Both the position numbers and the translations under genes were made by a program. A DNA stretch of 64,000 nt from Halobacterium rubrum (GTDB lineage: Archaea > Halobacteriota > Halobacteria > Halobacteriales > Halobacteriaceae): contig NZ_JAJQQZ010000001.1 of assembly GCF_021729015.1 (NCBI RefSeq), positions 310,001 to 374,000 of the forward strand, given 5' to 3'. Shown here in pieces: positions 1 through 64,000 of the stretch (its first letter is position 1; every line of letters starts with the position of its first letter). The notes beneath the pieces are model-generated. The model was not told the DNA's origin. It made no database searches and worked only from the letters and a program-made list of their open reading frames with translations.

Positions 1-113
1 TGCTGGCGTACGTCCACGAGCACGCGAACCCGCGCGCCGAGGCGGACACTGCGGCGGGCGCACGCGACGGCACCGAGGCAACCGAGCAGGGCAGCGACAC
101 CGACGACGCCTGA
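1..113 (+). CDS. C-terminal tail of an unidentified protein (5' truncated by the window)
   Basis: An open frame enters from the left edge and stops at TGA 111-113. The visible 36 residues begin LAYVHEHANPRAEAD and end in the Asp/Glu/Thr-rich tail TEATEQGSDTDDA, typical of disordered acidic haloarchaeal C-termini. Nothing in this tail identifies a family. A T-run at 142-146 lies about 30 bases past the stop and could act as its terminator, although it is also the best TATA candidate for the next unit. Confidence 0.5.
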   Translation, partial: LAYVHEHANPRAEADTAAGARDGTEATEQGSDTDDA

Positions 114-139
114 GCGGGCTGGCCCTGCTGCACCGAAAG

Positions 140-148
140 TGTTTTTGA
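140..148 (+). promoter_or_regulatory. TATA-like element upstream of the trpS leader
   Basis: TGTTTTTGA is the only A/T-rich stretch between the previous stop and trpS. Its centre (about 144) lies 27 bases before the ATG at 171, the spacing expected for a leaderless haloarchaeal transcript. No TATA-like element lies about 27 bases before the trpS ATG at 339, so trpS is probably read from here with a long leader. Confidence 0.4.
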
Positions 149-170
149 CGCGGTTCCCGGAATCCGGAGT

Positions 171-239
171 ATGCAGTCCGCTCTCCGCGGCTGGCGCTGG
201 CGCGTCCGGGGAGCGGACAGTCTCGTCGCCGCGGCCTGA
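171..239 (+). CDS. putative Trp-rich leader peptide upstream of trpS (22 aa)
   Basis: A complete ORF of 22 codons plus stop: ATG 171, TGA 237-239. It encodes MQSALRGWRWRVRGADSLVA followed by two more Ala. Two Trp codons (192-194 and 198-200) are separated by a single Arg codon. Trp is otherwise rare, and the next gene encodes tryptophanyl-tRNA synthetase, which suggests a Trp-sensing leader peptide. Supporting points are the TATA spacing and the fact that both Trp codons fall in the loop of a strong stem (176-218). Nothing else supports translation. It is an inference from position and composition, and chance in GC-rich DNA is possible. Confidence 0.35.
   Translation: MQSALRGWRWRVRGADSLVAAA
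176..218 (+). promoter_or_regulatory. stem-loop enclosing the two Trp codons of the leader ORF
   Basis: Bases 176-187 (GTCCGCTCTCCG) pair with 207-218 (CGGGGAGCGGAC): eleven Watson-Crick pairs and one G-U. The 19-nt loop (188-206) contains both TGG codons. A ribosome stalled at the Trp codons would sit inside the hairpin and melt it. No U-rich terminator follows, so if regulatory it need not work as a bacterial attenuator does. Confidence 0.4.
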
Positions 240-338
240 CGGGCGTCACCCGCTCGGGTTGGGGGCGTGGCTCACTCCGTTCTCTCCGTTCTCGCGTACC
301 GCCTGCCGACTACCAGCCACGCACCCACTCACACACGC

Positions 339-1478
339 ATGACAGACGACGATACCGTGACGCCGTACGCCGTCGAGGGCGAGGACCTCGACTACGAGAA
401 GCTGCTCGCTCGCTTCGGCGCGGACGAACTGACCGACGACCAGCGCGCCCGGTTCCCCGACCACCCACTGGTACGACGAGGGCTGTTCTACGCCGGCCGG
501 GACGTCGACGACTTCCTGGCGGCCGACACGCAGTCTATCGTCACCGGCGTCGGCCCCTCGGGGCCGATGCACCTCGGGCACGCGATGGTGTTCTACTTCG
601 CGAAACGCCTGCAGGACGAGCTCGGCGCCCGGGTCTACATTCCACTCTCCGACGACGAGAAGTACTGGTTCAAAGACCAGACGCCCGCGGAGACTGGGGA
701 CTACCTCCGGGAGAATCTCCGTGACCTGCTCGCGGTCGGCTTCGACCCCGAGCTGACCCGCATCGTCGTCGACACCCGTGACGCCGACGTGCTCTACCCG
801 CTGGCGACGGCCTTCGCCGGGGACGTGCGGCACGCGACGCTGCAGAACGTCTACGGCGAGCCGGACAACGTCGGGCAGGCGTTCTACCCGGCGGTCCAGA
901 CCGCCCACCTCCTGCTCCCGCAGATCGTCCACGGTGAGCACGAGACACTCGTCCCCATCGCCGTCGACCAGGACCCCCACGTGCGGGTGAGCCGGGACGT
1001 CGCCGCCAAGGCCCGCTACCCGGTCGGGAAGCCCGGGGCGCTCCTGATGCAGTTCCTCCCGTCCCTGGAGGGGCCGGGGAAGATGAGCAGCTCCGAGGGC
1101 GTCTCCATCCGGCTCACCGACGACCCCGACACCGTCCGCGAGAAGGTCCGGAAGCACGCCTACACCGGGGGCCGCGCGAGCGTCGAGGAGCACCGCGAGC
1201 GGGGCGGCGTCCCCGAGGAGGACGTCCCGTTCCAGTACCTCTCGGCGTTCTTCGAGCGCGACGACGACGAACTCGCGCGAATCGAGCGCGAGTACCGGGC
1301 GGGCGACCTGCTCTCGGGCGAGCTCAAGGAGCTCGCCGCCGACCGCATCGCGGACTTCCTCGAGGGCCACCAGCAGCGGCGTGCGGCACTCGGTGACGTC
1401 GACGCCGAACTCGAAGCGTTCCGGCTCACCGACGACGAGCGCGAGCGTGCGCGCGACGCGGTCGGGTTCGGGTACTGA
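339..1478 (+). CDS. trpS: tryptophan--tRNA ligase (first of two)
   Basis: Class Ic aminoacyl-tRNA synthetase that charges tRNA-Trp in the cytoplasm. At 379 aa it is the compact archaeal/eukaryotic-type form. The ATP-binding signatures are visible: HLGH at residues 78-81 after GVGPSGPM, and KMSSS at 248-252. The archaeal TrpRS stretch AVDQDPHVRVSRD lies between them. The C-terminal third is the anticodon-binding helical domain, with RIADFLEGHQQRR near the end. I chose ATG 339; the frame is open back to GTG 267, but that extension is not acidic and looks non-coding. A 22-codon ORF with two Trp codons lies upstream. A second, longer TrpRS is encoded at 23785-25332. Confidence 0.93.
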   Translation: MTDDDTVTPYAVEGEDLDYEKLLARFGADELTDDQRARFPDHPLVRRGLFYAGRDVDDFLAADTQSIVTGVGPSGPMHLGHAMVFYFAKRLQDELGARVYIPLSDDEKYWFKDQTPAETGDYLRENLRDLLAVGFDPELTRIVVDTRDADVLYPLATAFAGDVRHATLQNVYGEPDNVGQAFYPAVQTAHLLLPQIVHGEHETLVPIAVDQDPHVRVSRDVAAKARYPVGKPGALLMQFLPSLEGPGKMSSSEGVSIRLTDDPDTVREKVRKHAYTGGRASVEEHRERGGVPEEDVPFQYLSAFFERDDDELARIEREYRAGDLLSGELKELAADRIADFLEGHQQRRAALGDVDAELEAFRLTDDERERARDAVGFGY

Positions 1479-1498
1479 GCCCGAGACCGAGGCCCCAC

Positions 1499-1507
1499 CT
1501 CTAAGAC
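1499..1507 (+). promoter_or_regulatory. TATA-like element for the winged-helix gene
   Basis: CTCTAAGAC is centred 27 bases before ATG 1530, which fits a leaderless transcript. Confidence 0.4.
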
Positions 1508-1529
1508 CCGCCGCGTCGACTACGCAGCC

Positions 1530-2366
1530 ATGAACGAGGACGCCGAGGCCGCCTTCGCGGCGGTCGCGGACGAACTCCGGGTTCGCATCCTCCGCGAGCT
1601 CTGGGACGCCGACGACCCCCTGTCGTTCTCGGAGCTCCGGGAGCGCGTCGGCGTCCGGGACTCCGGGCGGTTCAACTACCACCTCGGCGAGCTCCGTGGG
1701 CGGTTCGTGGAGAAAGACGAGGACGCGGGCGGCTACGACCTCCGGTTCGCCGGCCGGAAGCTCGTCGGCGGGCTCTACTCGGGGGTGTACACGGAGGCCG
1801 CCGAGCCTGTCGGCCCCCAGCCGGTCGACGGCTCCTGTGTGACCTGCGGCGGCGACCTCGAAGCCGTCTACGAGGACGAACACGGCAAGGTCGACTGCAC
1901 GGACTGCGAGGTGACGCTCATCCAGACGGGCGTCCCGCCGGCGTTCGTCGACGGCCGGGAGGACGACCTCGCGGCCGCCGTCGACGGCTACGTCCGCACG
2001 ACATCGCGGTCGTTCCTCGACGGCTTCTGTCCGACCTGCAGCGGACCGACCGCCGGTCGGCTGGAAGACAGCGAGTACGGCCCGCAGGCGGTCGTGGAGT
2101 GCGAACGCTGCGGCGCGTCGTTCTACGGGCTCGCGGCGTGGGTCGGCGTCGACCATCCTGCAGTGGTCTCGTTCTACGACGACCACGACCGCAGCGTCCG
2201 GGACACGGAGCTCTGGCGCCTCGACTGGCTGGCCGACGCCGCGTGGGTCGACGGGGCGGACGGCGACCGCGCGACCGTCACGGTCGAACTCGACGGCGAG
2301 GCGCTCCGGCTCACCGTCGCCGACGACCTCGCCGCCACCGCCGTGGAACGGACGGAGACCGACTGA
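1530..2366 (+). CDS. ArsR-type winged-helix regulator with zinc ribbons
   Basis: 278 aa. Residues about 5-75 form a winged-helix domain of ArsR type (FAAVADELRVRILRELWDAD, then FSELRERVGVRDSGRFNYHL as the recognition-helix region). Two Cys clusters follow: CVTCGG with CTDCE, and CPTCSG with CERCG. These are zinc ribbons likely to bind metal or stabilise the effector domain. The C-terminus (about 220-278) is a small beta-rich acidic segment. The layout matches haloarchaeal ArsR-family proteins annotated only as DUFs. The target is unknown; trpS upstream and the KH gene downstream each seem to have their own promoter. DNA binding is inferred from the fold. Confidence 0.75.
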   Translation: MNEDAEAAFAAVADELRVRILRELWDADDPLSFSELRERVGVRDSGRFNYHLGELRGRFVEKDEDAGGYDLRFAGRKLVGGLYSGVYTEAAEPVGPQPVDGSCVTCGGDLEAVYEDEHGKVDCTDCEVTLIQTGVPPAFVDGREDDLAAAVDGYVRTTSRSFLDGFCPTCSGPTAGRLEDSEYGPQAVVECERCGASFYGLAAWVGVDHPAVVSFYDDHDRSVRDTELWRLDWLADAAWVDGADGDRATVTVELDGEALRLTVADDLAATAVERTETD

Positions 2367-2381
2367 CGCAGGTGACGAAGG

Positions 2382-2389
2382 CTTTTACG
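2382..2389 (+). promoter_or_regulatory. TATA-like element for the KH protein gene
   Basis: CTTTTACG is centred about 27 bases before ATG 2412, so the KH gene transcript is probably leaderless. Confidence 0.5.
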
Positions 2390-2411
2390 CGAGCGACAAG
2401 TACACCGCGTT

Positions 2412-2963
2412 ATGAAACACGTGAAGATTCCGAACGACCGGATCGGGGCACTCATCGGCGACGGGGGTGAGACGCTCCGCCGCATCGAGGCCGCCGCTGA
2501 GGTCGACATCGACGTCGACTCGCAGGACGGCGCGGTCGCCATCGAGCGCACGGGCGACCCGGTGCGCGGGATGAAGGCGCCGGAGATCGTGCAGGCCATC
2601 GGCCGCGGCTTCAAGCCCGACGAGGCGCTGACGCTGCTGGACGACGACATGCGGATGTTCGACACCATCGACATCGAGCGGGCGGCCCGCAACGACAACG
2701 ACCTCCGCCGGAAGAAGGGGCGGCTCATCGGCGAGGACGGCCGTACCCGGGAGCTGATGGAGGAGCTGACGGGCGCGTCGGTGGTCATCTACGGGTCGAC
2801 GTTCGGCGTCATCGGCCAGCCCAAGGAGGTCGACGTCGCGCGGTCGGCCGCCGAGATGCTGCTGGACGGCGCCCCCCACGGCTCCGTCTACTCGTTCCTC
2901 GAGCGCAAGCGCAGCGAGGAGCTGAAACAGCAGGGGATGGACTACCACGAGTTCCCGGGCTGA
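2412..2963 (+). CDS. KH-domain RNA-binding protein (archaeal Dim2/Pno1-like)
   Basis: 183 aa with two KH modules. The first carries the GxxG loop in RIGALIGDGGETLRRIE near the N-terminus. The second has GRLIGEDGRTRELMEELT at about residues 98-115, followed by GASVVIYGSTFGVIG. The arrangement is that of the archaeal family related to eukaryotic Dim2/Pno1, which binds the 3' end of small-subunit rRNA during maturation. RNA binding and a part in rRNA processing follow from the family and were not shown here. The next gene encodes a thermosome subunit with its own strong promoter. Confidence 0.87.
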   Translation: MKHVKIPNDRIGALIGDGGETLRRIEAAAEVDIDVDSQDGAVAIERTGDPVRGMKAPEIVQAIGRGFKPDEALTLLDDDMRMFDTIDIERAARNDNDLRRKKGRLIGEDGRTRELMEELTGASVVIYGSTFGVIGQPKEVDVARSAAEMLLDGAPHGSVYSFLERKRSEELKQQGMDYHEFPG

Positions 2964-3133
2964 CGCCCGTAGCGGCCCGTTCTTTCGCTGTTCGACGGTT
3001 CTCCAGCGGTCGCGCTCGCGGTTCGCGTGACAGCCGTTGACGTACATAAAGCCTGAGCGGGTCGCTCGCTGTTCGCCCGTGGGATGCCGTCTCCGCCGTC
3101 CTTCCGGGGTGTGTTACTCCCTCGCGCACAAGC

Positions 3134-3141
3134 TTTAAATA
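3134..3141 (+). promoter_or_regulatory. strong TATA box of the thermosome gene
   Basis: TTTAAATA is a near-consensus archaeal TATA box. Its centre is about 30 bases before ATG 3168, so transcription should start a few bases before or at the start codon. It is among the best-matching promoters in the window, as expected for an abundant chaperonin. Confidence 0.75.
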
Positions 3142-3167
3142 GAATCGCATTCAATCAATGAGTACTA

Positions 3168-4847
<1,680 letters not shown>

Positions 4848-5030
4848 AGTCGGCCACGTAACACCCGCCACCTACCCCCAGCCGGTCCGCACCGCTCGCT
4901 CACCACTATCACCCGACACACTTCTTTCGACGCCACGCCGCCCAGCGGTCGCGCTGTCCTCGAGTCGCTGCAGCCAGCGCTCGCCCGGGAAAACGGACGT
5001 TCTAAGTGGCGGCCTGCAAGATTTGCGGGC

Positions 5031-6017
5031 ATGGAGACGCTGCTGCTCAACAAGGACGACGTCGACGAGAACACGCCGATGGCCGAACTCATCTCGGCCA
5101 TCGAGGACGCGTTCGCCGCCTACGAGACCGGTGACGCCCAGATGCCCGCGAAGTCCTACATCGATCTCCCCCAGTACAACGGCGACTTCCGCTCGATGCC
5201 CGCGTACATGGACGCCGGCTCCTGGGACGCCGCGGGCATCAAGTGGGTGAACGTCCACCCCGACAACCCCGAGGACCACGACCTCCCCACGGTCATGGGG
5301 ACGATGGTGTACTCCGACCCCGAGACCGCGTTCCCGCTCGCGCTCATGGACGGCACCGAACTCACGATGAAGCGCACGGGCGCGGCGGCAGCCGTCGCCA
5401 CCGACCACCTCGCCGTCGAGGACGCCTCGAGCTTCGGCGTCGTCGGCGCCGGCGTCCAGGCCTACACGCAGCTGGAAGCCATCTCCCAGGTACGGGACAT
5501 CCAGGAGGTCGTCGTCAGCGACGTCGACGACGACGCCGTCCAGCAGTACATCGACCACTTCTCGGACCGCTTCGACGTCCGCGCCGGCTCCATCAGTGAG
5601 GCCGGCCACTGCGACATCCTCTCGACGGTCACCCCCGTCGAGGACCCCGTCGTCTCGGCCGACGACCTCGCCGACCACACCCACGTCAACGCCATGGGTG
5701 CCGACGCCGAAGGCAAACACGAGCTCGCCGACGAGATTCTGCTCGCCGGCAAACTCGTCATCGACGACCACGCCCAGACCACGCACTCCGGCGAAATCAA
5801 CGTCCCCTACAACGCGGGCGTCCTCGACGACGACGACATCGACGCCGAAATCGGCGAAATCGTCACCGGCAACGCCGACGGCCGCACCGACGCCGACGGC
5901 GTCACCGTCTTCGACTCCACCGGCCTCGCCATCCAGGACGTCGCCGCCGCCCACGTCGTCTACGAACACGCCGACGACCACGACAACGGCTACGAGTTCG
6001 ACCTGCTCGGCGTCTAG
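5031..6017 (+). CDS. ornithine cyclodeaminase / alanine dehydrogenase family protein
   Basis: 328 aa, the usual length for the ornithine cyclodeaminase/mu-crystallin family of NAD(P)-dependent enzymes. The N-terminal half holds the substrate region (YIDLPQYNGDFRSMPAYMD, then IKWVNVHPDNPEDH), with ALMDGTELTMKRTGAAAAVA before the cofactor domain. The Rossmann nucleotide site is FGVVGAGVQAYTQLEAI at about residues 134-150, and DILSTVTPV and HVNAMGADAEGKHELAD follow. Members act as ornithine cyclodeaminase, archaeal alanine dehydrogenase or ketimine reductase, and sequence alone does not separate these. A weak TATA-like TCTAAGT lies about 27 bases upstream of the ATG. Confidence 0.85.
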   Translation: METLLLNKDDVDENTPMAELISAIEDAFAAYETGDAQMPAKSYIDLPQYNGDFRSMPAYMDAGSWDAAGIKWVNVHPDNPEDHDLPTVMGTMVYSDPETAFPLALMDGTELTMKRTGAAAAVATDHLAVEDASSFGVVGAGVQAYTQLEAISQVRDIQEVVVSDVDDDAVQQYIDHFSDRFDVRAGSISEAGHCDILSTVTPVEDPVVSADDLADHTHVNAMGADAEGKHELADEILLAGKLVIDDHAQTTHSGEINVPYNAGVLDDDDIDAEIGEIVTGNADGRTDADGVTVFDSTGLAIQDVAAAHVVYEHADDHDNGYEFDLLGV

Positions 6018-6200
6018 ACGTAGCTTTTACTCGTACCTTTTGCTGCGCTCCTTCGAGCGCGTCGCGCTCTCAGTCGCTGGCAAAAGCTACGCTAAAAGCC
6101 GTCGTCACCCCCCCTTCGGGGGTTCCTCGGCCTGCGCTCACTCGCTACACTCGTTCGCGCAGTGAACCGCTCGCCTCGACCTCTTCGAGGCGCTCGGCTC
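6018..6200. repeat. palindrome-rich intergenic region after the cyclodeaminase gene
   Basis: The stretch holds several nested inverted repeats. CGTAGCTTTT (6019-6028) pairs with AAAAGCTACG (6082-6091). A hairpin GCGCTC-CTTC-GAGCGC lies between them. CCCCC-TTC-GGGGG sits at 6110-6122, and CCTCGAC/CTTCGAGG pairs further on. No tRNA or ORF is evident. It may combine transcription termination for the plus-strand gene and the minus-strand gene at 6256 with REP-like repeats. Confidence 0.5.
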
Positions 6201-6255
6201 GCGGATGCTCGTCGTTGGTCGTGTCATTTGCCGATGCTGCCGGCTGTTCCCCGAG

Positions 6256-6468
6256 TCACATGCCGCCTCTGGTCTGGCGGGCGAGGAACCCGGTGACCTT
6301 CGAGATGCCCCAGACGACCGCAATGACGGGCAGGAGGGGAACCAGGAGGAACAGCAGGCCGATGAACACCAGCCAGCCGATGGTCGACATCTCGGGGTTC
6401 GGCTTCGGGACGCTGGGCGGGCTGACGCTGCGGACCACGCGCTCGACGGGCTCGGGGGTGGCGCTCAT
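6256..6468 (-). CDS. small conserved-looking membrane protein (70 aa)
   Basis: 70 aa: a polar N-terminus (MSATPEPVERVVRSVSPPS) followed by one or two hydrophobic helices (IGWLVFIGLLFLLVPLLPVI and VVWGISKVTGFL) and a short basic end. It is compact, starts with ATG and has a composition typical of small haloarchaeal membrane proteins. No function can be read. It lies between palindromic DNA and the divergent leuS. Confidence 0.6.
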   Translation of the reverse strand: MSATPEPVERVVRSVSPPSVPKPNPEMSTIGWLVFIGLLFLLVPLLPVIAVVWGISKVTGFLARQTRGGM

Positions 6469-6620
6469 GGGTGTCCTACGCGCCCGCCGCGAAAACGTGT
6501 TGTGCTAGTGATTACTTCGGGCGGGGGACGCGGAGCGGTCGGCGTCGCTTCGAACAGGTGGGGCTGTCGTAATGAAAGGCATTTGGCCCTCGGTCCCGCA
6601 GTGTCGGGCAAGAGCAACGC

Positions 6621-9287
6621 ATGGGCCAGCAAGAAGCCACCTACGACCACCGAACGATCGAGCAGCGCTGGCAGCGCGAGTGGGACGACGCCGACGTCTT
6701 CCGGGTGCCCGACGACGCCGAGGACCCCGAGTACGTGCTGGCGATGTTCCCGTACACGTCCGGCGAGCTCCACATGGGCCACGTCCGGAACTACGCCATC
6801 ACCGACGCCTTCGCGCGGTACCGCCGGATGGACGGCGAGGAAGTCCTGCACCCGATGGGGTGGGACTCGTTCGGGCTGCCCGCCGAGAACGCCGCCGAGG
6901 AGCGCGACACCAACCCCCGAGAGTGGACCGAGCGCTGCATCGAGCAGATGCGCGACCAGTTCGAGTCGCTGGGCTTCGGCTACGACTGGGAGCGCGAGGT
7001 CACGACCTGCGACCCCGACTACTACAAGTGGAACCAGTGGCTGTTCAACGAGTTCCGCGACGCCGGCCTCGTCGACCGGCAGGCCGCGACGGTGAACTGG
7101 TGTCCGTCCTGCGAGACGGTGCTGGCCGACGAGCAGGTCGAGGGCGACGACGAGCTGTGCTGGCGGTGTGACACGCCCGTCACCGAGCGCGACCTCGACC
7201 AGTGGTTCTTCAAGACCACCGAGTACGCCGACGACCTGCTGGACTCCATCGACGAACTGGACGGCTGGCCGACGAACGTCCGGGACATGCAGCGCAACTG
7301 GATCGGCCGCACCGACGGCGCCGAAGTGCCGTTCACGCTGCACGCGCCCGACGGCGACGAAGAGGTCGTCGCGTTCACGACCCGGCTGGACACCATCCAC
7401 GGTGCGACGTACTTCGCGCTGGCGCCCGACCACCCGCTGGCCGAGGCCGCGGCCGAGCGCGACGACGACGTCGCGCACTTCGTCGACCACGTCGCCGACC
7501 CCGAGGGCGACGAGCCCCAGGGCGTCGAGACCGATATCACGGCCACGAACCCCGCGACCGGCGAGGAGATTCCGGTCTTCGTCGCGGACTTCGTGCTCTC
7601 GGACGTCGGTACGGGCGCGCTGATGGCGGTGCCCGCTCACGACGAGCGCGACCACGAGTTCGCGCAGAACCACGACGTCGAAATCCGGCAGGTCGTCGCA
7701 CCCGAGGACGACGACGACGACGAGGAAGTGGACGTCGAGGAGGCCGCGTTCACGGACGACGGCGTGCTCGTGAACTCCGGGGACTACACCGGCCTCTCCA
7801 GCGAGGCGGCCCGCGAGGAGCTGACCGCGGACGTCGACGGCGCCGAGTCTGCCGTCCAGTACCAGCTCCGCGACTGGGGGGTCTCCCGACAGCGCTACTG
7901 GGGGACGCCCATCCCCATCGTGCACTGCGAGGACTGCGGCCCGGTCTCCGTGCCCGACGAGGACCTGCCAGTGGAGCTGCCGGAGTTCGTTCACACGACC
8001 GGCAACCCTCTGGACGCCGCCGACGACTGGAAGCACACCGCGTGCCCCGACTGTGGGGAGCCCGCCGTCCGGGAGACCGACACGATGGACACGTTCGTCG
8101 ACTCCTCGTGGTACTTCCTGCGGTTCACGTCGCCGGATCTCGAGGACGCCCCGTTCGACGTCGAGCGCGCGAACGACTGGATGCCCGTCGACGAGTACGT
8201 CGGCGGCATCGAGCACGCCGTGATGCACCTGCTGTACTCGCGGTTCGTGACGAAGGCGTTCGCCGACCTCGACATGCTCGACCACCGCGAGCCCTTCGAG
8301 TCGCTGACCACGCAGGGGATGGTGCTCGGCGAGGACGGCACGAAGATGTCCAAATCGAAGGGCAACGGCGTCTCCCCCGAGCGCATCGTCTCCGAGTACG
8401 GCGCCGACACCGCGCGGCTGTTCACGCTGCGCGCGGCCCGCCCGGACAAGGACTTCCCGTGGAGCGAGGAGGGCGTCCGGTCCAGCCGCGCGTTCCTCGA
8501 GCGCCTGCTGGCGATGGCCCGCGAGGTCGACGCCGACGCGACCGACGCCGACAGCGACCTCGCCCCGGCCGGCGAGTACGTCGCCCGTGAAACCGCCGCG
8601 ACCGTCGACGCCGCCACCGACCACTTCGACGAGATGGAGTTCAACCGCGCGGTCCAGGCGGTCGACGAACTGGTGTCGCTGCTGGTCCGGTACCGCGACC
8701 GCGACGACACCGAGGACGCGGTCGTCGCGCGCGGCGTCGAGGTCGCCGTGAAGCTGCTGGCGCCCATCGCGCCCCACGTCGCCGAGGAGTGCTGGACGGC
8801 GCTGGGCGGCGACGGCTTCGTCGCGGAGGCCGACTGGCCGACGCCCGCACGCGACGTCAGCGACCACGACCGGGCGACCCGACTGGTCGAGCAGACCCGC
8901 GAGGACGTCCGGGACATCGTCGACACCGCCGGCATCGAGGACCCGACCGGCGTCGACGTCGTCACGGCGCCCGAGTGGATGTACGACGTCCTCGAACTCG
9001 CGAAGGACGCCGACGGCGACGTCGTCGGCTCCGTGATGAGCGACGAGGACCTCCGGCAGCGCGGCGAGGACGCCGCCGACTACGCGAAGGACCTCGCCGC
9101 GCAGGCGCCGGCGTTCCCCGACGTCCTCGGGCCGGACGAGGAGCGGGAGACGCTGGAGCGCGCGGCGTGGCTCGTCGAGTCCGAGTTCGAGGCGCCGGTG
9201 CGCGTGCTCGCCGCCGACGAAGCGGACGACGACGTCGCGAGCAAGGCCGAACCCGGCCGCCCTGCCATCCACGTCCACGAAGGCTGA
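6621..9287 (+). CDS. leuS: leucine--tRNA ligase
   Basis: 888 aa class Ia synthetase. ATP signatures are HMGH at residues 51-54 and KMSKS at 575-579. The body looks bacterial: GWDSFGLPAENAAEE, a zinc region with CPSC and CWRC, the editing insert beginning after NWIGRTDGAEVPFTLHAP, and the TFVDSSWYFLRF motif. The last part, from about residue 755, carries an extended region (TGVDVVTAPEWMYDVLELAK onward) like archaeal C-terminal tRNA-binding domains. This combination of bacterial core and archaeal C-terminus has been described for haloarchaeal LeuRS. ATG 6621 is the natural start. Confidence 0.95.
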   Translation: MGQQEATYDHRTIEQRWQREWDDADVFRVPDDAEDPEYVLAMFPYTSGELHMGHVRNYAITDAFARYRRMDGEEVLHPMGWDSFGLPAENAAEERDTNPREWTERCIEQMRDQFESLGFGYDWEREVTTCDPDYYKWNQWLFNEFRDAGLVDRQAATVNWCPSCETVLADEQVEGDDELCWRCDTPVTERDLDQWFFKTTEYADDLLDSIDELDGWPTNVRDMQRNWIGRTDGAEVPFTLHAPDGDEEVVAFTTRLDTIHGATYFALAPDHPLAEAAAERDDDVAHFVDHVADPEGDEPQGVETDITATNPATGEEIPVFVADFVLSDVGTGALMAVPAHDERDHEFAQNHDVEIRQVVAPEDDDDDEEVDVEEAAFTDDGVLVNSGDYTGLSSEAAREELTADVDGAESAVQYQLRDWGVSRQRYWGTPIPIVHCEDCGPVSVPDEDLPVELPEFVHTTGNPLDAADDWKHTACPDCGEPAVRETDTMDTFVDSSWYFLRFTSPDLEDAPFDVERANDWMPVDEYVGGIEHAVMHLLYSRFVTKAFADLDMLDHREPFESLTTQGMVLGEDGTKMSKSKGNGVSPERIVSEYGADTARLFTLRAARPDKDFPWSEEGVRSSRAFLERLLAMAREVDADATDADSDLAPAGEYVARETAATVDAATDHFDEMEFNRAVQAVDELVSLLVRYRDRDDTEDAVVARGVEVAVKLLAPIAPHVAEECWTALGGDGFVAEADWPTPARDVSDHDRATRLVEQTREDVRDIVDTAGIEDPTGVDVVTAPEWMYDVLELAKDADGDVVGSVMSDEDLRQRGEDAADYAKDLAAQAPAFPDVLGPDEERETLERAAWLVESEFEAPVRVLAADEADDDVASKAEPGRPAIHVHEG

Positions 9288-9313
9288 AGTAGCGCCCGCG
9301 GCTCGGCCAGCTC

Positions 9314-9775
9314 GTGGGCGAGTTCGCCGACACCCTCCACGAGGCCGTCCGGGACGCGCTCGCCGCCCGAGACCCGAGCCGGGACTGGCAGACCGAGTGG
9401 TACGTCCGCCGGACGCCCGTCGACGTCGCTGGAATGCCCGACGATTCTGCCGTGCCGCTCGTGCTCGTCGAACTCGAAGTCCGGCGGGCCGACCCCGCGA
9501 ACAACACCGTGAAACTCGCGCGGTACGCCGACGCCGGCGACCTCGACGGACCGGTCCGCCTCGTGCAGGTGTTCACCGACTACTACGACCTCGAGACCGG
9601 CGTCTCCTCGAAGCGCGAGAACGCCGAGTTCGTCGGCGACCTGGCCGCCGACTCGATTCCGAGCTTCGACTACGACGCCGTCTCGCTGTCGGTCGCGCCG
9701 CCGAAGCGCGGTACCGACCCGCCAGCCGACTGGCGGGACGCCATCGACGCAGCCGCCGCAGAAATGCTGGACTGA
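9314..9775 (+). CDS. hypothetical protein, possible PD-(D/E)XK-like fold
   Basis: 153 aa starting with GTG 9314, only 26 bases after leuS and therefore probably co-transcribed. The N-terminus is helical (EFADTLHEAVRDALAARDPS), followed by WQTEWYVRRTPVDVAGMPDD and a strand pair PLVLVELEVRRADPANNTVK. The spacing of an Asp before a turn and an E-x-E strand recalls the nuclease-like PD-(D/E)XK core, but no full motif is proven. No signal peptide or membrane segment. Function unknown. Confidence 0.6.
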   Translation: MGEFADTLHEAVRDALAARDPSRDWQTEWYVRRTPVDVAGMPDDSAVPLVLVELEVRRADPANNTVKLARYADAGDLDGPVRLVQVFTDYYDLETGVSSKRENAEFVGDLAADSIPSFDYDAVSLSVAPPKRGTDPPADWRDAIDAAAAEMLD

Positions 9776-9792
9776 CGCCGCCGCTGGCGGGG

Positions 9793-10191
9793 TTACTCGA
9801 CCTCGATGGTCGTCGAGTCCTCGGTCACGTGGGCCTTCGGCAGCGTCACCGTCAGCACGCCGTTCGAGTAGTCCGCCGCAGCGCCCTCTTCCTCGACGTC
9901 CTCGGGCAGCGTCACGCTCCGGCTCACCGAGTGCTCGCTGCGCTCCCGGCGCACGTAGTCGGCCGTCTCCACGTCGCTGCCCTCGCTGTGGGTCGCGTCG
10001 ATGCGCACCGTCCGGTTCTGTACCTCCACGTCGATGTCGTCGCTGTCGAACCCCGGCAGGTCCGCGACCAGCGCGAACTCGTCGCCGTCGTCGCGCACGT
10101 CGACGGCCAGCCCGCCCGTCGCGGTGCCCCGGGCCTCGTCCAGTCGTTCGAGCAGCGACTCCAGTTCGTCGAAGGGACTCCCTCGATCCAT
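9793..10191 (-). CDS. hsp20: Hsp20 / alpha-crystallin small heat-shock protein
   Basis: 132 aa ATP-independent holdase. The alpha-crystallin domain spans about residues 28-128: FALVADLPGFDSDDIDVEVQ, then YVRRERSEHSVSRSVTLPED, and the C-terminal A-x-x-x-n-G-v-L signature as AAADYSNGVLTVTLPK. The N-terminal arm is short (MDRGSPFDELESLLERLDEA). The tail ends STTIEVE, carrying an I-x-V-like anchor. It converges with the gene at 9314, with 17 bases between the stops. Confidence 0.93.
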   Translation of the reverse strand: MDRGSPFDELESLLERLDEARGTATGGLAVDVRDDGDEFALVADLPGFDSDDIDVEVQNRTVRIDATHSEGSDVETADYVRRERSEHSVSRSVTLPEDVEEEGAAADYSNGVLTVTLPKAHVTEDSTTIEVE

Positions 10192-10283
10192 ATCCGTCCT
10201 TTCGGCGGCAACAAATGAAAATCCATCGGCCAGATTGCGACCCGGCTACTGTTCGCAGTCTTCGAGACTTCGAGCACAGCGAG

Positions 10284-10322
10284 AAGTCTCGCTATCTCAC
10301 GGCTCCCGGTGGTCGCCGTTCA
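10284..10322. repeat. dispersed short repeat, copy 1
   Basis: Contains TCTCACGGCTCCCGGTGGTC and continues GCCGTT. The same core recurs at 19427-19481 and 29355-29400, always between genes. The surrounding gap 10192-10433 (242 bases) shows no convincing gene; it holds the hsp20 upstream region and several GAGA/TCTC direct repeats. Confidence 0.55.
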
Positions 10323-10433
10323 CGTTCAACGAGACGTCTCCCGTCGGTCGACGTCTCGCTCGTCTCACGGGTCACTGCGTTCCCCGCTCGACTGTTCGGA
10401 GAACCGCCGCTCGCTGTGCTCGCGGCGCTTCTC

Positions 10434-11255
10434 CTACGCCACGTGTTCGGTGTCGTACGACCCGAGCTGCCGAACCCACCCCTCCGACGCGATCTCCTCG
10501 AGGTCGTCGACGGCGTCCTGCGTGCGCTGCTCGTAGAGCCCCGCGTCCACGTCGATGTGGAAGAGGTAGTCCCCGAGCCGTTCGCCCGACGGTCGGGACT
10601 CCACCCGGGAGAGGTTGATGTCGCGGTCGGCGAACGGCTCCAGCAGCTCCAGCAGCAGGCCGGGGTAGTTCGCGTTCGGGTAGACGACGAACGACGACTT
10701 CCCGCCGGCGTCGGAGCGGTCGCGCTCCGGCGCCACGACGAAAAACCGGGTGGTGTTGCTCGTGCGGTCCTGTACGTCCTCGCCGAGCACCCGGAGAGAG
10801 TCGCCGGCAGCGTTGTCCGGGTGCGCGATGGCCGCCACGGAGCCGTCCTCGCGCGCGAGCTCGACACCCTGGGCCGTCGACGCGACGGCCTTCCGGTCGG
10901 CGCCCGGGTGGTGGGCGTCGAGGTACTCCCGGCACTGCGCGAGCGCCTGCGAGTGGCTGGCCACCACGTCGAACGACGAGCTCTGGCCCAGCAGCGCGTG
11001 TCGAATCGGCGTCACGACCTCCCGGACGACGGCGAGGCCGTCGGTGTCGGCGAGCGCGTCCAGCGTCTCCGTCACCGACCCCTCGATGCTGTTCTCGATG
11101 GGGACGACACCCCGGTCGGCGCGGCCCTCGGCCACGGCGTCGACGATGCCGCGGACCGACTCCGCGAACGAGATGCCGTCCTCGGGGTCGTCTGCGACCG
11201 CCGTCGCGGCGCGGTGCGAGTACGTCCCGGACGGACCCAGCGTCACCGTCTTCAT
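10434..11255 (-). CDS. pheA: prephenate dehydratase
   Basis: 273 aa monofunctional enzyme converting prephenate to phenylpyruvate in phenylalanine synthesis. It opens with the family signature MKTVTLGPSGTYSHRAA. The catalytic region includes GVVPIENSIEGSV and STAQGVELA. DRTSNTTRFFVVAPE, about residues 165-179, is the TRF motif needed for activity. A C-terminal ACT domain (SSFVVYPNANYPGLLLELLE, then LSRVESRPSGERLGDYLFHI) should bind phenylalanine for feedback control. A TATA-like TCTTTTCC sits about 27 bases before the ATG. Confidence 0.95.
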   Translation of the reverse strand: MKTVTLGPSGTYSHRAATAVADDPEDGISFAESVRGIVDAVAEGRADRGVVPIENSIEGSVTETLDALADTDGLAVVREVVTPIRHALLGQSSSFDVVASHSQALAQCREYLDAHHPGADRKAVASTAQGVELAREDGSVAAIAHPDNAAGDSLRVLGEDVQDRTSNTTRFFVVAPERDRSDAGGKSSFVVYPNANYPGLLLELLEPFADRDINLSRVESRPSGERLGDYLFHIDVDAGLYEQRTQDAVDDLEEIASEGWVRQLGSYDTEHVA

Positions 11256-11396
11256 GTCCTCGGGTATCCGGGGCGGCGGGAAAAGACCGTCGGGGGTGTG
11301 TCAGTCGAACCGGTAGCCGCCGACCACGAGAAACGTGCCGACCGCAGTGAACGACGGAACAGATGAGAGAGAACGAGAGAGCGACGACCGAGCGGG

Positions 11397-12821
11397 CTAC
11401 CGGTTCAGCGTGTGGATGGCGTGACCGAGCGCGTGCTCGGCGGCCTCCATCGTCGCCTCGGCGAGCGTCGGGTGGGTGTGGATGGTGGAGGCGACGTCCT
11501 CCAGCGTGGCACCCATCTCGATGGCGAGCCCGAGCTCGGCGACGAGTTCGCTGGCCTCCGGGCCGACGATCTGGGCGCCCAGGATGAATCCGGACTCCTC
11601 GTCGGCGACGACCTGCACGAAGCCCTCGGCGTGCCCGGTGGTGAGCGCGCGGCCGCTGGCGTTGAACGGGAACTTCCCGACGACCGGGTCGAAGCCCTGT
11701 TCGGCGGCGTCGTCCTCGGTGAGGCCGACAGTGCCGATTTCGGGGTCGGTAAAGACCGCCGCCGGCACGGCCTGGTAGTCGAGCGCGGCGGGCTCGCCGG
11801 CGATGACCTCGGCGGCGACCTCGCCCTCCTTGCTCGCCTTGTGCGCGAGCATCGGACCGGGCGCGACGTCACCGATGGCGAAGACGTTCTCGACGTCGGT
11901 CCGGGCCTCGTGGTCGGTCTCCAGCCGGCCGTCCTCGTTCGGCTCGAGACCGATAGCCTCCAGATTCAGGGTGTCGGTGACCGGCTGGCGGCCGACCGCC
12001 ACGAGCACCTTGTCGGTGTCGAACTCGGTCGTCTCGCCGTCCTCGTCCTCGGCGGCGACGACGATGCCGTCGCCGGCTTCCTCCCAGCTGTCGGCCGCGA
12101 GGCCGAAGTGGAAGTCGATGCCGAGCGCCTCGGCGCGCTGCTTCACGGGGTGCGCGAGGTCGTCGCCGTACTGCGGGAGGATGCCGTCCAGCATCTCCAC
12201 GACGGTGACGTCGACGCCGAGCTTCGCGAACACCGTCGACAGCTCCATGCCGATGTAGCCCGCGCCGACGACCACAAGCGAGTCCGGTAGGTCGTCCATC
12301 GCCAGCGCCTGCCGGGAGTCAAGCACGGGGTCGTCGCCGAAGTCGAAGCCCGGCACCTCGATGGGCCGCGAGCCGGTCGACACGATGGCGTGCTCGTACT
12401 CGATGGTCTCCGAGCCCTGGCCGTCACCGCCGTGCACGACCCGGAGCTTGTCGCTGCCGGCGAACTCCGCGCGGCCCTCGACGAGGTTCACGCCGTTGGC
12501 CTTGCAGAGTTTCTCCACGCCGCCCGTGAGCTGGTCGACGACGCCGTCCTTCCAGTCGACCATCTCCGCGACGTCGACCTCGGGGTCGGCGTACACGCCC
12601 ATGTCCTCGGCGTCGCCGGCCTCGTGGGCGACGTCGGAGGCGGTGATCATCGCCTTCGACGGGATGCAGCCGTAGTTCAGGCAGGTGCCGCCGTAGGCGT
12701 CCTTCTCGACGAGCGTCACGTCGAGGCCGAGCTGTCCAGCGCGAATCGCCGCCACGTAGCCACCGGGGCCGGCCCCGATGACGGCGACGTCCGTCCCAGT
12801 CGAGATGTCTCCGACAACCAT
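11397..12821 (-). CDS. lpdA: dihydrolipoyl dehydrogenase (E3)
   Basis: 474 aa flavoprotein that re-oxidises dihydrolipoyl groups on E2 and reduces NAD. FAD binding: DVAVIGAGPGGYVAAIRAGQ at the N-terminus. Redox disulfide: GGTCLNYGCIPSKA at about residues 44-57. NAD-binding GAGYIGMELSTVF is in the middle, a second FAD motif FAIGDVAPGPMLAHKAS follows, and the C-terminal His-Glu pair lies in HTHPTLAEAT. It is the last gene of the complex operon; its ATG overlaps the E2 stop by one base (TAATG), implying translational coupling. Confidence 0.96.
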   Translation of the reverse strand: MVVGDISTGTDVAVIGAGPGGYVAAIRAGQLGLDVTLVEKDAYGGTCLNYGCIPSKAMITASDVAHEAGDAEDMGVYADPEVDVAEMVDWKDGVVDQLTGGVEKLCKANGVNLVEGRAEFAGSDKLRVVHGGDGQGSETIEYEHAIVSTGSRPIEVPGFDFGDDPVLDSRQALAMDDLPDSLVVVGAGYIGMELSTVFAKLGVDVTVVEMLDGILPQYGDDLAHPVKQRAEALGIDFHFGLAADSWEEAGDGIVVAAEDEDGETTEFDTDKVLVAVGRQPVTDTLNLEAIGLEPNEDGRLETDHEARTDVENVFAIGDVAPGPMLAHKASKEGEVAAEVIAGEPAALDYQAVPAAVFTDPEIGTVGLTEDDAAEQGFDPVVGKFPFNASGRALTTGHAEGFVQVVADEESGFILGAQIVGPEASELVAELGLAIEMGATLEDVASTIHTHPTLAEATMEAAEHALGHAIHTLNR

Positions 12822-14320
12822 TATTCGAGTAGTAGTAGTTCGGGGTCAGTCAGATACTCCATGACGCGGTTCGTGAACTGGGCGGCCTCCGCGCCGTCGA
12901 TGACGCGGTGGTCGATGGACAGCGACAGCGGCAGCGTCTGCGCCGCGCGCACGTCGCCGTCCTCGGCGACCGGCCGCTCGTCGATGGCGCCCAGCCCGAG
13001 AATCGCCGTCTCGGGGTAGTTGATGATGGGCGTCGCGTACTCGCCGCCGATGGCGCCGAAGTTCGTGATGGTGAACGTCCCGCCCTGCATCTCCTCGCGG
13101 GAGATCGAGCGATTCCGGGCCTTCTCGACGAGCTCGTTCATCTCCTCGGAGATCTCCAGCATCGACTTCTGGTCGACGTGTTTCACCACGGGCACCATCA
13201 GGCCGGCGTCCGTCGCGACGGCCACGCCGATGTTGTAGTCCTGCTTCAGCGCGATTTCGTCGTCTTCCTCGCGGAGCTCCGAGTTCAGCACCGGGAACTC
13301 CTTCAGCGCCGCGACGACCGCCTTCATCACGAACGGCATGTACGTGAGCTTCACGTCCTCGGCCTCGGCGCGCGCCTTCAGCTTCGAGCGCGTCTCCACG
13401 AGGCCGTCGATGACGGCGGTGTCGTGGTGCGTAACGTGGGGCGCCGTGTACTTGGACTCGGCCATCTGCTCGCCGATGGTGCGGCGGATGCCCCGGTAGG
13501 GCTCCGTCGTCTCGCCGCCCTCGACGAACTCGCGGCTGGCCGCGCCGCCGGCTGCGGCGGCGTCGCCCTGTGCGGCCTGCCCGCCCTCGGCGTACGCCTG
13601 GACGGCCTCCGCGGTGACGAACGCCTCGCCGTCGCGCTGTTCGACCGCCGGCACGTCGTCGATGTCGACGCCGAGCTCGCGAGCGACGCCGCGGGTCGCG
13701 GGCGCCGCCAGCGTCTTCTCGCGGCCGGCCGGCTCCTGGCCGCCCGCAGCGGCACCGCCGGCGCTGGCCGCAGTGGCACCGTCGTCGTCGCCGACCGCCT
13801 GGGTCGCGGACGTCGACTCGGCGGCCGGCTCCGCGGCCTCCTCGCCGCCCTCCGCGGCGGCGCGCACGTCGCCCTCGGTGACGCGCCCGGAGGGCCCGGT
13901 GCCCTCGACGCCGTCGAGGTCGACGCCCAGTTCGCGGGCGAGTTTGCGGACGCTCGGCGGCGCGAACGTCCGGCCACCAGCCTCGCTGGTCGCCGACGCT
14001 GCTCCGTCGGCGCTCTCGTCGTCGTCGTCGTCGTCGTCGCCGGCTTCCGCCGACTCCTCGGCCTCGGGCTCGGGCGCCTCGCCCTCCACGTCGAACGTGA
14101 CGAAGAGGTCGCCGACCGGCACGATGTCGCCCTCGTCCCAGTGGAGTTCGCGGACCGTGCCGTTCACGGGCGCGGGCACTTCCACCTGGGCCTTGTCCGT
14201 CTCCACCTCGGCGACCGGCTGGTCCTCGCTGACCGTGTCGCCCTCGGCGACGAGCCACTGCACCAGCTCGCCCTCGGCGACGCCCTCGCCGACGTCCGGG
14301 AGCGTGAACTCTCGGGCCAT
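12821..14320 (-). CDS. 2-oxoacid dehydrogenase complex E2 (dihydrolipoyl acyltransferase)
   Basis: 499 aa. The N-terminal lipoyl domain carries the lipoylated lysine in VETDKAQVEVPAP (about residue 43). An acidic linker follows (DDDDDDESADGAAS). Two segments then look like peripheral-subunit-binding domains: APPSVRKLARELGVDLDGVE with TGPSGRVTEGDV, and APATRGVARELGVDIDDVPA with EAFVTAEAV. The catalytic acyltransferase domain fills the C-terminal half and ends with the active-site LSLSIDHRVIDGAEAAQF. Most E2 chains have one subunit-binding domain, so two is notable. The acyl substrate of haloarchaeal complexes is not settled by sequence. Confidence 0.94.
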   Translation of the reverse strand: MAREFTLPDVGEGVAEGELVQWLVAEGDTVSEDQPVAEVETDKAQVEVPAPVNGTVRELHWDEGDIVPVGDLFVTFDVEGEAPEPEAEESAEAGDDDDDDDESADGAASATSEAGGRTFAPPSVRKLARELGVDLDGVEGTGPSGRVTEGDVRAAAEGGEEAAEPAAESTSATQAVGDDDGATAASAGGAAAGGQEPAGREKTLAAPATRGVARELGVDIDDVPAVEQRDGEAFVTAEAVQAYAEGGQAAQGDAAAAGGAASREFVEGGETTEPYRGIRRTIGEQMAESKYTAPHVTHHDTAVIDGLVETRSKLKARAEAEDVKLTYMPFVMKAVVAALKEFPVLNSELREEDDEIALKQDYNIGVAVATDAGLMVPVVKHVDQKSMLEISEEMNELVEKARNRSISREEMQGGTFTITNFGAIGGEYATPIINYPETAILGLGAIDERPVAEDGDVRAAQTLPLSLSIDHRVIDGAEAAQFTNRVMEYLTDPELLLLE

Positions 14321-14321
14321 C

Positions 14322-15296
14322 TTAGAAGTCGAACGCCTCCTCGATACCGGCCGCGATGCGTGCGGGCTCCGGCAGGTAGTAGTCCTCCAGCGCCGCCAGC
14401 GGGAACGGCACGTCGAACCCGGTGATGCGCTCGACCGGCGCCTCCTGGTAGAGGAGCGCTTCCTCCTGGATGGTCGCCGCGATCTCGGCGCCCAGCCCGC
14501 CCGTGTTCGGGGCTTCGTGGACGATGGCCGCCCGGCCCGTCTTCTTGAACGACTCGACGATGGTGTCGAAGTCGATGGGGCTGAGCGTCCGCAGGTCGAC
14601 GACCTCCACGTCGACGCGGTCGAGCTTCTCCGCGGCCTCGATGGTCGGCCGGGTCATCGCGCCCCACGTGAACACGGAGACGTCCTCGCCCTCCTTGCGG
14701 ACGGCGGCCTCCCCGAGTTCGACCTCGTAGGGGTCGTCCGGGACCTCCTCGCGGAACGCCCGGTAGATCTTCTTCGGCTCGAGGAACACGACCGGGTCCG
14801 GCTCGCGAATCGCGGCGATGAGCATCCCCTTCGCGTCGTGGGGCGTGCTCGGCATCGCGACCTTCAGCCCGGCCTCGTGCGCGTAGAACGCCTCCTTGGA
14901 CTCGGAGTGGTGTTCCGGCGCGCGGATGCCGCCGCCCATCGGGGCGCGCAGTACCATCGGCAGCGTGAACCGGCCCCGCGAGCGCGTGCGGAGCCGCGAC
15001 ATGTGGCTCACGATCTGGTCGAAGCCCGGGTACATGAACCCGGAGAACTGGATCTCCGGCACCGGCTTCAGGCCGTACGCGGCCATCCCGACCGCCGAGC
15101 CGATGATGCCGGACTCCGCCAGCGGCGTGTCGATGACGCGCTCGTCACCGAACTCGTCGTACAGCCCCTCGGTCGCGCGGAACACGCCACCGTTCTTCCC
15201 GACGTCCTCGCCCATCACGAGCACGTCGTCGTCTTCGGCCATCTCGTCGCGGAGGCCGTCCCGTACTGCCTGCACCAGGGTCAAGTTCTCGCTCAT
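14322..15296 (-). CDS. pdhB: 2-oxoacid dehydrogenase E1 component, beta subunit
   Basis: 324 aa. The beta chain of the thiamine-diphosphate E1 heterotetramer. Family marks are LVMGEDVGKNGGVFRATEGL near the N-terminus, DTPLAESGIIGSAVGMA, and GLKPVPEIQFSGFMYPGFDQ. The transketolase C-terminal domain shows VEVVDLRTLSPIDFDTIVES and GLGAEIAATIQEEA. Its start is three bases after the E1-alpha stop, and one base separates its stop from the E2 start, so the four genes form one operon. Confidence 0.95.
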   Translation of the reverse strand: MSENLTLVQAVRDGLRDEMAEDDDVLVMGEDVGKNGGVFRATEGLYDEFGDERVIDTPLAESGIIGSAVGMAAYGLKPVPEIQFSGFMYPGFDQIVSHMSRLRTRSRGRFTLPMVLRAPMGGGIRAPEHHSESKEAFYAHEAGLKVAMPSTPHDAKGMLIAAIREPDPVVFLEPKKIYRAFREEVPDDPYEVELGEAAVRKEGEDVSVFTWGAMTRPTIEAAEKLDRVDVEVVDLRTLSPIDFDTIVESFKKTGRAAIVHEAPNTGGLGAEIAATIQEEALLYQEAPVERITGFDVPFPLAALEDYYLPEPARIAAGIEEAFDF

Positions 15297-15299
15297 GTC

Positions 15300-16415
15300 T
15301 TAGTCCTCCAGTAGCGCCTCGTCGCCGTACTCGTCTCGAATCGACTGGAAGTACTCGAGTTGCTGTTCCAGCCGCTTGGGCATGTCCGCGTAGACGTGCT
15401 CGAACATCGACGCCGGGTCGGGCCGCGGCGTCTCCTCGGCGGCCTCGATGGCGTCGGCGACGTCGTCCTCGATCTCGGTCTCGATGGCCTCGACGTCCTC
15501 GTCGTCGAGCCGGTCCGTGTTCTTGAGGAACGTCTCCATGCGCGGAATCGGGTCTTTCGCCTTCCACTTCTCGACCTCCGCCTCGTCGCGGTAGACGGAG
15601 GGGTCGTCGGCGGTGGTGTGCGCGCCGAAGCGGTACTGCACCGCCTCGATCATGGTCGGGCGCAGCTCGCCCTCGTCGGGGTCTTTGGCCTTCTCGACGG
15701 CGTCTCTGGTCACCTTGTAGACGGCTAGCGGGTCCATGCCGTCGACCTGCACGCCGTCGAAGCCGTACGCTTCGGCCTTCTGCGCGAGCGTCTCGGAGGC
15801 CGTCTGGCGCTCCCGGGGGACGCTGATGGCCCACTGGTTGTTGTTGCAGAAGAACACGTTCGGCGTGTCGAAGACGCCGGCGAAGTTCAGGCCCTCGTGG
15901 AAGTCGCCCTCGGAGGTCGCGCCGTCCCCGAAGTAACAGAGGAACGCCTTGTCCTGTTCGTCCTTGAGCTTGGACGCCCACGCCATGCCGGTGGCGTGGG
16001 GAATCTGGGAGGCGATGGGGACGGCGACGGTGAAGACGTTCTTGTCGAGGGGAATCTCGTTCCCGCGCTCGTCACCCATCCAGTACAGCAGCGTGTCTTT
16101 CAGCGGGAGGCCGCGGACCAGTCCGGCGCCGTGCTCGCGGTAGCTCGGCACCATCCAGTCGTCGTCGGCGAGCGCCATCGCGGACGCGATCTGGGCGCCT
16201 TCCTGGCCGGACAGCGGCGGGTAGGTCCCGATGCGGCCCTGTCGCTGGAGGCTCACCGCGCGCTCGTCGAACCGGCGCGCGAGCTTCATGTGGCGGTACA
16301 TCTCGACGAGCTCGTCGTCGGAGAGGTCCGGTACCTCCGCGCCGTCGACCAGCTCGCCGTCCTCGTCCAGCACCCGGTACATGTCGTCGGGTGCTCGATG
16401 AACGGTCTCGGTCAC
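15300..16415 (-). CDS. pdhA: 2-oxoacid dehydrogenase E1 component, alpha subunit
   Basis: 371 aa from GTG 16415, giving (M)[20 protein letters not shown]. The frame is open to ATG 16478, but that extension ([12 protein letters not shown]) is basic and Cys-containing, unlike the family. The TDP/Mg motif is [20 protein letters not shown] with NNNQWAIS after it. [20 protein letters not shown] is the phosphorylation-loop region of E1-alpha. It begins the operon E1a-E1b-E2-E3. Haloarchaea oxidise pyruvate with a ferredoxin oxidoreductase, so a branched-chain or other 2-oxoacid substrate is possible. Confidence 0.93.
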
Positions 16416-16456
16416 GGGTACCCCCGTCCTGACATGTGCGGAGGGTCTACCCCTGC

Positions 16457-16468
16457 AACCATATGGTT
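16457..16468. promoter_or_regulatory. 12-base palindrome upstream of the dehydrogenase operon
   Basis: AACCATATGGTT is a perfect palindrome whose near edge is 42 bases upstream of the pdhA GTG, within the A/T-rich promoter region. Position and symmetry suggest an operator for a dimeric regulator. It does not match the TACT-N-GAGTA motif known for the halobacterial sugar regulator TrmB. Confidence 0.4.
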
Positions 16469-16583
16469 TTCGTAACAATCTTTGCCAAGGGTCTCACTGG
16501 CACCGAATTCCCGGACTCGTGTCCAGTCACGACGGAACAAAACGACTGAACGAATAGCTTGGCCGCCTGGAAATACAGAACCA

Positions 16584-16591
16584 GAATAAAC
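16584..16591 (-). promoter_or_regulatory. TATA-like element, candidate promoter of the dehydrogenase operon
   Basis: Read on the minus strand it is GTTTATTC, the best TATA match upstream of pdhA. Transcription would begin near 16560 and run through the 12-base palindrome. Confidence 0.35.
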
Positions 16592-16750
16592 ACTCGGTGG
16601 AACCTCCCGGTGTTGGACGCCCGTCCACCCGCCACTCGACCGCCGGCCTCACGGGCTTTTTACGTGGCCGCCGACGGCCCGGCCGGTCTTGCCACTCGAC
16701 TGACTGTTCCTCGCTAGCGATTACCGATGGTCTTCGTGACCCGTGACACC

Positions 16751-16914
16751 CACCGCTCGCTCAGTCCGAGGCCGCTCTCCGAGCGTCCTCGCGGCTCGCG
16801 TGTCGCTGTGCTCCCGCTCGCTCAATCGGAAGCCGCTCTTCGAGCGTCCTCGCGGCTCGCGTGTCGCTGTGCTCCCGCTCGCTCAATCGGAAGCCGCTCT
16901 TCGAGCGTCCTCGC
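16751..16914. repeat. 61-base tandem repeat overlapping the lipA 3' end
   Basis: TGTCGCTGTGCTCCCGCTCG starts at 16801 and again at 16862, a period of 61 bases; 16801-16861 is matched by the following unit until it diverges near 16914. A third, more degenerate unit lies at 16751-16800. The unit contains the last codons of lipA (encoding EDARRAASD and the stop) plus DNA past the stop, so the gene tail has been duplicated downstream. Confidence 0.8.
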
Positions 16915-17818
16915 GCGCCTCCTCGATGCTCTTGCCCTCCCTGACCACGGCGTCGACGAACAGCTCGCCCGCCTTGTACGACGACCGCACCATCGGACCG
17001 GACGCGCAGTACAGGAAGTCGAACTCCTCCTCGGCCACCCGCTGCCACGTGTCGAACTTCTGGGGGTGGACGTAGTCGTCGACGTCGAGGTGCGAGCGCG
17101 ACGGCTGGAGGTACTGCCCCAGCGTCACCACGTCCACGCCGACCTCCCGGAGGTCCCCCAGCGTCTGGTAGACCTCGTGGTCGTACTCGCCGACCCCGAG
17201 CATGATGCTCGTCTTCGTGTAGATGTCCGACTCCCGGTTCACCTGGTCCAGCACCGACAGCGACTGCTCGTAGCCCGCGCGCCGGTCCCGGACCGGGAAC
17301 TGCCGTCGCTCGACCGTCTCGACGTTGTGCGCGATGACGTCCGGCCCTGCGTCGATGATCTCCCGAACCAGCGACTCCTCGCCCTGGAAGTCCGGAATCA
17401 GCACCTCCACGAGGATAGATGGGTCGCGGTCCTTGATCTCCCGAATCGTCTGCGCGAAGTGGCCGGCGCCCTGGTCGTCGAGGTCGTCCCGGTCGACCGA
17501 CGTCAGGACGACGTAGTCCAGCCCGATTTCGGCGACGGATTCCGCCACGTTCGCGGGCTCGTCGGGGTCCAGCGCCTCCATGCCGCCCGTCTCGACGTCA
17601 CAGAAGTTGCAGCCGCGGGAACACCGGTCGCCCATCAACATGAACGTCGCCGTCCCCGGGCCGTCCCGGCCGCTCCAGCACTCGCCGAGGTTCGGGCAGG
17701 ACGCCTCCTCGCAGACGGTGTGGAGGTCGTTGTCGCGGAGCGTCTCCTTGATGTCCGCGAACCGCTCCCCGGACGGCGGCCGCATCTTCAGCCAATCCGG
17801 CTTCCGGCGGCTACTCAT
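16883..17818 (-). CDS. lipA: lipoyl synthase
   Basis: 311 aa radical-SAM enzyme that inserts two sulfurs into octanoyl groups on E2 lipoyl domains. Auxiliary cluster: CEEASCPNLGEC (C-x4-C-x5-C) near residues 35-46. Radical-SAM cluster: CSRGCNFCDV (C-x3-C-x2-C). Other marks are VVLTSVDRDDLDDQGAGHF and ASGPMVRSSYKAGE, which carries the conserved C-terminal Ser. ATG 17818 gives MSSRRKPDWLKMRPPSGERF, a typical start; the longer frame upstream is not coding. Its neighbour is the only E2 in the window, the likely substrate. Confidence 0.95.
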   Translation of the reverse strand: MSSRRKPDWLKMRPPSGERFADIKETLRDNDLHTVCEEASCPNLGECWSGRDGPGTATFMLMGDRCSRGCNFCDVETGGMEALDPDEPANVAESVAEIGLDYVVLTSVDRDDLDDQGAGHFAQTIREIKDRDPSILVEVLIPDFQGEESLVREIIDAGPDVIAHNVETVERRQFPVRDRRAGYEQSLSVLDQVNRESDIYTKTSIMLGVGEYDHEVYQTLGDLREVGVDVVTLGQYLQPSRSHLDVDDYVHPQKFDTWQRVAEEEFDFLYCASGPMVRSSYKAGELFVDAVVREGKSIEEAREDARRAASD

Positions 17819-17942
17819 GTGCCCGTCTTCGGAAGCCAGCGCAAAAACGGTGCGGATTGCGGCCTCGCCTGACGGGTGCAGCAACGCATCCCGTATGTTA
17901 AAGAGGGGCGGGGGAACAATTAACGAGACGAAATCCGATATA

Positions 17943-19352
17943 ATGTTCGACGTGTCCAGCGAGGAGATAACGGAGGGCTCGCTCCCCCGAGCCCTGCTGT
18001 TCCTCAGCACCCCGCTCGTCGTCCAGCAGTACGTCGTCGTCCTCCAGCAGGTCGTGGACGTGTTCTGGCTCGGCCGCGTCAGCGAGGACGCCGTCGCCGC
18101 CGTCGGCCTCGTCGCGCCGCTCGTCGGCTTGCTCAGTCTCGTCACGAGCGTCGGCGTCATCGGCGGCCGCGTGCTCGTCGCCCAGAACGTCGGCGCCGAC
18201 GACGAAGCCGAAGCGCGACGCGCCGGGTTCCACGCGACAGTGCTGGTCGGCGCCGCCAACGTCGTGCTCGCTGCGCTCGTCTACTTCCTCGCGGCGGACG
18301 TCGTCGGCCTCCTGAACCCCGGCGAGGCCGTGCTCCCGCTGGCCGCCACCTACCTCACGGTGACCACGTTCGGCCGCATCTTCGGCGGCATGAGCGACGC
18401 CATCGAGTCCGGGTTCGTCGGCTGGGGTGACTCCCGGGCGTCGATGGTCGTCAACGTCGCCGCCGTCCTCACGAACGTCGTCCTCGACCCCTTCCTCGTC
18501 GTCGGCTGGGGCATCCCCGGCTTCACCGGCTACGGCATCTTCGGCGCCGCGGCCGCCACCGCCATCGGCTACGTCGTCGGGTTCAGCGTCGCGCTCGCGG
18601 GCCTTCGTGTCGCCCGAACGAACTTCACCATCCACTGGCGGGACGTCGGCTTCGACCCCGACACCGCCCGTAGCCTCCTCGAAGTCGGCGTCCCGAAAGC
18701 CGGCCAGGAGGGCGGCCGACAGGTCGCCCGCCTCGTCGTCATCGCCATCGTCAGTGCCGTCGGCGGCAGCGCTGGACTGGCAGCCTACACCGTCGGCGCC
18801 CGCATCTCGACGGTCGCGTTCGTGCCCGCCGCCGCCGTCGGGAGCGCGGTGTCCAGCGTCGTCGGCCAGAACGTCGGCGCCGGAAAGGCCTCGCGCGCGA
18901 CTCGCGCGACGTGGCTGGCGACGGCTGCCACCGCCGGCGGCATGGCGGTCCTCGGCACCGTCCAGTTCTTCCTGCCGGGCGCCATCGCCGGCGTGTTCGC
19001 GCCGACGCTCGCCGGCGACGCGCTCGCGTACACGGTGACGTACCTCGAAATCCTCGCCGTCGGGTACTGGGCGTTCGGCGTCATCTACCCCGTGCAGGGC
19101 GGCTTCAACGGCGCCGGGAAGACGCAGGTTTCGATGGTCGCGACGCTCCTCCAGTACTGGACCGTGCGGCTGCCCATCGCCGTGCTGGGCGCGTACGTGT
19201 TCGTGCTCGCCGTCCCGGTTCACGCGGTGTTCTGGGCTATCACGCTCTCGAACGTCGTCGCGGCGGTGGGCGTCGCGGCCTACTTCTGGTACGAGACCAG
19301 CGGCGGCGGCGGCCTCATCCAGCGCGCGGCGACGGCGGCCGCGGCAGACTGA
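17943..19352 (+). CDS. MATE family multidrug/metabolite efflux transporter
   Basis: 469 aa integral membrane protein, likely 12 helices, exporting substrates in exchange for Na+ or H+. It starts MFDVSSEEITEGSLPRALLF at ATG 17943; the frame is open upstream into lipA antisense but without coding character. The repeated MATE pattern is visible as VDVFWLGRVSEDAVAAVGLV in the first half and GARISTVAFVPAAAVGSAVS, SVVGQNVGAGKASRATRA in the second. Length is normal. An A/T-rich AATTAAC lies about 20-25 bases upstream. The substrate cannot be predicted. Confidence 0.9.
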   Translation: MFDVSSEEITEGSLPRALLFLSTPLVVQQYVVVLQQVVDVFWLGRVSEDAVAAVGLVAPLVGLLSLVTSVGVIGGRVLVAQNVGADDEAEARRAGFHATVLVGAANVVLAALVYFLAADVVGLLNPGEAVLPLAATYLTVTTFGRIFGGMSDAIESGFVGWGDSRASMVVNVAAVLTNVVLDPFLVVGWGIPGFTGYGIFGAAAATAIGYVVGFSVALAGLRVARTNFTIHWRDVGFDPDTARSLLEVGVPKAGQEGGRQVARLVVIAIVSAVGGSAGLAAYTVGARISTVAFVPAAAVGSAVSSVVGQNVGAGKASRATRATWLATAATAGGMAVLGTVQFFLPGAIAGVFAPTLAGDALAYTVTYLEILAVGYWAFGVIYPVQGGFNGAGKTQVSMVATLLQYWTVRLPIAVLGAYVFVLAVPVHAVFWAITLSNVVAAVGVAAYFWYETSGGGGLIQRAATAAAAD

Positions 19353-19426
19353 CTGTCACCGTTCCGTCGTCCGCCGACAGTCAGCCACGTGGCTCGCGGC
19401 GCGATAGCGCCGCTCGTCCATTCCGT

Positions 19427-19481
19427 GCTCTCCCGCTGGTCGAGCACGCTACTCTCACGGCTCCCGCTGGTCGCCGTTCGA
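19427..19481. repeat. dispersed short repeat, copy 2
   Basis: CTCCCGCTGGTCG occurs twice (about 19429 and 19461); the second is inside TCTCACGGCTCCCGCTGGTC GCCGTTCGA. Over about 40 bases it aligns with the copy at 29355-29400 and its core matches 10284-10322. It lies in the 204-base gap between the MATE gene and the helicase, which otherwise holds only the helicase promoter. Confidence 0.6.
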
Positions 19482-19523
19482 GCGTTCCGTCGTCCTCCTT
19501 CGTCGGACGACGCGGACTAGAAA

Positions 19524-19532
19524 CGCCTATCC
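19524..19532 (+). promoter_or_regulatory. TATA-like element of the helicase gene
   Basis: CGCCTATCC centred 27-29 bases before ATG 19557. The same CCTATCC motif sits at the same distance before ATG 25428, so this GC-rich variant may be a working promoter here. Confidence 0.35.
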
Positions 19533-19556
19533 GGGCTCCCGCCTTCCCCTCGCTCG

Positions 19557-21947
19557 ATGGAAGTCGCCGAGGTCGTCCCGGAGTTCGCCGAGGCGTTTCC
19601 CTTCGACGAGTTCAACGAGATGCAGCGCGAGGCGGTGCCCGCGTTGCTGGAGTCGGACGCGAACGTGGTGGCGTCCGCGCCGACCGGCAGCGGGAAGACC
19701 GCGCTCGCCGAGCTCGCCATCTGCCAGACCCTCGAGGCGGGCGGGACGGCGCTGTTCGTCGCGCCGCTGCGCGCGCTCACCAACGAGAAGGAGGACGAGT
19801 GGGAGCGCTTCGAGGACCTCGGGTACTCGGTGTACGTCGTCACGGGCGAGCGGGACCTGAACCCCCGGCGGGCCGAGCGCGCCGACGTGCTCGTGATGAC
19901 GCCGGAGAAGGCCGACTCGGCCACCCGGAAACACGACTCCCCGCGGTACTCGTTCGTGACCGACGTCGACTGCGTGGTCATCGACGAGGTCCACCTGCTG
20001 GACTCCGAGAAACGCGGGAGCGTCCTCGAAGTGGTAGTCTCCCGGCTGCGGCGGCTCTGTGACCCCCGCGTCGTCGCGCTGTCGGCGACGATGCCGAACA
20101 TCGAGGACGTCGCGGACTGGCTGGACGCCACGCCGGAGACGACCTTCGAGTTCGGCGACGAGTACCGCCCCGTGGACCTCCACGCGGGCGTCCGCACGTA
20201 CGAGCACGGCGACAACCCGTTCGCGGACAAGTACCGGCGGCTGTTCACGGCGCTCGACCTGGCCGAACCCCACCTGCGGGAGGACGGCCAGTCGCTCGTG
20301 TTCGTCTCCTCCCGGCAGGACACCGTGCAGGCCGCGAAGAAGACCAGAGACGAGATTGCGGAGCGAGACATCCCGGTCGGCTCCCGGGGCGACTACGAGT
20401 TCCACACGGCCGCCGAGGAGCTGGACAACGCGACGCTGCGGAAGAGCGTGCTCGACGGCGTGGCGTTCCACCACGCCGGGCTCTCGACGAGCGACAAGAA
20501 CCGCGTCGAGCAGTGGTTCCGGGAGGGGAAGATTCGCGTGCTGTTCTCGACGTCGACGCTCGCGTGGGGCGTGAACCTCCCGGCGCGCTGCGTCGTCATC
20601 CGGGACACGAAGCTCCACGACCCGCTGGAGGGCGAGGTCGACATGAGCCCGCTGGACGTCCTCCAGATGCTCGGGCGCGCCGGCCGCCCGGGCTACGACG
20701 ACGTGGGGTACGGCTGGGTGGTGTGTGACGCCGGCGACGCCGACAAGTACCGGACGCTGCTGGAGGAGGGCCACGAGATCGAGAGCCGGCTGGCCGGCAA
20801 CCTCGCCGAGCACCTGAACGCCGAGATCGCGATGGGCACCATCCGCGGCCTCGGCGACGTGATGGACTGGCTGGAGACGACGTTCTACTACCGGCGCGCG
20901 CAGTCCGCGCCCGAGGACTACGACTTCCCGACGCTCCGCGAGCGCGTCCGCGACACGCTGGACGACCTCGTCGAGGAGGGGTTCGTGGAGACCGACGAGG
21001 ACCTCGGGCTGTCAGCGACCCGGCTCGGGGTGCTGGCGTCGACGTACTACCTCCGGCTGGACACCGCCCGGGAGTTCCGCGAGGTCGCAGCGGACGGCCC
21101 CGACGACCGCGCCATCCTGCGGGCGGTCGCCAGCGCCGGCGAGTTCGACTCCGTGAGCGCCCGGCAGTCCGAACAGGACGCGATTCAGAAAGTGCTGGGC
21201 CGCGCGGCCGACCACCGGGAGGCCGCGGAACGAGCGAGCGGCGGAGCCGCGAGCAACAGCGCCGAGGGGATGGACGACGGCCCGCGGAAGGTGTACGCCA
21301 TCCTCCGCGCCGGCATGCGGGGCGCCGTCCCGACCGAACTCCGGTCGGACGCCTGGGTCATCAAGCAGAACGCGCTCCGGCTGCTGGCCGCGCTGGGCGC
21401 GTTTTTCGACCGCTACGACGACCCGGCGGGCGCGAACGCCGCCGCCCGCCTCGAGGCCCGCATCGACACCGGCGTCCCCGAGGCCGCAGTCGGCCTCACC
21501 GCCGTCGACGGCGTCGCCGCCGGCCGCGCGCACAAGCTCCACGACGAAGGCATCGAAACCCCGGAGGACGTCCGCGACGCGGGCGTCTCGGGACTCGTGG
21601 ACGCCGGGCTCGCCGAGGGCGTCGCCGAGAGCGTCCACGAGCAGGCCGCCGGCCTCCCCGACGTCGCCGTCGACTGGGGCGACTTCCCCGACTCGATTCC
21701 GGCCGGCGCCAACCAGCTGTGCGAGGTCACCGTCCGCAACGACGGCGGCGCCACCAAAGCCGGCGTCGAGGTCACCGTCAACGACGTCGAGATGAGCACC
21801 GAGACCGGCTACCTCGACGACGCGCTCGCCGTGCCCGTCGGCGTCTTCGGCGCCGACACCGAGGAACTCACCTACGAGGTCACCGTCACGTTCGCCGACC
21901 TCCCCCTGTTGCCCGTCACCGACACCCGAACCGTCGACGTGGCGTAG
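19557..21947 (+). CDS. Ski2-like DNA/RNA helicase, Hel308-like
   Basis: 796 aa SF2 helicase. Motifs: Q-like FNEMQREAVPALLESD; Walker A ASAPTGSGKTALAELA (about residues 39-54); Ia FVAPLRALTNEKEDEW; II DEVH in CVVIDEVHLLDSE; III ALSATMPNIEDVADW; V STSTLAWGVNLPARCVVI; VI QMLGRAGRPGYDD. A winged-helix/ratchet region follows, then helix-hairpin-helix-like GLTAVDGVAAGRAHKLHDEG. The last ~100 residues form a beta-rich Ig/FN3-like domain (CEVTVRNDGGATKAGVEVTV), as in the Sec63 part of Brr2-type helicases. Hel308 proteins act at stalled replication forks; assignment to that role is by family. Confidence 0.88.
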   Translation: MEVAEVVPEFAEAFPFDEFNEMQREAVPALLESDANVVASAPTGSGKTALAELAICQTLEAGGTALFVAPLRALTNEKEDEWERFEDLGYSVYVVTGERDLNPRRAERADVLVMTPEKADSATRKHDSPRYSFVTDVDCVVIDEVHLLDSEKRGSVLEVVVSRLRRLCDPRVVALSATMPNIEDVADWLDATPETTFEFGDEYRPVDLHAGVRTYEHGDNPFADKYRRLFTALDLAEPHLREDGQSLVFVSSRQDTVQAAKKTRDEIAERDIPVGSRGDYEFHTAAEELDNATLRKSVLDGVAFHHAGLSTSDKNRVEQWFREGKIRVLFSTSTLAWGVNLPARCVVIRDTKLHDPLEGEVDMSPLDVLQMLGRAGRPGYDDVGYGWVVCDAGDADKYRTLLEEGHEIESRLAGNLAEHLNAEIAMGTIRGLGDVMDWLETTFYYRRAQSAPEDYDFPTLRERVRDTLDDLVEEGFVETDEDLGLSATRLGVLASTYYLRLDTAREFREVAADGPDDRAILRAVASAGEFDSVSARQSEQDAIQKVLGRAADHREAAERASGGAASNSAEGMDDGPRKVYAILRAGMRGAVPTELRSDAWVIKQNALRLLAALGAFFDRYDDPAGANAAARLEARIDTGVPEAAVGLTAVDGVAAGRAHKLHDEGIETPEDVRDAGVSGLVDAGLAEGVAESVHEQAAGLPDVAVDWGDFPDSIPAGANQLCEVTVRNDGGATKAGVEVTVNDVEMSTETGYLDDALAVPVGVFGADTEELTYEVTVTFADLPLLPVTDTRTVDVA

Positions 21948-21998
21948 CCCACCTGCTCGCGCTGAAGTTCAAGTACGGGAACGGGACCAGCAGGGGGT

Positions 21999-22727
21999 AT
22001 GCAGGACGCGATTCGCGTGCTGGCCGGCGAGTGTGCCGTGCGATACGAGCACGGCGGAGAGACCGAACGAGTGCTGCGCGGGGACGTGGTCGTCGTCGTG
22101 AAGCCCGACGACACCGTGCTCGTCCACGACGCCGACGGCTACCAGCCGGCGGCGTGGCTCACCAGACCCGGCGTCGTCCGGTACACCCGGGACGCCGGCG
22201 GCTTCCGCATCGACGCGGCGGACGGCGACGAGCGCCTCGTCGTCGAGAGCGCGACCGAGCACGGCGACGCGCACTACCCGGCGTCGCCGGCCGGGCCGCC
22301 GGTCGGCACCTGCGACTGCGGCGGCGCGTTCGTGCGCGACGGCGGCCGCGTGGTCTGCGTGGACTGCCGCGAGCAGTACGCCATCCCGCGGGACGCCGCC
22401 GTCGTCGACGAGACGTGTGGGGACTGCGGGCTCCCCCGGATTCGTGTGGAGCGCGGCGCGGCCGTGACGGCGTGTCTCGACCGAGAGTGTGAGCCCATCG
22501 CCGACGCCGTCCGAGCCGCACTCGACTGGACGTGTCGCTGCGGCGGCCGGCTGGCCGTCGAGTCCGACCGTGGCCTGCACGCCGTCTGTGCGGACTGCGG
22601 GTCCCGGTTCCGACTCCCCCGGGGAACCGAAGCGGGGGACTGCGAGTGCGGGCTGCCGGCCGTCCAGACGGCCGACGGCCGCCGGTGTCTGGACGCCGAC
22701 TGCGAGCGCGCACCACAGTCGCTTTGA
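21999..22727 (+). CDS. NucS N-terminal-domain-like protein with four zinc ribbons, no nuclease domain
   Basis: 242 aa. Residues about 1-90 resemble the N-terminal DNA-binding/dimerisation domain of endonuclease NucS: VLRGDVVVVVKPDDTVLVHD, then GYQPAAWLTRPGVVRYTRD. The NucS catalytic domain is absent. Four Cys-rich units replace it: CDCGG with CVDC, CGDCG with CLDREC, CRCGG with CADCG, and CECG with CLDADC, similar to topoisomerase I C-terminal zinc fingers. A non-catalytic role in binding branched or single-stranded DNA is inferred. It lies between the Hel308-like helicase and endA. Confidence 0.75.
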   Translation: MQDAIRVLAGECAVRYEHGGETERVLRGDVVVVVKPDDTVLVHDADGYQPAAWLTRPGVVRYTRDAGGFRIDAADGDERLVVESATEHGDAHYPASPAGPPVGTCDCGGAFVRDGGRVVCVDCREQYAIPRDAAVVDETCGDCGLPRIRVERGAAVTACLDRECEPIADAVRAALDWTCRCGGRLAVESDRGLHAVCADCGSRFRLPRGTEAGDCECGLPAVQTADGRRCLDADCERAPQSL

Positions 22728-22750
22728 GTGTCCGCGCGCGTCAGTGAGGT

Positions 22751-23788
22751 ATGAACGGCGACCTGCGCGGGGACGAGGTGCACGTCGGCGGGGACGCCCG
22801 CCAGCGCTTCCACGACGCCCGCGGCTACGGCTACCCGCTGGGCGGCAACGACGTCGCGCTGTCGCTGGTGGAGGCCGCCCACCTCCTGTTCCGTGGCGAC
22901 CTCGACGACGTCGACGGCAAGCGCTTCCGGGCGTTCCTCGCGGACCGCGAGGCCGGGTTCACCGCCCGCTTCCTGGTGTACGTCGACCTCCGGGACCGGG
23001 GGTTCTACCTGGTGCCGGACCGCGAGCCGTGGTGGCACGAGCCCGGTGACGGCGACTTCGTCGTGTTCCCGCGGGGGAACACGCGTCGGGACGGCGTCGT
23101 CAAACACCGGGTGCGGGTCGTGGACGAGCGCGCGACGCTCCCCGTCGGCGAGCTCGGCGACGAGGTGCTGGCGGTGGTCGACGAGGAGAGCGAGATAACC
23201 TACCTCGACGTGGACTCGGAAGCCCCCGACGGCGACACCGAGTTCGACCAGCCGGCGGGCGTCGAGGCGGTGTTGCTAGACGACCGCGTACTCGTCTGGG
23301 GGCCGCCGAGCCGGCTCCACGAGTCGGGGTTCTACGGGCAGCCCCTCGGCGGGCGCGCCGCCGACCACGACGCGCTCCAGCTCTCGCTGCTGGAAGCGGC
23401 GTACCTTACCGCCGAGGGCGTGCTCTCCTTCGAGGACGACGCAGACATCGAGGACGTGCTCGCTCGCGGCCGCGTCGGCGAGGGCGAGCACTTCGACCGG
23501 CGGCTGGCGGTCTACCGTGCGCTCCGCGACGCCGGTGTGGTGCCGAAGACCGGGTTCAAGTTCGGCGCCGACTTCCGCACGTACTCGGGCGTCGAGTCCG
23601 TCGACGACCTCGGCCACTCCGAGCTGCTGGTGCGCGTGCTCGACACCGACCACGTGTTCTCGCCGCGGGACCTCTCGCTGGACGTGCGGCTCGCGCACGG
23701 CGTCCGCAAGCGAATGGTTTTTGCAGCCACCGACGGCACAGACGACACGACGATTCGCTGGCTCTCCGTCAGTCGACTGACGCCATGA
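22751..23788 (+). CDS. endA: tRNA-splicing endonuclease (two-repeat form)
   Basis: 345 aa, the fused two-unit archaeal form that cuts bulge-helix-bulge motifs in tRNA precursors. Both halves have the N-domain pattern FHDARGYGYPLGGNDVALSL and LHESGFYGQPLGGRAADHDA. The active half is C-terminal: YRALRDAGVVPKTGFKFGAD and FRTYSG (Tyr), DDLGHSELLVRVL (His) and GVRKRMVFA (Lys) give the expected catalytic triad. The first half keeps the fold (FLVYVDLRDRGFYLVPDR) but not a clear triad. Its stop overlaps the trpS ATG by four bases (ATGA). In haloarchaea tRNA-Trp carries an intron, so pairing with trpS makes biological sense. Confidence 0.95.
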   Translation: MNGDLRGDEVHVGGDARQRFHDARGYGYPLGGNDVALSLVEAAHLLFRGDLDDVDGKRFRAFLADREAGFTARFLVYVDLRDRGFYLVPDREPWWHEPGDGDFVVFPRGNTRRDGVVKHRVRVVDERATLPVGELGDEVLAVVDEESEITYLDVDSEAPDGDTEFDQPAGVEAVLLDDRVLVWGPPSRLHESGFYGQPLGGRAADHDALQLSLLEAAYLTAEGVLSFEDDADIEDVLARGRVGEGEHFDRRLAVYRALRDAGVVPKTGFKFGADFRTYSGVESVDDLGHSELLVRVLDTDHVFSPRDLSLDVRLAHGVRKRMVFAATDGTDDTTIRWLSVSRLTP

Positions 23789-25332
23789 CCACCGACGACA
23801 ACAACACTACTTCCACGGCCGGCGCCGACGACGTCGCACTCGACCCCTGGGGGTCCTCGACCGTCTCCGACTACCGGAACCTCTTCGAGGAGTTCGGCAT
23901 CGAGGCCTTCGAGGACGTCCTCGACGAGGTGCCTGCGCCCCACTACCTGATGCGGCGCGCCATCATCTTCGGGCACCGGGACTACCGCCGGGTGGCCGAC
24001 GCGATGCGAAACGACGAGCCCTTCGCCGCGCTGTCGGGGTTCATGCCGACGGGTGACCCCCACATCGGCCACAAGATGGTGTTCGACGAGATCGTCTGGC
24101 ACCAGCAGCAGGGCGGGGACGCGTACGCGCTCATCGCCGACCTCGAAGCCCACTCGGCCCGGGGGCTTGACTGGGACGAGATCGACGAGCACACCGAGGA
24201 CTACCTGCTGAGCCTGCTCGCGCTCGGCTTCGACGCCGAGGAGGGCGAGCTCTACCGGCAGTCCACGAACCGCGAGCTCCAGGACCTCGCGTTCGAGCTC
24301 GGTATCGAGGCGAACTTCTCGGAGTTCGAGGCCATCTACGGGTTCGGCGGTGACACGGACGTCTCCCACATGCAGAGCGTCGTCACCCAGATGGCGGACA
24401 TCCTCTACCCCCAGCTCGACGAGCCGAAGCCGACTGTCATCCCGGTCGGCCCCGACCAGGACCCCCACGTGCGGTTCGCCCGCGACCTCGCGGAGCGCAC
24501 GCGCTACTTCAAGGTCACCGAGGCGTTCGCGAGCGTCGCGTTCGACGACAACGAGCGCCCGCTCGTCCGCGCCGCCTACGACGCCCGCGGCGAGTACGCC
24601 GAGGACGCGGACCAGCCCCGGTGTACGGAGGCCGCCGACTGGCTCGCAGCGGAGCCCACAGTAGCCGACGACTTCGACGCCGACACTGTCGACTCGGTCG
24701 TCCAGAAACTGGAGAACGCGGGGATGGAGCCGCTCCGGCCACGCATCCGATTCTTCGACCGGCAGGCGACCGACGAGGCCTTCGAGGCGCTCATCGACGA
24801 GATCGCGGGCGAGAAGCGCGTCTTCGAGGGCCACGTCGACGCCTTCGACGTGGAGATGGAGGCGGCCGAGGACCTCGCGCTCGCCGTCGAGGTCGACCAC
24901 GGCGGTTACGGCTTCGTCCCGCCGTCGTCGGTCTACCACCGCTTCATGACGGGGCTGACCGGCGGGAAGATGTCGTCGTCGATTCCGGCCAGCCACATCA
25001 GCCTGCTCGACGACCCCGAGGAGGGCTACGACAAGGTCAAGGCCGCGACGACCGGCGGCCGCGAGACCGCCGAGAAGCAGCGCGAACTCGGCGGGGAAGC
25101 CGACGAGTGCCCGGTCTACGAGCTGTACGCCTACCTGATGGCGGGCGACGACGACGAGTTCGCCGAGGAAGTGTACTCGGAGTGCGTGAACGGCGAGCGC
25201 CTCTGTGGCGGCTGCAAGGAGCAGGCCGCCGAACTGATGGCGGAGTTCCTCGAGGACCACCAGGAGAAACGCGAGGAGGCCCGCGAGGTCCTCGACGACC
25301 TCGACATCGAGCTGGACTCGGCGCGCGCCTGA
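23785..25332 (+). CDS. trpS: tryptophan--tRNA ligase (second, long form)
   Basis: 515 aa class Ic synthetase. HIGH occurs exactly at residues 93-96 (MPTGDPHIGHKMVF) and KMSSS at 395-399 (TGGKMSSSIPASH). Between them are PVGPDQDPHVRFARDLAERT and a long insert (about residues 270-370) of acidic helices. Near the C-terminus is a Cys pair, LCGGCKEQAAEL, in the anticodon-binding region. It is much longer than the 379-aa TrpRS at 339-1478 and only distantly similar. Translation is coupled to endA by an ATGA overlap. Confidence 0.94.
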   Translation: MTTDDNNTTSTAGADDVALDPWGSSTVSDYRNLFEEFGIEAFEDVLDEVPAPHYLMRRAIIFGHRDYRRVADAMRNDEPFAALSGFMPTGDPHIGHKMVFDEIVWHQQQGGDAYALIADLEAHSARGLDWDEIDEHTEDYLLSLLALGFDAEEGELYRQSTNRELQDLAFELGIEANFSEFEAIYGFGGDTDVSHMQSVVTQMADILYPQLDEPKPTVIPVGPDQDPHVRFARDLAERTRYFKVTEAFASVAFDDNERPLVRAAYDARGEYAEDADQPRCTEAADWLAAEPTVADDFDADTVDSVVQKLENAGMEPLRPRIRFFDRQATDEAFEALIDEIAGEKRVFEGHVDAFDVEMEAAEDLALAVEVDHGGYGFVPPSSVYHRFMTGLTGGKMSSSIPASHISLLDDPEEGYDKVKAATTGGRETAEKQRELGGEADECPVYELYAYLMAGDDDEFAEEVYSECVNGERLCGGCKEQAAELMAEFLEDHQEKREEAREVLDDLDIELDSARA

Positions 25333-25427
25333 CCACCACGACCCCGTTCTCGCCTCCCGGCCTCTCGGTGTCTCGCTGCGTGCACTCCGACAGAAGGCCT
25401 ATCCCGGTCTCTGCCGTTCGTTCGCGT

Positions 25428-26567
25428 ATGTCCGACGCGCAGGCCGCCGCCAAGGCCCGCGACCCCGACGCGCTCGTCGCCGAGCTCCGGGACGCCCACG
25501 AGGCAGTCGCCGACGCCGAGGCCGCCGTCGACGAGTACGGCGAGGCCCGCCTGCAGGCGCTCCGGCGGGCGCTCCGGGAGTTCGACCGGCTGCTCGTCCA
25601 GTACGAGGACGACGCCACCGGCACCGGAGACTTCCAGTCGTATCTGGCCTTCCAGGAGGACCTCGTGGCGCTCGTCGAGGAGGACTTCGACGACGACCTC
25701 CCCGAGCGCGACACCTTCGAGGACCTGCTGGAGCTGTTCAAGAAGCGCCGGCTCTCCGAGTCCGACTTCGCCGAGGCGCGGGACCGACTGGCGGACGCCC
25801 GCGACCTCGTCGACCGCCTCGACGACCTCGCCGACGCCCGCGACGACCACAGCGAGGTCCGGTCGCGGGTGGCCGACACCGCGGACGCGTACGGCGAGGA
25901 AGTCGCCGAACTGGAGCGGCTCCGGCGCCTCGGGAACGCCGACCTCGACGCCCCCGTCGAGGACCTCCGCGAGCCGATTCGCGAGTACGACGACGCCGTC
26001 ACCGACGCCTTCCAGTCGTTCCGCCGGGAGGCGCCGGCCCGGGAGTTCCTCGACTTCGTCGAGACGACGGAATCCTACCCCCTGGTCGGGTTCGAGCCCG
26101 TGCCAGAGGGGCTCGCCGAGTTCGTCGCCGACCGGCCGGCCGGTGAGGAGCCGATTCCCCAGCTGCTGGAGTACGCCGGCTACTCGCCGTCGAAACTCGA
26201 CCACTACGTCGCCGCGCCGCGCACGCTGAAGCGCGCGGTCGGCGGGAACCGCACGTACCTCGAACGCCTCGACGCTGACCCGCTCTTGGTCGGGTGGCCA
26301 CCGGCGCCCGCCGAGGACCTCCAGTACCGCCTCGACGAACTGGTGTCGGTCGTCGCGCGCTTCGCCGGCGGCGACGTCCTCGAACCGCTCCACGCGGTCC
26401 GGAAGTGGGTTCGCAGCGACGACTACGACCGTCTCCGGGACGCCGCCGTCGCCACACACGAACTCACCGACGACGAGAAACAGCGCATCGAGTCCGGCGT
26501 CGAAGACGACCTCCGGCGGGCGAGAGAACACGAGCAGCGGCTGCGGGACGCGCTCGACGAGTACTGA
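25428..26567 (+). CDS. acidic coiled-coil protein, haloarchaeal family of unknown function
   Basis: 379 aa from ATG 25428. Residues about 10-200 are almost entirely heptad-rich, charged helices (LVAELRDAHEAVADAEAAVD; LADARDLVDRLDDLADARDD). The C-terminal part is more globular (YPLVGFEPVPEGLAEFVADR; YAGYSPSKLDHYVAAPRTLK). It matches in style a haloarchaeal DUF family, possibly the one catalogued as DUF7118. No catalytic motif, membrane segment or signal peptide. CCTATCC lies about 27 bases upstream, the same variant as for the helicase. Function not known. Confidence 0.75.
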   Translation: MSDAQAAAKARDPDALVAELRDAHEAVADAEAAVDEYGEARLQALRRALREFDRLLVQYEDDATGTGDFQSYLAFQEDLVALVEEDFDDDLPERDTFEDLLELFKKRRLSESDFAEARDRLADARDLVDRLDDLADARDDHSEVRSRVADTADAYGEEVAELERLRRLGNADLDAPVEDLREPIREYDDAVTDAFQSFRREAPAREFLDFVETTESYPLVGFEPVPEGLAEFVADRPAGEEPIPQLLEYAGYSPSKLDHYVAAPRTLKRAVGGNRTYLERLDADPLLVGWPPAPAEDLQYRLDELVSVVARFAGGDVLEPLHAVRKWVRSDDYDRLRDAAVATHELTDDEKQRIESGVEDDLRRAREHEQRLRDALDEY

Positions 26568-27944
26568 CTAGGCGGCGTCTGCGCCGGCTTTCGCTGCGCG
26601 CAGGTCGGCGGCGAACGCCTCCGCGAGCTCCTCGGCCTGCTCGCGGTCCGTGGACTCGGCGTAGATGCGGACAACCGGCTCCGTGCCCGACGGCCGGACG
26701 AGCACCCACGCGTCGCCGTAGTCAAGCCGGTACCCGTCGATGGTGGTGCGGTCGGCGTCGGCGTCCAGCGCGCGCTCCTCGGCGGCGTCCAGCAGCGCGT
26801 CCCGTTCGGCGTCGTCGTCGTAGCCGACGTTCACGCGGACGTTGTGGTAGTCGCTGTACGGCTCGACGACCTCGCTGGCGGGCGTACCGTCGGCGAGCAG
26901 TTCGAGGAACCGGGCACCGGTGTACGCGCCGTCGCGGGTCGTCCGGTAGCCCGGGAAGATGATGCCGCCGTTGCCCTCGCCAGCCACCGGCACGTGCTCG
27001 CCTTCGGCCTCCAGCTGGCGGATGCGCGTCATGATCTGCGTGGAGCCGATGGGCGTCAACTCGAGGCTGGCACCGGTGCGCTCGCAGACGTCGACGAGGC
27101 GCTGGCTGACGTTCACCGCGGAGACGGTGGTGTCGCCCTCGTCGAGTTCGGCCGCGGCGAGCGCGGCGAGCGCGGCGTCGCCCTCGACGTACTCGCCGGT
27201 CTCGTCGAAGAAGATGGCGCGGTCGGCGTCCCCGTCGTGGGCGATGCCGACGTCGGCGTCGGCTGCCTCGACGAGCCGCCCGAGGTCCTGGAGGTGTTCG
27301 CGGACCGGCTCCGGCTCCCGACCCGGGAAGTGGCCGTCCGGCTGGCTGTTCACGGTGACGACCTCACAGCCGAGTTCGCGGTAGAACTCGGGGCTGGTGA
27401 GCGCGCCAGCGCCGTGACCCGGGTCGAGGGCCACGGTCAGGTCGGCCGCCGCGATGGCGTCCCGGTCGACCGACTCGTACAGCTGGTCGAGGTAGCTGCG
27501 GGCCGCCGACGCCACGTCGCGGTCGTCGCCGACGCCGTCCCACGCCGCGTCGTCGAACTGCTCCGTGGAGAACTTCCGCTCGACGCGCTCGAGGTCGTCG
27601 ACGGCGAGCTCCACGCCGTCGCTGCCCACGAGCTTGACGCCGTTGTACTCGCCGGGGTTGTGGCTCGCCGTCACCATCACCGCCGGCACCCCCTCGCGTT
27701 CGGCGTACGCCTGCGTCCCCGGCGTCGGCAGCACGCCCAGCCGGTCCACGTCCGCGCCGACGCTCTGCAGGCCGGCGACGGCGGCGTTCTCCAGCATCCG
27801 ACCCGTCGTGCGCGTGTCCCGCGCCACGGCCACTCGGTCGGCGCGCCACACCGACCCCGCCGCCTTCGCCACGCGCAACACGAACCCCGGTGTGAGCTCC
27901 TCGTTGGCCACGCCCCGCGTCCCACTCGACCCGAAGACCTTCAT
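26568..27944 (-). CDS. glmM: phosphoglucosamine mutase / phosphomannomutase family
   Basis: 458 aa alpha-D-phosphohexomutase that moves phosphate between C1 and C6 of hexosamine or hexose. It begins MKVFGSSGTRGVANEELTPG. All four family loops are intact: catalytic TASHNPGEYNG (about residues 92-102), metal-binding DGDADRA, substrate-specificity GEGNGGIIFP, and phosphate-binding RPSGTEPVVR near the end. The GEGNGG form is common in archaeal GlmM/phosphomannomutase, so both activities are possible. Its ATG overlaps the stop of the lipoprotein gene upstream (ATGA), so the two are co-transcribed. Confidence 0.92.
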   Translation of the reverse strand: MKVFGSSGTRGVANEELTPGFVLRVAKAAGSVWRADRVAVARDTRTTGRMLENAAVAGLQSVGADVDRLGVLPTPGTQAYAEREGVPAVMVTASHNPGEYNGVKLVGSDGVELAVDDLERVERKFSTEQFDDAAWDGVGDDRDVASAARSYLDQLYESVDRDAIAAADLTVALDPGHGAGALTSPEFYRELGCEVVTVNSQPDGHFPGREPEPVREHLQDLGRLVEAADADVGIAHDGDADRAIFFDETGEYVEGDAALAALAAAELDEGDTTVSAVNVSQRLVDVCERTGASLELTPIGSTQIMTRIRQLEAEGEHVPVAGEGNGGIIFPGYRTTRDGAYTGARFLELLADGTPASEVVEPYSDYHNVRVNVGYDDDAERDALLDAAEERALDADADRTTIDGYRLDYGDAWVLVRPSGTEPVVRIYAESTDREQAEELAEAFAADLRAAKAGADAA

Positions 27945-28378
27945 GGGTGTCTGTCGGAGTGGACGCCTCTAATCGCTTCCGAACGCTGCGTGCGCTCCGG
28001 AAACAGGACTTCCTCGTTTTCGCCGTCGTCGTCGACGACCTCGAGGACGAACGACGCACCGTCGTAGTGGTAGACCCCACCCACGGCCTCGCAGTGCTCG
28101 CTGAGGTCGTCGGCGAGCGCCTGCCCCGTCTCCGGGTCGACGTCCGATGTCACCCACTCGTTGCGGGGTGCGTCCGCCACCGCCTCCGTCACCCGCTCCA
28201 GCGGCGGGTGGTCGGCGACGAACTCCATCGCCAGCGTGCAGTGGCGTTTCGCATCGGCCGAGTGGCCCTCTGGCGGCCGCTTCGCCCTGACGAGGACGGT
28301 CTCGTCGGCGAGCACTCGAAAACACCCGGCTGTCGACGCCAGGCCGACCACGCCAGCGAGTACCGTCCGCCGTCGCAT
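27941..28378 (-). CDS. Tat-exported lipoprotein of unknown function
   Basis: 145 aa from ATG 28378. The N-terminus MRRRTVLAGVVGLASTAGC has a basic twin-arginine start, a hydrophobic stretch and a lipobox ending in Cys at about residue 19, typical of haloarchaeal Tat lipoproteins anchored outside the membrane. The mature part has VLVRAKRPPEGHSADAKRHC and FVLEVVDDDGENEEVLFPER and is a small alpha/beta domain. No family is recognised. Its stop overlaps the glmM start. Confidence 0.72.
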   Translation of the reverse strand: MRRRTVLAGVVGLASTAGCFRVLADETVLVRAKRPPEGHSADAKRHCTLAMEFVADHPPLERVTEAVADAPRNEWVTSDVDPETGQALADDLSEHCEAVGGVYHYDGASFVLEVVDDDGENEEVLFPERTQRSEAIRGVHSDRHP

Positions 28379-28427
28379 ACCGTACACGTTCGGCGGCCCC
28401 CGCAAAATGTTTTCGAGAGAACCGCAA

Positions 28428-28437
28428 CCCCTTAGCC
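28428..28437 (+). promoter_or_regulatory. TATA-like element of the beta-propeller gene
   Basis: CCCCTTAGCC centred about 27 bases before ATG 28460, in the divergent gap between this gene and the lipoprotein gene. Confidence 0.4.
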
Positions 28438-28459
28438 CGGCGACCGCGGCGGTCTACGT

Positions 28460-29335
28460 ATGCCCACCGTGCGCGAAGACCGCGTGTTCGTCGAACAGGG
28501 CGAGACCCTCGTGGCGTACGTCGCCGCCGGCCTCGGCATCACTGCCGCCCACATCTCCGGCAGCAAGGTCGGCGAGTTCGCCCTCGAACACCGGTGTGAC
28601 GCCCGCGACGTGGCCGCCACCGGCCTCGGCGTCGCCGCCGCCACCGACGACGGCGTCCTGCTCTCGACGGCCGGCAGGGACTTCGCCGCCACCGGCTTCG
28701 ACCGGGCCGCCGTCGCCGTCACCGGCTTCGACGGCGGCGTGCTCGCGGCCGGCGAGGACGGCACCGTCGCGCACTACGACGGCAGCGAGTGGACCGACCG
28801 CGGCGCCGTCGACGACGGCGTGGACGTCCGCGGTCTCGACGCCGACCTCGTCGCCGCCACCGACGGCGTCCACCGCCTCACCGCCGACGGCGACGGCCTC
28901 ACGCACGCCGGCCTCGACGACGCCCACGACGTCGCCGCTCCCGGCGTCCCGCAGGCCGCCACCGCAGACGGCCTGTTCTCGCTCGGGAACGGCTGGCTGG
29001 AGGACGTCTCCGGCGACTTCCGCGCGGTCGCCGCCGACCCCGCCACCGCCGCCCCCGGCGAGGTCGGCGTCGCCCACGCCGCCACCCCCGACGCCTGCTT
29101 CGAACACACTGCCGACGGCGAGTGGACCGAACGAACCGCCCTCCCGGTCGACGAACCGGTCGTCGACGCCACCCACGCCGTCGACACGACCATCCTCCTC
29201 ACCGCCACCGGCACCCTCGTCGTCGACGACCACACCGACGGTGACACCCGCCACCGCAGCCTCGGCCTCCCCGACGCCGCCGCCGTCACCGTCGTCGGCG
29301 AAGAACACGTCACCAGCGACGAAGACGCAGCGTAA
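28460..29335 (+). CDS. HVO_0234-type beta-propeller protein
   Basis: 291 aa made of short beta-rich repeats of about 40 residues (DVAATGLGVAAATDDGVLLS; AVAVTGFDGGVLAAGEDGTV; DVRGLDADLVAATDGVHRLT; EVGVAHAATPDACFEHTADG), consistent with a beta-propeller. It has no signal peptide and starts MPTVREDRVFVEQGETLVAY. It resembles a haloarchaeal family named after HVO_0234, often found next to PRPP synthase, as here (prs begins 150 bases downstream). The function is not established. Confidence 0.75.
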   Translation: MPTVREDRVFVEQGETLVAYVAAGLGITAAHISGSKVGEFALEHRCDARDVAATGLGVAAATDDGVLLSTAGRDFAATGFDRAAVAVTGFDGGVLAAGEDGTVAHYDGSEWTDRGAVDDGVDVRGLDADLVAATDGVHRLTADGDGLTHAGLDDAHDVAAPGVPQAATADGLFSLGNGWLEDVSGDFRAVAADPATAAPGEVGVAHAATPDACFEHTADGEWTERTALPVDEPVVDATHAVDTTILLTATGTLVVDDHTDGDTRHRSLGLPDAAAVTVVGEEHVTSDEDAA

Positions 29336-29354
29336 CGCCACGCCCCCGCTTCGC

Positions 29355-29400
29355 CCGGTCGACCACGCTGCTCGCGGCTCCCGCTGGTCGCCGCTCGCGC
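29355..29400. repeat. dispersed short repeat, copy 3
   Basis: CGGTCGACCACGCTGCTC followed by GCGGCTCCCGCTGGTCGCCG aligns with the repeat at 19427-19481 with few differences and a two-base gap. It sits between the propeller gene and prs. Confidence 0.6.
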
Positions 29401-29484
29401 TAACGTGGCTCTCGCTCACTTCGTTCGCTCCGAGCCACGCACGCAAAGGAAACGCGTAAGCCGCCGGCACGAGTCCACCCGGAT

Positions 29485-30330
29485 ATGTTACTCAGCGGGT
29501 CCTCGAGCCAGGCGCTCGCGGCCGCGCTCGCCGCCGAGACCGGCGAGCGACTCGGCCGGGTGGCCTACGACTCGTTCCCGGACGGCGAGCAGCTGGTGAC
29601 CGTCCCGGAGGACGTCGCCGGCGAGCGAGCGGTGGTGGTGGCGTCGACGCCGACCAGCGACGCGCACGTCGAAGTGCTGCAGTTGCAGGACGCTGCCCGC
29701 GAGGCCGGCGCGAGCGAGGTCGTCACCGTCCTCCCCTACATGGGGTACGCGCGGCAGGACGAGGCCTTCGAGGCCGGCCAGCCGGTGTCGGCGCGAGCGG
29801 TCGCCCGCGCCATCTCGGCCGGCACGGACCGCGTGATTACGGTCAACCCTCACGAAGACGGCGTGCTGGAGTTCTTCGATGCGCCCGCCGTGGGCGTCGA
29901 CGCCGCGCCGCAGCTCGCCGAGCCGCTACCCGGCGACCTCGCGGACCCCGTCTTCCTCGCGCCCGACCACGGTGCGACCGGGCTCGCGGAGAGCGTCCGA
30001 GACGCCTATGGCGGCGGTGTCACCGACCACTTCGAGAAGGTCCGGCACTCCGGCAGCGACGTCACGGTCGAACCGAGCGAGATCGAGACCGCCGGCCGGG
30101 ACGTCGTCGTCACGGACGACATCGTCGCCACCGGCACCACGATGAGCGAGGCCATCGCCGCGCTCGACGACCCGGGCCGGGTGTTCGTCGCCACCGTCCA
30201 CCCGCTGCTCGCGGGCAACGCCCGCCTCAAACTCGCGGACGCGGGCGTCGACGCCGTCTACGGTACCGACACCATCGAGCGCGCCGTCTCCGAAGTGTCG
30301 GCCGCACCCGCCGTCGCCGACGAACTCTGA
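29485..30330 (+). CDS. prs: ribose-phosphate diphosphokinase (PRPP synthase)
   Basis: 281 aa, the shorter archaeal form. It makes PRPP from ribose 5-phosphate and ATP for purine, pyrimidine, His and Trp synthesis. Marks: N-terminal LLSGSSSQALAAALAAETG, FPDGEQLVTVPEDVAGERA, the flexible-loop region TVLPYMGYARQDEAFEAGQP, metal/ATP-binding ITVNPHE, and the PRPP-binding loop VVVTDDIVATGTTMSEAIAA. ATG 29485 is the natural start; a weak TATA-like GCGTAAG lies about 27 bases upstream. Confidence 0.95.
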   Translation: MLLSGSSSQALAAALAAETGERLGRVAYDSFPDGEQLVTVPEDVAGERAVVVASTPTSDAHVEVLQLQDAAREAGASEVVTVLPYMGYARQDEAFEAGQPVSARAVARAISAGTDRVITVNPHEDGVLEFFDAPAVGVDAAPQLAEPLPGDLADPVFLAPDHGATGLAESVRDAYGGGVTDHFEKVRHSGSDVTVEPSEIETAGRDVVVTDDIVATGTTMSEAIAALDDPGRVFVATVHPLLAGNARLKLADAGVDAVYGTDTIERAVSEVSAAPAVADEL

Positions 30331-30367
30331 CGCCGGCTCGTTCTCTCTGTCCCGCTCGCCGCAGCCG

Positions 30368-31030
30368 TCACCGCAGCCGCCCCAGGAGCGCGGCGTCGGG
30401 CCGCCACGCGAGCAGCGCGACGGCGAGCACGAACACCGCCGTCGAGAGGTCGTAGGACAGCGCCGACGCCGTCCCGAACGCGACCGCGCCGCCGGCCAGC
30501 GACGAGACGACCGCCGCCAGCAGCGGCAGCGTACAGCTCACGCACGAGAACAGCCCGACGAACCCGCCCGCCAGCGACGTCTCCGCGTCGGCGAGCGTGG
30601 CGTACACGAGGTACGCGAGCGCGAGGTAGCCGGCGACCCGGTAGGGAGCGGCGGCCACCCGGACGGGGCCGACGTGCGCCAGCATCATCGGCCCCCAGCC
30701 GGGTGGCAGCGCCCAGTAGACGGTCACGCCGCTGCCGTTCGACGCCGCGAGGATGCCGCCGACGGCCGCGAGCACGAGGAAGTACGCTGCGGCGACCCCC
30801 GCCGCGAGCCGGCGCCGCCGTCCGTTCGCCGGCCGGGGCGTGACCCGCCAGACGGCGAGCACGCTGGCGTTCAGCCACACGAACGGGTAGAGGAAGTACC
30901 GCAGTTCGTCGACGGCGACCGGCATCGCGGCGAGGTAGGCCGCGAGCGCCGCGATTTCGGCGAGCGCGAGCGTGGCGAGGACGCCGACCGTCTCCCGCCG
31001 GGGTCGAACTCGGGCGAGCGCGGCGCTCAC
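30368..31030 (-). CDS. polytopic membrane protein with a CVSC motif in the copper operon
   Basis: 220 aa with about 6-7 hydrophobic helices (TVGVLATLALAEIAALAAYL; LAAGVAAAYFLVLAAVGGIL; VAGYLALAYLVYATLADAET). A helix near residue 165 has FVGLFSCVSCTLPLLAAVVS, with two cysteines spaced C-x2-C inside the membrane. Its start overlaps the Cu-ATPase stop (ATGA), so it is the last gene of the copper/oxidase-assembly operon. It resembles an uncharacterised haloarchaeal family. A role in copper or haem delivery is inferred from context only. Confidence 0.72.
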   Translation of the reverse strand: MSAALARVRPRRETVGVLATLALAEIAALAAYLAAMPVAVDELRYFLYPFVWLNASVLAVWRVTPRPANGRRRRLAAGVAAAYFLVLAAVGGILAASNGSGVTVYWALPPGWGPMMLAHVGPVRVAAAPYRVAGYLALAYLVYATLADAETSLAGGFVGLFSCVSCTLPLLAAVVSSLAGGAVAFGTASALSYDLSTAVFVLAVALLAWRPDAALLGRLR

Positions 31031-33483
31031 GACGACTCCACCTCCCCGGCTCCAGTCTCGCCACCGGACCCGCCCCAGTCAAGCAGCGAGCGCGTGGAGT
31101 TCCCGACGACCAGCAGGCTGGAGGCGGTCATCGCGCCCGCTGCGAACAGCGGATTGAGGGCGCCGGCGACGGCCAGTGGCACCGCGATGGCGTTGTAGAG
31201 GAACGCCCACGCGAGGTTCTGGCGGATGCGGCCGTTGGTCGCGTCAGTCAGCTCGAAGATGCGCGGGACGGCGGCGAGGTCCTCCGTGGTGACGACGGCG
31301 TCGGCGGCGTCGGCGGCGAGCGCGGCGTGGTCGAGGGCGACGCCGAGGTCGGCGGCCGCCAGCGCTGGCGCGTCGTTGACGCCGTCGCCGACCATCGCCA
31401 CCGTGTCGCCGTCGGCGCGCAGCGACCGCACGACCTCGGTCTTGCCCTCCGGCGGGACGCCCGCGAACACCTCGGCGACGGCGTCGTGCTCGCGGAACTG
31501 CCGGGCGGCCTCGGGGTCGTCGCCCGTCAGCACGACCACGTCCCGGCCGTCGGCCGCGAGGTCGGTGACGACGGCCTGCCACTCGTCGCGCGGCCGGTCG
31601 CCGGCGACCACGACCCCTCGAGCTTCGCCGTCCCAGCCGACGAGCACGGGGACGTTCCCGTTCGCTCGCGCCTCGCTCGCGCGCTCGGCGTACCGCTCGG
31701 GCACCCGCCAGTCGCGGTCCGCGAACAGCTCGCGGTTCCCGGCTAGCACCGCCGCGCCGCCGGCCGCGTCCACCGGCGCTGTCTCGTCCGTCCGGGCACC
31801 GTCGGGGCGGACCGCGAGACTGCCGGCGACGCCCCGGCCGGGCACGCGTTCGAAGTCGTCGACGTCGCCGGCCGGCGCGGCCCCGTCGGTGATGGCTGCG
31901 GCGACCGGGTGGTCGGCGTACTGCTCGACGGCGGCCGCCCGGGCGAGCACGCGGTCGTCGCCGACCACGTCCCGGACGCGCATCTCGCCGGTGGTGAGCG
32001 TCCCCGTCTTGTCGAACACCACGGTGTCGGCCTCCGGTGCGGCCTCGAACGCCGAGGCGTCGGTGACGACGACGCCGGCGTCGAGGGCCTCCTTGACGCC
32101 CCGGGCGACCGCCAGCGGGGTCGCGAGCCCGAGCGCACACGGACACGACACCACGAGCACGGACAGCCCGACGAGCAGCGCCTCGTTCGCGGCGGCGCCA
32201 CCGGCGAGGAAGTGCCAGCCGCCGGCCAGCCCCGCGAGCACGAACACGAGCGGGACGAAGACGGCGGCGACGCGGTCGACGAGCCGCTGGACGCCCGGCC
32301 GGGCGCTCTGGACGTCCCAGAGCACGCGCACGACGCGGTCGAGCGTGCTCGCGGCGTCCTCGCCGACCGTCACGACGAGCCGGCCGTCCGTGACGACGGC
32401 GCCGCCGACGGCGTCGTCGCCCGGTTCCTTCCCGACGGGCGTGGACTCGCCGGTCACGAGCGACTCGTCGACGGTCGCCGTACCCTCGGCGACCGTGCCG
32501 TCGACGGGCACGCGCTCGCCGGCGACGACCACGACCTCGTCGCCGGGCCGGAGGTCGTCCACTGGAACCGTCTCTGTCCCGCCGCCGGCGCTGCGGCGGG
32601 TGGCGTCGTCGACGCGCTCCTCGGTGAGGTCTGCGAGCCGACCGGCCGCCGCGCGCTTCACCCGGCCCTCGTAGTAGTCCCCGACGGTGACCGCGAGCAC
32701 GACGACGATGGCGACGTCGAAGTACACCTCGCGGCCCCCAGTCAGGACGGTCACCGTGCTGAACAGGTAGGCGGCGCCCGCCGCGATGGCCACCAGCAGG
32801 TCCATGTTCGGGTGGCCGGCCCGCAGGCTCACGTACGCCCCCCGGAACAGCGGGTAGCCGGTGTACGCCAGCACGACCGTCGCCATCAGCCAGACGTTCG
32901 CCAGCAGGTAGCTGCCCGCCAGCCCCTGGAGGTCCAGCAGGTGGGCCGCCGACGGCACGTCGAGGTACGCAGGGTAGAGGAACAGGACGTACCACAGCAT
33001 CGTCATCATCCCGAAGAAGCCGCCGACGAGCAGCCGCCCGACTTCCGACTGGTCGTCGTCGGCCTCGTCGTCGCGCTCGCTCGCGCTGTACCCGAGGCCG
33101 TCGACGGCGTCCAACACGTCCCCGCGGTCGACCCGCTCGGGGTCGTACGTGACCTTCAGCGTCTCCGTCGGGTAGCTCGCGGACGCCGCCCGCACGCCCT
33201 CGGTATCGGTCGCCTGCGACTCCACGAACGCCTCGCAGGTCGCACAGTGCATCCCCGAGACGGAGAGGAACGCCGCCTCGCCGTCCGCGTCCTCGACGTC
33301 CGGTCCGGTGTCGAGGTCGTCGGCCGGGTCGGCGTCCACGCTCTCCGGGTCGTCGAGCGTGCGCGCGACTTCCATGCAGCCCCGACAGCAGTACTCGCCG
33401 TCGACGCTGCCGTCGCTGGCGGTGACGGGCGGGTCCGGCGTCGGGAGGCCACAGAGCGTGCAGGTGTCGTCGTGGTCGGTCAT
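31027..33483 (-). CDS. Cu(+)-translocating P-type ATPase, CcoI/FixI-like
   Basis: 818 aa P1B ATPase. The N-terminus has a Cys-rich metal domain (CTLCGLPTPD, then YCCRGCMEVARTL) as in CcoI/FixI exporters, then a heavy-metal domain with SVSGMHCATCEAFVESQATD. Membrane helices include the ion-path CPC motif in VLVVSCPCALGLATPLAV. Catalytic motifs: VTGEST (actuator), DKTGTLTTGEMR (phosphorylated Asp) and MVGDGVNDAPALAAADLG. CcoI-type pumps export copper slowly to feed oxidase assembly rather than for resistance. The neighbours fit: an HCxGMCGP protein upstream and the divergent ba3 oxidase genes. Confidence 0.94.
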   Translation of the reverse strand: MTDHDDTCTLCGLPTPDPPVTASDGSVDGEYCCRGCMEVARTLDDPESVDADPADDLDTGPDVEDADGEAAFLSVSGMHCATCEAFVESQATDTEGVRAASASYPTETLKVTYDPERVDRGDVLDAVDGLGYSASERDDEADDDQSEVGRLLVGGFFGMMTMLWYVLFLYPAYLDVPSAAHLLDLQGLAGSYLLANVWLMATVVLAYTGYPLFRGAYVSLRAGHPNMDLLVAIAAGAAYLFSTVTVLTGGREVYFDVAIVVVLAVTVGDYYEGRVKRAAAGRLADLTEERVDDATRRSAGGGTETVPVDDLRPGDEVVVVAGERVPVDGTVAEGTATVDESLVTGESTPVGKEPGDDAVGGAVVTDGRLVVTVGEDAASTLDRVVRVLWDVQSARPGVQRLVDRVAAVFVPLVFVLAGLAGGWHFLAGGAAANEALLVGLSVLVVSCPCALGLATPLAVARGVKEALDAGVVVTDASAFEAAPEADTVVFDKTGTLTTGEMRVRDVVGDDRVLARAAAVEQYADHPVAAAITDGAAPAGDVDDFERVPGRGVAGSLAVRPDGARTDETAPVDAAGGAAVLAGNRELFADRDWRVPERYAERASEARANGNVPVLVGWDGEARGVVVAGDRPRDEWQAVVTDLAADGRDVVVLTGDDPEAARQFREHDAVAEVFAGVPPEGKTEVVRSLRADGDTVAMVGDGVNDAPALAAADLGVALDHAALAADAADAVVTTEDLAAVPRIFELTDATNGRIRQNLAWAFLYNAIAVPLAVAGALNPLFAAGAMTASSLLVVGNSTRSLLDWGGSGGETGAGEVESS

Positions 33484-33484
33484 G

Positions 33485-34306
33485 TCACGTTGGCATCGGC
33501 GGCATCGGCAGCGGCAGGTGCGGGACCGTGTAGCCGAGCGCGGTCACGCCCTTCGCCAGCGGGATGGTGCCCGCGACGACGAACGCGACGCCGAGCGCGC
33601 GGTGGACCCGGTGGCGCGTCGTCGCGCTCACGGCGTCGACGGCGGTGCCGTACGCGAACAGCGTCGGGAACGTCCCGAGGCCGAGCGCGCCCAGCGCCGC
33701 CGCGCCCTCTGTGGGGCTGCCGGTCGCGAGCGCGTACAGGTAGCCCGGGTAGATGAGCGGACACGGCATCGCGCCGTGGGCGGCGCCCAGCGCGACGATG
33801 CCCGGGCCGGTCGCCCAGTCGTCGACGCGGTCGGTGAGCCGGCCGGTGACCGCGCCGAACGCCCGGCCGAGTCCGGGGACAGCGCCCGAGGTCAGCCGGG
33901 ACTGGCCGCCGGTCGCGTACCCGACGCCGGCAGCGACGATGACGACGCCGGCGACGATGCCCGCCACGCCCCGGACGAGGTGGCTCACTTCGAGGACGCC
34001 GCCGGCGTCCACGAGCACGGCGCCCAGCGCCCCCATCAGCCCGCCGACGGCGGCGTAACTGACGGTCCGGCCGGCGTTGAACAGGGCGTGCTGGCGGAGC
34101 GCACGCATCGACGGCCCGCGCCTGTCGTCGTGGTCGCCGTCGCCGATTCGGTCGGCGTACATCGTGACCAGCGGCCCACACATCCCGAGGCAGTGCGCGC
34201 CGCCGAGCAGTCCCACGACGAAGAACACGACCACGCCGGCGTCGGGCGCGCTCGCTGACGCAGCAGCGACGCCGGCGGCCGCGAGCGACACCCCTGAGAG
34301 CCCCAT
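33485..34306 (-). CDS. SafE/UreH/DsbD_2-like membrane protein with metal-site motifs
   Basis: 273 aa with about 6 membrane helices. Two motifs mark the family: FVVGLLGGAHCLGMCGPLVT in the first helix and LGAAHGAMPCPLIYPGYLYA in the second half, with Cys, His and Met well placed to bind copper. Families of this type (annotated sulfite exporter TauE/SafE or DsbD_2) adjoin ccoI in bacteria, where one acts in cytochrome oxidase biogenesis. It ends one base before the Cu-ATPase start and follows the small gene at 34317-34502 by ten bases. The C-terminal YTVPHLPLPMPPMPT is Met/Pro-rich, another possible copper-binding feature. Confidence 0.85.
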   Translation of the reverse strand: MGLSGVSLAAAGVAAASASAPDAGVVVFFVVGLLGGAHCLGMCGPLVTMYADRIGDGDHDDRRGPSMRALRQHALFNAGRTVSYAAVGGLMGALGAVLVDAGGVLEVSHLVRGVAGIVAGVVIVAAGVGYATGGQSRLTSGAVPGLGRAFGAVTGRLTDRVDDWATGPGIVALGAAHGAMPCPLIYPGYLYALATGSPTEGAAALGALGLGTFPTLFAYGTAVDAVSATTRHRVHRALGVAFVVAGTIPLAKGVTALGYTVPHLPLPMPPMPT

Positions 34307-34316
34307 CGCCGCGAGG

Positions 34317-34502
34317 TCAGTGCGCGACGGCGTGGTCGTCGCCCTCCGCCGCCGAGAACATGTAGTAGAGGCAGCCGGCCACGATGAGGACGTTCCCGAG
34401 CGCGATGGCCGCGATGGTCTCCTGGCCCGCCGCGTACAGCGCGACCGGCACCAGCGCCAGCAGCGGCATGACGGTCGCGACGACCTGTGGACGCACGTTC
34501 AT
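34317..34502 (-). CDS. small two-helix membrane protein, first gene of the copper operon
   Basis: 61 aa: MNVRPQVVATVMPLLALVPV, a turn near GQETIAAIALG, then VLIVAGCLYYMFSAAEGDDH. Two transmembrane helices with a short His-containing tail (DDHAVAH). It leads the minus-strand operon and is preceded by a well-spaced TATA box, so it is very likely real. Haloarchaeal ba3 oxidase loci encode small hydrophobic subunits (CbaD and similar); this could be one, but the match is by size and place only. Confidence 0.65.
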   Translation of the reverse strand: MNVRPQVVATVMPLLALVPVALYAAGQETIAAIALGNVLIVAGCLYYMFSAAEGDDHAVAH

Positions 34503-34525
34503 ACCCGCTGGTTGGCTGGTTCTGG

Positions 34526-34533
34526 CCTAAACC
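34526..34533 (-). promoter_or_regulatory. TATA box of the copper-assembly operon
   Basis: On the minus strand GGTTTAGG, centred 27 bases before the ATG at 34502, so the operon transcript starts at or next to the start codon. Confidence 0.6.
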
Positions 34534-34541
34534 TTTTGACG

Positions 34542-34562
34542 GATTCCTACGCGCTTGGAATC
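34542..34562. promoter_or_regulatory. inverted repeat between the copper and oxidase operons
   Basis: GATTCC (34542-34547) and GGAATC (34557-34562) are separated by nine bases, just upstream of the minus-strand TATA box and about 10 bases before a plus-strand TATA-like GTAGCTAAAG (34571-34580). The position suits a regulator acting on both divergent operons. Short arms keep confidence low. Confidence 0.35.
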
Positions 34563-34693
34563 ACCGAGAGTAGCTAAAGGGCCTCTCGGAAACACGGGGG
34601 TGTGAACGGCTACGGGGCCTTCCGTTCCGGCACACCGGTAGACTCCGTACCGGCTTCACTCGCGTCGCCGTCCCCGATGGTGACGGGAACGAA

Positions 34694-34702
34694 GTGAGGT
34701 GT
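34694..34702 (+). promoter_or_regulatory. ribosome binding site of the halocyanin gene
   Basis: GTGAGGTGT lies six bases before ATG 34708 and resembles the haloarchaeal GGAGGTG site. With the TATA-like element near 34571-34580 this implies a leader of about 100 nt, unlike the leaderless genes elsewhere, and it supports ATG 34708 over the in-frame GTG 34699. Confidence 0.5.
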
Positions 34703-34707
34703 ACACG

Positions 34708-35979
34708 ATGACCAGACTGGACAACAACAACACTACGCTATCGCGCCGCGGTGTCCTTCGCGCCGCTGCCGGCTCCGCAACCGCACTCGCGGCCGGCGCG
34801 GCGGCGACTGGCACGGCCGCGGCCCAGGACTACGGCGGCTGGTTCACCGGCGACGCCAAGGGCGGCGCCGTCGGCAACTACGACGGGACGACTGTCGACC
34901 AGACGGGACAGGACGAAGTGACCGTGGAGGTCGGCGTGAACGCCAACGGCGGCTCGTTCGGGTTCGGGCCGGCGGCCGTGCGCGTCGACCCCGGGACGAC
35001 AGTGAACTTCGAGTGGGTGTCGAACACGCACAACGTCGTCGTCGAAGACCAGCCGGAGGGCGCCGACTGGAGTGGCGACGAGGAGATCAACAACGAGGGC
35101 TACTCGTACAGCCACACCTTCGAGACCGAAGGCATCTACAAGTACTACTGCGACCCCCACCTCTCGATGGGGATGAAAGGCGCCGTCGTCGTCGGCGGGT
35201 CCGGCGACGGGGGCGGCGGCGGCAGCGACGCTCCGACCGTCGAGGCGGACTACGGCGACTGGTTCACCAGCGACGCCGACGGCGGCGCTGCCGGGAACTT
35301 CGACGGGTCGACTGCCGACCGGACCGGGCAGGACGAGGTCACCGTCGAAGTCGGCACGAACGCGAACGGCGGCTCGTTCGGGTTCGGGCCGCCGGCGGTC
35401 CGGGTGTCGCCCGGCACCACCGTGAACTTCGAGTGGGTGTCGAACACGCACAACGTCGTCGTCCAGAACCAGCCGAGCGACGCCGACTGGAGCGGCGACG
35501 AGGAGATCAACAACGAGGGCTACTCGTACAGCCACACCTTCGACACCCCCGGCGTCTACACGTACTACTGCAACCCCCACCTCACTGCGGGGATGAAAGG
35601 CGCCATCGTCGTCGGTGCCGCTCCCGGCGGCAGCGGGGGCGACGGTGGCGGCGGCACTGGGCAGCGCGCGTTCGCCGGCAGCACGCTCTGGAAGTCCGTG
35701 TTCGCCGGCGGTGTCGCGCTCGCGATGCTCGCGCCGATTCTCGCGAGCTACTACCGGAACCGCACGCCAGCCGGCGGCTCAGGCGGCGCCGGCAGCGAGA
35801 CGACAGACGAGATCACCGAGGCCGACGAGTTCGAGCCGGAGACCGAGATCGGGCACGACGAGTACGACCCGGTCGGCACGCTCGCGCTCGTCGCAATCTA
35901 CTTCCTCATCCTGGTCGGGATGTGGGCGTTCACGTACTTCGTCGAGTTCCTCGGGAACGGACCGACCATCGTGGGGTGA
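34708..35979 (+). CDS. hcp: membrane-anchored halocyanin with two blue-copper domains
   Basis: 423 aa. A Tat signal (LSRRGVLRAAAGSATALAAG) ends near residue 32. Two halocyanin domains follow, each about 120 residues. Each has all copper ligands: His in WVSNTHNVVV, Cys and His in YYCDPH (domain 1) or YYCNPH (domain 2), and Met in GMKGA. A Gly/Ser linker and two C-terminal helices (WKSVFAGGVALAMLAPILAS and VGTLALVAIYFLILVGMWAF) anchor it. Halocyanins carry electrons to the terminal oxidase; here it is the first gene of the ba3 oxidase operon. The domains are unusually alike even at DNA level. Confidence 0.93.
   Translation: MTRLDNNNTTLSRRGVLRAAAGSATALAAGAAATGTAAAQDYGGWFTGDAKGGAVGNYDGTTVDQTGQDEVTVEVGVNANGGSFGFGPAAVRVDPGTTVNFEWVSNTHNVVVEDQPEGADWSGDEEINNEGYSYSHTFETEGIYKYYCDPHLSMGMKGAVVVGGSGDGGGGGSDAPTVEADYGDWFTSDADGGAAGNFDGSTADRTGQDEVTVEVGTNANGGSFGFGPPAVRVSPGTTVNFEWVSNTHNVVVQNQPSDADWSGDEEINNEGYSYSHTFDTPGVYTYYCNPHLTAGMKGAIVVGAAPGGSGGDGGGGTGQRAFAGSTLWKSVFAGGVALAMLAPILASYYRNRTPAGGSGGAGSETTDEITEADEFEPETEIGHDEYDPVGTLALVAIYFLILVGMWAFTYFVEFLGNGPTIVG
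34829..35616 (+). repeat. 420-base in-gene tandem duplication of the halocyanin domain
   Basis: Unit 1 spans about 34829-35196 and unit 2 about 35249-35616, offset exactly 420 bases. Long blocks are identical including third codon positions, for example 35001-35040 with 35421-35460, and 35074-35124 with 35494-35544. This implies recent duplication or continuing gene conversion. Confidence 0.85.
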
Positions 35980-35985
35980 CCAAGG

Positions 35986-36513
35986 ATGCGGATACACAGA
36001 TTCGAGAAACTCTGGCTCGCCGCGGCGTTCGTGCTCATCGCCGCGTTCATCGCCACCATCGTCTACGGCTCGCTCGGCGCGGGCGTCGCGATGGTCGGAG
36101 ACGAGGGCGGCACGGTCGACCCGGACGACCCGACCGCCTCGGACAACTTCCGGGAGCCCGGCGTCTACCAGACCGGTGACGGCGAGTACGCGGTGTACGT
36201 CGAGGCCCGCCAGTTCGCGTTCGCGCCCGGCACGAACGAGCCGATTCGCGTGCCCGCCGACGCCGAAGTGACGTTCTACGTCACCAGCAGCGACGTCACG
36301 CACGGCTTCGAGCTCGTCGGGACGAACGTGAACACGATGGTGATTCCCGGGCAGGTCGCCGAGCTCACCGTCGAGTTCGACGAGGCCCGCACGCACCACA
36401 TCGTCTGCCACGAGTACTGTGGCGCTGCCCACCACGCGATGGAGGGCACCGTGGAGGTCGTGTCCCAGGACCAGTTCCAGTCCCAGGACGTTCCGGAGGT
36501 GAACGAGGAATGA
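35986..36513 (+). CDS. cbaB: cytochrome ba3-type oxidase subunit II (CuA)
   Basis: 175 aa. One N-terminal membrane helix (FEKLWLAAAFVLIAAFIATI), then a cupredoxin CuA domain facing outside. Ligands are His in SSDVTHGFELVG and CHEYCGAAHHAMEG (two Cys, Glu, His and Met) near residues 145-158. Single-helix, short subunit II is characteristic of the B-type (ba3) oxidases. It starts six bases after the halocyanin stop, and its own stop overlaps the subunit I ATG (ATGA), so one transcript is likely. Halocyanin upstream is the probable electron donor. Confidence 0.94.
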   Translation: MRIHRFEKLWLAAAFVLIAAFIATIVYGSLGAGVAMVGDEGGTVDPDDPTASDNFREPGVYQTGDGEYAVYVEARQFAFAPGTNEPIRVPADAEVTFYVTSSDVTHGFELVGTNVNTMVIPGQVAELTVEFDEARTHHIVCHEYCGAAHHAMEGTVEVVSQDQFQSQDVPEVNEE

Positions 36514-38219
36514 CGTTCGTCGACAAGTTCCCCGAGGAAGCGAAGCTCGTCAGGTGGCACTTCGGCGTCGGGTTCGTCGCGCTCGCGCTCGGCGGCCTGT
36601 TCGGCCTCGTGCAGTCGCTGTACCGGACCGGCTACTTCCGCGACGCGCTGCCGATCGACGCCGCCCAGTACTACACGGTGCTGACCGGGCACGGCGTCCT
36701 GCTCGCGCTCGTGTTCACCACGTTCCTCATCTGTGGGTTCTTCGTGTGGGCGATCACGCGCAGCCTCGACCGGCCGCTCGCCCACCAGCGGGTCGCGTGG
36801 GCGGGCTTCTTCGCGATGCTCGTCGGGACGACGCTGGCCGCCATCACCATCCTGAACGGGTTCGCGCCCGAGCTGCCGTTCGGCTCCGCGGACGTCCTCT
36901 ACACGTTCTACGCGCCGCTGCAGGCTCACCCGGCGTTCTACGTCGGCGCGGCGCTCCTCGTCGTCGGGTCGTGGGTCGTCGGCGCCGAGTACTTCCTCAC
37001 GTACCGCGAGTGGCGCGCCGACAACCCCGGCGAGCGCATCCCCCTGCAGACGTTCATGGTGCTGGCGACGTTCGTCATGTGGTACCTCTCCTCGTTCGGC
37101 GTCGCCGTCGAAGTGGTCGTGTTCCTGATTCCGTGGTCGCTGGGGTGGATCAGTCAGGTCGACCCGCTGCTGACCCGGACGCTGTTCTGGTACTTCGGCC
37201 ACCCGGTCGTGTACTTCTGGCTACTGCCCGCCTACCTGGCGTGGTACACCATCCTCCCGAAGCTCGCGGGCGGCAAACTGTTCAGCGACCCGCTGGCCCG
37301 GGTCGTCTTCGTGCTGTTCGTGTTGCTGTCGACGCCGGTCGGCTTCCACCACCAGTACACCGACCCCGGCATCGCTGAAGGGTTCAAGTTCATCGCGATG
37401 ACGAACACCTTCATGTTGCTGTTGCCGTCGCTGCTGACGGCGTTCACCGTCGTGGCGTCGCTGGAACACGGCGCCCGGCAGCGCGGCGCAACGGGGTACT
37501 TCGGCTGGCTGCGCGCGCTCCCGTGGGGCAAGCCGTCGTTCTCCGCGATGGCGCTGGCCGGCCTCGTGTTCGCCGCGGGTGGGTTCTCCGGCATGATCAA
37601 CGCCGGGATGAACATCAACTACCTCATCCACAACACGATCTGGGTGCCCGGCCACTTCCACCTCACCGTCGGCACGGCGTTCGCGCTGACGATGATGGGT
37701 GTCTCCTACTGGCTCGTCCCCCAGATTACCGGCAAACAGCTCCAGCACAAGACCATCGCCGCCGCCCAGCCGTTCGTCTGGGTCATCGGCATGACGCTGA
37801 TGTCGAACGCGATGCACCGCGGCGGCCTCGCCGGGCTGCCGCGCCGCACCGCGAAGCCGCTGTTCCGCGGCGAGGGCGCCGCGCCGTTCGACCCCGTGGT
37901 CGGCAGCATCGCCGAGATGCAACTCCAGATCGCGGTCGGCGGGACGCTGCTGTTCGTCGCCCTCGCGATGTTCCTCGTCGTGATGACGGGGACGTGGCTG
38001 TCGCGGTCGGGCGTCGGCCAGCTCTCGGTCAACGGCACGATTCCGGCGCCGCTGTCCGGGCCGGCCGACAGCCCCCGCATCCTCGACAACCTCAAGGTGT
38101 GGGCCGGCATCGCCGTCGTGCTGGTGATCATCGCGTACGGCCTCCCGCTGTACAGCATGGTCGCGGACGGCATCCTGTCGCCGGGCGCCGGCCTGCTCGC
38201 GCCGCTGCTCGGACTGTAA
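36510..38219 (+). CDS. cbaA: cytochrome ba3-type oxidase subunit I
   Basis: 569 aa, about 13 membrane helices. Haem-copper oxidase ligands are visible: low-spin haem His in VLTGHGVLLALVFTTFLICG; CuB His and the cross-linked Tyr in YFGHPVVYFWLLPAYLAWYT; the CuB His pair in VGFHHQYTDPG; and the haem ligands in VPGHFHLTVGTAFALTMMG. The overall pattern is that of B-type oxidases. It reduces O2 to water with proton pumping. Translation is coupled to subunit II. Confidence 0.95.
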   Translation: MTFVDKFPEEAKLVRWHFGVGFVALALGGLFGLVQSLYRTGYFRDALPIDAAQYYTVLTGHGVLLALVFTTFLICGFFVWAITRSLDRPLAHQRVAWAGFFAMLVGTTLAAITILNGFAPELPFGSADVLYTFYAPLQAHPAFYVGAALLVVGSWVVGAEYFLTYREWRADNPGERIPLQTFMVLATFVMWYLSSFGVAVEVVVFLIPWSLGWISQVDPLLTRTLFWYFGHPVVYFWLLPAYLAWYTILPKLAGGKLFSDPLARVVFVLFVLLSTPVGFHHQYTDPGIAEGFKFIAMTNTFMLLLPSLLTAFTVVASLEHGARQRGATGYFGWLRALPWGKPSFSAMALAGLVFAAGGFSGMINAGMNINYLIHNTIWVPGHFHLTVGTAFALTMMGVSYWLVPQITGKQLQHKTIAAAQPFVWVIGMTLMSNAMHRGGLAGLPRRTAKPLFRGEGAAPFDPVVGSIAEMQLQIAVGGTLLFVALAMFLVVMTGTWLSRSGVGQLSVNGTIPAPLSGPADSPRILDNLKVWAGIAVVLVIIAYGLPLYSMVADGILSPGAGLLAPLLGL

Positions 38220-38268
38220 CCCTCCTGTATCGCATCCTCCTCCGGGACGACACATCCACACAGACGAG

Positions 38269-38835
38269 ATGACTGACACCGACCACGAAGCGGACGGCGA
38301 CGACGTCACCCGGCGCTGGCTGATTCGCGTACTCGTCGGCCTCGGGTTCGGGATTCCGATCGCCATCGAGGGCGCGACGCTCGTCGGTCTCGTGGAGTCG
38401 TGGCTGTTCGGCGACGGCGAGGGGGACGACGACGCGGCGTCGACGGCGACCACGACGTCGGAGCCGACGACGGCCGTCGGCGACGACCTGCTGCCGACGA
38501 CCGACCGCGCCGAGACGCTCACGGAGGCGACCGTCTACGCCCGCGACGACGGCTGGCGGTTCGACCTCGCCGTCGACGTCGAGAACTCGGGCGACCGACC
38601 GTACGAACTCCGGCTCGGCACCGTCACGACGCAGGACGGCTCGCGCGTCGAGGGCGGCGCGTCCACCGGCCGGCTCGCCGCCGGCGAGTCGGCGACGCTG
38701 TCGGCGAGCTACGACCTCCCGGACGGCGAGACGCCAGCGACGATGGCCGTCGTCGGCGTCGAGTCCGTCGAGGGCGGCGGCGAGCGACTCTTCCGGCGGG
38801 ACGTTCGCTTCGGCAACATCCCCGTGCAGGGGTAG
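38269..38835 (+). CDS. membrane-anchored extracytoplasmic protein of the oxidase operon
   Basis: 188 aa. A basic segment RRWLIRVLVGLGFGIPIAIE begins a single helix near residues 15-45, followed by a Thr/Asp-rich linker and a beta-rich domain (RFDLAVDVENSGDRPYELRL; ATLSASYDLPDGETPATMAV) like an immunoglobulin-type or FxLYD-like fold. It is 49 bases after subunit I and in the same direction. It could be an accessory subunit or assembly factor of the ba3 oxidase; no conserved metal ligands are seen. Its role is inferred from position. Confidence 0.72.
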   Translation: MTDTDHEADGDDVTRRWLIRVLVGLGFGIPIAIEGATLVGLVESWLFGDGEGDDDAASTATTTSEPTTAVGDDLLPTTDRAETLTEATVYARDDGWRFDLAVDVENSGDRPYELRLGTVTTQDGSRVEGGASTGRLAAGESATLSASYDLPDGETPATMAVVGVESVEGGGERLFRRDVRFGNIPVQG

Positions 38836-38890
38836 GCGAACTGCCGGCGGTCCTGCGGCCGTCCGCTGTCACGCTGTCTACTGTCGACCG

Positions 38891-39121
38891 TCACGCTGCC
38901 TGCCGCCGCCCCTCTCGCCACCCTTCGACGAACAGCGCTGCGACCAGCGCGACGGCGAGGGCAGCGCCTGCGGCCGCCGCGAACGCCAGCGCGTAGCGGC
39001 CGTCCGGAAGCGCGCGAATCGCGACCCCGTAGCTCTGCAGCCCGAGGAACGCGAGCAGTACCCCGAGGACGACCCGCTGGAGGGTTCGGAGAGCCGACTC
39101 GAGCGTCGACGCTGCGGACAT
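38891..39121 (-). CDS. small membrane protein (76 aa)
   Basis: 76 aa with two hydrophobic helices (LQRVVLGVLLAFLGLQSYGV and YALAFAAAAGAALAVALVAA) and a basic tail WREGRRQAA. It converges with the oxidase operon. Upstream in the same direction is ileS, 87 bases away. Function unknown. Confidence 0.55.
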   Translation of the reverse strand: MSAASTLESALRTLQRVVLGVLLAFLGLQSYGVAIRALPDGRYALAFAAAAGAALAVALVAALFVEGWREGRRQAA

Positions 39122-39208
39122 ACGCCCAGTGCGGTCGGCGACGACAAAAAACGGCCAGTGGCGCTCGCAGCCGCTGCGAAGTCTCAGCGAGCCGGCGGCG
39201 AGGCGGGC

Positions 39209-42200
39209 TTACAGCTCCTCGATTTCGAGGGCGACCGTGGTGCCCTCGACGTCCCACTCCTCGCGGTGCCCGTCGTCGACCTCGCCGAGTTCGCGGGCGC
39301 GGGTCTCCTCCCGGATGAGGTCCTCGTGACGGGCGACGAGTTCGGCGACCTCCTCGTCGAATACGAGCACGTCCAGCCGGATCTCGGCGTCCATCTCGAG
39401 GTCCATGTCCTTGCGCATCTCCTGGACGCGGCGGACGACCTCTCGGGCGTACCCCTCGCTCTCGACGTCCTCGTTCAGCTCCACGTCGACGTAGACCGTC
39501 CCCGACTCGAAGTCGGCGCCGGCGACGTGCTCGGCCGTCTCCTCGACGAACTCGACCATCTCATCGGTGAGTTCGACGTCCATCCCGAGGTCGTCAGCGA
39601 CCTGCTCGGCGAGGGCGTCGAGGTCCGTGTCGGTGACGTGGGCGTCGTTGAGTGCGTTCATGACACGGCCGGCGTCGTCGCCGAACGCGGGGCCGAGTTC
39701 GCTCATGTCGGCGCGGGCGCTGTACGCGAGTTCGCCCCAGGACTCGCCGGGCTCGACGACCTCGACGGTGCGGGTGTTGAGGCGGTCGGCGAGCAGGTCG
39801 CCGTGGGCGTCCAGCGCGTCGACGACGCGGTCGTCGTCGGCGTCGACGACGATTCGCGTGACGGGCCACCGGAGCTTCCGGCCGGCCTGCTGGCGGGCGT
39901 GGCTGCCCGCCTCCTCGGCGGCACGCAGCACCTCGATGTGCTCCTCGAGAGCGGGCTGGCGCAGCGACTCGTCGACCGCGGGCCAGTCGCACATGTGGAC
40001 CGTGTCGTAGCCCGTCTCGCCGGTGAGGTGGCCGTACAGCTCCTCGGTGACGAACGGCGCGAACGGCGCCAGCAGCGCCGTGACTTCGAGGAGGACGCGC
40101 TGCATCGTGGCGTAGGCGGCGGTCTTCGACGCCGACTCGCCGTCCTCCCACATGCGCTCGCGGACGACCTGCACGTAGTACCGGGAGAGGTCCTCGACGA
40201 CGAACTCGAGGACCTCCTCGAGCGCGCGGTGCTGCTCGTAGGCCTCCCAGTGCTCGGTTGCGTCGGCTTTGACGCGCTGCAGCGTGGACAGCAGCCACTC
40301 GTCGACGGCCTCTAGCTCGACGTCGTCGACGCCGACGCCGGCGTTCTCGCCGCCGAAGCCCTCGGGGACGTTCGCGTCGAAGCCGTCCAGCGCCATGTAC
40401 GGCCGCGGGAACCGGAAGACGTTCCAGAGGATGTTGAGGTCGGCCTGCATGTTCCCGACCTCGTCCTCGGAGACCCGCATGTCGTCGCCCTGCGGGGTCA
40501 CCGAGAGCACGAACATCCGCATCGGGTCCGCGCCGAACTCCTCGATGAGGTCGTGGGGGTCGATGCGGATGTCCTTGCTCTTGGACATCGCGCGGCCGTC
40601 CGGCATCAGCGCGTGGCCGTGCATCAGGACGTTCTCGTACGGCGACTGACCGACGGCGGCGGTGCCCATCCCGAGCTGGCTCCAGAACCAGCCGCGGGTC
40701 TGGTCGTGGGCCTCGATGATGAGGTCAGCGGGCCACAGCTCGTCGTGGGCCTCCGTCTCCGCGGGGTAGTTCAGGGTGCCCCAGGAGGCGACCGAGGAGT
40801 CGATCCAGACGTCGAAGACGTCCGGGACGCGGGTGTACGTCGTCCCGTTCTCCGTGATGGTGAGGTCGTCGACCGTGTCCTTGTGGAGGTCGACCTCGTC
40901 GGGGTCGACGTTCTGGTCGACGCGCTCGGCGAGCTCCTCGCGATCCCCGACCACGACGACGTCCTCGACGTCGCCGCTCCAGTCCTCGGGCGTCCAGATT
41001 GGCAGCGGGATGCCCCAGTAGCGCTGCCGGCTGACGTTCCAGTCCGGCGCGTCCTCCACGAAGTCCCGGAAGCGGTTCTCCCGTGCCCAGTCGGGGTACC
41101 AGTCGGCGTCCTCGATGTTCTCCAGCAGCTCGTCTTTGACGTCGGTGACCGTGATGAACCACTGGTCGGTGACGATCTGGACGATGCCGGTGTCACACCG
41201 CCAGCAGTGCCCGTAGCTGTGCTCGACGGTCTGGCTGGCGAGCATCGCGCCGCTTTCCTCGAGGTCGGCGATGATGTCGTCGTTGGCGTCCCGCACGAAC
41301 TGCCCCTCGTACTTACCGCCCTCGTCCGTGTAGACGCCGTCCTCGCCGACCGGACAGAACACGGGCAGCCCGAGTTCCTCGCCGCGGTCGAAGTCCTCCT
41401 CGCCGTGGCCGGGCGCGGAGTGCACGAGCCCGGTGCGGTCGGCCTCCACCCAGTCGCCGTGGTAAACCTCGTGAGTGCCGTCGGCGTCGGTGGGGTTCGC
41501 GGGCACCTCGTCGGTCAGCGGCGGCGTGTACGACCAGCCCACGAGGTCGCTGCCGGTGAGGTCGGCCTCGACCTCGTAGTCGCCGTAGCGGCCCGCCGAC
41601 AGCACGTCCTCCACGCACTCAGTCGCGACGTACAGCACCTCCTCGTCGCCGTCTTCGGTCGTCGCACGGACCTGCTGGTAGTCGCCGTCCTCGTCGACGG
41701 CGACGAACTCGTTGGCGGGAATCGTCCACGGCGTCGTCGTCCACACGACGAGGCTGCCCTCGCGGTCGTCGAGGTCGAACTTGACGTAGATGGAGGGGTC
41801 GGAGACGTCCTCGTACTCGACCTCGTTGTTCGCGATGGCGGTCTCGCAGCGCGGACACTGACTGATGGAGCGCTTCCCGCGCTCCACGAGATCGTTGTCG
41901 TACACCTGGCTGAACGCCCACCACGTCGACTCCATGTACTCCGGGGAGACGGTCCGGTAGGGGTCGTCCCAGTCCATCCACGCGCCGAAGCTCTGGAAGT
42001 CCGACTGGAGTTGCTGGAGGCTGTCCTCGGCGAACTCCCGGCAGGCGTCGAGGAAGTTCTGGACGCCGAACTCCTCGATGTCCTTCTTGTTCGCGAAGTC
42101 CATCTCCTCCTCGACTTTCGTCTCGATGGGCAGCCCGTGCATGTCGTAGCCCGGGCGGTCGGTCACGTGGTGGCCCTGCATCCGCTGGTACCGGATGTAG

Positions 42201-42406
42201 GCGTCTTTCAGGCTCTTGTTCCACGCGTGCCCCATGTGGGCGGCGCCGCTCGTGTACGGCGGGCCGTCCACGAAGAAGAACGGCTCGCCGTCGGCCCGGT
42301 GCTCGACCGTCTGCTCGTAGGCGTCGACGTCGTCCCAGTACGAGAACACCCGGTCCTCCACGTCCTCGGGGTCGTACTGGTCGGGCACGTCGCCGAATCC
42401 ACTCAT
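39209..42406 (-). CDS. ileS: isoleucine--tRNA ligase
   Basis: 1065 aa class Ia synthetase with editing domain. HMGH at residues 57-60 (PPYTSGAAHMGHAWNKSLKD) and the KMSKS equivalent AMSKS at 606-610 (PDGRAMSKSKDIRIDPHDLI). Zinc-like Cys sites: CPRCETA and CWRCDTG. Editing-domain signature: VVWTTTPWTIPANEFVAVDE. The C-terminal anticodon-binding part ends in a long acidic extension. Length and motifs fit the archaeal/eukaryotic-type IleRS. A TATA box with good spacing precedes the ATG. Confidence 0.96.
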   Translation of the reverse strand: MSGFGDVPDQYDPEDVEDRVFSYWDDVDAYEQTVEHRADGEPFFFVDGPPYTSGAAHMGHAWNKSLKDAYIRYQRMQGHHVTDRPGYDMHGLPIETKVEEEMDFANKKDIEEFGVQNFLDACREFAEDSLQQLQSDFQSFGAWMDWDDPYRTVSPEYMESTWWAFSQVYDNDLVERGKRSISQCPRCETAIANNEVEYEDVSDPSIYVKFDLDDREGSLVVWTTTPWTIPANEFVAVDEDGDYQQVRATTEDGDEEVLYVATECVEDVLSAGRYGDYEVEADLTGSDLVGWSYTPPLTDEVPANPTDADGTHEVYHGDWVEADRTGLVHSAPGHGEEDFDRGEELGLPVFCPVGEDGVYTDEGGKYEGQFVRDANDDIIADLEESGAMLASQTVEHSYGHCWRCDTGIVQIVTDQWFITVTDVKDELLENIEDADWYPDWARENRFRDFVEDAPDWNVSRQRYWGIPLPIWTPEDWSGDVEDVVVVGDREELAERVDQNVDPDEVDLHKDTVDDLTITENGTTYTRVPDVFDVWIDSSVASWGTLNYPAETEAHDELWPADLIIEAHDQTRGWFWSQLGMGTAAVGQSPYENVLMHGHALMPDGRAMSKSKDIRIDPHDLIEEFGADPMRMFVLSVTPQGDDMRVSEDEVGNMQADLNILWNVFRFPRPYMALDGFDANVPEGFGGENAGVGVDDVELEAVDEWLLSTLQRVKADATEHWEAYEQHRALEEVLEFVVEDLSRYYVQVVRERMWEDGESASKTAAYATMQRVLLEVTALLAPFAPFVTEELYGHLTGETGYDTVHMCDWPAVDESLRQPALEEHIEVLRAAEEAGSHARQQAGRKLRWPVTRIVVDADDDRVVDALDAHGDLLADRLNTRTVEVVEPGESWGELAYSARADMSELGPAFGDDAGRVMNALNDAHVTDTDLDALAEQVADDLGMDVELTDEMVEFVEETAEHVAGADFESGTVYVDVELNEDVESEGYAREVVRRVQEMRKDMDLEMDAEIRLDVLVFDEEVAELVARHEDLIREETRARELGEVDDGHREEWDVEGTTVALEIEEL

Positions 42407-42428
42407 ACGGGTACCGTCCCGCTCGCAC

Positions 42429-42438
42429 CTAAAAGGAT
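42429..42438 (-). promoter_or_regulatory. TATA box of ileS
   Basis: On the minus strand ATCCTTTTAG centred about 27 bases before ATG 42406; leaderless transcript expected. Confidence 0.55.
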
Positions 42439-42469
42439 AATCGGTTGTACAGCCGCCGGCAGTCCGCGG

Positions 42470-42697
42470 TTACGCCAGCCGGCCCGCGACCGCGTCCTGG
42501 AAGACCTTCACGCCGGCCGCCACGCCGACCGCCCCCATGACGGCGAGCCAGACGCCGAAGCCGACGTCGCCGCCGCTGCCGAGCGTCGAGGCGCTCTGGA
42601 GTTCCGCCACCAGCCCGCCGCCGACGAGGGTCGCACCGAGGAGCGCGAACAGCGCGGTGACGGCGGCGTCGAACAGTTCGGGGAGAGATTCGAGCAT
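42470..42697 (-). CDS. small membrane protein (75 aa)
   Basis: 75 aa with two hydrophobic helices (LFDAAVTALFALLGATLVGG; FGVWLAVMGAVGVAAGVKVF). A weak TATA-like AAGCCTACAA (minus strand, 42721-42730) lies at the expected distance. It is divergent from the small gene at 42778; the two promoters share the 80-base gap. No function is apparent. Confidence 0.6.
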   Translation of the reverse strand: MLESLPELFDAAVTALFALLGATLVGGGLVAELQSASTLGSGGDVGFGVWLAVMGAVGVAAGVKVFQDAVAGRLA

Positions 42698-42745
42698 ACG
42701 CCCCGTCAGTACCCACCCCGTTGTAGGCTTTCCGCTCGACTCAGA

Positions 42746-42755
42746 AGATTTACGA
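42746..42755 (+). promoter_or_regulatory. TATA-like element of the 72-aa membrane protein gene
   Basis: AGATTTACGA centred about 27 bases before ATG 42778. Confidence 0.45.
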
Positions 42756-42777
42756 CAGCCCGGAGGCGACCGCCGGT

Positions 42778-42996
42778 ATGGGCCACACTGGGAACCTCGA
42801 CTACCCCGACCTCGCGAAGTACGGGACGCTGGCGAGCCTGGCGCTCCTGCTGGTCGGCGCCGCCGGCACGACGCTGGGCGCGGGTCGACTGCCGGGCTGG
42901 GAGCTGACGCTGCTGCTGGACCTCGAAATTCTCGGCGTGCTCGGCATCGTCGTCTGTCCGTTCCTCTTCGGTGTCGCGCTCCCCCTGCTGGAGTGA
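42778..42996 (+). CDS. small membrane protein (72 aa)
   Basis: 72 aa. Polar N-terminus MGHTGNLDYPDLAKYG, then two helices (TLASLALLLVGAAGTTLGAG and TLLLDLEILGVLGIVVCPFL). The soluble N-terminal motif and the clear promoter support it as real; similar short proteins occur across haloarchaea without assigned function. It precedes the thioesterase-like gene by 64 bases. Confidence 0.62.
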   Translation: MGHTGNLDYPDLAKYGTLASLALLLVGAAGTTLGAGRLPGWELTLLLDLEILGVLGIVVCPFLFGVALPLLE

Positions 42997-43060
42997 CGCT
43001 CCCGGCGACCGGGCGCGGTCGCCGACAGGACTAACTCGCGGTCTCCCGTTTGCCTCGCGC

Positions 43061-43516
43061 ATGCCCGAGGACGCGTTCGAGACGCTCGCGGACGCCGACG
43101 TCCGCAACGCCGCGACGTTCACACTCGACGCAGCCCACGCGACGCCCGTGTTCGGCCGCCAGCAGGACCCGCCCAGCGAGCCCGCCGCGACCGACGCCGA
43201 CCCCGGGGAGGCCGTCGACGTGCTCGGTACCTCCCACCTGCTCGCGCAGTTCGGCGCGGTCGCCCGCGAGGCGCTGCGCGGCTACCTCCCGGAGGGCCAC
43301 GGCGCCGTCGAGCGCGGCGCCTCCATCTCTCACCTCGCGCCCGTCGGCGTCGACAGCGAGGTCACTGTGACGGCGACGATGGTGCGCGTCAGCCGGCCGG
43401 ACGTCCGGTTCGCCGTGCGCGCCGAACGCGAGTCCGACGGTGCCTCCGTCGCCACCGGCGACCTGACGTTCCGCGTCGTCGACCGCGACCGGTTCCGGGA
43501 CTCCGTCCCCGAGTAG
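43061..43516 (+). CDS. hot-dog fold thioesterase-like protein
   Basis: 151 aa from ATG 43061. The centre has TFTLDAAHATPVFG, DVLGTSHLLAQFGAVAREAL as the hot-dog helix and VERGASISHLAPVGVDSEVT, VTATMVRVSRPDVRFAVRAE as the strands. This resembles fluoroacetyl-CoA-thioesterase-like proteins (FlK family), where Thr, Glu and His form the site; GTSH and SHLAP hold candidates, but the catalytic Glu is not certain. Probably hydrolyses an acyl-CoA. The following hit gene has its own TATA box. Confidence 0.75.
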   Translation: MPEDAFETLADADVRNAATFTLDAAHATPVFGRQQDPPSEPAATDADPGEAVDVLGTSHLLAQFGAVAREALRGYLPEGHGAVERGASISHLAPVGVDSEVTVTATMVRVSRPDVRFAVRAERESDGASVATGDLTFRVVDRDRFRDSVPE

Positions 43517-43525
43517 GCTTAAGGG
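43517..43525 (+). promoter_or_regulatory. TATA box of the HIT protein gene
   Basis: GGCTTAAGG directly after the thioesterase stop, centred 27 bases before ATG 43548. Confidence 0.5.
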
Positions 43526-43547
43526 CGAGCCGTGCGTCCCGTCACCC

Positions 43548-43976
43548 ATGAGCGAGGACTGCATCTTCTGCCAGATCGTCGACGGCGAGATTCCCGGCCG
43601 CATCGTCTACGAGGACGACGACGCGGTGGCGTTCCTCGACGCGAATCCGATGGCGCCCGGCCACACGCTCGTCGTCCCCCGGACCCACCACGAGACTCTC
43701 GGCGACCTGCCCGCCGACGAGGGCGAGGCCGTGTTCGCGGCGCTCCACCGGCTCGCACCCGTCGTCGAGGCCGCCGTCGACGCAGACGCCAGCACCGTCG
43801 CGTTCAACAACGGCGAGGCGGCCGGCCAGGAGGTACCACACGTCCACGGCCACGTCATCCCGCGGTTCGAGGGCGACGGCGGCGGCCCCATCCACACGGT
43901 CGCCGGCAGCCGCCCCGACCTCTCCGACGAGGACCTCGACGCCATCGCCGACGACATCGCGAGCGCCGCCGAGTGA
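43548..43976 (+). CDS. hit: HIT family nucleotide hydrolase
   Basis: 142 aa histidine-triad protein of the HINT/Fhit superfamily, which cleaves nucleoside phosphoramidates or dinucleoside polyphosphates. N-terminal signature CIFCQIVDGEIPGRIVYEDD with the zinc-type C-x2-C pair; LDANPMAPGHTLVVPRTHHE; and the triad EVPHVHGHVIPRFEGDGGGP at about residues 99-118. Full length and normal. Confidence 0.93.
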   Translation: MSEDCIFCQIVDGEIPGRIVYEDDDAVAFLDANPMAPGHTLVVPRTHHETLGDLPADEGEAVFAALHRLAPVVEAAVDADASTVAFNNGEAAGQEVPHVHGHVIPRFEGDGGGPIHTVAGSRPDLSDEDLDAIADDIASAAE

Positions 43977-44025
43977 CCGACCCGCCGCGGCTGGCCACAC
44001 GCCCCGCCCGGAGCGCTGACGCGCC

Positions 44026-45705
44026 GTGACCGCGACCGCCGTCTTCGCGGCGTACACCGCGGCGTTCGCGCTGACGGCAGTCGCGTGTTTCGCGAGTCTG
44101 CGGCGGACCGGTCGCGTCGAGGACGCCGACACGCGCCGCGGGCTCGCCGCGCTGCTCGCGACCAGCGGCCTCTGGGCGGCCGCCGCCGTCGGCTACCTGC
44201 TCGCGCCGACCGACGACGCCGCGAACGCGTTCCACATCCTCGGGCTCGTCGCGGGATTCAGCACACCGGGGGCGTGGCTGTACTTCTGTTCGGCGTACAC
44301 CGGCCGTCGCCTGCACCGCGACCCCCGGTACCGGCGGGCCGCCGTCGCGGTGTTCGCCGTCGTCGTCGCGGTGAAAGTCACGAATCCGCTGCACCACGCG
44401 TACTTCACCACGACGGCAGCGTCGACGCCGTTCCCGCACGCCGCCGTCCAGAGCGCCGCGCTGCACTGGCTGGTCGCCGGGTTCGCGTACGCGCTGTCCG
44501 CTGTCGGCTACTTCATGCTGCTCGAACTGTTCGACCAGACGAGCCTCGACACCCGGCCGCTCGTCGGGCTCGCGTCGCTCACCGCGCTGCCCGTCGCGCT
44601 CACGGTCGCCGGATCCCGAGTGCCGTGGCTCGTCGACATGTCCTACGAGCCGCTGGGCGTCGCGGCGTTCGCCGTCGGCTCCCTGTTCCTGTTCACGGGG
44701 ACGTTCGAGACCGTCCGCGTCACCAGCCAGCTCGACGACCCCGTGGTGTTCGTCGATGCCGACGACCGCATCCGGGACTACAACGACGAGGCGGGTGGAC
44801 TGTTCCCGGCGCTCGAGGGCGCCACCGGCCGCCCGGTCGCCGACGTCCTGCCGGACGTCGTGGGCGTCGTCGAGGCCGACGACGCCGTCATCGACCGCGA
44901 GGTCGACGGCGAGACGCGGTCGCTGCTGGTGGCCGCCAACCAGTTCGCGGTCGGCCGCAACCGGGTCGGCCAGCTGTTGCTGTTCTCGGACGTCACCGAG
45001 AGCGAGCGCCACCGCCGCGAACTGGAACGCCAGAACGAGCGCCTCGAACAGTTCGCGAGCGTCGTCAGCCACGACATCCGCAACCCCCTGAACGTCGCGC
45101 AGGGCCGGCTCGACCTCGCCCGCGAGGCCCGGGACGACGAGAACCTCGAGACGGTCGCCGACGCGCTCGACCGCATGGAGTCGCTGGTCGCGGACCTGCT
45201 GGCGCTCGCCCGGCAGGGCGAAGCCATCGGCGACACCGAACCCTGCAGCCTCCGGGACGTCGCCGAGGAGGCCTGGGCGGGCGTCGGCACCGGTGACGCC
45301 ACCCTCGACGTGGCCGGCGACAGGACGCTGGCTGCCGACCGCACCCGGCTCGTGCAGCTGTTCGAGAACCTCTTCCGGAATGCCGTGGAGCACGGCTCCA
45401 CGAACCCTGACTCGCAGGCCCGTCAGGACGCTGTCGAACACGGCGGCTCCAGTGTGACTGTCTCGGTCGCCCCCACCGACGACGGCTTCGCCGTTGGCGA
45501 CGACGGCCCCGGTATTCCCGTCGACCAGCGCGCCCGCATCCTCGAACCGGGCGTGACGACCACCGAGGGCGGCACGGGGTTCGGGCTCGCCATCGTCGCG
45601 AGCATCGCCAGCGCACACGGCTGGACGGTGACGGTCGGCGAGAGCGAGGCCGGCGGTGCACGCTTCGAGTTCGCGGGCGTCGAAACGCTGGCTCAGAACG
45701 ACTAA
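44026..45705 (+). CDS. 7TM sensor histidine kinase
   Basis: 559 aa from GTG 44026. Residues about 1-220 form seven helices of the histidine-kinase N-terminal 7TM type, with the motif WLYFCSAYTGRRLHRDPRYR. A PAS-like domain (DDPVVFVDADDRIRDYNDEA) follows. HisKA has the phosphorylated His349 in VVSHDIRNPLNVAQGRLDLA. The ATPase domain is complete: N box LFENLFRNAVEHG, G1 GDDGPGIP, G2 GGTGFGLAIVASIA. It is a paralogue of the kinase at 57862-59535, sharing the WLYFCSAYTGR motif. No response regulator lies next to it. Confidence 0.9.
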   Translation: MTATAVFAAYTAAFALTAVACFASLRRTGRVEDADTRRGLAALLATSGLWAAAAVGYLLAPTDDAANAFHILGLVAGFSTPGAWLYFCSAYTGRRLHRDPRYRRAAVAVFAVVVAVKVTNPLHHAYFTTTAASTPFPHAAVQSAALHWLVAGFAYALSAVGYFMLLELFDQTSLDTRPLVGLASLTALPVALTVAGSRVPWLVDMSYEPLGVAAFAVGSLFLFTGTFETVRVTSQLDDPVVFVDADDRIRDYNDEAGGLFPALEGATGRPVADVLPDVVGVVEADDAVIDREVDGETRSLLVAANQFAVGRNRVGQLLLFSDVTESERHRRELERQNERLEQFASVVSHDIRNPLNVAQGRLDLAREARDDENLETVADALDRMESLVADLLALARQGEAIGDTEPCSLRDVAEEAWAGVGTGDATLDVAGDRTLAADRTRLVQLFENLFRNAVEHGSTNPDSQARQDAVEHGGSSVTVSVAPTDDGFAVGDDGPGIPVDQRARILEPGVTTTEGGTGFGLAIVASIASAHGWTVTVGESEAGGARFEFAGVETLAQND

Positions 45706-45706
45706 A

Positions 45707-45714
45707 TTTTAGTA
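45707..45714 (+). promoter_or_regulatory. TATA box of the ParA-like gene
   Basis: TTTTAGTA centred 27 bases before ATG 45737, in a strikingly A/T-rich 30-base stretch. It favours ATG 45737 over the out-of-frame ATG 45732. Confidence 0.6.
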
Positions 45715-45736
45715 CGATAAAAAGCGAATCTATGGC

Positions 45737-46480
45737 ATGGAGACGACAACGACCGCCGCACTCGTCGGCGTCGCCGGCGGCGCCGGCGCCACCCGTCTCG
45801 CCACCGAGACTGCCGCCGTGCTCGCGCGGGACGGCGCCAGCGTCGGCGTCCTCGACGCCGCACTCGCTACGCAGGGACTCTCACAGCACGTGGCCGGGCG
45901 CATCGACCCCGACGCCGCCGCAGTCCTCGCCGGTGACGCCGACCCCGCCGACGCCCGCCACGACCTCGCCCCGGACGCCCCCGGCGACGTGGCCGCGTAT
46001 CCGGCGTTCGCGCCGTTCACGCGCGTCGCCGAGGCGAAGACTACGGAGGCCGCCCAGCGGTTCGAGGCTGTCCTCGACGACCTCGCAGCGACCCACCACT
46101 ACGTGCTCGTGGACACGCCGCCGGTTGCCGCCAACCAGTCCGTCGCCGCCGTCACCGCCAGCGACGCCGTCGCTGCCGTGGTGCCACCCGGTAACCGCGG
46201 CGCCGACAGCCTCCAGCGCGTCCGCGGCCGCCTCGCCGACGTCGGCGCCGACTGCGACCACGTCGTCGCCAACCGGACCCAGACAGCACCGCCGGACGCG
46301 GGCCTCGCTGTCCCCGAACACGACGAGACGGGGATTCCCGACGCGCCCGTCGCGCTCGACGGCACCGACGCCTTCACCGAGTCGGTCGTGGCGCTCGCCG
46401 AGACGCTGTTCGAGACGACCGTCGACGTCGACTTCGAGGACGACTCCGTGCTCGACGCCGCCCGCGAGAAGCTAGCCTGA
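45737..46480 (+). CDS. ParA/MinD-superfamily protein with lysine-less P-loop
   Basis: 247 aa. The fold is that of ParA/MinD ATPases: the P-loop position is GVAGGAGATRLATETAAVLA (residues 11-30), where canonical members have KGGxGKT; neither the signature lysine nor the P-loop lysine is present. Other pieces remain: VGVLDAALATQGLSQHVAGR and HHYVLVDTPPVAANQSVAAV (the DTPP strand), and AAVVPPGNRGADSLQRVRGR. ATP use may be lost or altered; haloarchaea have similar GGAGxTR proteins. Its 3' end overlaps that of the convergent gene by nine bases. Function unknown. Confidence 0.75.
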   Translation: METTTTAALVGVAGGAGATRLATETAAVLARDGASVGVLDAALATQGLSQHVAGRIDPDAAAVLAGDADPADARHDLAPDAPGDVAAYPAFAPFTRVAEAKTTEAAQRFEAVLDDLAATHHYVLVDTPPVAANQSVAAVTASDAVAAVVPPGNRGADSLQRVRGRLADVGADCDHVVANRTQTAPPDAGLAVPEHDETGIPDAPVALDGTDAFTESVVALAETLFETTVDVDFEDDSVLDAAREKLA

Positions 46481-46978
46481 CTCGGGGAGCGTCGCGTCCA
46501 GCGCGTCCCGCTTCGCGACCATCGCGTCCTCGCCGGGAGACAGCGTACTCTCCACCGCCTCGGCCGCCCCCGACAGCCGGTCGTGGGTGGCGACGTACGC
46601 CGCGAGCGCGAACTCGCGCTCGCTGGCGTCAGTCAGCGCGAGCGCGTCTGCCCGCGACAGCTCGGCGTCCAGCCAGTCCTCGAGCACGTCGCGCTGCAGC
46701 GGCGAGAACGGCGTCAGTCCCTCGAACCCCAGCCGGTGGAGGCACTTCGCCGTCGTCGTCGGTGCGAGGCCCACCTCGTTGGCCGCGTCGCCGACGCTCC
46801 CGCCGGCCGCGTACGCCTCAGCGAGGTCGGCGGCCGCCTCCGCCCCACAGGGCAGGTCGTCGGCGTACTCCGCCAGCCGCTCGGCCAGCGACGCCGCCGT
46901 GCGGTCGACACTCGCCACGCCGCGCTCGCGCTGGCTGGTCGTCACCGCCACCCCCTCCGCGATGTCCGACAGTCCCAT
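46472..46978 (-). CDS. HTH-containing small protein divergent from tfb
   Basis: 168 aa from ATG 46978, giving MGLSDIAEGVAVTTSQRERG; a longer upstream frame exists but would run through the promoter. SLAERLAEYADDLPCGAEAA is followed by a helix-turn-helix-like segment GSVGDAANEVGLAPTTTAKC LHRLGFEG and an acidic C-terminal helical part (LSRADALALTDASEREFALA). It matches a haloarchaeal family known only as a DUF. Divergent from tfb and sharing a central palindrome with it, so it may be an autoregulator. That is inference. Confidence 0.72.
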   Translation of the reverse strand: MGLSDIAEGVAVTTSQRERGVASVDRTAASLAERLAEYADDLPCGAEAAADLAEAYAAGGSVGDAANEVGLAPTTTAKCLHRLGFEGLTPFSPLQRDVLEDWLDAELSRADALALTDASEREFALAAYVATHDRLSGAAEAVESTLSPGEDAMVAKRDALDATLPESG

Positions 46979-47001
46979 ACCCGGCTCTTCCGCCCCACAG
47001 A

Positions 47002-47009
47002 ACTTAAAA
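47002..47009 (-). promoter_or_regulatory. TATA box of the HTH gene
   Basis: On the minus strand TTTTAAGT, about 27 bases before ATG 46978. Confidence 0.6.
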
Positions 47010-47050
47010 TTAGACGAAACAGACGCGAACTGAACGCCGCCGGTACGCCG

Positions 47051-47083
47051 GAACCTACCGGTTACCGGTAGGTTCAGGAACCT
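47051..47083. promoter_or_regulatory. perfect 25-base palindrome with overlapping third half-site, between tfb and the HTH gene
   Basis: Bases 47051-47062 (GAACCTACCGGT) are the exact reverse complement of 47064-47075, with one base (47063) between. A further GAACCT at 47078-47083 pairs with AGGTTC 47070-47075, giving three half-sites. The palindrome centre is 85 bases from one start codon and 89 from the other, almost midway between the two TATA boxes. It is the best operator candidate in the window. Confidence 0.65.
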
Positions 47084-47116
47084 CGAGACGGCCGATTTCC
47101 GGCGATTCGCCCCGCG

Positions 47117-47124
47117 TTTAAATA
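47117..47124 (+). promoter_or_regulatory. TATA box of tfb
   Basis: TTTAAATA, the same strong octamer as for the thermosome gene, about 31 bases before ATG 47152. Transcription should start only a few bases before the ATG. Confidence 0.7.
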
Positions 47125-47151
47125 CTGCTACGGCGCCTACGTTCAGGTACG

Positions 47152-48015
47152 ATGAGTCAGGCACAGTGCTGCCCCGAGTGTCAGGGAACCGTCCGCGAAC
47201 AGGACACCGAACGCGTCTGCGTCGACTGCGGCCTCGTCGTCGACGAGGACCGAATCGACCGGGGCCCCGAGTGGCGGACGTTCGGCGACGACTCCGAACG
47301 CAACCCCGAACGCACCGGCGCGCCGCTCACGCGCTCCCGGCACGACCGCGGGCTCTCCACCGAGATCGGTCGCTCGACCCGGCTGAAGGGCCGCAAGCGC
47401 CGGAAGTTCGCGCGGCTCCGCCGCCAGCACAGGCGCGCCACCATCTCCTCGAAGGCCGAACGCAACCAGGTGTACGGCTTCACCGAGATCCGGCGGCTCG
47501 TCAGCACGCTCGGGCTGCCGCGCAGCGTCCGCGACCAGGCGTGTGCGCTGTTCGACTCCGCGCAGAGCGAGGACCTGCTCCGCGGCCGCACCATCGAGGG
47601 GTTCGCGGCCGCCGGCGTCTACGCCGTCTGCCGCACGAACGGTGTCTCCCGCACGCTCGGCGAGGTCGCGGCGGCCGCGCGCGCCGACGAGAACGAACTC
47701 ACCGCTGCCTACGACGCCATGAACACCGAACTCGGCCTCCCCACCGGCCCCATCGACCCCCGCGATTACCTGCCCCGGTACGCCGACACCCTCGACCTCC
47801 CCAGCGACGTCGAACACCGCGCTCGCGCGTTCGTCGACGACCTCGAAGCGGCCGGCGCGGTCTCCGGTCGCAACCCCAGCGGGGTCGCCGCCGCCTGCCT
47901 CTACACGGCCGCCGCCGACACCGACCACGCCGTCACGCAGGCCGAGGCGGCCGACGTCGCGGACGTGACGCCCGTCACGCTCCGCACCACCCACTACGAG
48001 CTCCGGCAGGACTGA
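47152..48015 (+). CDS. tfb: transcription initiation factor TFB
   Basis: 287 aa, one of the several TFIIB homologues of haloarchaea; recruits RNA polymerase to TBP-bound promoters. N-terminal zinc ribbon CCPECQGTVREQDTERVCVD CGLVVDEDRIDRGPEW. B-finger/linker with RTGAPLTRSRHDRGLSTEIG. Two cyclin-like repeats: residues about 95-185 (STLGLPRSVRDQACALFDSA) and about 190-285 (YADTLDLPSDVEHRARAFVD; NPSGVAAACLYTAA), ending with a recognition helix VTPVTLRTTHYELRQD. Haloarchaea carry up to seven or more TFBs; which one this is cannot be told. Its 3' end overlaps the convergent ATPase gene by 22 bases. Confidence 0.95.
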   Translation: MSQAQCCPECQGTVREQDTERVCVDCGLVVDEDRIDRGPEWRTFGDDSERNPERTGAPLTRSRHDRGLSTEIGRSTRLKGRKRRKFARLRRQHRRATISSKAERNQVYGFTEIRRLVSTLGLPRSVRDQACALFDSAQSEDLLRGRTIEGFAAAGVYAVCRTNGVSRTLGEVAAAARADENELTAAYDAMNTELGLPTGPIDPRDYLPRYADTLDLPSDVEHRARAFVDDLEAAGAVSGRNPSGVAAACLYTAAADTDHAVTQAEAADVADVTPVTLRTTHYELRQD

Positions 48016-48653
48016 ACCAGCGCCCCGAGTTCTGCGAACCGTCCGGCTGCAGTCGACTCCGCCGCGACCGCACGCACCGGCAGCCCCGCCGACAGGGCTC
48101 GTTCGAGGGGCCCGGACTCGGGGACCGCGACTGCGGGCGCGCCGAGCGCGTCGGCCACCCGGTTGCCGCCCGAATCGGCGCGGTTGTACGCGACCGCCGC
48201 CAGCCCGGCGTCGAGTTCGCGGGCGAGCGACCGCACCCGGACGGCGTCGGCGAGCGCGGCGCGGTCGGGCGTCGTGACGACCACGGCGGCGTCCGCCGCG
48301 AGCAGCGGCACGCCGACGTCCGCGCGCAGGCCCGCCGGACAGTCCACGACCACGTCGCCGAACTCGCTGGCGACCGAATCGAGCACGGTCGCGAGCTTCC
48401 GGGGGTCGCCCTCGCGGGCGCCGGCGAGCGTCCGCCCACACGGAAGCACCGAGACGGCGCCGTCCGTCTCGACTGCCTCGACGGGGTCGGCGCGCCCGGC
48501 CAGCACGTCGTGGAGGTCCGGGCCGTGGTCGGCGGGGACGTCCGCCATCCCGAGGTCCGCGTCCACGAGCACGGCACCGAGCTCGGCAGCGAGGTTCACG
48601 GCGACCGTCGTCTTCCCGACGCCGCCCTTCCCGCCGACGACGGCCAGAATCAC
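47994..48653 (-). CDS. MinD/ParA-type ATPase (canonical P-loop)
   Basis: 219 aa from GTG 48653, which overlaps the stop of the upstream gene (GTGA). Complete deviant Walker A: ILAVVGGKGGVGKTTVAVNL (residues 2-21). Walker B-like VLVDADLGMADVPADH, switch DVVVDCPAGLRADVGV, and VVVTTPDRAALADAVRVRSL. It lacks the long amphipathic C-terminal helix of bacterial MinD that binds membranes, though RFAELGALVQSCRSS is short and helical. Last gene of a four-gene block of unknown function. Confidence 0.88.
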   Translation of the reverse strand: MILAVVGGKGGVGKTTVAVNLAAELGAVLVDADLGMADVPADHGPDLHDVLAGRADPVEAVETDGAVSVLPCGRTLAGAREGDPRKLATVLDSVASEFGDVVVDCPAGLRADVGVPLLAADAAVVVTTPDRAALADAVRVRSLARELDAGLAAVAYNRADSGGNRVADALGAPAVAVPESGPLERALSAGLPVRAVAAESTAAGRFAELGALVQSCRSS

Positions 48654-49186
48654 TCCTCGCCCACCCGCTCGCGGAGCACGCTCGCGCGAGCCGCCAGCGC
48701 CGACACGGCCTCCCGGTCGGCCGCCGTCTCCACGTCGGCCGTCGCTCGCGTTGAGACGTCGCCCAGCCAGTCTCGGACCGACTCGGGCAGCCCGGCGTCG
48801 GGCGCCGGCACGGCGTCTCTGGGCGGCCGCGGGTCGCCGAACTCGGCGACGGCCTCGCGGGCGTTCGGCGGCCCGTCGGCGGCGCGCTCGGTCCACGCCA
48901 CCGTCACCGGCGGCTCGCTCGGCTCGCCGGGCGTCGCGTATCCGAGCGGCCGGACCTCCCCCGGTGCGAGCACGCCCTCCCAGCCGCCGTCGTCCCAGCC
49001 CGGCGCCGGTAGTCCGTCCTCCCGCGGCGGCCACACTGGTCCCGCGCACTCGTTCGCGAGCCGAACCCGCCGCGGCTGGGTGCCGCGCTCGTCCGTTCCG
49101 CTTCCCCTCCCACCGCCGTCGTGTTCGACGCGCACCGCCACGAGCGTGACCCCGTTCCGGCGGTGTGTCTCGGTCGCTACGCGCAT
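48650..49186 (-). CDS. uncharacterised protein, partner of the MinD-type ATPase
   Basis: 178 aa. Residues about 1-100 look beta-rich (RRNGVTLVAVRVEHDGGG; RRVRLANECAGPVWPPREDG; WEGVLAPGEVRPLGYATPGE; VTVAWTERAADG), similar in style to a small Ig-like domain. The C-terminal 70 residues are helical and acidic (LPESVRDWLGDVSTRATADV; SALAARASVLRERVGEE). No known family recognised beyond a possible haloarchaeal DUF. Its stop overlaps the ATPase GTG, and it has its own TATA box inside the end of the preceding gene. Confidence 0.72.
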   Translation of the reverse strand: MRVATETHRRNGVTLVAVRVEHDGGGRGSGTDERGTQPRRVRLANECAGPVWPPREDGLPAPGWDDGGWEGVLAPGEVRPLGYATPGEPSEPPVTVAWTERAADGPPNAREAVAEFGDPRPPRDAVPAPDAGLPESVRDWLGDVSTRATADVETAADREAVSALAARASVLRERVGEE

Positions 49187-49210
49187 ACCGTCGGTGGCCT
49201 CCTTCCCGTG

Positions 49211-49217
49211 CTTAAAC
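49211..49217 (-). promoter_or_regulatory. internal TATA box of the ATPase gene block
   Basis: On the minus strand GTTTAAG, 27 bases before ATG 49186. It overlaps the TAA stop (49212-49214) of the upstream coiled-coil gene, so the last two genes can be expressed apart from the first two. Confidence 0.55.
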
Positions 49218-50042
49218 TTCTACCAGCGCCACGGGCGCGTCCAGCGCTGCACTCGCACGGGTCGCGTTCGAGAACAGGCTCGACCCCACCACGAGTGGCG
49301 CGCCCGGCGCAGCGAGTCTGGCGACGGCGGCCCCGGCGACCCAGTTCGGCCCCTCGAAGGCGTCCGGGCCCGTCGGCTCGTCAGCGAACGGCAGCGCGGC
49401 GAGCGCCCGCTGGAACCGCTCACCCCACCGCTCGGCCAGTGCTCGCCGCGCGTCCCGCCGCAGGTTCGCCAGCCGGTCCTCCAGCGACAGCCTGCGCTCC
49501 CGGGCGTCCCGTGCCTCCCGGGCCCGCCGCCTCGCCCGTTCGAGCGCCTCCTGCGCCGCGTGGTGTTCCGTCTCCGCCGCCGCCAGCTCCCGGTTCGCGT
49601 CTGCGAGCGCCTCCTCGGCGGCGGCGGCGTCAGCGTCACCGACGCCCCGGCGCGCCTCGACGCGACCGCTCACGCGCGCCACTCGCTCGCGGAGCCGCTC
49701 GACGTCTTCGGCCGTCTCGGCGACTCGTTCGCGGGCGCCGGCGAGGTCGACCGACGCCACCGAGACCTCGGCGAGCTCGGCTTCGACGGCCCGCAGGTCG
49801 CCGTCGTACTCGGTCCTCGCGCCCCGGCTCCGCGCCGCGGCTGCCAGCGCCGCCCGAACCGGCACGCTGACCTCCCTGTCCAGGACGCCGACGTGCTCGT
49901 GGACCGCGGTGGGGCGCTGACTGCACACTCGGTCGTCGTCGGGGTCGCGGACCGCAGCGGCCACCTCGCTGGCGGTCACGTCCACCGACCGCAGGTCGAC
50001 CGTCCGGCCCCGCCGCTGGACGCCGCCGAGCGCGACCTTCAC
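49212..50042 (-). CDS. coiled-coil protein of the ATPase gene block
   Basis: 276 aa. N-terminal about 70 residues are globular (KVALGGVQRRGRTVDLRSVD; VTASEVAAAVRDPDDDRVCS). Residues about 80-215 are a continuous charged coiled coil (VDLAGARERVAETAEDVERL; LADANRELAAAETEHHAAQE; LERARRRAREARDARERRLS). The last 60 residues form a second globular part (NWVAGAAVARLAAPGAPLVV). The layout recalls structural or chromosome-associated coiled-coil partners of ParA/MinD ATPases, but no SMC-type ATPase motif is present. It overlaps the preceding gene by four bases (ATGA). Confidence 0.72.
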   Translation of the reverse strand: MKVALGGVQRRGRTVDLRSVDVTASEVAAAVRDPDDDRVCSQRPTAVHEHVGVLDREVSVPVRAALAAAARSRGARTEYDGDLRAVEAELAEVSVASVDLAGARERVAETAEDVERLRERVARVSGRVEARRGVGDADAAAAEEALADANRELAAAETEHHAAQEALERARRRAREARDARERRLSLEDRLANLRRDARRALAERWGERFQRALAALPFADEPTGPDAFEGPNWVAGAAVARLAAPGAPLVVGSSLFSNATRASAALDAPVALVEV

Positions 50043-50395
50043 AGCTCGCTGTCCCGCAGCGACTCGGGGTCCGGATGCTCCTCGCTGCCCGCCGCGAACT
50101 TCGCGTACGGCGTGCTCGCCGCGTCCCGGGCCTCGTAGGCCTCGGCGGCCGACCGCACGCGCTCGGGGGCGTCGGCGAACTCGTTGAACGCCGCCGTGCG
50201 CTCGACCTGCACGTCGTCGCCGTGTTTCTCCCGCAGCCGAAGCGCCTGGAACGCGCCGAACTCCGTCTCCCGCAGCAACGCGGCGCGCCCGAACCGCCGG
50301 ACGACGCAGTCCTCGTGGGCGTCACAGACGTTCCGCAGGGTCTGGCGAGCCGCTCGCGCGTACGTCACCACGAGTAGCACTACCCGAGCTTCCAC
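50039..50395 (-). CDS. uncharacterised protein, first gene of the ATPase block
   Basis: 118 aa: VVLLVVTYARAARQTLRNVC, EDCVVRRFGRAALLRETEFG, FQALRLREKHGDDVQVERTA, then a helical acidic tail. Small alpha/beta protein without a known motif. An A/T-rich TATA-like TAACTAATTTTT (minus strand, 50404-50415) is only 9-20 bases before ATG 50395, so transcription may begin inside and a GTG at 50380 or 50371 may be the true start. The start is therefore uncertain by up to eight codons. Confidence 0.68.
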   Translation of the reverse strand: MEARVVLLVVTYARAARQTLRNVCDAHEDCVVRRFGRAALLRETEFGAFQALRLREKHGDDVQVERTAAFNEFADAPERVRSAAEAYEARDAASTPYAKFAAGSEEHPDPESLRDSEL

Positions 50396-50403
50396 ACAGC
50401 GAC

Positions 50404-50415
50404 AAAAATTAGTTA
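50404..50415 (-). promoter_or_regulatory. A/T-rich promoter candidate of the ATPase gene block
   Basis: TAACTAATTTTT on the minus strand, the only A/T-rich stretch between the block and the 93-aa gene upstream. Spacing fits a start near 50380-50388 better than ATG 50395. Confidence 0.4.
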
Positions 50416-50429
50416 CGGAACAAGTGCAA

Positions 50430-50711
50430 TCAAGTCGCGTCGAGGACGTCGAAATCGGGGACGGCTCCGTCCACTCGCGCCGCGACCCGGTCTCTCGCAG
50501 TCTCGGCGTCCGGCGCCACGACCACCACGCCCTCCACGGCTGGATCGCCGGTCGCCCGGTACGCGGACAGGCCGTCCTCGCCCTCGAACTCCGTCGCGTA
50601 CGTCCGCAACACGCCCAGCACGCGGTCCTCGACGTCCTCGAGGCTCGCCTCGCCGTCCTCGAAGTCCGCCAGCGCGTCCTCGACGTTCCGGAGCGCAGAG
50701 ATTCGGTCCAT
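50430..50711 (-). CDS. small acidic protein coupled to mcm
   Basis: 93 aa: MDRISALRNVEDALADFEDG, EASLEDVEDRVLGVLRTYAT, then a beta-rich end VEGVVVVAPDAETARDRVAA. Its ATG overlaps the mcm stop by one base (TGATG), so it is translated from the same message. It resembles no characterised replication factor; the N-terminal half could be an MCM-interaction helix pair, but this is only inference from coupling. Confidence 0.75.
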   Translation of the reverse strand: MDRISALRNVEDALADFEDGEASLEDVEDRVLGVLRTYATEFEGEDGLSAYRATGDPAVEGVVVVAPDAETARDRVAARVDGAVPDFDVLDAT

Positions 50712-53359
50712 CAGATCGAGCGCAGGTGGTCCTTGTTCGGCTGGTAGAGCTCGCCCTTCTCCTTGAGCTTCTCTATCTCGTGTTCGGCCTTCTCGGCGTC
50801 CATCCCGACCTCCTCTGCGCGGTCGAGCACCTCCTCGACGGGGGCGCCCTCGTCGAACTCCTCCTCGATCTCGCCGATGAGCGCCTTGATGTTCTTCACG
50901 CGGTCCCGCTGGGTCTTCGACTGCCCGGTTTCGACCACGTCGGCGTCGAACTCGCCCGTCTCCGGGTCCACGCCGATGTCCTGCAGACACGACCGCACGA
51001 TGGAGATGACGCGGTCGGCGTCCTCCTGCTCGACCGTGTCGGAGAGCCGCAGCCGCGCGGAGGCCTCCGCCAGCCGCACGATTGCCTCCAGCTGGCGGGC
51101 CGTGACCGGCACGGGCGCGTCCTCGTCGGCGCCCTTCGACCGCAGGTCCACGTAGAAGTCCTCGATGGCCTGTTTGGCCTCGGCGGTCATCGTCGGGAAG
51201 CAGTTCCGGCGAGCGTACGCGATGTACTTCCGCAGCAGGTCCGGGTCGATGGCCGGCGCCACCTCCTCCGTCTGGCTGTCGATCTCCTCCTCGCTGTAGT
51301 TCGCGTTCGCGAGCTGCTCGTTCTGCGTGTTCAGCTCCCCGGCGTAGTTCGTCTGCAGGATGTGCTCGGCGAGCGCCGCGTCCTCCTCGGGGTCGGGCTC
51401 GTCCGTCACCGTGAAGATCAAGTCGAACCGCGAGATGAGCGCCGGCTCCAGGTCGATCTGCTCGCCGATCGGTTCGTACTGGTCGAATCGCCCGTACTTC
51501 GGGTTCGCCGCCCCCAGCAGCGAACACCGCGCCTTCAGCGTCGCGTTGATGCCCGCCTTCGAGATCGAGATCTTCTGCTGTTCGAGCGCCTCGTGCATCG
51601 CCGACCGGTCGTCGTCGGCCATCTTGTCCAGCTCGTCGACCGCCGCCACGCCGTTGTCCGCGAGCACGAGCGCGCCCGCCTCCAGCGTCCACTGCTGGCC
51701 GTCGCCGAAGTCGTCGCGTACAGCTGCGGCCGTGAGGCCCGCCGCTGAGGACCCTTTCCCGGAGGTGTAGACCGAGCGCGGCGCGATGTTCTGGACGTAC
51801 GAAATCATCTGGGAGTTGTGCGAGACCACGCCGTCTGTGAGGTAGTTGTGCGTCCCCTCGACTTCGAGGTCGTACACCCACTCCTCGTCGGTCTCGACCT
51901 CTTCGATAGTCTCGATGCGAGTCCATTCGACACTCTCTGAGCTTTCCTCCTCGGAGAGTGGGGCTGGAGCGCGCTCATGCACGACCCCACCGTCGGTTGC
52001 GACCTGACTCGGGTCGTAGCCGTCTGGTTCCACTCCCACGAACTGCCCGGGTTCGAGGTCGTCGGCTCGGACTGCTTCGGGGCCTTGCGAACCCGGGACG
52101 AACAGCGGGTGGCTCGGCGTGACGGTGACCTCGTGGCCGTTGGCCGTTCGGACGCGGTACATCGTCTCCGGCGCCTCGCGCTTCCAGACCTTCGTCGCGC
52201 GGCGCTGCACGAGCGTGCCGTCCGGTGCGAGCGACGGAACCGCGAGGTCGGCGTCGTCCCAGACGCCGTCGTCGACGGGCTTCGGGTCGTCGAGATTCGA
52301 CTCGACGAGGTCTCGAATCTCGTGTTCACTGCCGTCCGCGAGCGTCACAGTGGTATCGCCGCGCACGCACTTCCCGGTACCCGGGTCCCCTATCAGCAGC
52401 ATGTGGAGGTCGCCGCGAATGCGGGATTCGTCCGGGAGGTGTTTGGTGACGCCGGAGAACAACTGGAGGATCATCGCGAGTTTGGCTTCCCGGTGGCCGT
52501 AGATGGCGGGCGCCATCGAGTCGACCATCTCCTCGTAGATGTCGTCGTGGTCGGAGAGCTCGATGATCTCTTTTTTGTCCTCCTCGGTGATGTTCATCTC
52601 GTCGAACTCGGCGTCCTCGATGACGACCGACGACCCCTCCATGTAGTGTTCGAAGACGGGGGAGTCGGTGGCCTCCTCGCTCTGGTCGAGGCGGAGGACG
52701 CCGGTGACGGTGACGTGGTCGCCGGGCGTGACTTCGCCGGTGGCGTCGTCCTCGATGTGGATGTCGATGCTCTGGGGGGTTTCGCCACCCGCCAGCCCCT
52801 CGGGGGACTCCTGCACGCGGAGCTTCTGGGAGTCGACGAACTCCGAGCGGTCGGGGTCGAGCTTGAAGGGGCCCTGGCGCTCGCAGGACTCGCACTGGTA
52901 GGGCTCCTGGAAGCCGGCGTCGCCCTGCGGGACTTCGGTCTCGGCGCCGCAGCGCTGGCAGACGAAGACGGCGCGCTGGATCTTCGGCATGACGTCGGTC
53001 GCCTTCCGCACCATCCCCTGCACGGAGACGAGCGTGTTGAGGTGCTCGGCCCGAATCTCCCGAATTTCGGTGTGCTCGGAGAGGCCCTGGACGCGGACGT
53101 GGGCCTGTCCGAGGCTGACGTCGACGGGGAGGTCGTAGAGCCGCAGGGCCTCCTCGGCGGCCTCCTGGAGCTGGTCGGGGTGGTTGATGTAGTCGTCGGC
53201 CAGGTCGGGGTCCATCTGGTAGAGGTCCCGCCAGTCCAGCTCGAGCGACTTCGACTCGCGGGGGTACTCGCGCGCGAGCTGCGCGACGTCCTCGCTGTAG
53301 TACCGGCGGTAGAACTCCTCGAATCGGTCGACGAGCTCCTGGTTGGCGGCCTGGGCCAT
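50711..53359 (-). CDS. mcm: replicative DNA helicase MCM, interrupted by an intein
   Basis: 882 aa as translated, about 697 aa after removal of the intein at residues 331-515. N-terminal domain with zinc site CQRC...CESC (about 129-152) and OB-fold beta-hairpin region. AAA+ core: Walker A LLIGDPGTGK, split by the intein directly after the Lys; Walker B LVLADNGVAAVDELDKM; sensor/ATPase LLGAANPKYGRFDQY; arginine finger LISRFDLIF. C-terminal winged-helix part (EIEEEFDEGAPVEEVLDRAE). ATG 53359 gives MAQAANQELVDRFEEFYRRY. A TATA-like TTCTTAGG lies about 30 bases upstream. Followed by a coupled 93-aa gene. Confidence 0.96.
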   Translation of the reverse strand: MAQAANQELVDRFEEFYRRYYSEDVAQLAREYPRESKSLELDWRDLYQMDPDLADDYINHPDQLQEAAEEALRLYDLPVDVSLGQAHVRVQGLSEHTEIREIRAEHLNTLVSVQGMVRKATDVMPKIQRAVFVCQRCGAETEVPQGDAGFQEPYQCESCERQGPFKLDPDRSEFVDSQKLRVQESPEGLAGGETPQSIDIHIEDDATGEVTPGDHVTVTGVLRLDQSEEATDSPVFEHYMEGSSVVIEDAEFDEMNITEEDKKEIIELSDHDDIYEEMVDSMAPAIYGHREAKLAMILQLFSGVTKHLPDESRIRGDLHMLLIGDPGTGKCVRGDTTVTLADGSEHEIRDLVESNLDDPKPVDDGVWDDADLAVPSLAPDGTLVQRRATKVWKREAPETMYRVRTANGHEVTVTPSHPLFVPGSQGPEAVRADDLEPGQFVGVEPDGYDPSQVATDGGVVHERAPAPLSEEESSESVEWTRIETIEEVETDEEWVYDLEVEGTHNYLTDGVVSHNSQMISYVQNIAPRSVYTSGKGSSAAGLTAAAVRDDFGDGQQWTLEAGALVLADNGVAAVDELDKMADDDRSAMHEALEQQKISISKAGINATLKARCSLLGAANPKYGRFDQYEPIGEQIDLEPALISRFDLIFTVTDEPDPEEDAALAEHILQTNYAGELNTQNEQLANANYSEEEIDSQTEEVAPAIDPDLLRKYIAYARRNCFPTMTAEAKQAIEDFYVDLRSKGADEDAPVPVTARQLEAIVRLAEASARLRLSDTVEQEDADRVISIVRSCLQDIGVDPETGEFDADVVETGQSKTQRDRVKNIKALIGEIEEEFDEGAPVEEVLDRAEEVGMDAEKAEHEIEKLKEKGELYQPNKDHLRSI
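51815..52369 (-). other. mini-intein in the MCM Walker A loop (185 aa)
   Basis: Begins with Cys after GDPGTGK (CVRGDTTVTLADGSEHEIRD, block A) and ends VSHN before Ser (SQMISYV). Block B: HEVTVTPSHPLFVPGSQG. Block F and G: EWVYDLEVEGTHNYLTDGVV SHN. With 185 residues there is no room for a homing endonuclease, so it is a splicing-only mini-intein. Nucleophiles Cys1, Asn185 and Ser+1 are intact, as is the penultimate His, so splicing should work. Insertion before the Walker A Ser is a known intein site in archaeal MCM. Confidence 0.93.
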
Positions 53360-53387
53360 TCTGTCCTTCCGGGGTAGTGCTCGCTGG

Positions 53388-53395
53388 CCTAAGAA
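53388..53395 (-). promoter_or_regulatory. TATA-like element of mcm
   Basis: On the minus strand TTCTTAGG, about 29-36 bases before ATG 53359. The 148-base gap to apbC also has a small hairpin CGGGCT-TCGAC-AGCCCG at 53435-53451, perhaps the apbC terminator. Confidence 0.4.
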
Positions 53396-53507
53396 GGTTC
53401 GCAAACCGGGGTGGAACTGGTCGGCTGCCTAGTTCGGGCTTCGACAGCCCGCAGCGAGGAGTGCAAGAAGCGGCGGGAGACGGTGCTAGGAGCGACTGCG
53501 GCGGGCG

Positions 53508-54710
53508 TCAGTCGGCCGTGGAGTCCGGCGCTTCGACGTCTTCCGTGGTGTCAGCCGACTTCTCAACTCCGTCTGCTTCGGGGCTGTCGTCAGCGGCGTC
53601 GCTGTCGGGACTGTCGTCGCCGTCACCGCCGCCCGGCACCGACTCCTGGCTGTCGAGGCCGACCTCGCCGGCGACCTTCGCGCGGTTCACTTCCCCGATG
53701 CGGTCGGCGGTGGCGTCCACGAACTCGAAGAGGTCCTCGCGGACCTCGCTGTCCTCCTCGCGGATGGTCGGGCCCGCCATGTCGCCGCTGTCGAAGTCGG
53801 GGTGGACGGGGAGCTCGGCGAGCACCGGGACGCCGTAGTCCTCGCGAATCTCGTCGCCGCCGCCCTCGCCGAACACGCGGTGGGTGTCGCCGCAGTCCGG
53901 ACACTGGAACGCGGCCATGTTCTCGACGACGCCGAGGATGGGGGCGTCGTGCTTCTCGAAGAGTTTGAGCCCCTTCCGGGCGTCCGCGACCGCCATCTCC
54001 TGTGGGGTCGTGACGACGACGACGCCCGCCAGCGGCAGCGTCTGCAGGAGGTTCAGCGAGGCATCACCGGTGCCCGGCGGCAGGTCGACGACGAGGTAGT
54101 CCAGCCGCCCCCACTCGACCTCGTTGATGAACTTCATCATCACGTTGTTCACCATCGGGCCGCGCAGGACGGCGGGGTCGTCGCCGTCCGGCATCATGTG
54201 GTCGGTGCTCATCACGCGCACGCCGTCCGACGCCGGCGGCACGATCTCCTCGTTCGGCGTCATCCCGGGGTCGTTCTCCGTGGGCAGCAGCCGGGGAACG
54301 TTCGGGCCGTGGACGTCGGCGTCGAGGATGCCGACGCGCGCCCCGCGGTCGTTCAGGCCCGCTGCGAGGTTCGCGGCGACGGTCGTCTTCCCGACGCCGC
54401 CCTTCCCGGACGCGACGGCGACGATGTTCTTCACGCCGGGCAGGACGTCCTCGTCGAAGCCCTGGTCCTCGCCGACGCTCGCGCGCAGGTCCGGTTCCAG
54501 ACCGGCGTCCTCGACGACGTCCCGGATCTCGTTGCCGATCTCCATCTCCGTCGGCGAGTACGGCGCGTTGAACGCCAGCGAGATTCGTGCCTCGTCGTCC
54601 TCCCCGATGGCGATGTCGTTGACCAGTCCCATCGAGACGACGTCGTCGCCGTTGTCTGGGTCCTCTACCGCTCTGAGTTGCTGTTTGAGTTCGGATGCAG
54701 TGGGTGTCAT
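53508..54710 (-). CDS. apbC: Mrp/ApbC-family Fe-S cluster carrier ATPase
   Basis: 400 aa. N-terminal MIP18/DUF59 domain (LRAVEDPDNGDDVVSMGLVN; ISLAFNAPYSPTEMEIGNEI) fused to a P-loop ATPase: VAVASGKGGVGKTTVAANLA (about residues 96-115), VGILDADVHGPNVPRLL, LDYLVVDLPPGTGDASLNLL. The Fe-S ligands C-x2-C are in NMAAFQCPDCGDTHRVFGEG. A disordered Asp/Glu/Ser-rich tail of about 50 residues ends the protein. It holds and transfers Fe-S clusters in the cytoplasm; the adjacent FeS/NrfD genes are plausible but unproven clients. Confidence 0.94.
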   Translation of the reverse strand: MTPTASELKQQLRAVEDPDNGDDVVSMGLVNDIAIGEDDEARISLAFNAPYSPTEMEIGNEIRDVVEDAGLEPDLRASVGEDQGFDEDVLPGVKNIVAVASGKGGVGKTTVAANLAAGLNDRGARVGILDADVHGPNVPRLLPTENDPGMTPNEEIVPPASDGVRVMSTDHMMPDGDDPAVLRGPMVNNVMMKFINEVEWGRLDYLVVDLPPGTGDASLNLLQTLPLAGVVVVTTPQEMAVADARKGLKLFEKHDAPILGVVENMAAFQCPDCGDTHRVFGEGGGDEIREDYGVPVLAELPVHPDFDSGDMAGPTIREEDSEVREDLFEFVDATADRIGEVNRAKVAGEVGLDSQESVPGGGDGDDSPDSDAADDSPEADGVEKSADTTEDVEAPDSTAD

Positions 54711-54790
54711 GGTGTGGTGCCGGGGTCGCGTCGAGTCGTGGTCGGTCGAGTGCGGTCGCAGCGCGATTCGAGGTGGTCAGCGCGCGGCGT

Positions 54791-55015
54791 TCAGAAGAAC
54801 ACCACGTCGATGACCATCGTGGCGACGAACAGGCTTCCCCACAGCGTCGTCGTCAGCCCGACGAGGTAGCCAACGCCGAGCGCGACGCGCTTCGCGTCGG
54901 TTGGCTTCCCGACCACCCACGCCGCCAGCATCAGGTAGATGGGCAACAGGACGATGCCGAAGATGAGGTACGTGCCCGGGCCGACGAACGGGAGCACGAA
55001 CGGCGGAAGCGCCAT
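54791..55015 (-). CDS. small membrane subunit of the FeS/NrfD module
   Basis: 74 aa with two helices (GPGTYLIFGIVLLPIYLMLA and GVGYLVGLTTTLWGSLFVAT). Its ATG overlaps the NrfD stop by one base (TGATG), so it belongs to the same transcript and is likely a small subunit of that membrane complex. Confidence 0.75.
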   Translation of the reverse strand: MALPPFVLPFVGPGTYLIFGIVLLPIYLMLAAWVVGKPTDAKRVALGVGYLVGLTTTLWGSLFVATMVIDVVFF

Positions 55016-56346
55016 CAGTCACTCACCTCCGTGGCCTCCGCGTCGTCGTGGTGGTCCTGGATGGCGTGCAGTTCGACGACTGGGATGACCTTCGAGACGA
55101 CGAGGAAGAACAGCACGACGATGCCGACCGCGCCCAGAATCGAGGACAGCTCCACCGGCGACGGGATGTAGTGGCCGGGGACACCGTCGTACAGCGCGAA
55201 GTGGGCGTGCTGGAGTCCCTCGACGACGAACAGCGTCTTCTCGATGAGCGTTCCGACGAGCACGAGGAACGACACCGCGACGATGCGCGGAATCGAGAAC
55301 AGCGACGCCTTCAGCGCGGACGCGAAGATGTACAGCAGCCCGAGGCCGACCAGGCCGATGGCGACCCAGTAGACGGGCGTCGAGAGCTTCACCTCGGTGG
55401 CGTGCTGGAGCGTTGTCGGCGCCGCGAAGATGCCCGTCATCACCTGCTGGAGCTGCAGCCAGAGGAAGAGTAGAGCGAAGAAGCCGAGCCACTTCGACAG
55501 GCCGTAGAACACCTGGTCGGGGATGAGCTCCTCCCAGTCGTAGACGTACCGGAACGCCGCCGCGATGATGATGATGCCGCTGACGGCCGACGTCAGCGCG
55601 ATGGAGAGGAACGACGGCCCCTGGACGCCGCCCGCCCAGCCCGCCATCGACGGCAGCAGGGCGAACAGCCACGGGATGACGCCGCCGTGCAACAGCAGGG
55701 GCGCCATGATGATGATGGCGAACGCGAGCCACCACACCATGCGCTCGACGACCTGGTCCTCCTTCTCGCTGTACCCCAGCATGAGCGCCTTGTACAGCGG
55801 TTCGAAGGTGTCCGGCAGCCGGTCACGCAGGCGGTGGATGTCGTACCGGATGGTGAGCAGGAGGTAGGTCGCCGTCAGCACGAAGTACGCCGTGATGACG
55901 GTGACGTCCCACATGAGCGGCGACCACTGGACGCGCGTCGGCCACGCCGGGACGACGCTCGTCACGAGCCGGTCCGGCCGGCCGACGTGGATCATGATGT
56001 AGAGGCCGGCGCAGGTGAGTGCGGCGATGGTGAGCAACTCGGCCATGCGCGCGACCGGCTGGTAGGTGTCCATGCCGAGCAGCCGGACCGCGGCCGAGAG
56101 GATGATGCCGCCGTGGGCGATGCCGACCCACCAGATGAACGCCCCGATGTACAGCCCCCACGGGACGCCGCCGCCGGACCCCCAGTCGGCGAGGTTCGTG
56201 ACGATGAGGCCGTTCGACAGCTGCTGGTAGTAGAAGAACAGCCAGACGCCGATGCCCGCGAGCGCGGCGAGCAGCGCGCCGACGTACCGCTTCGACGGCG
56301 CCTGAATCGGCCGAGTCAGGGTTTCACGCCCGACGTCGGTGCTCAT
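55015..56346 (-). CDS. nrfD: NrfD/PsrC-family quinone-interacting membrane subunit
   Basis: 443 aa, about 9-10 helices (YVGALLAALAGIGVWLFFYY; GLYIGAFIWWVGIAHGGIIL; LMWDVTVITAYFVLTATYLL). The family is the quinol-reactive membrane anchor of polysulfide/DMSO/nitrite reductase and alternative complex III systems. It has the paired HGG motifs (GIAHGGIILSAAVR and LLLHGGVIPWLF) near the putative quinone site. Its ATG overlaps the stop of the FeS subunit gene (ATGA). No molybdopterin catalytic subunit is adjacent. Confidence 0.9.
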   Translation of the reverse strand: MSTDVGRETLTRPIQAPSKRYVGALLAALAGIGVWLFFYYQQLSNGLIVTNLADWGSGGGVPWGLYIGAFIWWVGIAHGGIILSAAVRLLGMDTYQPVARMAELLTIAALTCAGLYIMIHVGRPDRLVTSVVPAWPTRVQWSPLMWDVTVITAYFVLTATYLLLTIRYDIHRLRDRLPDTFEPLYKALMLGYSEKEDQVVERMVWWLAFAIIIMAPLLLHGGVIPWLFALLPSMAGWAGGVQGPSFLSIALTSAVSGIIIIAAAFRYVYDWEELIPDQVFYGLSKWLGFFALLFLWLQLQQVMTGIFAAPTTLQHATEVKLSTPVYWVAIGLVGLGLLYIFASALKASLFSIPRIVAVSFLVLVGTLIEKTLFVVEGLQHAHFALYDGVPGHYIPSPVELSSILGAVGIVVLFFLVVSKVIPVVELHAIQDHHDDAEATEVSD

Positions 56347-57596
56347 GCCTCTTCACCTCCCTCCTGGTTGGCCATCGCGCCGTTGTCCAGGACCTCCTCC
56401 TTGCGGTCGTCGACGAGGCCGACGTCCTCGTAGGAGACGGGCCCCTCGACTTGCTCGGCGTCCTGGGACGGCTCGTTGCCGACGTACCGGACGTTCGGGT
56501 CCGTGCCGCGCTCCTCCATCAGCTGGAACGTGGAGACGGTGTGTTCCTTCCGGTTCTGGAACGTCATGTCGTTTTCCTGTTCGTCCTTGTACTGTTCGAG
56601 GTGCGTGTTCGGCGCGCTCTCGGGGTCGTTGAGGTCGCCGAAGTGGATGGCGTCCATCGCGCACGCCTCCTCGCAGGCCGTCGTGCCGATCTTGTCGTCG
56701 CCCATCTTGCCGTCCTGGCGGTCGACGCAGAACGTGCACTTCCCCATCACGCCCTCGGGCGGGCGGGCACCGACCCAGCGGCCGCGCTCGTCCTGGGACT
56801 GGCTCTCGGGAATCTCGGACTGCGGGTGGTCGGGTTCGCCCCACTGGAAGTAGTTGACGCCGTACGGACACGAGACCTCGCAGTACCGGCAGCCGATACA
56901 GATCTCGTAGTCCGTTAGCACGAGACCGTCCTGCTCGCGGGTGTGGCGAGCACCGACCGGACACACCTTCGTACACGGCGAGTCCGTGCAGTGCTGGCAC
57001 GGCCGCACGAGGAAGTTCTCGTCGTCCTGGTGGTCGTCCTCGTACGTGAAGACGTACATCCAGTTGGCGCCCCCCGAGAGCTTGTGCTCCTGGTCGCAGG
57101 CGACCATACACGCCAGACACCCGTCGCAGTTGTTGAGGTTGATCGTCATCCCCCAGCGGGTGCCGTCGTACTCGTCGCCGCCCTCGCCCTCGGCCGACGC
57201 CGCGCGGTTCTCGCCCGCGCTGGCGAAGATGCTGAGCGCGGCGACGGCGGCGCCGCCCTTCTTCATCACTTCGCGCCGGGAGAGGTCTTTCTCGTCGGCG
57301 AGCGCCTGGAGCTTGTCGCCGACCCCCTCGCCGTCCCCGGCGTCGACGTTGCCGACGTCGTCGAGGAGGCCGTTGAGTTCGCGGTCGTCCTCGCCGAACT
57401 CCTCGAGGATGTCCTCGTGGTACTGGCGGTAGAACTCGGCCTCGCCGAGTTCGCCGGCCGCGACTCGCTGGGCGTCTTTCGCCATCTCGACGCCGAGCTC
57501 GGTGTCGTACTCGGTGTCGTCGAGTACGCGTTCCATGCGCCTCGTCTCGTCTTCGCTGAACGAAGTCGTCTGGTCAGTTTTGTCCTCGTCTGGCAT
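56343..57596 (-). CDS. four-cluster ferredoxin-type subunit with internal Tat signal
   Basis: 417 aa. Residues 1-100 are an acidic helical extension. A Tat motif, DLSRREVMKKGGAAVAALSI, starts near residue 104 and is thus internal, not N-terminal. The FeS part has the pattern of NrfC/DmsB/PsrB: NNCDGCLACMVACDQEHKL, RPCQHCTDSPCTKVCPVGAR, CIGCRYCEVSCPYGVNYFQW, and KCTFCVDRQ with CEEACAMDAI, enough for four [4Fe-4S] clusters. The start is supported by a GGAGGAG ribosome site seven bases before ATG 57596. A similar N-terminal domain is recorded for halobacterial ferredoxin subunits. Confidence 0.9.
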   Translation of the reverse strand: MPDEDKTDQTTSFSEDETRRMERVLDDTEYDTELGVEMAKDAQRVAAGELGEAEFYRQYHEDILEEFGEDDRELNGLLDDVGNVDAGDGEGVGDKLQALADEKDLSRREVMKKGGAAVAALSIFASAGENRAASAEGEGGDEYDGTRWGMTINLNNCDGCLACMVACDQEHKLSGGANWMYVFTYEDDHQDDENFLVRPCQHCTDSPCTKVCPVGARHTREQDGLVLTDYEICIGCRYCEVSCPYGVNYFQWGEPDHPQSEIPESQSQDERGRWVGARPPEGVMGKCTFCVDRQDGKMGDDKIGTTACEEACAMDAIHFGDLNDPESAPNTHLEQYKDEQENDMTFQNRKEHTVSTFQLMEERGTDPNVRYVGNEPSQDAEQVEGPVSYEDVGLVDDRKEEVLDNGAMANQEGGEEA

Positions 57597-57603
57597 TCGT
57601 ATC

Positions 57604-57610
57604 TCCTCCG
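57604..57610 (-). promoter_or_regulatory. strong ribosome binding site of the FeS subunit gene
   Basis: GGAGGAG on the minus strand, seven bases before ATG 57596. One of few clear Shine-Dalgarno sites in the window; it implies a leadered transcript. The gap 57597-57861 is a divergent promoter region. Confidence 0.6.
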
Positions 57611-57810
57611 GGTCGGGAGCGGCGCAGCGGCCCAGCCAGCCGCCGTCGGTTCCGTCGCCACTCCGCGGCTACCCGCCTGTACCGGGCGTTACGACACGAC
57701 GGGCAAGAACAGCCCACCCCGTTTTCACGAACTGGGCACCGGCCCGAAGATGTTAGTCGAGGAGACGAGGCCGTGGCTGACCCGGTCGCGGAACGGCTGG
57801 CGGTGAAGCC

Positions 57811-57820
57811 AACCCTTAGT
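57811..57820 (+). promoter_or_regulatory. TATA-like element of the second 7TM kinase
   Basis: AACCCTTAGT, about 27 bases before a start near 57843; GGAGGA at 57850-57855 is then a ribosome site six bases before GTG 57862. Together they support the GTG start. Confidence 0.5.
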
Positions 57821-57861
57821 ACCCTCCGGCTCCGTGAGAGTCCTGTGACGGAGGACCAGCA

Positions 57862-59535
57862 GTGACGAGTTCGACGCTCGGTATCGCGACAATCGACATC
57901 GCGTACGCCGGGCTGTTCGTGCTGGCAGCGGTCGTGTCGGCCGCCAGCAGCTGGCGAGCTCGACGCGTCGAAGACCGGGAGACGCGCCACGGACTGGTCG
58001 TGTTGCTCGCGACCGCCAGCGGCTGGTCCGCCACCCACGCCATCACGCTGCTCGCACCGTCCGAACTGGTCGCCGACACCGCCTACCTCGTCGGCCTCGT
58101 GCTCGGGTTCTCGACCGTGTGGGCGTGGCTGTACTTCTGCTCGGCGTACACCGGCCGCGTTCTCCACCGCGACACCGCGGTGGTCACCGGGAGTATCTTC
58201 ACGTACCTCGCCGTGGTCGCCGTGAAACTCACCAACCCCATCCACCACCTCTACTACCGGGCGACCTACCAGCCCGCGGAGTTCCCGTTCTTCGTCGTCG
58301 AACACGGCATTTTCCACTGGGGCGTCACCGGCCTGTCGTACGCGCTTGCCGGGATTGGGATGTTCATGCTGTTCGAGTTGTTCCGCGAAGCGGACTACGG
58401 CACGCGGCCGCTCGCTGCACTCGTCGGCGTGATGGCGGTACCCGCCATCCTGGACGTGTACAGTTTCGCGAGTCCGCGGCTCGTCGACATCATCCACTCG
58501 CCGCTCGGCGTCGCCGTGTTCGCCGTCGGCGTCCTCTTCGTCCACGAGAACCGCTTCCTCGCCGTCCAGCTCACGGGTGACATCGACGAGCCGGTCGTTC
58601 TGCTCGACGACGACGACCGCGTCCGCGCGGTCAACGACAACGCCCGCGCTCGCCTCCCGAGCCTCGACGGCGCAGTCGGGAAGTCGCTCGCCGACTCCGC
58701 GCCGACGATTGCGGCCCACATCGACGGCGACGACGACGTGCTCGCCGTCCGCCGCGGCGACGACACCGAGTACTACCTCGTCGCCGAGTCGACGTTCTCG
58801 CTGGGCGCCAGCAGCCTCGGCCGCGTCGCCGTCTTCACCGAAATCACCGAGACCGAACGCCAACGACGCGAGGTCGAACGCCACAACGCCCAGCTCGAGG
58901 GGTTCGCCGCGGGCGTCAACCACGAACTCCGGAACGCCATCCAGGTCGCCACGGGGTACACGTCGCAGGCCGCCAGCGCACTCGAGTCCGAGGACGTCAC
59001 CGGCGCCCGGCAGTCCCTCGAACGCGTCTCGGAGGCCGTCGACCGCATGGAGGACCGCGTCGGCGACCTCTCGACGCTCGCCCGCCACGGCCGCACGCTC
59101 CGCGACACCGACACCGTCGACGTCCGCGAGGCGGCCCGGGCGGCCTGGCAGACCACGGACACCGGCGACTCGGAACTCACAGTCACGGGCGACGCCACCG
59201 TCGACGCCGACCGCGTCCGCCTCGAAGACCTCTTCGAGGCCGCCTTCGAGTTCACCGTCGACAACGACGCCAGTCACGTCGCCGTCGATATCGGCGAGAA
59301 GACGTTCACCATCGAGGACGACGGCGCAGCGCCCTCGGTCACCGACACCGAACGCTTCTTCGACTACGGCGACGCCGTTCCGTCGACGCAGGCCGGCATG
59401 CACCTCCCGAACGTCCAGACGCTCGCCCGCGTCCACGGCTGGACGGTCACCGTCGACACCGACTACCGGGACGGCCTCCGCCTCGAAATCGCGACCGAAC
59501 CCGCCCCGCTCGCGCTCACCGAACCTCCCGAGTGA
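57862..59535 (+). CDS. 7TM sensor histidine kinase with degenerate ATPase domain
   Basis: 557 aa from GTG 57862. N-terminal seven helices with WLYFCSAYTGRVLHRDTAVV, matching the kinase at 44026. PAS-like domain DEPVVLLDDDDRVRAVNDNA. HisKA-like His354 in VNHELRNAIQVATGYTSQAA. The ATPase region is decayed: the N box reads LFEAAFEFTVDNDASHVAVD without the Asn pair, G1 is EDDGAAPSV instead of DxGxG, and no GTGFGL-type G2 loop is present. It may be a sensor that cannot phosphorylate, or relies on a partner kinase. No regulator gene is adjacent. Confidence 0.85.
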   Translation: MTSSTLGIATIDIAYAGLFVLAAVVSAASSWRARRVEDRETRHGLVVLLATASGWSATHAITLLAPSELVADTAYLVGLVLGFSTVWAWLYFCSAYTGRVLHRDTAVVTGSIFTYLAVVAVKLTNPIHHLYYRATYQPAEFPFFVVEHGIFHWGVTGLSYALAGIGMFMLFELFREADYGTRPLAALVGVMAVPAILDVYSFASPRLVDIIHSPLGVAVFAVGVLFVHENRFLAVQLTGDIDEPVVLLDDDDRVRAVNDNARARLPSLDGAVGKSLADSAPTIAAHIDGDDDVLAVRRGDDTEYYLVAESTFSLGASSLGRVAVFTEITETERQRREVERHNAQLEGFAAGVNHELRNAIQVATGYTSQAASALESEDVTGARQSLERVSEAVDRMEDRVGDLSTLARHGRTLRDTDTVDVREAARAAWQTTDTGDSELTVTGDATVDADRVRLEDLFEAAFEFTVDNDASHVAVDIGEKTFTIEDDGAAPSVTDTERFFDYGDAVPSTQAGMHLPNVQTLARVHGWTVTVDTDYRDGLRLEIATEPAPLALTEPPE

Positions 59536-59554
59536 CTGCCGGGCGCGCCGGCGG

Positions 59555-59926
59555 TCAGTCCAGTTCGATCTCCTGTTCCTCGATGACGCGCTCGCTCTCG
59601 TTGTTCACGGCCCGAACGACCAGATTCGTCTCGCCCGCCCGCCCCACGTCTTTCGGCAACTCGACGGTCTCGTTGACCTGCTCGATGGTCGCGTTCCCCA
59701 GCGAGTTCCCGGTCGTCACCTCGATGTAGTTCGCGTTCCCCGCCTCGGTCCACATCACGGTGGCTTCCCCGTCCGTCGCCGCAATCTGGACGCCCGCCGT
59801 CACCCCCTCGCCTTCGGTGAGCACGCCCACCCCGACCGCCCCTGCGACCACGACGGCGACGGCCAGCAACAGCACCACGCCTACCGCGGGTGACGTCGCT
59901 CGCTCGTCGGACGGCGCCGGAATCAT
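59555..59926 (-). CDS. archaeal type IV pilin-like protein
   Basis: 123 aa from ATG 59926. The N-terminus MIPAPSDERATSPAVGVVLL LAVAVVVAG has the archaeal pilin form: short polar leader, a RATSPAVG processing site and a hydrophobic helix. The rest is beta-rich (TAGVQIAATDGEATVMWTEA; GNSLGNATIEQVNETVELPK; GETNLVVRAVNNESERVIEE), an extracellular domain. It may be a pilin or pilin-anchored surface protein. TATA CACATATA (59951-59958, minus) is correctly spaced. Confidence 0.8.
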   Translation of the reverse strand: MIPAPSDERATSPAVGVVLLLAVAVVVAGAVGVGVLTEGEGVTAGVQIAATDGEATVMWTEAGNANYIEVTTGNSLGNATIEQVNETVELPKDVGRAGETNLVVRAVNNESERVIEEQEIELD

Positions 59927-59950
59927 ACCCGCCAGTATCTGCGTCCCACG

Positions 59951-59958
59951 TATATGTG
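59951..59958 (-). promoter_or_regulatory. TATA box of the pilin-like gene
   Basis: On the minus strand CACATATA, 27-29 bases before ATG 59926; leaderless start expected. Confidence 0.55.
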
Positions 59959-60038
59959 TACTCCCGTGGCTATCGCAGACGATACTCGACCCGGCGCCAC
60001 GCGCAACACTCAACTCCCGGCCGCTCCGACCCTCGAAG

Positions 60039-60341
60039 GTGCCCGAGACGCTGACTGCCGACGTCGTCCACGCCCTCGCGCCCGACGAACTCGAGGAGGC
60101 GGACCTCCAGCCGGAACTGGCGGAGCTCGCCGCCGGCCGCCACGTCCTCGTCTGCCGGAAAGGCGGGAAACCGTCGTGGCTCGAACGAATCCTCGCGTTC
60201 TTCCGCCGCACCCCCATCGAGGCCGTCACCGTCGTCGCCGACGAGGGCGTCGCTGAAGGCGAAGAGTTCACGGCCCAGGTCGTCGAGACGAATCTCACCG
60301 GCGTCTACGAAGCGGTCGGCGTCACCGACCGCGACCCGTAA
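60039..60341 (+). CDS. uncharacterised small alpha/beta protein
   Basis: 100 aa from GTG 60039: (M)PETLTADVVHALAPDELEE, ADLQPELAELAAGRHVLVCR, KGGKPSWLERILAFFRRTPI, EAVTVVADEGVAEGEEFTAQ and VVETNLTGVYEAVGVTDRDP. The frame is open further upstream but runs antisense to the pilin gene. The segment resembles a small haloarchaeal DUF family (I recall DUF7526, not verified). No catalytic motif. Divergent from the pilin-like gene. Confidence 0.68.
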   Translation: MPETLTADVVHALAPDELEEADLQPELAELAAGRHVLVCRKGGKPSWLERILAFFRRTPIEAVTVVADEGVAEGEEFTAQVVETNLTGVYEAVGVTDRDP

Positions 60342-60556
60342 CTCGAGCAGTTCGCTGTCGGCCGTTTCGCCGTCACGGCATTCGTGAACGTCCACCCAGA
60401 CGACGCCCCTCGACCCCGTGGTACTGTCGGAGCCGAGACTGACAGAGGTTGCACGTTCGCTCGTGAAAAGTGGGACCGCCCGAGTATGCCTCTGTCCGGT
60501 TCTGAAGCGTCTGATTTCGTCTCTCGCGGAGTCGCGACTCGTGGGTTGTTGGGTCG
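60342..60556. other. 215-base gap at the edge of the integrase module
   Basis: No ORF or tRNA found. It holds a 12-base palindrome GAGTCGCGACTC (60529-60540) and the integrase stop side. If the module is an integrated element, one att core may lie here; no matching direct repeat is visible within the window. Confidence 0.4.
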
Positions 60557-61588
60557 TCATGAGTGGATGTCGAGGTCGTCGACGTAGGCGCGCCGCCGGT
60601 GCTCCATGCGCTCCCGGGGCGTCGCCTTGTCGTAGTGGCGTTCGATGGTCTCTACGGAGGCGTTGACGCGCGTGGCGACGACTTCCGGCGGCAGGCCGGC
60701 GTCGAGTTGCCACGTGATCGAGCCCGTGCGGATCTGGTGGGGGCTGCGCGAGCTCGGACACTTCGAGGCGTGGCCGCGTTCAGTGAACTCGCAGGTGTCG
60801 CGCTTTCGGCCGTGCGGGCACCCGGCGTAGATGCAGGGTAGCGTCGCCATGTACGTCCAGACGCGGACGGTGTTGGCGGTGGGGCGGCCGAGCCGGCTGG
60901 CGAACAGCGGCTTCCGGCCGTGGTCGTCGTGGACGTCCCAGCGCTGGCCGTCCGCGAGGTACCCGCGGATGGCGTCGGCGGTCGTGTCCGCGAGCGCGAC
61001 GGGGCGCTCGCCCTGGTCTTTCTTCTTGAGCGGGGTGCCGGTGCTGGGCCGGTGGACGAACTCGAGGAACTGGTCGTCGGGGTGGAAGTCGCGGACGTCG
61101 AGCGCGCGGACGGCGCCGAGCCGGCAGCCGACCGTCCAGAGGATCTCCAGCAGGGCGTGGTCGCGCGTGCCGAACTGGTGCTCGCGGTAGTACTCCAGAA
61201 GCGCCTCGGCGTCGGCGGTGGCGAGCTTGACGTCGCTTGACTTCTCGCTGGGGTCGACCGTCGGGACGTGGACCTTCTCGGTGAGGCCGTCGTCGACGGC
61301 TTCGATGCGTTCGAGGTACTCGACGAACTTCCGGAGCGTCTTCAGCTCGTTCCGGAGCGTGATGGGGGCGATGTCCTCGCCGGCGCGGTGGGTCTCGTAG
61401 TTCTCGAACGTCCAGCCGGTGAGGTCGCCGACGCGCTCGACCTGCTGGCGCTCGCACCACTCGACGAACTGCTTGAGCCGGTAGTGGTAGCTCTTCGTCG
61501 AGTGCTCGGTGGACTCGGGCCGCCGCCGGTCGACGTACCGCTCCCACGCCTCGCGGGGAGTGAGGTCCTCGGGCTGCACGTCAGGCAC
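60557..61588 (-). CDS. tyrosine recombinase / integrase
   Basis: 343 aa from GTG 61588. N-terminal SAM-like core-binding domain (SYHYRLKQFVEWCERQQVER; LTGWTFENYETHRAG). The catalytic domain has the first Arg in WTVGCRLGAVRALDVRDFH, the H-x-x-R in SPHQIRTGSITWQL, and the nucleophile Tyr in VETIERHYDKATPRERMEHR. A Cys/His cluster, CIYAGCPHGRKRDTCEF, before the H-x-x-R may bind zinc and is common in haloarchaeal integrases. The start overlaps the preceding small gene by eight bases, so it is the final gene of the cassette. The partner site is unknown. Confidence 0.92.
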   Translation of the reverse strand: MPDVQPEDLTPREAWERYVDRRRPESTEHSTKSYHYRLKQFVEWCERQQVERVGDLTGWTFENYETHRAGEDIAPITLRNELKTLRKFVEYLERIEAVDDGLTEKVHVPTVDPSEKSSDVKLATADAEALLEYYREHQFGTRDHALLEILWTVGCRLGAVRALDVRDFHPDDQFLEFVHRPSTGTPLKKKDQGERPVALADTTADAIRGYLADGQRWDVHDDHGRKPLFASRLGRPTANTVRVWTYMATLPCIYAGCPHGRKRDTCEFTERGHASKCPSSRSPHQIRTGSITWQLDAGLPPEVVATRVNASVETIERHYDKATPRERMEHRRRAYVDDLDIHS

Positions 61589-61802
61589 CCTCCGGAGCCG
61601 CAGCCTGCTCCTCGCCGACCAGCTGGTCGCCGTCGGTGACGTCCTCACCGAGGACGCTCCGGACGTCCTCGATGGGGTGGCGTTCCGACGTCCACCAGCG
61701 GCCGCGGCGCCACTCCTGTCGGACCCACGCGTCGTCGTCGACGGCGAGCCGGGTCTTCCGGCCGAGCGTGTCCGTGTACTCGACGAGCACGAACATCGTC
61801 AC
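61581..61802 (-). CDS. small protein of the integrase cassette (73 aa)
   Basis: 73 aa from GTG 61802, which overlaps the preceding stop (GTGA). MTMFVLVEYTDTLGRKTRLA, then VDDDAWVRQEWRRGRWWTSE and an acidic end. Three Trp and several Arg in the middle suggest a nucleic-acid or protein-binding surface; no family recognised. Its last bases overlap the integrase start. Confidence 0.7.
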   Translation of the reverse strand: MTMFVLVEYTDTLGRKTRLAVDDDAWVRQEWRRGRWWTSERHPIEDVRSVLGEDVTDGDQLVGEEQAAAPEGA

Positions 61803-61918
61803 TCGCCCTCCTCGTCGTCGTCCTCGACGCAGTCCTTGCAGCGCGAGGCGTCGGCGAGGCTGATGGTGTCGGCCTTCAGGTCATCGCCACAGTCGTCGCA
61901 GACGAGTCCGTCGCTCAT
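61799..61918 (-). CDS. 39-aa zinc-ribbon microprotein
   Basis: 39 aa: MSDGLVCDDCGDDLKADTIS LADASRCKDCVEDDDEEGE. Two C-x2-C knuckles (CDDC and CKDC) 20 residues apart form a minimal zinc ribbon. Its ATG overlaps the stop of the PadR-like gene (ATGA), and its own stop overlaps the next start, a strong sign that it is translated. Small Cys-pair proteins of this kind are common in haloarchaeal mobile DNA. Confidence 0.72.
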   Translation of the reverse strand: MSDGLVCDDCGDDLKADTISLADASRCKDCVEDDDEEGE

Positions 61919-62208
61919 CGCTGGACCTCCTCGGTGTCCTGCCAGTCGAGGCGGTCGGCGAGCGCCGCGCGGCCGGCGTCGGTGAGCTGGTACTCGTTGG
62001 TCCGGCGGTCCCGCTGGCTCTTCGCGACGAGCCCGTGGTCGACGAGCGCGTCGAGATTCGGGTACAGCCGGCCGTGGTTGACGTTCTCGGCGTAGTAGTC
62101 CTCCAGCGAGTCCTTGACGGCGAGGCCTTTGCTCGCGCCGTCCTTCGCGAGCGTCCACAGCACGTCGCGCTGGAACGCCGAGAGGCCGGCGATCGAGGCG
62201 TCAGTCAT
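61915..62208 (-). CDS. PadR-like winged-helix regulator
   Basis: 97 aa from ATG 62208: GLSAFQRDVLWTLAKDGASK GLAVKDSLEDYY, NHGRLYPNLDALVDHGLVAK SQRDRRTNEYQLTDAGRAAL. This is the PadR winged helix with the wing at RDRRTNEY. It probably controls the cassette; the start is eight bases inside the upstream gene end. Confidence 0.85.
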   Translation of the reverse strand: MTDASIAGLSAFQRDVLWTLAKDGASKGLAVKDSLEDYYAENVNHGRLYPNLDALVDHGLVAKSQRDRRTNEYQLTDAGRAALADRLDWQDTEEVQR

Positions 62209-62752
62209 CGTTCTCACCTCCGTAGCGCTGTTCGAGACGCTCGACTTCCTGAAGGAACGCATCTGCCTCCTTGATGGTGAGGCTGCCTTCGTCGGCGAGT
62301 AGGCGCTTCAGGAGGTAGCGCGTGGACTTCGCTTCGAGGTCTTCGAACGTCTCGAAGCCGTTCCGGATGTTCGTCTTGGTGAGGTCGTTCGGCCGGCCGT
62401 ACAGCAGGCTCACGGTGTTGGAGTGAGTGAGGCCGGTGTCGATGTCGGTGAGCTCCGACTGGAATTCGTCGAGGGTGTGTTCGGCGCCGCGCAGCGCTTC
62501 GATGCCGCGCTCGAACATCTCGCGCGTCACCTCGACGTCGTCTTCGTCGTCCTCGACGACGTGCCCGCCGTCGGCGATGAGCGTCTTCGCTCGGCGCGCA
62601 CACGGCCGGCAGAGCGACCGCCCGGGGGGATTCATGCCCTCGGCGTCGCGGACGCCGCAGTCGTCGCAGGGCGTGCGCTCGGTGGATTCTTGGGGGAGCG
62701 ACGCGTCTCTGGTCGTGCGGGCTTGATTGCCCGCGTGGGATTTCGCGGTCAT
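62201..62752 (-). CDS. zinc-ribbon, helical protein, first gene of the integrase cassette
   Basis: 183 aa from ATG 62752. One zinc knuckle pair, CDDCGVRDAEGMNPPGRSLC RPCAR, near residues 29-54, then an acidic region DDEDDVEVTREMFERGIEAL and helices with NTVSLLYGRPNDLTKTNIRN GFETFEDLEAKSTRYLLKRL. The frame extends to TTG 62884 but not in a coding-like way. A TATA-like CATTTATG (62875-62882, minus) lies about 120 bases upstream, implying a leader of about 100 nt. Function unknown. Confidence 0.75.
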   Translation of the reverse strand: MTAKSHAGNQARTTRDASLPQESTERTPCDDCGVRDAEGMNPPGRSLCRPCARRAKTLIADGGHVVEDDEDDVEVTREMFERGIEALRGAEHTLDEFQSELTDIDTGLTHSNTVSLLYGRPNDLTKTNIRNGFETFEDLEAKSTRYLLKRLLADEGSLTIKEADAFLQEVERLEQRYGGENDD

Positions 62753-62889
62753 AGCTGACACAGCGAAACCGCGTCTCGGGGCGTGTTCTAGCACGTCCCG
62801 GCCTTCTACGTCCGACAACAGTCTTCCACGACCAGCCAGCGGTCTCGCATCTACCCCTGTGTGACTGGCGGAGCATAAATGCAACGACG

Positions 62890-62923
62890 AAGCACTTGTT
62901 TAGCCAAAGCAGCACAAGTGCTT
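62890..62923. promoter_or_regulatory. 10-base perfect inverted repeat in the divergent control region
   Basis: AAGCACTTGT (62890-62899) and ACAAGTGCTT (62914-62923), 14 bases apart, in the 233-base gap between the cassette and the PhiH1-like repressor genes. Likely an operator for one of the winged-helix proteins encoded on either side. Confidence 0.6.
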
Positions 62924-62985
62924 TGTCTACAGCAGCAGTACTATTTTGCGGATGATTAGGGGCTACCGCGCCACATTTGCTGGTG

Positions 62986-63273
62986 ATGAGAAAGTCGGGC
63001 TCGTGGATGACGATTTGGGACGACCGGATACTCGAGTACATTCAGGAAGAGGAATCAGGCTCTCCAGCAGAGCTGGAGGACTCTGGCTACATCAGGGTCT
63101 CAAAGTCCCAAATCTCCCGGCGACTCCGCCGACTTGCCGAGTACGGAATGCTCCAGCACCTCGGCAACGGCGTCTACGTCATCACCCAGCGCGGCGAGGA
63201 CTACCTCGCTGGCGACCTCGACGCCGACGACATCGAGGACCCGAACGGTAACGGCGAGAAAGCGCAGTCGTAG
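62986..63273 (+). CDS. PhiH1-repressor-like winged-helix protein 1
   Basis: 95 aa from ATG 62986. MRKSGSWMTIWDDRILEYIQ EEESGSPAELEDSGYIRVSK SQISRRLRRLAEYGMLQHLG NGVYVITQRGEDYLAGDLDA matches the haloarchaeal family named after the repressor of Halobacterium virus PhiH. The recognition helix is likely SKSQISRRLRRLAE. Transcribed away from the integrase cassette with an operator-like repeat between; probably the lysogeny-type switch of the element. Confidence 0.88.
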   Translation: MRKSGSWMTIWDDRILEYIQEEESGSPAELEDSGYIRVSKSQISRRLRRLAEYGMLQHLGNGVYVITQRGEDYLAGDLDADDIEDPNGNGEKAQS

Positions 63274-63289
63274 TCGCCCCCTCCCAACG

Positions 63290-63577
63290 ATGAGAAAGAC
63301 GGCCACCTGGATGCGGCAGTTGGACGAACGGCTCCTCGAACACCTCGGCGAACAGGACTGGTCGACGCCGCGAATGCTCGCACAGCATCCCCGCTTCGAA
63401 GAGATGCAGGTCTCTCGCGGACGGATTCGCGAGCGCCTGCAGATGTTGGCTGATGCCGGTCTGGTCGGTCGGGAACACGAGGACATCTACGAGATCACGA
63501 CGTGGGGACAGCTGTATCTCGAGGGTGAACTCGACGCCGAGAATCAGCCGAAGCCGAGACCAAAGAGAGTTCGCTAA
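63290..63577 (+). CDS. PhiH1-repressor-like winged-helix protein 2
   Basis: 95 aa, 16 bases after the first. MRKTATWMRQLDERLLEHLG, then DWSTPRMLAQHPRFEEMQVS RGRIRERLQMLADAGLVGRE and EITTWGQLYLEGELDAENQP. Same domain plan as the preceding protein but diverged, so a tandem paralogue rather than a fresh copy. The basic C-terminus (KPRPKRVR) may add DNA affinity. Confidence 0.82.
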   Translation: MRKTATWMRQLDERLLEHLGEQDWSTPRMLAQHPRFEEMQVSRGRIRERLQMLADAGLVGREHEDIYEITTWGQLYLEGELDAENQPKPRPKRVR

Positions 63578-63591
63578 ATTTTGTCCCGCGA

Positions 63592-64000
63592 TTAGTCTCC
63601 TGCTGCCTCCTCCTCTAGACTCTCGACTCGGTTCAGGAGGCGTTCATCGCCTGTCTTCTGTGCCTTCTCCCTGAATACTTCCAGGAACTGGTCGAACGTA
63701 TTCTCTGCAATATCCTGCATCCGCTCGTAGGTCCGACCGTATAAATCGTCGCTCTCAAGGCGTTTAATCTTGCCTGCGGCACCTTCAGACACTTCTCCCC
63801 CAATCACGTAACCGCTGACACTTCGGTAGAGGTCATCCTGTTCCGATATAGAGCTCCGGAGGTGGTCCACGTACAACTCTAGGTTACTCAGATGACGGCG
63901 TTCGATAGTATCCGATGGGCTCATGATTTCGACAATGTTCAGGTTCTCACCGTATCCCAGACAGAGGATTTTGAGCCTCGTATCAGGGTTGTCGTGGACG
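63592..64000 (-). CDS. partial protein of unknown function, 5' end outside the window
   Basis: The frame is open from the right edge to TAA 63592-63594, about 135 residues. An internal ATG at 63924 is probably not the start, because the upstream codons also look coding (ILCLGYGENLNIVEIM). The middle reads RRHLSNLELYVDHLRSSISE QDDLYRSVSGYVIGGEVSEG and the end is helical, acidic and Lys-containing. It uses more A/T-ending codons than the rest of the window, a sign of recent acquisition. No family recognised. Confidence 0.62.
   Translation of the reverse strand, partial: VHDNPDTRLKILCLGYGENLNIVEIMSPSDTIERRHLSNLELYVDHLRSSISEQDDLYRSVSGYVIGGEVSEGAAGKIKRLESDDLYGRTYERMQDIAENTFDQFLEVFREKAQKTGDERLLNRVESLEEEAAGD

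Follow-up and report, generated by a model that had tools for sequence, protein, structure and literature searches.

The closest described counterpart of the locus examined here is the MinD1 locus of Haloferax volcanii, which runs from HVO_0220 (mcm) through four small genes and minD1 (HVO_0225) to HVO_0226 (TFB). This model haloarchaeon has four MinD paralogues, among them MinD1, whose function is given as undescribed (PMC11621097). In Haloferax, removing the four minD genes together affects neither division nor growth (PMC11588486), and the motility defect of the ΔminD1/2/3/4 strain is indistinguishable from that of ΔminD2/4 (PMC11621097); loss of MinD1 has so far added no phenotype to those of MinD2 and MinD4. 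The paralogues MinD4 and MinD2-HVO_0596 serve surface machinery, namely the archaellum and the chemosensory arrays, and MinD2 is encoded in an operon with a partner whose function is not known (PMC11588486). A second point of comparison is TadZ/CpaE of bacterial Tad pili, a MinD-type ATPase that has a deviant Walker A motif and is linked to a type IV pilus-like machine; secretin localization requires CpaE (PMC13170226). The pil-2 locus of Halobacterium salinarum R1, with pilB2/pilC2 and three prepilins, is described as haloarchaea-restricted (PMC4292770).

The window analyzed here is a 64,000-nucleotide stretch of the Halobacterium rubrum genome (NZ_JAJQQZ010000001.1, positions 310,001 to 374,000). 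A preliminary description reported four closely spaced or overlapping genes ending in a MinD-type ATPase, and all four open reading frames were found between 47994 and 50395, every one on the minus strand. They are listed here with their neighbors as two pairs, modules A and B:

47152-48015, plus strand: TFB paralogue, convergent neighbor (TFIIB Pfam domains)
48653-47994, minus strand: MinD1, ParA/MinD ATPase, 219 aa, module B (motif and synteny)
49186-48650, minus strand: DUF7857 (PF25256), 178 aa, module B, candidate MinD1 adaptor (Pfam E = 6.6e-23)
49206..49216 (approximate), minus strand: putative internal promoter box A, TTTAAG, upstream of DUF7857 (sequence)
50042-49212, minus strand: DUF7856 (PF25254), 276 aa, gene 2 of module A (Pfam E = 4.5e-75)
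50395-50039, minus strand: DUF7855 (PF25253), 118 aa, small alpha/beta protein, gene 1 of module A (Pfam E = 2e-55)
50711-50430, minus strand: DUF7854, small gene separating DUF7855 from mcm (Pfam E = 6e-34)

Pfam scores exceed the gathering cut-offs for DUF7855 (186.3 versus 27 bits), DUF7856 (253.3 versus 30.2), and DUF7857 (82 versus 27). DUF7855 and DUF7856 overlap by 4 bp, as do DUF7857 and the MinD gene; the convergent 3′ ends of the TFB and MinD genes overlap by 22 bp, and the DUF7854 start overlaps the mcm stop (TGATG). The block does lie between TFB and mcm, as first described, except that one further gene, DUF7854, intervenes between DUF7855 and mcm. From mcm to TFB, the order DUF7854-7855-7856-7857-MinD-TFB (reversed)-DUF7858 is found here and kept across haloarchaea, and is therefore no chance arrangement. 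The loci of Haloferax larsenii and H. elongans contain all four block genes in order. The conservation survey that had been suggested found the genes co-occurring rather than scattered. We found no account of DUF7854 to DUF7858 in the literature searched, and no relative of DUF7855 was found in viral contigs.

Because of the synteny with HVO_0220, HVO_0225, and HVO_0226, the ATPase is identified as the orthologue of Haloferax MinD1. The block had been proposed as an undescribed system; its ATPase is in fact already known as a haloarchaeal gene, whereas the suggestion of a spatial-organization system stays plausible. In the MinD1 tree, 80 MinD1 proteins, including those of H. larsenii and H. 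elongans, split from the four other MinD paralogues of the H. rubrum genome, which fall outside the group (branch support, 92/95). The protein carries a deviant Walker A motif (GGKGGVGKT, matching KGGxGK[ST]) and DCPAG in the Walker B region, and the Walker A lysine is present in 80/80 sampled MinD1 proteins (GKS or GKT at that place). The NCBIfam archaeal MinD model TIGR01969 matches at 117.2 bits (E = 6.6e-34), short of the 201.75 bits set as its curated threshold. MinD and FleN/FlhG are both among the best relatives of known structure. MinD1 proteins (216 to 238 aa) stop at the last core helix, and no C-terminal amphipathic membrane-targeting helix was found in them, a difference from both the bacterial MinD of MinCDE and TadZ/CpaE. 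No gene of the block carries an annotation as MinC or MinE. MinD1 differs further from TadZ/CpaE in that its P-loop starts within the first 10 of 219 residues, leaving no REC-like N-terminal domain, and in that it usually lies outside the pilus operon described below.

The first descriptions of the other three products as a small alpha/beta, a coiled-coil, and a beta-plus-helix protein fit, and AlphaFold2 agrees for DUF7856 and DUF7857. DUF7856 is predicted to have an alpha/beta head and a long antiparallel coiled coil (residues 100-134/139-205; pLDDT, 95.8), and DUF7857 is predicted to have a beta-sandwich domain (residues 1-101) followed by C-terminal helices (pLDDT, 87). Profile searches of the PDB with DUF7855, DUF7856, and DUF7857 gave no significant relative, and fold searches gave no significant match for the DUF7857 beta sandwich or, within the PDB, for DUF7856 (best Foldseek E = 0.08, TM = 0.22). 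Weak NCBIfam matches raised an SMC/Rad50-like identity for DUF7856, which was rejected: the similarity is confined to the coiled coil, the Foldseek result is not significant, and there is no P-loop.

An internal promoter before the last two genes is also supported. TTTAAG lies about 30 nt 5′ of the DUF7857 ATG, with the TAA stop of DUF7856 falling within it, and a TTTAW box occurs at -29 to -31 of DUF7857 in 51/72 relatives (shuffle expectation, 0.3). The same box was found at none of 76 DUF7856 starts and none of 59 MinD1 starts among relatives, and a box A lies about 30 nt 5′ of DUF7855 in 43/80. A scan with a sigma-70-type promoter model, which is unsuited to archaea, gave no match.

Across a comparison sample of 175 haloarchaeal genomes, the block resolves into two separable pairs. 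DUF7855 and DUF7856 (module A) are adjacent in 96/96 genomes and DUF7857 and MinD1 (module B) in 102/103, the sole exception being a contig break, whereas the two modules adjoin each other in only 87/93. The stop/start overlap of DUF7857 and MinD1 is 4 bp in 57/59 cases. In the MinD1 tree, the relocated pairs of G026/G038 and of G052/G163 nest within mcm-locus clades and therefore represent independent joint moves, and second copies in G054 and G098 again come as DUF7857-MinD1 pairs. The DUF7857-MinD1 pair is thus physically fixed and translationally coupled and moves and duplicates as a unit. This adjacency, overlap, and joint movement identify DUF7857, not the coiled-coil protein, as the partner of MinD1, so that the initial pairing of the ATPase with DUF7856 is rejected. 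The block is conserved across haloarchaea, but a single four-gene system is rejected, since modules A and B separate across genomes. Two membrane proteins beside relocated pairs gave no informative family match. In one genome (G043), a single open reading frame fuses DUF7856 and DUF7857.

The presence or absence of DUF7857 and MinD1 follows that of a haloarchaeal type IV pilus operon containing PilB, PilC, DUF7283/7284/7285/7286, DUF7310, and DUF7311, an association that is well supported. The operon of H. rubrum has a T2SSE ATPase with DUF7283 to DUF7286, DUF7310, and DUF7311. DUF7311 is concordant with DUF7857 in 166/175 genomes and with MinD1 in 164/175, and intact DUF7286 is concordant in 169/175 and 167/175, respectively; none of 10,000 shuffles reached these values for either marker (within family or within genus for DUF7311, within family for intact DUF7286), although genomes share ancestry and such restricted shuffles correct for kinship only in part. 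Module A follows the operon less closely (DUF7856, 154/175; reached by 43/10,000 within-genus shuffles). Matches to DUF7286 also occur in Methanosarcina acetivorans. The DUF7311/DUF7286 operon is similar to H. salinarum R1 pil-2 in gene content and size and, judged by gene content, would be pil-2.

The archaellum control gave a different result: for ArlD/E, 6,580 to 6,863 of 10,000 shuffles reached the observed value, and with no within-family signal the archaellum was rejected as the MinD1 cargo. A role of MinD1 in siting the archaellum or chemotaxis arrays, as performed by its family members MinD4 and MinD2 (PMC11588486, PMC11621097), is accordingly the least probable reading and is disfavored, all the more so given the quadruple-deletion motility phenotype cited above (PMC11621097).

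The operon and the pair also decay together. Of the operon, six genomes (G056, G088, G129, G115, G149, and G045) have nothing but a DUF7286 remnant, and the DUF7857-MinD1 pair is missing from them. In G165, DUF7286 is reduced to residues 927-1000, DUF7857 is frameshifted, and MinD1 reads GGKGGVGTS, with the Walker A lysine missing. Furthermore, in 12 genomes from seven genera the distance between the pair and DUF7311 is 3 to 14.4 kb, at loci with genes for a DUF7382 pilin-like protein, a HerA-like protein, DUF7310, DUF7311, and a PilB-like protein; most genomes, including that of H. rubrum, show no such linkage of pair and operon. It is very unlikely that the link is incidental, with pair and operon both being expendable genes for surface structures or lifestyle that disappeared in shared episodes of genome reduction. 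Shared ancestry and the many early-branching lineages that lack everything would fit such losses, but the archaellum, likewise a dispensable surface structure, has no such tie, module A follows the operon less well despite normally being the neighbor of the pair, and the 12 linked loci place pair and operon side by side. A role in replication, chromosome segregation, or division, for which the mcm-TFB position kept in most genomes might speak, is more improbable still, as the pair has repeatedly relocated away from mcm and is missing from whole clades, and as Haloferax divides and grows normally without its four minD genes (PMC11588486). The evidence thus points to the type IV pilus operon rather than to shape, division, or chromosome segregation, the processes first suggested for study.

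We consider it probable that the two pairs are separately transcribed and that DUF7857-MinD1 is an ATP switch with a dedicated partner that serves the pilus machine by positioning or licensing it. ATP-bound MinD1 dimers would depend for tethering on DUF7857, a putative beta-sandwich adaptor with a helical tail, and not on their own membrane helix, and may place or license PilB/PilC assembly at a cell site by analogy with TadZ/CpaE. The likeness to TadZ/CpaE consists in a deviant-Walker-A MinD-type ATPase tied to a pilus machine, for MinD1 by co-occurrence and linkage only, and we do not claim membership in that family. Natronomonas-type genomes (4 genomes; 9 loci in the locus survey) keep the operon and DUF7857 and lack MinD1, which is therefore not indispensable there. 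Module A would be a usual genomic companion not needed for the pilus link. A more elaborate, haloarchaea-specific arrangement, in which DUF7856 and DUF7855 form a scaffold, DUF7857 a bridge, and MinD1 cycling places PilB/PilC as a separately arisen counterpart of TadZ/CpaE, is entertained only tentatively; the joint open reading frame of G043 and the usual adjacency of the modules are compatible with it, but some genomes have the pair and the operon without DUF7855-DUF7856, which suggests that module A is at most accessory.

Somewhat less probable, and on balance unlikely, is a role of MinD1-DUF7857 within the pilus machine not in positioning but as an ATP-driven factor for assembly or regulation, for example by gating PilB or by controlling the expression of pilus genes, in the manner of FlhG/FleN-type MinDs in flagella. 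The co-occurrence and linkage data are identical under this reading, and the FleN/FlhG relatives, the lack of a membrane-targeting helix, and the TFB paralogue adjoining the pair at the mcm locus and at some pilus loci all agree with it; nothing specific counts against it, and the present data do not separate such a factor from positioning.

Compared with Haloferax MinD1, the novelty lies in the DUF7857 partner, the division into two modules, and the tie to pili; the gene itself is not different. The MinD1 signal, with the pilus operon and not the archaellum, also sets it apart from MinD4 and MinD2. The co-occurrence with the pilus operon is the first clue to the role of this unassigned archaeal MinD. 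With DUF7857 named as its dedicated partner and the DUF7311/DUF7286-type pilus operon as a specific cargo machine, the role of MinD1 is now open to direct genetic test. A pilus machine as cargo would also account for the lack of a MinD1 effect in division and motility assays. If this is true, archaea employ distinct MinD-adaptor pairs for different surface machines.

The preliminary description proposed a single four-gene block at window positions 47994-50395, and all four of its open reading frames are present on the minus strand, listed here with the downstream gene DUF7858:

within 47994-50395, minus strand: DUF7855, 118 aa; Pfam score far over the gathering cut-off
within 47994-50395, minus strand: DUF7856, 276 aa; Pfam score far over the gathering cut-off
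within 47994-50395, minus strand: DUF7857, 178 aa; Pfam score far over the gathering cut-off
within 47994-50395, minus strand: MinD/ParA ATPase, 219 aa
46472-46978, minus strand: DUF7858, conserved alongside TFB; Pfam shows weak helix-turn-helix similarity

Upstream of the block lie mcm and DUF7854; downstream are the convergent transcription factor gene TFB and DUF7858, whose order is kept in most haloarchaeal loci. No mention of DUF7854 to DUF7858 was found in the literature searched. A second ParA-like protein is encoded two genes away (45737-46480, plus strand); its P-loop, GVAGGAGATRLA, lacks the Walker A lysine, its Pfam matches are only weak, and a gene of this type still adjoins DUF7858 in genome G064. 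The mcm frame (50711-53359, minus strand) carries an intein-like insertion (CVRGDTTVTLADG...VVSHN), and inteins are known in haloarchaeal mcm (PMC10643990).

The ATPase is identified as MinD1 because the window order of mcm, four small genes, MinD, and TFB is identical to that of two named Haloferax loci (L107 and L109) and matches the numbering in Haloferax volcanii, where mcm is HVO_0220 (PMC3972481), minD1 is HVO_0225 (PMC11588486), and HVO_0226 is the TFB that served as reference (PMC7714728). The functions of MinD1-3 were previously undescribed (PMC11621097); deletion of all four minD genes left division and growth unaffected (PMC11588486), and the motility defect of the quadruple mutant equaled that of delta-minD2/4 (PMC11621097). 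In a tree of 84 proteins, 80 MinD1 sequences group together, with the genome's other MinD-like proteins apart. MinD1 has a deviant Walker A motif and stops where the ATPase core ends, and none of the sampled relatives showed a membrane-targeting extension. The MinD1 score does not reach the curated threshold of TIGR01969, the model for archaeal MinD. Its best solved relatives are MinD of Pyrococcus and Archaeoglobus.

Comparison of 175 genomes, one draw from the order, resolves the four genes into two modules rather than a single block. DUF7855 and DUF7856 are adjacent in 96/96 genomes with both, and DUF7857 and MinD1 in 102/103 (the remaining one, G041, has a contig break there), versus 87/93 for DUF7856 and DUF7857. 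The DUF7857-MinD1 pair occurs without DUF7855-DUF7856 in 14 genomes; DUF7855-DUF7856 stands alone in 2 and DUF7855 in 3. Among named loci, a 4-bp stop/start overlap joins DUF7857 to MinD1 in 57/59 and DUF7855 to DUF7856 in 51/76; none has one between DUF7856 and DUF7857. The suggested internal promoter before the last two genes is supported: in 51/72 loci, versus 0.3 expected by shuffling, a TTTAW box (box A) precedes the DUF7857 start by 29 to 31 nt, whereas 0/76 DUF7856 and 0/59 MinD1 starts have one. In the window, this box contains the DUF7856 stop codon. A sample of 345 genomes from the phylum yielded no member of the block families outside the order, save for one sub-threshold match.

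The pair also moves as a unit. Relocated pairs in G026/G038 and G052/G163 nest in different mcm-locus clades of the MinD1 tree; the two genes thus moved away from the mcm locus together on at least two occasions. A third MinD1 clade has moved to other sites, and where G054 and G098 carry a second copy, it is again a DUF7857-MinD1 pair. Natronomonas-type loci (L069, L074, L082, L088, L102, L105, L115, L120, and L127) keep DUF7857 without MinD1, with TFB immediately next, and DUF7857 is therefore useful without MinD1. One of these genomes, G043, has the frames of DUF7856 and DUF7857 merged into one, with the DUF7857 box A and ATG still there. At the mcm locus of G056 (L152), a sensor kinase directly follows mcm and a DUF7854 remnant, so the genes from DUF7855 through the ParA-like one are absent as a single stretch.

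Elsewhere in the window's genome, on a different contig from the pair, is a type IV pilus operon encoding DUF7310, DUF7311, a T2SSE-family ATPase (PilB), a 526-aa protein that occupies the PilC position and matches no Pfam family, DUF7283, DUF7285, DUF7284, and DUF7286, with a divergent CetZ gene adjoining. It resembles the haloarchaeal pil-2 locus of Halobacterium salinarum (PMC4292770) in content and size, from which we infer that the two are the same. In 12 genomes of 7 genera the pair lies 3 to 14.4 kb from DUF7311, surrounded in varying combinations by pilin-like DUF7382, a HerA-like ATPase, DUF7310, DUF7311, and a PilB-like ATPase. Two membrane proteins of ~370 to 410 aa immediately precede the pair in several pilus-locus copies (L155:2227-4529 and L162:6448-8918); they lack informative families, the second having a weak TrkA_C match. 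A MinD-like protein and the KaiC-like DUF7125, adjacent genes in this genome, form a single fused protein beside the pair in other genomes (L160:3456-4720 and L155:886-2214).

DUF7857 and DUF7311 are concordant in 166/175 genomes, and MinD1 and DUF7311 in 164/175; 0/10,000 within-family or within-genus shuffles reach either value, although such shuffles correct only partly for shared ancestry and the genomes are not independent samples. In a separate run of 4,000, one within-genus shuffle equaled the MinD1 value. Against full-length DUF7286, the second marker, concordance is 169/175 for DUF7857 and 167/175 for MinD1 (0/10,000 shuffles). Two controls give a different picture. For DUF7855-DUF7856, which usually adjoin the pair, concordance is lower (154 and 151), and 43 and 155 of 10,000 shuffles within genera attain these values. 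For the archaellum proteins ArlD/E, the number of genomes in agreement with MinD1, 127, is just what is expected within families. G064 and G144 retain DUF7855-DUF7856; pair and operon are both absent. After manual exclusion of 27 genomes, most of them for low completeness, DUF7857 is discordant in two of the 148 more complete ones: G010, which has a divergent DUF7857-like frame at the expected site, and G165.

Six pair-less genomes (G056, G088, G129, G115, G149, and G045) hold only DUF7286 remnants, a status assigned after DUF7286 coverage was seen and with which the choice-free DUF7311 test agrees. In G129 and G045 the remnant adjoins DUF7310, and PilB and PilC are gone. Of DUF7286, G165 retains just the final 74 positions; in its pair (L192:7154-8400), DUF7857 is frameshifted and MinD1 reads GGKGGVGTS, threonine replacing the Walker A lysine present in all 80 sampled MinD1 sequences. 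Pseudogenization of both genes is apparently under way; an assembly error could account for the frameshift alone but hardly for both changes. Such parallel decay would be expected if operon loss leaves the pair without use.

A functional link between the pair and the pilus operon is well supported by the comparative genomic data. AlphaFold2 predicts for DUF7857 a beta sandwich (residues 1 to 101) followed by helices (pLDDT 87), and for DUF7856 (pLDDT 95.8) a long, antiparallel coiled coil joined to a compact head; neither model significantly matches any solved structure, and function is therefore not readable from the fold. In Tad pili, the ParA/MinD ATPase TadZ/CpaE is required for secretin localization (PMC13170226). 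Unlike it, MinD1 has neither an N-terminal REC-like domain nor an amphipathic tail, which rules out membership in that family. The best reading of the pair is that of an ATP switch, MinD1, with a dedicated adaptor, DUF7857, that would serve the pilus machine of the DUF7311 operon; by analogy with TadZ/CpaE, its likeliest action would be to position or license PilB/PilC.
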